DNA from: a virus
IMG/VR virus record: IMGVR_UViG_3300044956_000810
Location: 1 to 22,974 of that record
Reading direction: 5' to 3' (one strand)
Length of the DNA: 22,974 nucleotides
Both the position numbers and the translations under genes were made by a program. Below the pieces are notes generated by a model, which had not been told where the DNA came from, did not search any database, and saw only the letters and a program-made list of their open reading frames with translations. Positions 1-22,974 of this stretch are shown piece by piece (position 1 is the stretch's first letter; every line of letters starts with the position of its first letter).

Positions 1-650
1 TCTGACAGTTTGTATAGGCCGTGTTGTTTGATTGCGGATTGTTCTAATTCGCTTAGAGCACGTTCTCTACGAGCCCAATTAGAAGTAGAATAGTCAGCAT
101 AACCACCTTTGGTGGTCTTGACAATTTTGAAGTCAAGACCACGAACATAGTCAGTAGGCAGCTCTTCAATCTCACTATCCATGAGAGCGTTTTTAACAAT
201 GTTAAAAATCTGACTGCCAATAATAAACCTACGAATAGGATTATCTGGAATCTTATCTTCAACTAATTTTGTATCCACTACGAAACCCTGGAACAGATAT
301 GATTTTTTCTTCCAATACTTACGACCCATGTCTTCAAAATTTTTGTCCTTAAACCAAGGACGAACTTCTGTAAGAACTGGACATGATTCATTCCACATTT
401 CCATACAGGGAACTTGTACTTGCATGAGTTTAGAATTATTTTCATCTTTTATTCCAGCAAAGGGCAATTTAATCATTGCTCGTTCAATCCAAAAAAAGGT
501 ATTATTAGGATCACCGTCGGGTATAAAACGAACTGTAGTAGTTGTTCCTTCTTGTATATTCCAGTGAGGAAAAATTTGATTATCACCGGACAAAATAGTT
601 TGTTGTGTAGACTGCTGAAGTTTCGCACGAATCTCTGCCAAAGTTGCCAT
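1..650 (-). CDS. 32: Single-stranded DNA-binding protein, T4 gp32-like (3' part outside window)
   Basis: The frame is open from ATG at 650 to the window edge, giving 216 residues without the C-terminus. It binds and protects ssDNA during phage replication, recombination and repair. The N-terminus MATLAEIRAKLQ is followed by an OB-fold-like core: FPHWNI (27-32), VRFIPDGDPNNTFFWIER (40-57), a Cys pair at 82 and 90, EVRPWFKD (95-102), and a basic/aromatic stretch GRKYWKKKSYLFQGF (109-123). This block order is the one I know from gp32 proteins of aquatic T4-like phages. T4 gp32 has a zinc site with one His and three Cys; only two Cys are visible here, so zinc binding is uncertain. The start has a strong ribosome site (AAAGGAG) eight bases upstream. 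The gene is preceded by a host-type promoter and a leader hairpin. It is the only gene in the window with such a promoter, which fits expression before the late genes. Confidence 0.92.
   Translation of the reverse strand, partial: MATLAEIRAKLQQSTQQTILSGDNQIFPHWNIQEGTTTTVRFIPDGDPNNTFFWIERAMIKLPFAGIKDENNSKLMQVQVPCMEMWNESCPVLTEVRPWFKDKNFEDMGRKYWKKKSYLFQGFVVDTKLVEDKIPDNPIRRFIIGSQIFNIVKNALMDSEIEELPTDYVRGLDFKIVKTTKGGYADYSTSNWARRERALSELEQSAIKQHGLYKLS
102..142. repeat. Two overlapping inverted repeats within gp32
   Basis: GTGGTCTTGAC (112-122) and GTCAAGACCAC (132-142) form a perfect 11-bp stem with a 9-nt loop. ACCACC (102-107) and GGTGGT (111-116) form a second, overlapping 6-bp stem with a 3-nt loop, so the two folds exclude each other. 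Confidence 0.85.
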
Positions 651-691
651 AATGTTTCTCCTTTATGTTAATGCCTTTGTATTTGCCATTT

Positions 692-715
692 CTTATTAGT
701 CAATGGACTAATAAG
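692..715 (-). promoter_or_regulatory. Hairpin in the gp32 leader
   Basis: A perfect 10-bp inverted repeat (arms CTTATTAGTC at 692-701 and GACTAATAAG at 706-715) has a 4-nt loop. It lies in the predicted gp32 leader, about 10 nt after the likely transcription start and 41 nt before the ATG. No T-run follows on either strand, so it does not look like a terminator. T4 gp32 is known to repress its own translation through a structured leader; a similar role here is inference. Confidence 0.5.
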
Positions 716-732
716 GAAAAGTACGTACATGG

Positions 733-761
733 ATAATACGTATTTGTATAAAGTTTGTCAA
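733..761 (-). promoter_or_regulatory. Host sigma-70 type promoter for gp32
   Basis: On the minus strand, TTGACA (756-761) and TATTAT (733-738) are separated by exactly 17 bp. The -35 matches the bacterial consensus at 6 of 6 positions and the -10 at 5 of 6. The start would be near 726, giving a leader of about 75 nt to the gp32 ATG. It is the only such near-consensus promoter I noticed in an intergenic region here. Confidence 0.75.
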
Positions 762-784
762 TCTAAATCGAGTAATAAAATAGG

Positions 785-3232
785 TTATTTTGCCAATCCT
801 GCTAATTTTCTCATAATGTCAAAATCTTCGTCATACTTGTTGTACTGTTTTCTGATCTGATCCATTTTTTCTTCGCCCGCACCGCTTTGTGCTGCTCTAC
901 GTAGTTTATCCATGCCCTGTTTACCGTATTTTTCATAACCTTTAGCATGACGGCTCATGGCTTCTATGGCTGCGTCATCTTGTGCTTTATTTTGGTAACC
1001 ATATTCCTGTTCTAGCCTATCAACTATATGACTTTGTATTTCCTCAAAATCATTGTCATGATGTAATCTGTATTCGTCGGCAATAGAATCATACATATTT
1101 TGAAGTTGATTTCTAATTTCATCACCCAATTTACCCATCATTCCATCGTAGATCATATCATAGGCATCGTCCCCGCTAAGAGCAATTTTTGATAAAATTG
1201 TATCTGCTGAGTCTTCCAAAACCTCATCTTCACCGAATCTTGATCTATAAGAGTTCGGATTCATACTGTTGCGACTACCAATTACCCTATGGCCCTCACC
1301 TGCTAGTAGTAAATCATACATCATTTTAATAACTGCCATTGGTTTTTTTAAAGTATCAAGATGATTATAGAACCAACTGATTTTTTCAGGTTTCATTCTG
1401 CGAATAGATTTGCCTTTTATTAATTCTTTAGCCTGTGCCTTTAGGGTTTCAAAATCTTTTATTTGTTCTAATCTTTTAATATCGTCAATAGTGAAATTAT
1501 CTTCTTTACCATCATTGGGGCCTTCCTTCATTTCTTTCTCACCCATTATAGAATGGCCGCTATGTCGCTGTGACCATTCTTGGGTAAGCTTGGCCATGAA
1601 TTTTTCTGCTAATGAGCGAGCATGTTGTCCTGCTTTTTCTCCAAACTTTTCTGATATTGCCTTCTCAACATCAATAGCTATGCCTTCTTCTCCTCTAAAT
1701 GGTCCAACATAAGGGTTATCTCTGTTGTAAAAACTTTTGACAATTTTAGCTACTTCACCTATCATTGCTTTTATATCGCTATCTTCTGCAACAGGTTGTT
1801 CTGGAGCTGGTTTGGCTGTTGGTGCTGCTGCTGGTTCTTCAGGGACTTGGAAAATATCTAATAAACCTGGAAATTTATCTTGATTTTCTGGTTTTTGGGC
1901 CCAAGGCATTATTACATTTTGAATAGGATCTGCACTAGGATTAATTCTTGCTTGATCTTTGAGATTGTCTGTGAGTTCGGGACTTTCGACGCCGTATTCG
2001 CTGAAGAAACGCACTACCTCGTCCACTGCTATTTCATCACTAAGTGTAAATGGTTGTGGAAGTTCCTGGAGAGCCTGTGCTAATTTTGCCGCATCGAATT
2101 CCATACTGGCGGCGTCTTCTGCCCACTCTGCGAATGCCTGATCTAATTTGCCTGGAGGGAGGGTTTCACTGACGGATTCTTGTGCCTGTTCTTCTACTTG
2201 ATCTGTTTCACTGAAATATGATTCTAAATTTACCTTGTTGGCCTCACTCATTATGCGATGTAGTAAGGGAAAGTATTGACTGAGTTCTTCTTGATAATTT
2301 TTCTGTGTGAATTTTGCCTTGTAGTCTTCCATAGTAACGGCATCTAATTCAGCCTGTAGTCCGTCATCTTCTGTAGCTGTAAATTCTGAGATCCATGATT
2401 CATAATGTGGACGCTTGCTCAAAATTTCAATCTGTGCCTTTAATTCTTGTAATCGGCCTACGGCCCTTTCTGTTATACCCAATGCATCATCGTGTAGAGT
2501 AGCGCCCCTTATAGTCTTTTGAAATTCTGCCAGTTGAGCAATTTCTTCGCTCATACTTATAATGGCTTTGCCTGCTGGATCATGTGGAGCACCACCGTGA
2601 TCAACATGCTGAGCCATGGCAAATGCGCCTGCGGGATGAATGAAAGGATACTTGAATCTTTCACCATCTCTATTCTGTATAAAAATTGCCTTGATGTTTT
2701 TACGTTGGCTGCGAGCACCTGGGAATTTTTCTTCTACAGGCTTGTTGTGTCTAATTATAACTTCTGTGCGTCCCTTGACAGCACGACTGGTTTTGGAACT
2801 GCTACGACCGTTCCAGCGTCCTTCTGCTATGTTTGGCATATTTTCTTCCTTGGGGCCTTGCGTGGCTGCTAAATGTTGAAAATCGTTTTTATCTAAATTG
2901 GTCTTAGTTATATCTCTTGTATCAAATCTCAATAATCTACGCATAGCAAAATAGCGCATCTCTTTGAGAAACATATACCATAATTTCTTGCCTATTATGT
3001 CTTGTCCTTCAGTTATACCTTGACTATAGTATACTTTTAGACTGCCTAAGTCATTTATACTAATACTAACACGACCTAGATCCACGCCTTCACGAACAAA
3101 GTCAAAATCAAAAAATCTTGCTTCTGCTGGATCTATGGTAACAGCGCCTGTTTCGTCTCCCATTTCTAAATTGCTGAAACGACTACGAACTTTATCAAAT
3201 AGGTCTTGGCTAATAATTTGAATAGGTTTCAT
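785..3232 (-). CDS. Large conserved phage protein of unknown function (815 aa)
   Basis: I do not recognise a named family, although the N-terminal part resembles hypothetical proteins of aquatic T4-like phages. Residues 1-110 look like a compact domain (SISINDLGSLKVYYSQG, then WYMFLKEMRYFAMRRLLRFD). A basic stretch follows at about 145-205 with many Arg and Lys (RSSSKTSRAVKGRTEVIIR). The middle is acidic and helical. A Pro/Ala/Glu-rich linker lies near 470-490 and divides it from a charged helical C-terminal half ending MRKLAGLAK. There is no signal peptide or membrane segment. It starts 12 nt after the gp17 stop, with a late-promoter core six bases before the ATG and no Shine-Dalgarno sequence. 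The position downstream of gp17 and the late promoter suggest a late role, perhaps in the virion, but this is inference. No catalytic motif was seen. Confidence 0.85.
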   Translation of the reverse strand: MKPIQIISQDLFDKVRSRFSNLEMGDETGAVTIDPAEARFFDFDFVREGVDLGRVSISINDLGSLKVYYSQGITEGQDIIGKKLWYMFLKEMRYFAMRRLLRFDTRDITKTNLDKNDFQHLAATQGPKEENMPNIAEGRWNGRSSSKTSRAVKGRTEVIIRHNKPVEEKFPGARSQRKNIKAIFIQNRDGERFKYPFIHPAGAFAMAQHVDHGGAPHDPAGKAIISMSEEIAQLAEFQKTIRGATLHDDALGITERAVGRLQELKAQIEILSKRPHYESWISEFTATEDDGLQAELDAVTMEDYKAKFTQKNYQEELSQYFPLLHRIMSEANKVNLESYFSETDQVEEQAQESVSETLPPGKLDQAFAEWAEDAASMEFDAAKLAQALQELPQPFTLSDEIAVDEVVRFFSEYGVESPELTDNLKDQARINPSADPIQNVIMPWAQKPENQDKFPGLLDIFQVPEEPAAAPTAKPAPEQPVAEDSDIKAMIGEVAKIVKSFYNRDNPYVGPFRGEEGIAIDVEKAISEKFGEKAGQHARSLAEKFMAKLTQEWSQRHSGHSIMGEKEMKEGPNDGKEDNFTIDDIKRLEQIKDFETLKAQAKELIKGKSIRRMKPEKISWFYNHLDTLKKPMAVIKMMYDLLLAGEGHRVIGSRNSMNPNSYRSRFGEDEVLEDSADTILSKIALSGDDAYDMIYDGMMGKLGDEIRNQLQNMYDSIADEYRLHHDNDFEEIQSHIVDRLEQEYGYQNKAQDDAAIEAMSRHAKGYEKYGKQGMDKLRRAAQSGAGEEKMDQIRKQYNKYDEDFDIMRKLAGLAK

Positions 3233-3238
3233 AATGTA

Positions 3239-3246
3239 TATTTATT
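3239..3246 (-). promoter_or_regulatory. T4-type late promoter, AATAAATA
   Basis: The octamer matches the T4 late consensus TATAAATA at 7 of 8 positions. It overlaps the gp17 stop codon (3245-3247). The core ends 6 nt before the ATG of the 815-aa gene, so the predicted transcript has a leader of about one base. Confidence 0.6.
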
Positions 3247-5266
3247 AGTGTGTGATGTAAATGGGCATGGGCATAATCCACTCATCTTCTCGTTCTTCAC
3301 GCATTTTATCATAGATTGAAGGATCCCACTCTTGTAGCATCATTATCATACGTAGTGCTAACAGCATACTACTGACTAAATCATCAGTCGAACCTGTCTT
3401 ACCTGAAAAACTAATACCTTTGGCTACGTAGGTTTTTAATTCGCTTATTAAAGGTTTACTATAGATTTTTAGCTTATCACTTTCTATTAGGTACTTCAAT
3501 TTGGCACAGATTGATATTTTGGCAGAGTGTGTAGTATTAAATCCTTTGCGGAATCTACGAATGTGTCCTTTTTTTATAGGTTCACTTAAGAAAAGTCCGG
3601 GAATAGTTTCTTCACCTATTTCTGTAATAGCCACCAGTGCTGCCTCACCTACAGCATTGTTTTCAATACTAAAATATAAGTTTGCTTGACTTCCTTGTTT
3701 CGCACACTCGTCATTGATATAATTGCAGATATCTCTTAGTATGCGTGCTTGACCTTGTATAGTTGTTAAATTATGCTGCCATTCTCCCGTTTGTTCAAAA
3801 CTTGGAATCTCTAAAATTTGTATAGCGGCAGGGTCTCCTCCTGTTCCAAGACTTGGATCTAAAGCAACAATATAAGTAGCTGTTGGTTTTATTTTTTTAT
3901 ACCAGCGGCATTGACCCATCTTCATATAGGGTTCTTTGCCTTCCAAATTAGCTAATTTTAAGCTGTTTATCAGTGTTTCATCAAAGACCAAAAATTCGCA
4001 GTTAGAAACTAATAAACCGTTGGCAAAAAATCTATGATTTTTTCCTACATTATATAGATCATATACTATTGCGATTCGATTGGTATCTTTTATACTGATA
4101 ACCATTTCTGTTCCAGAGGACGTTATAATTTTATGGTTAAGTGTTAGGTCCTTGGCAGATACTCTTCCCATTCCTTCTATAAAAAATTCATGGTCGTGTG
4201 TGGTTTCTATTTCTTGAGTTTCAGTTTGTACTTTAATAGTAGGTCTTTGACCTTTCCTGATAAGCCCGTCAAAATTGTTCCATCCTGAATCAGTCATAAC
4301 CTGCAGGTTAAGATTATTTTTTAAGTATTCTTCCACGAACAAATCCTTCCCCAACATTATCAATTCTAAATCAAATACGGTCAATAATTTTATATCGCCA
4401 TTGGGAAATTTAATTTTTAATTTGCTTTCCCCAGTTATACATTCATGCTCACGCTTGAATCGTTCTTCTCCAATACTTGCTCGCTCTATAGCAGCCCATT
4501 TTTCATCTCGTTCAGGATGTTCGCTCCAATGTGCTCTAAAAGGAAAGAAGCCGTTTCTTCCCAGTTTTGTTGAATTGCCGTGTTCGTCAAATCTATAGCT
4601 AGCATCTTTCCATATAAGAGCGAATTGATCTTCATCTGAGTTAGGAGTTGATGTTAATATAGCCTTTCCACCTGTGGCCAATGTAGGACGTATTGAAGTC
4701 CAAAATTCCGCAGCAATGCTAGGTTCTACAAAGGCAAACTCGTCAGCATACAATAAAGAGATACTCATACCACGTCCGGTAGTTTCTGTAGTTGTTTGTG
4801 CTACTATACGACTGCCGTTGTCAAATTCAATACTTTGTTTATTATAACTTGTGACACCGCATCTGATATGATCAGGACACAACTCATAAGAATATCTAAT
4901 ACGCTGCATAATTTCCTGCGCACCGGTATATTTGTGTGCCGCTACCAATATTGTGCTGTCAGGTATGAACATAGCAAACCATAATAGATATCCTGCTGCT
5001 GTAGTGGTTTTACCCGTTTGGCGAGGTAGTAGGTTGATATTGAACCTGTGATTATGATAACTATCAACTAAACGTTTTTGATAGGGATATGCGTTATACT
5101 TGAGCTTACCACGAACAGGGTGCTGAATATAGAAAAAATTACTAAGAAAATAATGTGGTCCATTAGTTTTATCCTGACAGGCCAACAGATTATCTATCTG
5201 CTCTTCTGTCCATTTTTGCTGAACATTAGCATTTTTAACTAATTTGTAATCCTTAGGAATTGCCAT
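3245..5266 (-). CDS. 17: Terminase large subunit gp17 (packaging ATPase/nuclease), interrupted by an intein
   Basis: This is the motor that drives DNA into the prohead and cuts concatemers. The ATPase domain shows Walker A PRQTGKTT (81-88), Walker B LLYADE (171-176, acids D175 and E176) and a TSTPN coupling motif (205-209). The RNase H-like nuclease domain follows with acid D470 in VALDPS, E535 in SIENN and D628/D629 in TDDLVSS. Residues 276-422 are an in-frame mini-intein; removing it rejoins REHE to CEFL and leaves a 526-residue protein, slightly shorter than T4 gp17 (about 610). The ATG is chosen because a late-promoter core lies four bases upstream and a terminator lies just before that; there is no Shine-Dalgarno sequence. 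Unlike in T4, gp16 is not adjacent: two other genes lie between them. Confidence 0.97.
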   Translation of the reverse strand: MAIPKDYKLVKNANVQQKWTEEQIDNLLACQDKTNGPHYFLSNFFYIQHPVRGKLKYNAYPYQKRLVDSYHNHRFNINLLPRQTGKTTTAAGYLLWFAMFIPDSTILVAAHKYTGAQEIMQRIRYSYELCPDHIRCGVTSYNKQSIEFDNGSRIVAQTTTETTGRGMSISLLYADEFAFVEPSIAAEFWTSIRPTLATGGKAILTSTPNSDEDQFALIWKDASYRFDEHGNSTKLGRNGFFPFRAHWSEHPERDEKWAAIERASIGEERFKREHECITGESKLKIKFPNGDIKLLTVFDLELIMLGKDLFVEEYLKNNLNLQVMTDSGWNNFDGLIRKGQRPTIKVQTETQEIETTHDHEFFIEGMGRVSAKDLTLNHKIITSSGTEMVISIKDTNRIAIVYDLYNVGKNHRFFANGLLVSNCEFLVFDETLINSLKLANLEGKEPYMKMGQCRWYKKIKPTATYIVALDPSLGTGGDPAAIQILEIPSFEQTGEWQHNLTTIQGQARILRDICNYINDECAKQGSQANLYFSIENNAVGEAALVAITEIGEETIPGLFLSEPIKKGHIRRFRKGFNTTHSAKISICAKLKYLIESDKLKIYSKPLISELKTYVAKGISFSGKTGSTDDLVSSMLLALRMIMMLQEWDPSIYDKMREEREDEWIMPMPIYITH
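4001..4441 (-). other. Mini-intein inside gp17 (147 aa)
   Basis: The intein runs from Cys1 (codon 4441-4439) to Asn147 (4003-4001), with Cys as the first downstream extein residue. Block A is CITGESKLKI. Block B has Thr81 and His84 in TTHDHEFF. A GRVSAKDLTLNHKI stretch precedes block F, YDLYNVGKNHRFFANGLLVSN in two parts (YDLYNVGKNH and RFFANGLLVSN). No homing-endonuclease domain fits in the short space, so this is a mini-intein. The usual penultimate His of block G is Ser146. Insertion is at the end of the ATPase domain, before CEFLVF. The Cys1, block B His, block F, terminal Asn and Cys+1 are all present, so splicing is expected; this is inference. Confidence 0.93.
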
Positions 5267-5270
5267 ATTT

Positions 5271-5278
5271 TATTTACG
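5271..5278 (-). promoter_or_regulatory. T4-type late promoter, CGTAAATA, before gp17
   Basis: The octamer matches TATAAATA at 6 of 8 positions. The TAAATA core ends four bases before the gp17 ATG, and the box begins just after the T-run of the terminator at 5283-5305. The predicted start would fall at the ATG itself. Confidence 0.55.
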
Positions 5279-5305
5279 AAAAAAATAGCCCCAACGGGGC
5301 TATTT
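5276..5305 (-). terminator. Intrinsic terminator after the 286-aa gene
   Basis: A perfect 10-bp stem (AAATAGCCCC at 5283-5292, GGGGCTATTT at 5296-5305) with a 3-nt loop is followed on the minus strand by a run of seven T. It lies 16 bp past the stop of the 286-aa gene and is the GC-rich hairpin plus T-run expected of a Rho-independent terminator. Confidence 0.88.
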
Positions 5306-5321
5306 AATACATCAATGCAAT

Positions 5322-6182
5322 TTATTCACCTACAAATTTGCGATACTCTGCAAATAAGTCCTTTTCCACTTGCTCCATAGTTTTGGTATAGGGGTTGCCG
5401 CCACCATTTACCTTGTTTACTTCATTCCCACCTTTGGAATTGAGATCATTACCAGTTGGAATCATACTGGCATATCCTGATGTTTTAGGAGATGGTTCAT
5501 TATCGTATTCTTTTACATCAGCTTGATTATCGCCTAAGTTTAATTTATCTATCATACTACGCATCATTGTGGGCTCGTTCATTTTCATGTCATCTACACC
5601 ATTTGTATCAACTTCTGCGGGTGGATGTGCATTTGCTGCTGGTTCTCCTATGCTCGTATTACTATCTGGTGATTGTTGCCCTTTTCCTGCAAGTGTCATT
5701 ATATCACGCAGCATGGCACTTAATTCATCACCGCTATCTGCAGAAATATTAATGCTAGCAGGAGTATGATTATCATGCATCCTAGTAATTGAAGGTATCA
5801 TTCCACATTCTTCTATGCCTTCTTTGGCCATTCGAATGACTTCCGCCACACCATGCAGTGCTATCTTGTTACCAGGAATATCACCTTTCATCTTAATAAC
5901 ACTTTTAGCATCGTGACCTTTAGCAATTCGTTTGGCATCAGCATCATCTTTGGCGGTAAAACGCTTTACTTTTCCATTTGATAGCATCATTTCATACTTT
6001 TGTGTTTTACCTTCTTCAGAACCTTCTGCTCCTTCTTGCTGTACACTTTCTTCATGCTTCTGATGATACTTTTCAGCATCAACATTTTTACTTTCATTAT
6101 TCAGCACAGGAACATCACTCATGACACGTGGGTCACTCCTATCAAGTTCTGCTAATCTTTTTAACACATCTAGCATTTGCAT
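5322..6182 (-). CDS. Conserved phage protein of unknown function (286 aa)
   Basis: I do not recognise a named family. The sequence has a short helical N-terminus (MLDVLKRLAELDRSDPR), an acidic Glu/Gln-rich linker (about 35-60), a compact central part (KYEMMLSNGKVKRFTAKDDADAK onward in shorter pieces, about 62-130, including GNKIALHGVAEVIRMAKEG), a segment PASINISADSGDELSAMLRD (about 141-160), and a low-complexity Asn/Gly-rich C-terminal half ending in a helix with KFVGE. The gene begins 2 nt after the stop of the 189-aa gene, so the two are probably translated in succession; a weak AAGGAAA site precedes the ATG. It is followed by the strong terminator at 5276-5305. Its place between gp16 and gp17 and its disordered composition would fit a minor head or assembly protein, but this is inference only. 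Confidence 0.8.
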   Translation of the reverse strand: MQMLDVLKRLAELDRSDPRVMSDVPVLNNESKNVDAEKYHQKHEESVQQEGAEGSEEGKTQKYEMMLSNGKVKRFTAKDDADAKRIAKGHDAKSVIKMKGDIPGNKIALHGVAEVIRMAKEGIEECGMIPSITRMHDNHTPASINISADSGDELSAMLRDIMTLAGKGQQSPDSNTSIGEPAANAHPPAEVDTNGVDDMKMNEPTMMRSMIDKLNLGDNQADVKEYDNEPSPKTSGYASMIPTGNDLNSKGGNEVNKVNGGGNPYTKTMEQVEKDLFAEYRKFVGE

Positions 6183-6184
6183 GG

Positions 6185-6754
6185 TTATTTCCTTATTGGA
6201 CTTTGAGTGTTAGCAGGTGAATCTGTATTAAATTTAGCATCACCTTCATTAGGTCTTTGCTCACCGCGCTCTTTGCGTTGTAGTCTTAGAATATCATTTA
6301 GCTCTTTAACAAATCCACTATTATATTTGTCGCCATAGTAATCTTCAAATTTGGCATTTGGTGCTTCTTTGTAATGAGGGTCGTCAAGTAAAGCACCTTT
6401 ACGTTTAGTTTTTGGAGTTTGATATTCTTCACTTGGTTCACCTGGTCTTTTTACCACAACGTGCCCTCTATTAATTTTTAAACTTTGAGCTAGGTATTCT
6501 GTAAGTTCATGTTGTGTACTAGGATAGTCTAGGCTAACTTCATAAATGTTTACTTCCATATTTTTAATGTTTGGAAAATCTAAAGGAAGGTGTTGTATTG
6601 GAGTTTTTCCTATTTTTTTAAAGCTATTGGTTACAAACCTATCTAAGCTAGATTTCAGAATATTTTCCTGCTCATTGGTCATTTCTCCTGCGATCTTGAT
6701 CTTAAAATTATATCGCTTTTGGCTTTCTGCAAGGTATTCAGTAAAGGTTTTCAT
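6185..6754 (-). CDS. Putative head-associated protein with a capsid-targeting-like N-terminus (189 aa)
   Basis: The N-terminus MKTFTEYLAES closely follows the T4 capsid-targeting peptide MKTYQEFIAEA of internal head proteins, which the prohead protease gp21 cuts after residue 10 (I/L-x-E then a small residue). The same position here reads L-A-E then S. Residues 12-110 form a probable alpha/beta domain (RYNFKIKIAGEM, then NMEVNIYEVSLDYPST); the rest is charged and likely flexible, ending in SPANTQSPIRK. The function is unknown. If the peptide works as in T4, the protein would be packaged into the prohead and trimmed. The gene overlaps the end of gp16 in the sense that its late-promoter core includes the gp16 stop, and it is followed 2 nt later by the 286-aa gene. 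The ATG is 5 nt after TAAATA with no Shine-Dalgarno sequence. Confidence 0.82.
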   Translation of the reverse strand: MKTFTEYLAESQKRYNFKIKIAGEMTNEQENILKSSLDRFVTNSFKKIGKTPIQHLPLDFPNIKNMEVNIYEVSLDYPSTQHELTEYLAQSLKINRGHVVVKRPGEPSEEYQTPKTKRKGALLDDPHYKEAPNAKFEDYYGDKYNSGFVKELNDILRLQRKERGEQRPNEGDAKFNTDSPANTQSPIRK

Positions 6755-6758
6755 GATA

Positions 6759-7238
6759 TTATTTATTCATATTCTTAAGTTTTTCTAGCAGACTATTTCT
6801 ATCACTGATAATATAACCTTGTGCTTCAATTGGTTTATCTTCTTCCGAACTATGCTTCTTATCAATAGCAAGTTTTTTTAATTGAAGCTCTACCATTTTT
6901 AGTTTTTTATCTATTTTAGCACTTTTTGCCTGTATGGCAGCATTCATCATATTTGCTGCTACTTCAAACATTTTAGAACCATATCTAACTTCTACATTCA
7001 TTCCTAAATCCATTAGATCGTCATAAGCCTGTTCTGCCTTTGCCGCAAGTGCATCTAATTCAGCATCTGCCATGTCGCCCAATCCTTTTACCCTTGGTAA
7101 TGCAGAGGAAATTTTATCAAATTCCTCTAATTTTCCTTGTAAGTTTATTGTAGGAGGTAATTTTGCAATAGCTTCGGGTGACAGGTATTTTTCATCTGAA
7201 GATTTTAAATCTAAAACTTGTTCAAGCTTTTTAGTCAT
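6759..7238 (-). CDS. 16: Terminase small subunit, T4 gp16-like
   Basis: At 159 residues it is the size of T4 gp16 (164). gp16 recognises and regulates packaging with gp17. The central region (about 60-125) is a pair of long helices with the pattern AAKAEQAYDDLMDLGMNV, GSKMFEVAANMMNAAIQAKS, KIDKKLKMVELQLKKL. This resembles the coiled oligomerisation core of T4 gp16, including the phrase MFEVAANMM near the hairpin turn. The N-terminus carries a short LPPTINL segment and the C-terminus ends in ISDRNSLLEKLKNMNK, like the extended arms of the family. It lies 25 nt after gp4. No clear Shine-Dalgarno sequence is visible upstream of the ATG (AT-rich). Two genes separate it from gp17, unlike in T4. 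The assignment rests on helix pattern, size and context rather than on strong sequence identity. Confidence 0.8.
   Translation of the reverse strand: MTKKLEQVLDLKSSDEKYLSPEAIAKLPPTINLQGKLEEFDKISSALPRVKGLGDMADAELDALAAKAEQAYDDLMDLGMNVEVRYGSKMFEVAANMMNAAIQAKSAKIDKKLKMVELQLKKLAIDKKHSSEEDKPIEAQGYIISDRNSLLEKLKNMNK
6760..6767 (-). promoter_or_regulatory. T4-type late promoter, AATAAATA, before the 189-aa gene
   Basis: The octamer matches TATAAATA at 7 of 8 positions and overlaps the last codons of gp16 (Asn-Lys-stop). TAAATA is followed by 5 nt and then ATG, so the T4 late start rule places +1 on the A of the ATG. Because it lies inside coding sequence it could be chance, but the geometry repeats elsewhere. 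Confidence 0.45.
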
Positions 7239-7263
7239 AATTTTTGATATAAAAAAAATTTAC

Positions 7264-7707
7264 TTATCTTTTCTTATTTGAGTTGATATAAATATCATGC
7301 TCATTTATCACTCTAAATTTCAAGCCGTGATTTCTAGCCCAAACAGAAGCTGCTTCCCATTTTGCCATATTTTTAACATACTGAGACTGATCGTAAGGAT
7401 TTTTACCAATACGTTCTTTTATGCTTTGTTTAGCAGGTTTTATTTCTATTAGTTCTCCGTGTTGCTTCATGTTTTTGTCTATATAGGTAATTAGAAAATC
7501 AGGTACATAAACCGTTTGTTTATCAGTTAATGGATCTCTATAGGGTATTTTCACTGCTTCGCTAGCCCATTGTTGTATACTAGGGTTATTATCACAAAAT
7601 ATCATGAATGTTAGTTCCCAACTACTTCTATAAATAGGTGTTTTATTGCCCAAATATTTTTCTGGATTTTTTACCCTATAAAAATCTTTTGAAAATTTTA
7701 AACTCAT
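7264..7707 (-). CDS. 4: Head completion nuclease, T4 gp4-like
   Basis: T4 gp4 (also called gp50/gp65) finishes the DNA-filled head so that tails can attach and is related to the TnsA-type PD-(D/E)xK nuclease fold. This protein has 147 residues, close to the T4 length of about 150. The key blocks are YRSSWELTFMIF (26-37, acid E31), NPSIQQWASEAVKIPY (41-56), VPDF (68-71, acid D70) and ELIEIKPAK (85-93, E88 and K90). The E, D, E-x-K arrangement fits an active nuclease site. The C-terminal part (WEAASVWARNHGLKFRVIN) matches the end of the T4 protein in pattern. The ATG overlaps the stop of the upstream 122-aa gene (ATGA), indicating translational coupling. The two genes and the 403-aa gene form one operon. 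Confidence 0.93.
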   Translation of the reverse strand: MSLKFSKDFYRVKNPEKYLGNKTPIYRSSWELTFMIFCDNNPSIQQWASEAVKIPYRDPLTDKQTVYVPDFLITYIDKNMKQHGELIEIKPAKQSIKERIGKNPYDQSQYVKNMAKWEAASVWARNHGLKFRVINEHDIYINSNKKR

Positions 7708-8072
7708 GCAATTATATTTCTTTCTATTTCAGAATTGATAAGTGTATTACTGACATATCCTAGGCTACTGGTCTTAAATCTAGTAAAATTTAAAATTTCT
7801 GCAACCAATCCAGAAATACTAACATTGTCAATGCCTTTCAATGTATCTAAAATTTGCATAGGATTAAGTTCATCTTGTCTTGCCTGCAAAATTATAACTT
7901 CTGCAATCAATTCAGCAGAGGTTTCTTCAAATCCCTTACTTACAAAAAATCCTGTCACGGAAGCAAAAACATTGGAATCTATACCAATTGGCAAATTTTG
8001 ATAATTTTTAAAAGATTCTATTGTTGTATTTTGTCTACCTTTTTTAGGTAAATTTGTATAAGTGTATCTCAT
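7704..8072 (-). CDS. Small conserved phage protein, probable virion or assembly protein (122 aa)
   Basis: I do not recognise a named function. The sequence looks like one conserved in aquatic T4-like phages, with a basic N-terminus (LPKKGRQNTTIESFKNYQN) and a helical body: LPIGIDSNVFASVTGFFVSK, then GFEETSAELIAEVIILQARQ, DELNPMQILDTLKGIDNVSI, and SGLVAEILNFTRFKTSSLGY. There are no Cys residues, membrane segments or catalytic motifs. It begins with a TAATG overlap on the stop of the 403-aa tube-fold gene and ends with an ATGA overlap into gp4, so all three are translationally coupled. Sharing an operon with a baseplate/tube protein and a head-completion protein suggests a structural or assembly role, which is inference. 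Confidence 0.82.
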   Translation of the reverse strand: MRYTYTNLPKKGRQNTTIESFKNYQNLPIGIDSNVFASVTGFFVSKGFEETSAELIAEVIILQARQDELNPMQILDTLKGIDNVSISGLVAEILNFTRFKTSSLGYVSNTLINSEIERNIIA

Positions 8073-9283
8073 TATCTTTTAGGAGGAAAAATTATTGCAG
8101 CCGGATTTACTCTTATCCTGCCATCGACACCTTTATTTAATCCTTTGAAGACATTTATTCCTATACCTCCAGGTAAATTAAATACACCTGGAACATATTG
8201 ATTAGAAGGAGGTTCATAATACTTTCCTGCAGGATTACGTACAGAATTGTTTAAAACACTAGAAGCAATGTTATATCCCGTTGGACCCACTCTGCCTAAA
8301 CCATTTTTATTTAAATAGTTTTTTGCTAAGATAGCTGCTATATCTAATAGAGGATTTTTTACATTATTAGGTGAATTAACAAGTCCATATTGTTTTGGAG
8401 CATTGGGAAAATCAAAAAAACTATGCCGCGTGTTAAGAGTGTTATACGCTCTAGCCGTACCTGCTTTATCATACAAAGGATTATTGGTTATCCTAGGAAT
8501 CTGTTGCCTATTTGCAATATCAGAAATGTCTGAACGTGAACCTGCACCTATTGATAACGGACTTTGACTTGGATCGTAAAATTCATTTTTGAAGTTAGGA
8601 ATGGTATCTATAGCCCTATTATGATTACCCCTGTAGTATAAAACATTTTCATATACTAAGGTCATACTATTTTGTAATATCTTTGTGCCATCTGCCTGGT
8701 TTAAACTATCATGCTTCCATTCACTAATTTTAGGATTTATAATACTTATTAGTGTATGATCATGATGTGTATGATGCAGTATATAAATGTCTATTCGTTC
8801 AAAAAATGAATTGGCCACATCTCTATTGTACATTCCATATTCGTAATCTATTGCTCCGTATTTTGTATCAGTAAATTGTTTGGGAATATTTGTTCTTTCT
8901 TGGTCATAATTACTGTCAGCAAACGTATGTTTGTAATAATTTATCCATAAATCATTTGTAATTCCAGAATTATCATCATGAAACTCTATATTAACTGGAC
9001 TATAGGTTAAACCTGTAGTAACCTGTGTTTTCCTATTGTATTGATTTATCATTTCAGTTTTTATATCAAATTTAGGTAAGTCAATTTTTTTAACAAACAT
9101 ACCTATATTTTTATTAACTTCGCCTAGAATTGCATTTCGATTTATAACAAAGTTGATGTAATATAAAAAACCATATTTTGGAGCTCGAACTTGATAATTA
9201 TCTATATAAAATCTAGAAGCATGTTTATAGTCCTGCAGGCGGACCCCAGGTTTGGTATTCAAAAAATTAATAAAATGACTCAT
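8072..9283 (-). CDS. Tail-tube-fold baseplate protein, possible tube initiator (gp54-like)
   Basis: Residues about 30-230 resemble the gp19-type tube fold: YGFLYYINFVINRN (37-50), NIGMFVKKIDLPKFDIKT (60-77, the strand that packs against the neighbour), a YSPVNIEFHDDNSGITNDLW block, a FFERIDIYILHHTHHDH strand, and ISEWKHDSLNQADGTKILQN with ENVLYYRG. The tail of about 170 residues is Asn/Gly/Pro-rich and ends RVNPAAIIFPPKR. Proteins of this design include the T4 tube initiator gp54 and tube cap gp48. Which of these it replaces cannot be decided from the sequence. The gene begins five bases after a TAAATA late core, just downstream of a terminator, and leads an operon with the 122-aa gene and gp4. 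It has no Shine-Dalgarno sequence. Confidence 0.72.
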   Translation of the reverse strand: MSHFINFLNTKPGVRLQDYKHASRFYIDNYQVRAPKYGFLYYINFVINRNAILGEVNKNIGMFVKKIDLPKFDIKTEMINQYNRKTQVTTGLTYSPVNIEFHDDNSGITNDLWINYYKHTFADSNYDQERTNIPKQFTDTKYGAIDYEYGMYNRDVANSFFERIDIYILHHTHHDHTLISIINPKISEWKHDSLNQADGTKILQNSMTLVYENVLYYRGNHNRAIDTIPNFKNEFYDPSQSPLSIGAGSRSDISDIANRQQIPRITNNPLYDKAGTARAYNTLNTRHSFFDFPNAPKQYGLVNSPNNVKNPLLDIAAILAKNYLNKNGLGRVGPTGYNIASSVLNNSVRNPAGKYYEPPSNQYVPGVFNLPGGIGINVFKGLNKGVDGRIRVNPAAIIFPPKR

Positions 9284-9288
9284 GCATT

Positions 9289-9296
9289 TATTTATT
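9289..9296 (-). promoter_or_regulatory. T4-type late promoter, AATAAATA, before the 403-aa gene
   Basis: The octamer matches TATAAATA at 7 of 8 positions. TAAATA, 5 nt and then ATG place the expected late start on the A of the ATG. The box sits directly beside the terminator at 9298-9329. Confidence 0.65.
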
Positions 9297-9297
9297 C

Positions 9298-9329
9298 AAA
9301 AAAAAACCCGGGAAATACCGGGTTTTTTT
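9298..9329. terminator. Bidirectional intrinsic terminator between gp19 and the 403-aa gene
   Basis: The stem CCCGG (9307-9311) and CCGGG (9318-9322) has a 6-nt loop and is flanked by nine A on one side and seven T on the other, so either strand gives a hairpin plus T-run. It lies 14 bp past the gp19 stop, so it most likely ends the gp18-gp19 transcript. Confidence 0.88.
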
Positions 9330-9342
9330 ATCTTAAAAGTAA

Positions 9343-9990
9343 TTAGCCTACTGCAAATCCTTGTTCAAATGGTCCACGGACTACTCTACCTACTGTTAAA
9401 CCAATACCACTGGATGATCCTCCGGGTCCTTCTAGTTGTATTGCATTATCATACGTTATGGTCAATGCAATATCCATTACCTCATTACTGTTATAATCAC
9501 CTCCTTGGTAAGTTGCTTGTTTTATAAAACAACCTAAAAATTCAAAACTTTCTAGTGTAACAGGTTCAAATCCTCCATTTCCACCATCTAGAATTTCAAC
9601 ACGCATTCTAAATTTATAATCTATGGCACTTTGAGCACCCGATTGTTCAAAGAAATCAAATTGTTTTTGCAGTTGCTCTCCTACTTTACGACTTACTACC
9701 CCGCTTGCATCATCACGAATGGTAAGTTTGGCATCTGCAAAATTATGTTTGCCTAAAATTTTAACCGTACTATTATATACAGGTAATTTTATTTCCTCAA
9801 AAGTAACATCAGGTCTTGTGGCATTCATTATCTGTTTCGTGAGCTCAGTTGCAGGAGCTCCTGCAACTCCAAAGCCGTCAAAAGTTACCCTAAAGCGGTA
9901 TTTTAATTTGGGCATCAGCAAGCCTTGAGTTGCGCTCGCTTGTGAGCCTGATATAGGAACTGTAAAATTTTTTAAACTTGCGATTGGCAT
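9343..9990 (-). CDS. 19: Tail tube protein, T4 gp19-like
   Basis: This is the protein that forms the inner tail tube through which DNA leaves the head. At 215 residues it is longer than T4 gp19 (163), as in other aquatic T4-like phages. Recognisable blocks are LMPKLKYRFRVTFDGFG (25-41), NATRPDVTFEEIKLPVYNS (56-74), KILGKHNFADAKLTIRDD (77-94, the conserved tube strand), FRMRVEILDGG (127-137) and ESFEFLGCFIKQATYQGGDY (147-166), followed by DIALTITYDNAIQ. The start has a strong ribosome site (AAAGGAG) and lies 21 bp after the gp18 stop, so it is co-transcribed with gp18 and ends at the terminator at 9298-9329. The last 25 residues are Gly-rich. Confidence 0.95.
   Translation of the reverse strand: MPIASLKNFTVPISGSQASATQGLLMPKLKYRFRVTFDGFGVAGAPATELTKQIMNATRPDVTFEEIKLPVYNSTVKILGKHNFADAKLTIRDDASGVVSRKVGEQLQKQFDFFEQSGAQSAIDYKFRMRVEILDGGNGGFEPVTLESFEFLGCFIKQATYQGGDYNSNEVMDIALTITYDNAIQLEGPGGSSSGIGLTVGRVVRGPFEQGFAVG
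9847..9868. repeat. Perfect 22-bp palindrome within gp19
   Basis: The half-site AGTTGCAGGAG (9847-9857) is followed directly by its exact reverse complement (9858-9868) with no spacer. It lies in codons for a Val-Ala-Gly-Ala-Pro-Ala-Thr-Glu stretch of gp19. Confidence 0.9.
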
Positions 9991-10011
9991 ATAAATGCTC
10001 CTTTTAATGTC

Positions 10012-12993
10012 TTATAGACCTGCTGCTATATCACCTTTGTTTTTAATACGCAAAGGGATATATATAAATTCAACTGATTTTACTGGCTCAACTGCTATAT
10101 CCATATAAAGTTCACTTCTATCTATTCTAGCAGGTGTATTATTTGATTCATCGCAAACTACAATGAAATCATATAAAGCTCGCTGGCCAACTAATTCTAA
10201 TAATAAGCTTTCAGCTGCTGCCTTTATTTCACGCCTTGTCTGAGCATCATTTGGTTCAAATAGAAATGGTCTAGCTAGAATATCAAGCTGTCTTCGTAGA
10301 TAACCTACTAGTCTTGCCACATTGATTCTATCTAAAGCACTGGCATTTTTTGCCCTTGTTTTTTGACCATAGACTACCAAACCTATTCCAGACAAACTAG
10401 AAATAGGATTTATACTTACATCATCTAATACATCTCTTAAAGCTTGGGGGACAGTTGTAGTTTTAAATTCACCTTCATTTGTGATATGACCTACAGAAGT
10501 AGCATTATCTACAGTACCTCTTCTAGTTCCAGCAGGTGCAAACCAAAGATAGCTCTTAGCATCGCTGTTAATAATTGTTCTCAGCATCATATGGCTTGGC
10601 GGTACAACTATGCTGTTTCCGCTATTATCATTAGTGAATCCACTTGGATAGAAAATAGCCATATATTCATCATAAGTAGATGCACCGTGTTCACCATGTT
10701 CTAGAGCACCAGCGGTGTTTTTCCCATAAGCCGTTAATTTGTTTCCATTTGGTTCTAATCTAAAAGGTGTATCACCTAATACAAATCCTGTTAATCCTCT
10801 ATCAGCATTCAATGCTACCATATTAGGAATTAACTCAGAATATGAAGGAGCTGCGATAAGATTAAAATTTAATGTATCTGTATCTCTAATTGCTGTATTA
10901 GTATCAACTAGAGACTTAAGAGCTCTTGTAACTACTCTCCTTTGAGCTTTTCTTCCAAAACTACCACTGCCGTCTAAATTCGTAGGAAATTGACTTACCC
11001 AACGATTAGATTTATATCCTGACATAGATTGATTTTGGAACCTTAAATTTTGACCGCCATTTGCAGTAATATTAATGTGTCCTTCAATATACTTCTTGAC
11101 ATTGAATCCACTTCTTCTAGTATTCCACATTTTTAACCCTCTTGGGTATAATAAAGGATCTGGTGCATCAGGATCAACATAATCACTAGTTCTCAATACG
11201 CTGAGATCTCCTGGCGTAGATAATGAACCTCCTGTTGAATATCTTGCGTCTGCAAAAAGCCATCCAGTTGGGCTAGAATTATCTGTAGTATCTTGTAAAA
11301 CCCACTTATTACCTACTGTAATGCTGCTGTCATATACATAAAGGTGTTGACCATACATTTCTAAATCACTGGTATTCACCCAAATATCTCCTGATACTAG
11401 AGCAGTTCCGTCGCTTTGAGTTAAGGGTTCTGATGCCTGAATTATAGGACCTTTTGGATCTGTTGTAGGATAAAAATTTAAATATCCTACCCATGTAGTA
11501 CCTGAATTGACCATTATATCTACTTGATCAATAGTTCTGCTAAACCATAATGTACCGTCTGCAGGATCTCTATATGGCGCAGTTGGGGTTGCTTCGTACA
11601 CTAGAGGCTTCCAGTTTGTAATTACAAACTCAGAAACTGATGTTGCTGTTGTTCGATAAAAATTAGCTGTACCAGTTAAGGTTGCCATGTCGTAAGGTAC
11701 TAAACCTAACAAATTCCTAGTACCTGTAGACATTCCTGTAATGTTAATATCTCCGCCTTGTTTGTGGCTTATACTAAGGACATTTGTCAATGTGTTAAAA
11801 GATGCATTGACATTTTGTAAACTTGCTCCTACAGCTGAAATAGCAGGAGGTACAAGACTTCCTAAAATAGTGGAAGTATTTGTAACTGTCATTATAATGG
11901 GCACAGGTGAAGAGTAATTTAATTGTCCTGCTCTACTTTCCGATAGATTGAATGTAAAGGTTAATCCATTTGAAGCAGTTAAACTTACAGGTTCACTTAC
12001 TACTACGGTGTCGCCTAAATTATGTCTTCTCCACAGTTTAAAATTCGCTGTTACAGCAGTATAATCAATACCATAATCAACAAACAAGCTGCCCACAGCT
12101 ATGTTTTTGCCACCTCCTACATTGTCAAGATTATAAGTAGCCTTTTGAACATTTTCATACAATGGGGCTGATACAGATGTCCAGCTTTGAACGTTGCTGT
12201 TGTAATATTTTACTGACCAGTTAGCACCATTAGACGGTGAAGTTGATATAATCCATACACTGCCTGAAGCAGTATTGACATTAAAAAATGGAACATTATA
12301 GTGGGGACTGATCTGGAGTCTTTTCCCTGTAGTACCAAACGAATCAACAACTAATTCCCAACTGTTAGTAGAATTTTTAAAATATAAGTTGTTAATGTTA
12401 TTGTCTTTGGTTATAACCAATGCATATTCATTAATTTGTCCAATACCTGAAGATGGCACAATACCGCCTGCAGCAAAACTATTAGCTGGACTATCATCAT
12501 GGAGAACGATAGGTGTAATTATAGAAAACTTTTGAGTTATTGTGTTCCATTGTTTTATACCAAAAGTTGAATTAGAAACATCTATCCAGTAAGTTCCCGG
12601 AGCGGGATCACCTTTTGGCTCAGTAGATTGGGGTGCCAGTTCTGCAAGATCAATGTCAGCACGCACCACAAAAGATCTTGAACTGACTGCTAGACTGCTG
12701 TAAGCTGCCTGCAATCCATACTCGTTTAATTCATTACCATGTAAAGGATTTAAATTTATATCAGTATAAAAAAGTGGAGTTCCAAAAGTGTCTGTTAAAT
12801 CTCTTTGGCTTGTTATTAAGAAAATTTTTCCTGCATTACTCTTAGTAGTCCCAGGGGCTGTTACTCCACTGGGATTAACTTTATCTTGTGCTGTTGCTAC
12901 AAATATCATAGGTGCTGTACCAGAAGCTGCCGGAGTGTAAAAACTTTCGTCGATTACATTTACTGATACACCTGGTGAATTTAGTGTTGCCAT
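10012..12993 (-). CDS. 18: Tail sheath protein, T4 gp18-like, with a large inserted region
   Basis: gp18 forms the contractile sheath. At 993 residues this one is about 330 longer than T4 gp18 (659). The N-terminus has the family opening LNSPGVSVNVIDES (4-17) and the block SSRSFVVRADIDL (104-116). The conserved C-terminal part is intact: RVVTRALKSLVDTNT (686-700), the segment SYLWFAPAGTRRGTV (814-828), RINVARLVGYLRRQLD (889-904), RREIKAAAESLLLELVGQ (920-937) and the end VKSVEFIYIPLRIKNKGDIA (971-990). Between about 125 and 635 lies an Asn/Thr/Ser-rich insertion with Trp-containing repeats (for example GTYWIDV at 133, GTLWFSR at 480, GDIWVNT at 535). The ATG follows a clear AGGAGAT ribosome site, with a late promoter about 31 nt upstream. 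gp19 follows directly. Confidence 0.95.
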   Translation of the reverse strand: MATLNSPGVSVNVIDESFYTPAASGTAPMIFVATAQDKVNPSGVTAPGTTKSNAGKIFLITSQRDLTDTFGTPLFYTDINLNPLHGNELNEYGLQAAYSSLAVSSRSFVVRADIDLAELAPQSTEPKGDPAPGTYWIDVSNSTFGIKQWNTITQKFSIITPIVLHDDSPANSFAAGGIVPSSGIGQINEYALVITKDNNINNLYFKNSTNSWELVVDSFGTTGKRLQISPHYNVPFFNVNTASGSVWIISTSPSNGANWSVKYYNSNVQSWTSVSAPLYENVQKATYNLDNVGGGKNIAVGSLFVDYGIDYTAVTANFKLWRRHNLGDTVVVSEPVSLTASNGLTFTFNLSESRAGQLNYSSPVPIIMTVTNTSTILGSLVPPAISAVGASLQNVNASFNTLTNVLSISHKQGGDINITGMSTGTRNLLGLVPYDMATLTGTANFYRTTATSVSEFVITNWKPLVYEATPTAPYRDPADGTLWFSRTIDQVDIMVNSGTTWVGYLNFYPTTDPKGPIIQASEPLTQSDGTALVSGDIWVNTSDLEMYGQHLYVYDSSITVGNKWVLQDTTDNSSPTGWLFADARYSTGGSLSTPGDLSVLRTSDYVDPDAPDPLLYPRGLKMWNTRRSGFNVKKYIEGHINITANGGQNLRFQNQSMSGYKSNRWVSQFPTNLDGSGSFGRKAQRRVVTRALKSLVDTNTAIRDTDTLNFNLIAAPSYSELIPNMVALNADRGLTGFVLGDTPFRLEPNGNKLTAYGKNTAGALEHGEHGASTYDEYMAIFYPSGFTNDNSGNSIVVPPSHMMLRTIINSDAKSYLWFAPAGTRRGTVDNATSVGHITNEGEFKTTTVPQALRDVLDDVSINPISSLSGIGLVVYGQKTRAKNASALDRINVARLVGYLRRQLDILARPFLFEPNDAQTRREIKAAAESLLLELVGQRALYDFIVVCDESNNTPARIDRSELYMDIAVEPVKSVEFIYIPLRIKNKGDIAAGL
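11613..11630. repeat. Perfect 18-bp palindrome within gp18
   Basis: Half-site AGTTTGTAA (11613-11621) is followed directly by its reverse complement (11622-11630). It is within the inserted region of the sheath gene and AT-rich, so chance is possible. Confidence 0.85.
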
Positions 12994-13024
12994 TATCGGA
13001 TCTCCTGAATGGATTATTAAAAGT

Positions 13025-13032
13025 TATTTATT
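13025..13032 (-). promoter_or_regulatory. T4-type late promoter, AATAAATA, before gp18
   Basis: The octamer matches TATAAATA at 7 of 8 positions. The predicted start near 13019 gives a 26-nt leader that holds the AGGAGAT ribosome site of gp18. It faces away from the plus-strand promoter at 13055-13062. Confidence 0.65.
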
Positions 13033-13054
13033 TGATTGAGCTAAAAACTTAATG

Positions 13055-13062
13055 ACTAAATA
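13055..13062 (+). promoter_or_regulatory. T4-type late promoter, ACTAAATA, before the HNH-like gene
   Basis: The octamer matches TATAAATA at 6 of 8 positions. The predicted start near 13068 gives a leader of 19 nt to the TTG at 13087, including AAGGGAG. Confidence 0.5.
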
Positions 13063-13086
13063 ACTTTGAAAAGGGAGAAAAAGGGC

Positions 13087-13425
13087 TTGACCAGAAAACT
13101 TTGTATAAAATGTTTACAAAGACCTGTGGCAATAAATTATTACAAAGATAATAAAACCTTTTATAGGTCAATATGCGACCATTGTTCTAAAAATAGAAAA
13201 CTAGGGTTATTCCTCTGGCAAAAAGCAGGGTATAAGAAAAAAAATTTCTGTGAAAGATGTAATATAACATCAAAACACAGCGAAATATTCTTTGTTCACT
13301 ATGTCGATGGAGACCCTACAAATTGTAGGTTCCCTAACTTAAAAACACTGTGCTCAAATTGTCTAATTACAATTGGCAAGGAAAATTCTAAATGGAAATC
13401 TAATAATATTCTGCCTGATTTTTAA
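13087..13425 (+). CDS. HNH-like double zinc-binding protein
   Basis: The protein has two Cys-x2-Cys pairs that could make one zinc site (CIKC near the N-terminus and CDHC) and two more that frame an HNH-like beta-beta-alpha unit (CERC, then VHYVDGDPTNC, then PNLKTLCSNC). The first catalytic-type His (VHY) and the Asn before LKTLC are present, but the last His that follows the second CxxC in active HNH nucleases is Leu. It may be a DNA-binding zinc protein or a degenerate homing nuclease. The start is a TTG at 13087 because AAGGGAG lies nine bases upstream and the predicted late transcript begins near 13068; another TTG at 13066 would add seven residues. It is encoded opposite to its neighbours and its 3' end overlaps that of gp1 by 26 bp. 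Confidence 0.8.
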   Translation: MTRKLCIKCLQRPVAINYYKDNKTFYRSICDHCSKNRKLGLFLWQKAGYKKKNFCERCNITSKHSEIFFVHYVDGDPTNCRFPNLKTLCSNCLITIGKENSKWKSNNILPDF

Positions 13426-14047
13426 CCACCTGTTCTAAATCTTTAAATAAATTATCTATACTAGAATCATTAGTAATTATTAGATCTATGCCGTCACCTA
13501 TCCAACTAGTTTCGCTTGAATGAATTTTTAACTCATTTATCTTCTGTTTGCTGCTTACATAATTGAGATGAGTAGGACCGCAGTTAACATTCCAAGCATC
13601 TTGAAACCACTCTGGATCTTTTCCTCTTTTAATTCTTATGACAAGTCCTTTGGCGGTATGTATAGCATGTATTTCGTTTATAAATCTCACGTCGCTAATT
13701 ACAACATTATCTTTCATTTTACGTATTTTGTTTTCTAAACTGGCTATCCAAATATCATCGTGAAAGCCTTGACGACACACTTCAGTTCCCCAGTGTTGTA
13801 ATATCCATCGTGGTGTTAATTGAGCAATAGATAACCTTTGGGACCACCAGGGATCAACCTGTTCTCTCCATTCACGAGCTTCTTTGGTTCTACCTTCTAG
13901 CAACACACGGTCCCATCCAAATACGGCAGCCACTGCGTCTTTCAGAGTACTGGCAAAACTATCTTTACGGAAGCCGTGAAAGTTAACCAAGTAGTCAGCG
14001 GCTGTGTCTTTACCTGAACCTATAAATCCAACAAATCCAATAATCAT
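13400..14047 (-). CDS. 1: Deoxynucleoside monophosphate kinase, T4 gp1-like
   Basis: This kinase converts dNMPs to dNDPs for phage DNA synthesis in the cytoplasm. Residues 4-15 (GFVGFIGSGKDT) are the P-loop, with Gly12-Lys13-Asp14 as in T4 gp1, followed by AADYLVNFHGF. Other matching blocks are FASTLKDAVAAVFGWD (31-46), a SQRLSIAQLTPRWILQHWGT region (69-88), VVISDVRFINEIHAI (114-128), and the C-terminal LIITNDSSIDNLFKDL, which fits the T4 ending DLVITNDGSLEELFSKI. The 215 residues compare with 241 in T4. The ATG has an AAAGGAA ribosome site and begins one base after the end of the broken zinc-ribbon gene, so the two were probably translated together. The 3' end overlaps the plus-strand HNH-like gene by 26 bp. 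Confidence 0.93.
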   Translation of the reverse strand: MIIGFVGFIGSGKDTAADYLVNFHGFRKDSFASTLKDAVAAVFGWDRVLLEGRTKEAREWREQVDPWWSQRLSIAQLTPRWILQHWGTEVCRQGFHDDIWIASLENKIRKMKDNVVISDVRFINEIHAIHTAKGLVIRIKRGKDPEWFQDAWNVNCGPTHLNYVSSKQKINELKIHSSETSWIGDGIDLIITNDSSIDNLFKDLEQVVKNQAEYY

Positions 14048-14048
14048 A

Positions 14049-14252
14049 TTATTCCTTTAACGAGTAAGAACTGGTATTAGTATCAGAAGGAGCAAAATTC
14101 CATTTACCTTTTGGGAAAGATGCCATCGACATTGAAACTTTTAGCGGCAAAATACATTAGCATGATGTATAAATTTTAAATGTAGGTGCGAAATACTCAC
14201 AGATTTTACATATAGAATATCGTCCTCCAGCTTCTTCTAATTTAGCAAACAT
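14049..14252 (-). pseudogene. Broken small zinc-ribbon gene with an in-frame stop
   Basis: From ATG at 14252 the frame reads a 31-residue peptide with SICKICEYFAPTFKIYTSC, then a TAA (14159-14157), then continues in the same frame for 35 codons, CILPLKVSMSM and ASFPKGKWNF, to a second TAA at 14051-14049. Small phage zinc-ribbon proteins, as I recall them, have the layout CxxCE, about nine residues, CxxCGC, then CPxGKW. Read against this, the Gly of CGC is the stop codon, the third Cys is Tyr28 (TAT for TGT) and the Cys of CPxGKW is Phe46 (TTC for TGC). Two lost metal ligands and a stop in the key motif point to decay rather than recoding. It lies 51 bp after gp13 and one base before gp1. The call depends on my memory of the family. 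Confidence 0.7.
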
Positions 14253-14303
14253 ATACTATTTTTACTTAATTATATATACTGTAGTAAAAATATCAAGAGG
14301 TTT

Positions 14304-15062
14304 TTAGCCGATTACAAATGTCAATGGCGTTCCACCATCTTTATAATTAATTAGATCTTGCTCAAGCACTTCTAGTTCTGCCTTTGCTTCAGTTTTTAGA
14401 GCAGTTCCGTTTAAAGATGTGCTACCTTGAGGACTGGCAATTTGAGCAAATTTTTCTCGTGCTTCTCCCAATATCATTTTACATGTAGATAAAGTATAGT
14501 CCCGTAACCATTGTGCAGCGTATGGATCTTGTAACAGATTAAAATCAGGTCTTTGATTGTAAATCCACAATAATACTTCCTCTTCACTTCTTGGGCGTTG
14601 CATTAGAATTAACTTTTTTGTAGTTCTATTAAAAGTGAAGTTAATGTCGCTTCCGAACATTTTTCCTATCTGTTTTTGATAACTAGCAAATGCATAATAA
14701 GTTGCTAATCCACCCATATTTGTAGCTGTTAATAAGTAAGTATTAGAATAGGCTAGATTGAATGGTTCAAAAAGTGTGCCGCCTTGACCTCCACCCAATC
14801 TAGACCCTATGCTGCTTCGAAATATTTGACGAACATTAGCAATTTCACTTGGTAAATTATATTCGTTAGTATCAACTTCAAGTGTCAAAAATGCATAACT
14901 TTCTTCTACTGCATTTGAACTTCTCTGTCTAAATTTTCCTAGAGCACGATCTATAGCAATATTATAATCTTTAGGATCAAGTTCAACGTCTACCATTGAT
15001 CCACCTAGCATAGAATTAACATATTCTACGGTTTTTTGCCGTTCTAGTTCATTTTCGGTCAT
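14304..15062 (-). CDS. 13: Neck protein, T4 gp13-like
   Basis: In T4, gp13 and gp14 close the head and form the neck to which the tail is joined. This protein resembles the gp13 type of aquatic T4-like phages: KTVEYVNSMLGGSMVDVEL, then DYNIAIDRALGKFRQRS (in the first 50 residues), a LEVDTNEYNLPSEIANVRQI strand region, GGTLFEPFNLAYSNTYLL, NFTFNRTTKKLILMQRPR, and a helical end WLRDYTLSTCKMILGEAREK. The start is put at Met 15062, five bases after a TAAATA late core; an ATG at 15077 in the same frame would add five residues but lies upstream of that core and has no ribosome site. The gene is transcribed away from gp14, whereas in T4 they are collinear. T4 sequence identity is low, so the assignment leans on aquatic relatives and context. 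Confidence 0.8.
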   Translation of the reverse strand: MTENELERQKTVEYVNSMLGGSMVDVELDPKDYNIAIDRALGKFRQRSSNAVEESYAFLTLEVDTNEYNLPSEIANVRQIFRSSIGSRLGGGQGGTLFEPFNLAYSNTYLLTATNMGGLATYYAFASYQKQIGKMFGSDINFTFNRTTKKLILMQRPRSEEEVLLWIYNQRPDFNLLQDPYAAQWLRDYTLSTCKMILGEAREKFAQIASPQGSTSLNGTALKTEAKAELEVLEQDLINYKDGGTPLTFVIG

Positions 15063-15067
15063 AAATC

Positions 15068-15075
15068 TATTTACC
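15068..15075 (-). promoter_or_regulatory. T4-type late promoter, GGTAAATA, before gp13
   Basis: The octamer matches TATAAATA at 6 of 8 positions; TAAATA, 5 nt and ATG (15062) put the late start on the A of the ATG. It shares base 15075 with the plus-strand box for gp14. Confidence 0.5.
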
Positions 15076-15082
15076 ATAAATA
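15075..15082 (+). promoter_or_regulatory. T4-type late promoter, CATAAATA, before gp14
   Basis: The octamer matches TATAAATA at 7 of 8 positions. The core ends 7 nt before the gp14 ATG (15090), giving a predicted two-base leader. No Shine-Dalgarno sequence is present. Confidence 0.6.
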
Positions 15083-15089
15083 TAAAATC

Positions 15090-16277
15090 ATGCCTAAACT
15101 TTCTTTATACCGTCCAGAAAAAAGTAAAGATTTTAGATTTATTGACAGAGCCATCAACGAACAATTTCAAATTGGCGGAACAGATATTTTTGTTCACAAA
15201 TACATGGGTCCAAACTCGCCACAACAAGGGGAAAGTTCTCCTGCTCAACCTATGCATTCAAATTCTATTCCTGAATTAGGTATTCAAGACTTATTGTTAC
15301 TAGAAAATAGAGACAGAAAGTACGAGCCAGATGTTTATTCTCTTAGAGGTATTTACACATTACAAGATATTGATTTTAATTTAAGTCAATTTGGGCTATT
15401 TCTTCAAAATGATAACGTTATGATAACTTTTCATTTAAGAACCAGTTTTGAAGCTTTGGGAAGAAAATTGATTGCCGGTGACGTTTTGGAATTGCCTCAT
15501 CAAAAAGATGAATATGCTCTTGATGATAATCTTATGGCACTTAAAAGATTTTATGTAGTAAGTGAAGTAACACGACCTGCAAGTGGATATAGTCAAACAT
15601 GGTATCCTCATCTAATACGTGCAAAGTGTCAGCCCTTAGTTGACACCCAAGAATTTTCAGAAATATTAAATAAAGACAGCGGAGAAGATGATGGTACAAG
15701 TTTAAGAGATCTATTGAGTGATTATCAACGTAGCATAGAAATCAATAATCAAGTTATTCTCCAAGCAGAAGAAGATGTTCCAAAAAGTGGTTATGAAACA
15801 AGACACTTTTATATTATACCAGAAGACGAAAAAGGGCTTGTTGACACACAAGATGTAAGTGACACGGAAGTGGATATCACCAGCACCAGCATAAATGCTG
15901 CTGCTGTTGTTAAGACACCAAACAAAAATTATTATGTCGGTTGGTTAACAGGGGACGGAATTCCTCCAAACGGGTCGCCATACAACTTCGGAGTGCAGTT
16001 TCCTTTGTCAGCTGTTCCTGGTGAGTTTTTTCTACGAACAGATTACCTACCAAATAGAATGTATAGGTATGATGGAAAAAATTGGGTGAGATTTGAAGAC
16101 AACGTTAGAATGACCATAAGTACTCAAGGAGGAACGCAAACTAATGACTCTAACTTGGTAAGACAGACGCTGAAGGCAAGTTTTGTGAATAATTTAAATA
16201 CATCAACTATAGCAGGCCAAATTGTTTCAGAAAGACAATCTTTGAGCAAGGCATTAAAACCAAGAGCAGATTTATAA
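15090..16277 (+). CDS. 14: Neck protein, T4 gp14-like
   Basis: gp14 works with gp13 at the head-tail junction. The N-terminus LSLYRPEKSKDFRFIDRAIN (4-23) and GGTDIFVHKYMGP (29-41) match the gp14 type of aquatic T4-like phages. The middle, QFGLFLQNDNVMITFHLRTS (100-119) and LIAGDVLELPHQKDEYALDD (127-146), follows the T4 block of the FGMQVQDEVTLSI and GDLIYFPMDNSLFEI type, ending in WYPHLIRAKCQPL (171-183). At 395 residues it is longer than T4 gp14 (256); the additional part includes a GEFFLRTDYLPNRMYRYDGK region (311-330) like a tail-repeat module. The ATG is 7 nt after a late core. gp15 begins one base after the gp14 stop, so they are coupled. Confidence 0.9.
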   Translation: MPKLSLYRPEKSKDFRFIDRAINEQFQIGGTDIFVHKYMGPNSPQQGESSPAQPMHSNSIPELGIQDLLLLENRDRKYEPDVYSLRGIYTLQDIDFNLSQFGLFLQNDNVMITFHLRTSFEALGRKLIAGDVLELPHQKDEYALDDNLMALKRFYVVSEVTRPASGYSQTWYPHLIRAKCQPLVDTQEFSEILNKDSGEDDGTSLRDLLSDYQRSIEINNQVILQAEEDVPKSGYETRHFYIIPEDEKGLVDTQDVSDTEVDITSTSINAAAVVKTPNKNYYVGWLTGDGIPPNGSPYNFGVQFPLSAVPGEFFLRTDYLPNRMYRYDGKNWVRFEDNVRMTISTQGGTQTNDSNLVRQTLKASFVNNLNTSTIAGQIVSERQSLSKALKPRADL

Positions 16278-16278
16278 A

Positions 16279-17676
16279 ATGGATTATTTTTACGATGGTC
16301 AAATAAGAAGGTATATTAGTCAATTTATCAACATAATGAGTAACTTTGCCTATAAAGATAATAAAGGTAATCTAGTGCAAGTCCCAGTTCGTTATGGAGA
16401 CATGACTAGACAGGTAGCACAGATATTAAGGAAAAACTCAGAAAACTCTATACCAAGTGCGCCTTTTATTGCATGTTATATAAAAGATTTACAATTCGAT
16501 CGCCCTAGACTACAAGATCCTACATTTATCAGCAAGCTTCATATTAGGGAAAGAGATATAAATTCAAGTAATGATTATGTGAACGAACAAGGATCAAATT
16601 ATACAATAGAGCGTATCATGCCAAGTCCTTATATGTTGACACTGACAGCAGATATATGGAGCTCAAATACAGATCAAAAATTTCAAATATGGGAACAAAT
16701 TGCAGTATTTTTTAATCCTAGTCTTGAAATTCAAACCACAGATAATTATATCGATTGGACAAGCCTAAGTGTTTTGAATTTAGAAAATCAAACATTTACC
16801 AGCAGAACGATTCCTCAAGGAGTAAGTGAAGATATAGACATTTTAACAATGAATTTTACTGCCCCTATCTGGATTACGCCACCTGCTAAGGTTAGAAAAT
16901 TAGGAATTATTACAAAAATTATCAGTAATGTGTTTAGTTCTAATGCAGAAGGAATCATTCAGACACAATATAGAATAGACAGGTCAAATGATATTTTTAA
17001 CAATATAACTTCTAGGGAAGAAATAGTAATTACTCAAAATGATTTTGATCTTTTAGTGCTTAATAATCAAGCTAGACTTATTATGCCATCTGTACCTAAT
17101 AGGGAAGTTGACATAACAGACCCAAGAAATACAGTAAGTTGGCAAAAATTATTAAGTTTTTATCCAGGTAAATTTGTTGCAGGTGTTAGTCAACTTAGAT
17201 TTACCAATCCAGAAGGTAATGAAATAATAGCTTATGTCAGCTTAGATCCATTAGACGATAAAAATATGGTTTTAACTATTAATCAAGATACCGTTCCTAC
17301 CAACACCATATTATTTGGTAGAGGAACTATTGATGCAATCATTAATCCTCAAACTTATAATCCAGCTTCTCTTACAGCGGGGATTAGATTTTTAATCTTA
17401 GAAGGAATTAATGACAACGATCAATATGGAACTATTGGATATGATGGGCCAATAGCTTGGAAAAATGCTGATCAATCAGATTTTCAAGCAAAACCAAACG
17501 ATATTATAGAATGGGATGGATCAAATTGGGGTATAATTTTCAATAGCTCTACATTTTCAGGTACAATTTATATAACAAATACATATACAGGAATTCAATA
17601 TCAGTTTAATAACGGTGATTGGAGCAAAACTTATGAAGGAATTTATAATAATAAGTTATGGCGACTAATTCTGTAA
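16279..17676 (+). CDS. 15: Tail terminator / proximal sheath stabiliser, T4 gp15-like
   Basis: gp15 caps the tail and joins it to the neck. The N-terminus DYFYDGQIRRYISQFINIMS (2-21) and VPVRYGD (35-41) fit T4 gp15 (YFYNSSFRRYATLMGDLFS, VPITYAS). IMPSPYMLTLTADIW (113-127) matches the T4 NPSPIKMIYELSIF region, with QIWEQIAVFFNP (136-147) like QIVEQILPYFQP, and the end of the core MNFTAPIWITPPA (191-203) like EVNGWMYPP. At 465 residues it is larger than T4 gp15 (272); the C-terminal extension carries two Trp-rich motifs (EWDGSNWGIIF at 411 and FNNGDWSKTYEG at 443). The last 19 bp overlap the Nudix gene. Confidence 0.92.
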   Translation: MDYFYDGQIRRYISQFINIMSNFAYKDNKGNLVQVPVRYGDMTRQVAQILRKNSENSIPSAPFIACYIKDLQFDRPRLQDPTFISKLHIRERDINSSNDYVNEQGSNYTIERIMPSPYMLTLTADIWSSNTDQKFQIWEQIAVFFNPSLEIQTTDNYIDWTSLSVLNLENQTFTSRTIPQGVSEDIDILTMNFTAPIWITPPAKVRKLGIITKIISNVFSSNAEGIIQTQYRIDRSNDIFNNITSREEIVITQNDFDLLVLNNQARLIMPSVPNREVDITDPRNTVSWQKLLSFYPGKFVAGVSQLRFTNPEGNEIIAYVSLDPLDDKNMVLTINQDTVPTNTILFGRGTIDAIINPQTYNPASLTAGIRFLILEGINDNDQYGTIGYDGPIAWKNADQSDFQAKPNDIIEWDGSNWGIIFNSSTFSGTIYITNTYTGIQYQFNNGDWSKTYEGIYNNKLWRLIL

Positions 17677-18101
17677 ATCAAAAAATTATATGTAGTGGTG
17701 GCTTATTCTTAAGTGCAGATACAAAAAGATTTTTATTCTTACAAAGGACACAACTAAAAACTGAAGGACTTTGGGGATTCGTAGGTGGTAAAAAAGAACC
17801 AACTGATATTACCCCCTTTTCTACTTTAGAACGTGAAATAGGAGAGGAAATAGGAAAAATAAATGAAATTAGGAAAATTATTCCTTTGGAATTATTTGAA
17901 AGTTCTGATCAAAAGTTTCAATACAATACCTATGTTTTATTGATAGATAAAGAGTTTGTTCCTTCTCTTAACAATGAGCATTCAGGATATGCCTGGTGTA
18001 GTTTTAACCAATGGCCAAAACCTTTACATCAGGCTGTAAAAAATAGTTTGAATAATAAAGTAATAAAGGCTAAACTGGGAATTTTAATTAGTCTTATCTA
18101 A
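17658..18101 (+). CDS. Nudix hydrolase
   Basis: Nudix enzymes cleave nucleoside diphosphates linked to another group, often to clear or tune nucleotide pools. The protein has 147 residues. The Nudix box runs from Gly43-Gly44 to Gly66: GGKKEPTD, then ITPFSTLEREIGEEIG. It keeps REIGEEIG (59-66) with the metal-binding Glu pair E63-E64 but has Asp50 in place of the box Glu and one extra residue between it and Arg59, so it is a variant of G-x5-E-x7-RE-x2-EE-x-G. The C-terminal part has YAWCSFNQWPKPLHQAVKNS, a typical Nudix ending. The substrate cannot be read from the sequence. It overlaps gp15 by 19 bp without a ribosome site, and its stop overlaps the glycosyltransferase stop by 8 bp in convergent orientation. 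It looks like a cargo gene. Confidence 0.88.
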   Translation: MATNSVNQKIICSGGLFLSADTKRFLFLQRTQLKTEGLWGFVGGKKEPTDITPFSTLEREIGEEIGKINEIRKIIPLELFESSDQKFQYNTYVLLIDKEFVPSLNNEHSGYAWCSFNQWPKPLHQAVKNSLNNKVIKAKLGILISLI

Positions 18102-18750
18102 TAAGATCAGGTCCAAAGGCCCATGTACCTAGGTGTCTAAGTTCTTGGCTAAGAACAGAATCAATTTTAATATTATAACCTAGACTGCTTATTTTTTGAC
18201 ATAGTAGCATGTCTTCACCTAAGTAATCATTAGATTCAGCATTCCATCCAAATTCAAACCAAGGCTTCATCATTTCAGTAAATATTCTAGTTTTCATTAA
18301 CATACATCCCATACCTACGCCTTGTACCTCAACTAGTTCATTATATATCTCAAAAGGTAAAGGTTTTTGCCAATCACCAATTACCTTATATGCTACACCC
18401 TTAGCAGGTAGTTGTCGTCTAACGTAATTACAGGCTACAACAAGTTCATTATGTGCAAGCAGTCTTAGAGCAGTAGACGCAGGAAATACCATATCACTAT
18501 CAAGCCACAAAATATATTCTGCATCTAATTCAACTGCTTGGGTAGCTAATCTTTCTCTTTGAGTTAGTAAAATAGTACTAGCATCCATGAATATGTGAGT
18601 GTCTAAACTATTTTGAGTATTTAATTTAACCATTTCTGCTAGAGAAAGAGCGTGAGCAGAATGTAGAGTGTCTCTTGTAGGAATACATACAGCTAAATTT
18701 GTTTTTTTAGAATTCCAACTTGAAGTAGCAAATACAGATTTCTTTTTCAT
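18094..18750 (-). CDS. GT-A fold glycosyltransferase (family 2-like)
   Basis: The protein is likely to transfer a sugar from a nucleotide-sugar, perhaps to a host surface, a virion protein or DNA. It has the GT-A pattern: an N-terminal VCIPTRDTLHSAHALS (21-36), a helix region TILLTQRERLATQAVELD, and the metal-binding DxD motif in YILWLDSDMVFP (79-90, D84 and D86). Later pieces are GVGMGCMLMKTRIF (144-157), LGEDMLLCQKISSLGYNI (177-194, acids E179 and D180) and ELRHLG (203-208, a metal-type His206). There is no membrane segment, so it acts in the cytoplasm. Its ATG overlaps the stop of the 156-aa gene (ATGA). The donor and acceptor cannot be deduced. Confidence 0.88.
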   Translation of the reverse strand: MKKKSVFATSSWNSKKTNLAVCIPTRDTLHSAHALSLAEMVKLNTQNSLDTHIFMDASTILLTQRERLATQAVELDAEYILWLDSDMVFPASTALRLLAHNELVVACNYVRRQLPAKGVAYKVIGDWQKPLPFEIYNELVEVQGVGMGCMLMKTRIFTEMMKPWFEFGWNAESNDYLGEDMLLCQKISSLGYNIKIDSVLSQELRHLGTWAFGPDLIR

Positions 18751-19217
18751 GCGCCAGCTACATCCTTACTTAGTGTTTCACCTTTGATCACAAGACTATG
18801 AATAGCATTGATTAAGTCTTGTGTGCGTTTTGCACAAATTATAAAATCGTTAGGACTTAATTTGCACGCGGTATTCATAGTCTCTATGTTTAAACGTCCA
18901 TTAGTAAGAGTTTCTATAGCACAAGTTCTAGCTAGATTTTCAATAAATCTAAGTTTAATTTCTTCTTCATCATCTTCTAAAAGTATTTGACATTCGTCAT
19001 AATCTAAATCATCTAAAAGAGATAAAAGGTTAGTCAACTCATTTTCTTCAAATTTAGAAAGTTCTGTTTTTTTTGATAAAAATTTAATCCGATTTAAAAA
19101 ATCAAATAGAGTTTTAGGATTAGATGTTCTGTCCCAGTAAATTATATTGTCCAATTCCCATTTGCTTGGGCCTACATTTAAATTTTCTAACAATTCGTTT
19201 ATTTGTTCTATATTCAT
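18747..19217 (-). CDS. Protein of unknown function (156 aa)
   Basis: I do not recognise it. It is an acidic, mostly helical protein: MNIEQINELLENLNVGPSK (1-19), WELDNIIYWDRTSNPKT (20-36), FDFLNRIKFLSKKTELSKFE (38-57), an acid-rich segment LLSLLDDLDYDECQILLEDD and EEEIKLRFIENLARTC, then AIETLTNGRLNIETMNTACK. Four Cys are spread without a zinc pattern. A longer frame opens at 19334, but the first part would overlap the 80-aa gene by 110 bp, so the Met at 19217, eight bases past the stop of that gene, is preferred. Its stop overlaps the glycosyltransferase start (ATGA), so these two are coupled. Function is open. Confidence 0.75.
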   Translation of the reverse strand: MNIEQINELLENLNVGPSKWELDNIIYWDRTSNPKTLFDFLNRIKFLSKKTELSKFEENELTNLLSLLDDLDYDECQILLEDDEEEIKLRFIENLARTCAIETLTNGRLNIETMNTACKLSPNDFIICAKRTQDLINAIHSLVIKGETLSKDVAGA

Positions 19218-19224
19218 GTTTAAC

Positions 19225-19467
19225 TCAATTAACGGGGTATACTGTAGTTCTGCCTCCAAATGTTTTAGAAAATTTAATTTGTGTACCTGCTGTTTGACCA
19301 ATTCCATATATTGGATTAGCCCCAAGCACCGCACTTAATTTAATATTCCGTCCACCTGCAGGAGCGTCACCAGGAGATCCCGGAGTTCTATTTCCAGGAG
19401 GCGCATAGGCCTGGTTAACTTTTCCAAAACTTATTTCTGTCCCAGAAACCGGTAATGTGAAAGACAC
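19225..19467 (-). CDS. Small virion-like protein (80 aa)
   Basis: The protein begins MSFTLPVSGTEISFGKVNQA and ends FGGRTTVYPVN. The pattern IxFxKVN, a Gly/Pro/Asn-rich loop, then IKLSAVLG and IKFSKTFGG resembles a short domain (I-S-F-S, I-S-L-S repeats) common in tail and adhesin proteins of aquatic phages. No T4 counterpart is obvious. The start codon is GTG at 19467, chosen because it is in frame with the conserved opening, has an AGGA ribosome site seven bases upstream, and follows an exact late promoter by 21 bp. The only nearby ATG is in another frame. The stop TGA is followed eight bases later by the start of the 156-aa gene. Confidence 0.82.
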   Translation of the reverse strand: MSFTLPVSGTEISFGKVNQAYAPPGNRTPGSPGDAPAGGRNIKLSAVLGANPIYGIGQTAGTQIKFSKTFGGRTTVYPVN

Positions 19468-19488
19468 ATCAGATTCCTAAAGCAAATG

Positions 19489-19496
19489 TATTTATA
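19489..19496 (-). promoter_or_regulatory. T4-type late promoter, TATAAATA (exact)
   Basis: This is an exact 8 of 8 match to the T4 late consensus. The predicted start near 19483 gives a 16-nt leader containing AGGA before the GTG of the 80-aa gene. It probably drives the 80-aa, 156-aa and glycosyltransferase genes. Confidence 0.8.
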
Positions 19497-19862
19497 TGCA
19501 TGGTTTTTAAAGATTTAATAAAATAGATTGTCATAATAATTTAATAATCAGTTATTTACCATACTTACAACGGAAGATTAGGTTAGGTCTGGCCGTTGTC
19601 CACCTAAGAAGAATAGTATCTTTAATATTAATAATATTGATAGTCAAACATTATCTGTGTTACAGAAATATCGTAAAGTCCTCCTATTTCCACAAAAGAA
19701 TTGCGGATGAAAAAAATCCTTATCTTACATAAACCTTAAACCAAAATCTTTGTTAGACTTATGTGTCTTAACAGAAAGAGCTATCATTGTAGTTATAGAA
19801 TCGGACGGCTAAGTTATATAACATTTTTTTATCTGTATCTAACTTATCTGTATTATAAATCA
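19497..19862. other. Intergenic stretch, about 365 bp, without a recognised gene
   Basis: I see no tRNA cloverleaf and no clear terminator. It contains a small candidate ORF at its right end (19768-19863), a weak inverted repeat (GTTAGAC at 19752-19758 and GTCTTAAC at 19765-19772, with one bulged base), and an AGGAGG-type sequence on the minus strand (19680-19685) with no start codon at a usual distance. It may hold remnants of small genes or simply spacer. Confidence 0.5.
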
Positions 19863-19863
19863 T
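19768..19863 (-). CDS. Candidate 31-codon ORF coupled to the 112-aa gene
   Basis: The ATG (19863-19861) overlaps the stop of the 112-aa gene as TAATG, an arrangement also seen between the 403-aa and 122-aa genes. The peptide starts MIYNTDKLDTDKKM and ends YNYNDSSFC. It has no known family and could be a chance frame in AT-rich DNA; only the overlap supports it. Confidence 0.22.
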   Translation of the reverse strand: MIYNTDKLDTDKKMLYNLAVRFYNYNDSSFC

Positions 19864-20201
19864 TAAACTTTATTTTTTAATTCTATTTTGGATAAGATAC
19901 GCATATTTGTACCAGAAGTTATGGGTTCTACACTTATAGTAGGACTGAGTTTAGAGTCCTCATAGCTTTTTTCAATATCTTGTTGTTCTATAGGTTTTAC
20001 TTCTTTAATATCGTTAGTATTTTTAGCATCATATAAAATAATTTTATTTCCATCCCATTTACAAAGTTGATTATCGTTATTTGTAAACCACATACTAGTT
20101 GAATCCATAAGTGGTAAACTAGCAACTTCATTCGCATCTTCTTTTTTTGTATCGTTCATATTATCATAAATTATGTAAATTTTAGGTATATAGAAACACA
20201 T
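19863..20201 (-). CDS. Protein of unknown function (up to 112 aa)
   Basis: I do not recognise it. From Met 20201 it opens with MCFYIPKIYIIYDN; another Met in frame at 20159 begins MNDTKKEDANEVASLP and would give 98 residues. The body contains SMWFTNNDNQLCKWDGNKII, a Trp-Asp-Gly motif like those in gp14, gp15 and gp18, followed by a charged, probably disordered C-terminus (DIKEVKPIEQQDIEKSYEDS). The first Met lies 10 bp after the adhesin stop, which would suit translational coupling; neither start has a clear ribosome site. The position after a tail-fibre gene suggests an accessory of the tail fibre or an attachment chaperone, which is inference. Confidence 0.55.
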   Translation of the reverse strand: MCFYIPKIYIIYDNMNDTKKEDANEVASLPLMDSTSMWFTNNDNQLCKWDGNKIILYDAKNTNDIKEVKPIEQQDIEKSYEDSKLSPTISVEPITSGTNMRILSKIELKNKV

Positions 20202-20211
20202 ATTAATCTAC

Positions 20212-22974
20212 TTAACCAAAAAATAAAAAGAAATTACCTGCAAAACTGGTGGAAGCCTGCCCATCAATAAGCCAACCGTAATTGTTTCCAAAATTTAGAC
20301 TGTTATTTGCAGTCCAATAAGGATGTAAACCACCACTTACCGTACTGTTTGCTATTCCCAAATACTCAAATATCATTTCAGTGATAGTATCATTTTGAAT
20401 AAAATTGCCCTGAACATAATTTCTGTAGCTGCTGGTTCCGGAAAGTAGTATAGTATTGGCCTTTAAAGAACCGTTTATAACAACAATAGACTTACTAAAA
20501 TTTCCATTACCTGTACGTATAGTATTCAGTATTTTTGTACTACCAAAACACTCAATCTGTAATTCTCCTGTGCCGTTTGCATTGCTGGTATGTGTAAATG
20601 GACTATTGTTGGTAATGATATTTAAATTATTATTGGTAACGTGAATGGTTTTATCACCACTTCCTGTGACAATAATTTCGCCGGTATTTGGTGCTGCATA
20701 CGGATAATCTATGTATCTTACAGGATTACCTATTTTTGTAATCGTTTTAGGTGTGGAACTTAAATCATTAAAATTATCGTCTTGTAGTACTCTTAATAAG
20801 GTATTGCCTACATTGGTTAATCTACTGGTTGGAACTGGATATGTGGAAGAATTAAATCCACCCAATGCTTGACCTTTTACTATTCTTAAATTTGTAATGT
20901 AACCTGAATAATTGTAACCAATTTGTATCGGAATATTTGGTGTATTTACAGATATTTCATTTCCAATTGTTCTAAACACACGTTGCCCATTTAAATATAA
21001 AGCATATCCTCCGTCATATTGTAATGCCACGTGAGTCCATCTATATGGTACTATATCTTGAGGAGAAGTTGAAGTAATGCTATTAGAACTAAAACAGATA
21101 CGTTTACTTCTTGGTTCTATATACAGTTGCCAATCCCCTCCTTTTCCTATGATTGTAGCTCTATTATTAAATTCAGTACCTATAGAAGAAAAATCAAAGA
21201 TATTATTGAATACAGTTTCATTAGGTCTTATCCAACATTCTATTGTCCATTGATCATTACTTAAATTAATGTTATTATCATTTACTTCCAGATAATTATT
21301 GTTTGAAAATTCAGTGGCATAATTTGTTGCCGCACTCTCATTAGAAATAAAATAGGCTGTACTGCTGCCCGAACCTAATATTGAATCATTACCGTATAAA
21401 GTAATATTACTGGCAGCGAATTCCATTTCAGAAGATGATATAATTTTCCTAGCCTGTATGGTTTTTCCTCTAGTTTTGAATTTACTTGGATTTACATTAC
21501 CTAATTGTGTCCAATTGCTTGAATTAATATCAATTTCAAAATTACTTGTTGCAGATTGACTTTCAATGGAGAAAAACCCAGCATTATTTGTGGTATCAAG
21601 GCTTGAATCACTGGTGCTTCTAAAGTTTATATTATCTGTTGTATAATTAATTTGTGGTCCTGCACCCCAAGAAAAATAATTATAACCAGCAGATTCTGCC
21701 AATACAAATGTTGGACCCCAATTCACCTCAACTTGCCAACTGGTAGTGATACTGTTATCATAAAAAGCTAAGAAGGCTGGCTCTGTACCTATTCCTGCCC
21801 AACTTAGAACGGTTGAATTATTAAATCTCACAGTTTTTTGAGTACAATCTATTATGACATATTTTGGTGTGACTGACACTGTTTCATATTGAGAAGATAA
21901 AAGCTGAAAAGTTGGTTGATTTCCTGTGCTATCTGATCCACTACCATATCCTAGAGATTGTGCTACAGTGTCGCTGGCAATTCTACTAGGTGCACTTTGA
22001 ATTCCTATTTGAAAATCATTACTGGGACTTGAAATTGTAATAATTTCAAAATAATAAACACCTGAAGTTGGTAAAGGAAACAATAAACTAAGATAATTAT
22101 TGTCGGTTGATTGATAAAGTCTTGTACCCTGCGCTGTGGTTGATGCTGTGTATGTACCACTGGTGCCATAATTGCCAAATCCTGCTTCAAATCCATAATT
22201 GCTATTGCTTCCGTTCAAATAACTATTTACAGACTCCAAATATTGACTTAAATTAAAATTTAAATTTGATGATTTATTCTGCCCTAAAATTAATTTTTTA
22301 ACCTGCGTCGTGCGATGTGGCAAAACACCGTAATTATTTTCATATAAATTAATTCCTGTTCCTCCAGGCGTTACGTCTCCTACTCTGATTAAACTAGGTT
22401 TATAATATTTGGCAGAACTAAAATAGGTATTATTATATGGTGTTGCTAAATTTTCTGAACTTACATACCCAGAACCATACCAAGTTAATTGTGAACTATT
22501 TGTAGCTATAAATTGTTTGGTATGTAAAACAGAATTATGACAATTTATTGTTATGGGTTGAACACCTGGAGTAATAGTTTCACTGACAACATTTATATTA
22601 AAAATAGTTACAGTTCCCGATGTTATGTTGATATTTCTTATCAACATAACATTATTAACTAATGAATATATATTGCTTAAAACAACTTCTTTAGTTCCAT
22701 TACAATTAATCATGCCTACAGGGCCTTGATCCTGATATGGTACACATGAAACAAATTGATATTCTTTACCCGCAGAAGATGTGCCAATCAAATTAAAAGT
22801 TACATCATTCCAATATAAATTTGGTAATCCAGAATTATAAGCAGCATTAATTCTTAGATCTCCGTAAATATTAATGGTTGGCGTGATATTAGTAAGCCAT
22901 CCATGAGATCCTGTTCCATTGGCACCTGTTCCTGTGCTATTCCAAAAATTATACCATGACGAATTTTCCGATAA
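20212..22974 (-). CDS. Large tail fibre / adhesin with SPRY-like and LamG-like domains (5' end outside window)
   Basis: The frame is open from the right window edge, giving 920 visible residues; an apparent TTG start at 22791 is not the true start because coding sequence continues upstream (for example TGSHGWLTNITPTINIYGDL). Visible residues 1-255 look like a beta-rich fibre shaft. Residues about 258-433 resemble a SPRY-type beta sandwich (VYYFEIITIS, QIGIQSAP, KTVRFNNSTVLSW, AFLAFYDN, NWGPTF). Residues about 557-711 are a LamG/concanavalin-like domain (NDQWTIECWIRPNE, DWQLYIEP, WTHVALQYDGGYALYLNGQR, ITNLRIVKGQALGG). The C-terminal 200 residues are Thr/Asn-rich strands, ending SFAGNFFLFFG. 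Such domain sets bind surface glycans, so this is likely a host-recognition or virion-decorating protein. The exact place on the virion is unknown. Confidence 0.85.
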   Translation of the reverse strand, partial: LSENSSWYNFWNSTGTGANGTGSHGWLTNITPTINIYGDLRINAAYNSGLPNLYWNDVTFNLIGTSSAGKEYQFVSCVPYQDQGPVGMINCNGTKEVVLSNIYSLVNNVMLIRNINITSGTVTIFNINVVSETITPGVQPITINCHNSVLHTKQFIATNSSQLTWYGSGYVSSENLATPYNNTYFSSAKYYKPSLIRVGDVTPGGTGINLYENNYGVLPHRTTQVKKLILGQNKSSNLNFNLSQYLESVNSYLNGSNSNYGFEAGFGNYGTSGTYTASTTAQGTRLYQSTDNNYLSLLFPLPTSGVYYFEIITISSPSNDFQIGIQSAPSRIASDTVAQSLGYGSGSDSTGNQPTFQLLSSQYETVSVTPKYVIIDCTQKTVRFNNSTVLSWAGIGTEPAFLAFYDNSITTSWQVEVNWGPTFVLAESAGYNYFSWGAGPQINYTTDNINFRSTSDSSLDTTNNAGFFSIESQSATSNFEIDINSSNWTQLGNVNPSKFKTRGKTIQARKIISSSEMEFAASNITLYGNDSILGSGSSTAYFISNESAATNYATEFSNNNYLEVNDNNINLSNDQWTIECWIRPNETVFNNIFDFSSIGTEFNNRATIIGKGGDWQLYIEPRSKRICFSSNSITSTSPQDIVPYRWTHVALQYDGGYALYLNGQRVFRTIGNEISVNTPNIPIQIGYNYSGYITNLRIVKGQALGGFNSSTYPVPTSRLTNVGNTLLRVLQDDNFNDLSSTPKTITKIGNPVRYIDYPYAAPNTGEIIVTGSGDKTIHVTNNNLNIITNNSPFTHTSNANGTGELQIECFGSTKILNTIRTGNGNFSKSIVVINGSLKANTILLSGTSSYRNYVQGNFIQNDTITEMIFEYLGIANSTVSGGLHPYWTANNSLNFGNNYGWLIDGQASTSFAGNFFLFFG
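22620..22652. repeat. Perfect 14-bp inverted repeat within the adhesin gene
   Basis: Arms ATGTTATGTTGATA (22620-22633) and TATCAACATAACAT (22639-22652) are exact reverse complements around a 5-nt loop. The sequence lies in codons for Asn-Val-Met-Leu-Ile-Arg-Asn-Ile-Asn-Ile and would form a stable hairpin in the mRNA. Confidence 0.9.

What the first reader, a model, noticed from the sequence alone, without database searches (positions are those of the whole stretch)
4001..4441. Mini-intein in the packaging ATPase with Ser in place of the penultimate His
A 147-residue in-frame element with Cys1, block B Thr/His, block F and terminal Asn followed by Cys interrupts gp17 before CEFLVF. There is no endonuclease domain. 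The penultimate residue is Ser rather than the His that normally assists Asn cyclisation. Splicing must work for packaging, so this intein probably uses another residue (for example the block F His) or splices slowly. Slow or conditional splicing of the late motor could act as a timing switch, which is speculation.
Basis: partly seen in the sequence, partly recalled or inferred. Interest (0 to 1): 0.6.

Follow-up and report, generated by a model that had tools for sequence, protein, structure and literature searches.

The report
Re-fused split intein in phage terminase
A phage DNA-packaging gene carries a self-removing protein insert (an intein) whose unusual serine is normal for its relatives; the notable point is that the insert was once split in two by a DNA-cutting gene and has been joined again, keeping that gene's tail as a fossil in another reading frame.

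Summary
Window 4001-4441 (-) encodes a 147-residue class 1 mini-intein in the terminase large subunit (TerL): Cys1, block B Thr81/His84, block F Asp128/His136, Ser146, Asn147 and Cys+1. It lies at REHE|CEFL. TerLs about 91% identical lack it exactly, and a confident model (pLDDT 94.8) has the intein fold. The proposed consequence (slow splicing, a timing switch) is not supported. Of 61 distinct same-site relatives in this clade, 42 have penultimate Ser and 19 Lys; the only His is in a distant outgroup. Purifying selection on relatives is strong. Npu DnaE, which splices in about 1 min, also has penultimate Ser. In 27 relatives, His is absent from both the penultimate and block F assisting positions.

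The more interesting result is its origin. Most relatives are split: IntN (~31 aa), a free-standing HNH endonuclease gene, then IntC. The window form is contiguous, yet DNA at 4314-4349 reads EGFVRGRILKK* in another frame, which is the endonuclease C-terminus with its stop codon. It is therefore best read as a re-fused split intein left by deletion of the endonuclease gene, one of six scattered cases in the tree. IntC's old start signal (AAGGA-N7-GTG) survives inside the fused gene. Splicing itself was not tested.

The parts
3245..5266 (-). TerL (T4 gp17-like terminase large subunit) precursor gene, N-extein + intein + C-extein
   Evidence: ORF 673 aa; Pfam Terminase_6N/6C; T4 gp17 3ezk/3cpe E about 1e-43; relatives PA5oct etc.
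4442..5266 (-). N-extein, 275 aa, ATPase domain, ends ...EERFKREHE
4001..4441 (-). mini-intein, 147 aa, class 1, no endonuclease domain
   Evidence: empty homologues
4439..4441 (-). Cys1, first nucleophile
   Evidence: Cys in all 56 relatives with a visible N end
4190..4201 (-). block B Thr81-x-x-His84
   Evidence: invariant in alignment
4058..4060 (-). block F Asp128 (F:4)
   Evidence: VYD invariant
4034..4036 (-). block F His136 (F:13), candidate helper for Asn cyclisation
   Evidence: His in 35 of 62 relatives
4001..4006 (-). Ser146-Asn147, penultimate Ser and cyclising Asn
   Evidence: penultimate S 42, K 19, H 1 of 62
4314..4349 (-). fossil: out-of-frame copy of the C-terminus of the HNH homing endonuclease, EGFVRGRILKK plus stop codon
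   Evidence: score 29.97 bits; true endonuclease tails average 28.9; next best of 3079 stop-ended 11-mers in the window 1.5; synonymous recoding null 0.00024
4334..4348 (-). relic ribosome-binding site and start of the formerly separate IntC gene: AAGGA-N7-GTG (GTG = intein codon 36)
   Evidence: 51 of 55 split or eroded relatives have the same kind of start there
3245..4000 (-). C-extein, 251 aa, begins Cys+1-EFLVFDETL, nuclease domain

Best explanation
A functional class 1 mini-intein that cis-splices TerL by the standard four steps: N-S shift at Cys1, transfer to Cys+1, Asn147 cyclisation, S-N shift. Asn cyclisation does not need a penultimate His; here it is probably helped by block F His136. 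Penultimate Ser is ancestral in this phage TerL intein clade. The clade is mainly split, with an HNH homing endonuclease gene between IntN (~31 aa) and IntC. The window copy arose when a deletion removed that gene except its last 11 codons and stop and brought IntN and IntC into one frame, turning trans-splicing into cis-splicing. Shown by sequence: anatomy, exact empty site, clade-wide Ser/Lys, split relatives, endonuclease fossil. Inferred: splicing activity, the His136 role, the deletion as the event.
For: Anatomy and fold. Exact empty site in about 91% identical TerLs. 62 distinct same-site inteins: penultimate S 42, K 19, H 1, all with N|C; only 2 changes on the tree. IntC dN/dS mostly 0.03-0.17, including pairs with neither helper His (L139/L143 0.028, L148/L156 0.089). 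45 relatives have an intact endonuclease-length gene between IntN and IntC; the two tested are HNH/NUMOD3. Fossil endonuclease tail with stop in window, L002 (22 residues), L115 and L116; null tests. Six fused copies need 6 separate changes on the tree. Lowest model confidence is in residues 31-40, the old junction.
Against: No splicing was observed by anyone for this clade in what I could read. The window intein has no close divergent relative, so selection on this copy itself could not be measured (L001 differs by 1 base in 6.4 kb). Two of six fused copies (L146, L157) lack a scoring fossil. The IntC tree has few columns and many open forks. The fossil DNA overlaps a relic ribosome site and start, which could also conserve it.
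Confidence: 0.86

Rival explanations
1. Slow or conditional intein: penultimate Ser slows Asn cyclisation so TerL matures late, a timing switch.
For: Changing this residue altered precursor accumulation in one phage intein (PMC5050341); late-gene inteins as regulators have been proposed (PMC7156551).
Against: Ser/Lys is fixed across the clade; Npu DnaE has Ser and is fast; in the phage case cited it was His that slowed splicing; TerL inteins tested in mycobacteriophages splice quickly.
Confidence: 0.07
2. Contiguous form is ancestral; the endonuclease gene inserted later into such inteins, several times or once, and its reading frame ran into existing intein DNA, so the tail motif was intein sequence first.
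For: Contiguous to split is the usual assumed direction (own knowledge); the two frames overlap, so constraint is shared.
Against: L002 keeps 22 endonuclease-like residues (NNKQFKDGTQPEGFTRGRIRKK*) in the other frame; the PEG(F/Y)..GR motif repeats inside the endonuclease itself; KDLF lies upstream of the IntC start in split forms yet is kept in the window; fused copies are scattered.
Confidence: 0.1
3. Dead intein: TerL works with the insert retained, or this contig is a defective phage.
For: Splicing not tested.
Against: All catalytic residues intact; open frame; flanks identical in layout to conserved empty TerL; strong purifying selection in the clade.
Confidence: 0.04

Closest known systems
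AceL-TerL / GOS-TerL and the engineered consensus Cat (atypically split TerL inteins; PDB 6dsl)
   Same: Phage TerL inteins with a very short IntN (25-37 aa, PMC11766414) and the same kind of split point; CatC is a sequence and fold match
   Different: Window form is contiguous; CatC and the AceL-like locus L160 end VSH(N) with penultimate His, the window clade has Ser or Lys; about 21% identity
VidaL intein (PDB 6vgv)
   Same: Best sequence and structure match in PDB, TM 0.84, E 1e-10
   Different: 23% identity; penultimate residue and exteins not compared here
Fractured genes of Dassa et al. 2009 (split inteins with an endonuclease gene between the halves); the MIJ3 PolB split intein (PMC6892783)
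   Same: Relatives of the window intein have exactly this layout, IntN / HNH gene / IntC
   Different: Window copy has lost the endonuclease gene and been joined into one frame
Mycobacteriophage inteins without penultimate His (PMC5050341) and Npu DnaE (penultimate Ser)
   Same: Class 1 inteins with G, K or S before the last Asn that splice
   Different: Other genes or insertion sites; there the change is sporadic, here it is fixed across a TerL clade

Membership tests
class 1 intein | Cys/Ser/Thr nucleophiles at 1 and +1 | tested here: met
   C1 and C+1
class 1 intein | block B TxxH, block F Asp/His, terminal Asn | tested here: met
   T81/H84, D128/H136, N147
class 1 intein | penultimate His (common, not obligatory) | tested here: not met
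   Ser146; about 5% of functional inteins differ here (PMC4031507), so this does not exclude membership
class 1 intein | HINT fold | tested here: met
   pLDDT 94.8; Foldseek to VidaL and many inteins
class 1 intein | in-frame insert absent from homologues at an exact site | tested here: met
   72 empty TerLs aligned with insert length 0
class 1 intein | excises itself and ligates the exteins | not testable with these tools
   needs expression or virion mass spectrometry
mini-intein | no endonuclease domain in the intein | tested here: met
   147 aa; no endonuclease hit
fractured-gene split intein | two separate polypeptides with an endonuclease gene between | tested here: not met
   window is one ORF; 45 relatives meet it
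class 3 intein (WCT, Cys at F:4) | no nucleophile at 1, Cys at F:4 | tested here: not met
   Cys1 present, Asp at F:4

The most novel reading that the evidence does not exclude
Split inteins revert to contiguous ones repeatedly by deleting the endonuclease gene, and the window copy still uses the old IntC ribosome site and GTG start, so the same gene makes both a cis-splicing precursor and a free IntC-TerL fragment that could trans-splice.
Probability: 0.12. Interest if true: 0.6.

Novelty: new variant of a known kind. Interest (0 to 1): 0.45.

Why it matters
It gives sequence evidence for the step from split back to contiguous intein, with a molecular fossil that points to the direction for this copy and a series of intact, eroded and fused relatives at one site. 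It also supplies a natural set of TerL inteins under strong selection that lack the penultimate His, and 27 that lack both usual helper histidines, which makes the question of what drives Asn cyclisation without His directly testable. The penultimate Ser alone is ordinary.

Tried and rejected
NCBIfam gave only sub-threshold intein hits. A scan of about 85,000 bacterial and archaeal species genomes found no relative of this intein clade, and isolate phages gave only distant inteins, about 27-32% identical. Selection on the window copy itself could not be measured because its one close match, L001, is nearly identical. My first recoding null cut off the stop codon and was redone. Considered and dropped: class 3 intein (no F:4 Cys), dead intein, slow-switch reading. 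The paper on fractured genes (PMC2677866) was not held; no paper on split-to-contiguous reversal was found in the held library, which is not proof of absence. A possible in-frame remnant of the extein copy at window intein residues 26-30 (ELIML) was too ambiguous to claim.

Full report
Observation. The TerL gene is 3245-5266 on the minus strand, 673 aa. An in-frame insert of 147 aa at 4001-4441 separates ...GEERFKREHE from CEFLVFDETL.... Terminase_6N and Terminase_6C match the two sides, and T4 gp17 is the nearest solved relative of the whole protein. The insert alone matches Pfam Intein_splicing at 8e-6, below that model's cut-off, and its best PDB sequence matches are VidaL, Spl DnaX, CatC and NrdJ-1 inteins and one bacterial intein-like domain. 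An AlphaFold2 model from a 24-row alignment has mean pLDDT 94.8, and the listed Foldseek matches are inteins or intein-like domains, VidaL first at TM 0.84. Catalytic positions are C1, T81/H84, D128, H136, S146, N147 and C+1.

Empty sites. TerLs up to about 91% identical (L004-L007) lack the insert exactly and read GEERFRREHECEFLVFDETL. Of 72 empty relatives, 69 have Cys at the +1 position and 3 have Val. The isolate phage PA5oct (54% TerL identity) is also empty.

The penultimate residue. A profile search of IMG/VR found 125 stretches encoding relatives, 80 kept. After removing duplicates, 62 distinct inteins sit at the same TerL site. All end in Asn followed by Cys, with penultimate Ser 42, Lys 19, His 1. 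The His belongs to L160, an AceL-like outgroup in a T4-like TerL. On the IntC tree the penultimate state changes only twice. The block F:13 position is His in 35 and Arg, Lys, Tyr, Asn or Gln in 27; 26 of those 27 have penultimate Ser and one Lys, so 27 lack both histidines. The search pattern used NHRF as one of two anchors, so F:13 His may be over-counted; the penultimate residue was not in any pattern. IntC pairs show dN/dS mostly 0.03-0.17, including pairs without either His; the one exception, L093/L096 at 0.5, rests on 3 differences. The window intein does have F:13 His. Reviews state that neither His is needed in all inteins and about 5% of functional inteins lack the penultimate one (PMC4031507); mycobacteriophage inteins have Gly, Lys or Ser there in some cases (PMC5050341); Npu DnaE, very fast, has Ser. 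The slow-switch idea thus has no support from the residue.

Split relatives. In L003, L008, L012 and others, TerL stops about 31 residues into the intein, an HNH/NUMOD3 endonuclease gene follows, and a second gene begins with IntC and continues into the C-terminal part of TerL. Among 62 rows plus the window: 45 split, 5 with an eroded endonuclease gene, 6 contiguous, 6 cut by contig ends, 1 outgroup. IntC begins at a GTG or ATG about 18 codons before the conserved Trp; 51 of 55 non-contiguous rows have a Shine-Dalgarno-like site just upstream, mostly AAGGA 7 nt before it, embedded in the endonuclease 3' end.

The fossil. In the window, the DNA of intein residues 31-43 (GKDLFVEEYLKNN) reads, in another frame, EGFVRGRILKK followed by TAA. 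That is the C-terminus of the endonuclease: 37 of 45 endonuclease genes of relatives end in a K/R-K tail of this kind, e.g. EGFSRGRIAKK*. Scored on a matrix from those tails the window stretch gets 29.97 bits; true tails average 28.9, and the next best of 3079 stop-ended 11-mers in the six frames of the window gets 1.5. If the intein protein is held fixed and codons are redrawn, 0.024% of draws reach the score; if the seven residues IMLGKDL (intein residues 28-34), at and just before the junction, are also left free, none of 50,000 does. L002, L115 and L116, three other contiguous forms, carry the same fossil; L002 keeps 22 residues of it. L146 and L157 do not score; L157 groups with the split form L154. 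The six contiguous copies need six separate changes on the tree. The simplest reading is repeated loss of the endonuclease gene with in-frame joining. Eroded cases (L093, L096, L126, L133, L100) look like intermediate stages.

Mechanism. By homology the intein splices by the class 1 pathway; with H136 present, Asn147 cyclisation can be assisted as proposed for other inteins lacking the penultimate His. This is inferred. The fused copy lost its own homing gene, so it is expected to be immobile unless an endonuclease is supplied in trans (inference). Several relatives show intein synonymous divergence far below that of their exteins (L086/L088 IntC 0.21 against 1.3-1.5; L104/L106 0.15 against 0.88), the mark of recent horizontal movement of the split elements.

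What remains open. No splicing data exist for this clade in what I could read. The old IntC start signal survives in the window (4334-4348), so internal initiation is possible but untested. The direction split to contiguous rests on the fossil and on the scatter of contiguous copies, with a poorly resolved tree.

Verdict. The reported oddity is ordinary for inteins and for this clade; the re-fusion history is the part worth a specialist's time.

Noticed in passing
split loci such as L085, L090, L091, about nt 84-110 from Cys1: Right after IntN many split loci carry an out-of-frame degenerate copy of the C-extein start (E/K-F-I/V-I-F/Y-D-E), which supplies the IntN stop codon, so the extein start flanks the endonuclease-IntC unit as an imperfect direct repeat (up to 20 of 24 bases). 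Origin unexplained.
   Followed up: partly
L086/L088, L104/L106: Intein synonymous divergence is several-fold lower than that of the flanking TerL exteins, indicating recent horizontal spread of the split intein.
   Followed up: partly
L139, L148, L154 and others: 27 of 62 same-site inteins have no His at either the penultimate or the block F:13 position; tested pairs among them remain under purifying selection.
   Followed up: partly
window 13066-13425 (+): A 119-aa HNH-like ORF (PHROG 1571, E 5e-4) lies on the strand opposite to its neighbours, between a 993-aa ORF (tail-sheath-like by its sequence, not searched) and a dNMP kinase gene: a probable stand-alone homing endonuclease.
   Followed up: no
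L165, L166 (Providencia and Serratia phages): Annotated isolate phages have TerL split by an intein and a middle ORF (GIY-YIG/NUMOD3 in L165), with penultimate His (LTHN); some of the parts are annotated as hypothetical proteins.
   Followed up: no
L100, 589-nt insert: IntN reads on in frame into the remnant of the endonuclease gene (92-aa open frame ending in EGFVRGRFIKK*), an apparent intermediate of erosion.
   Followed up: no
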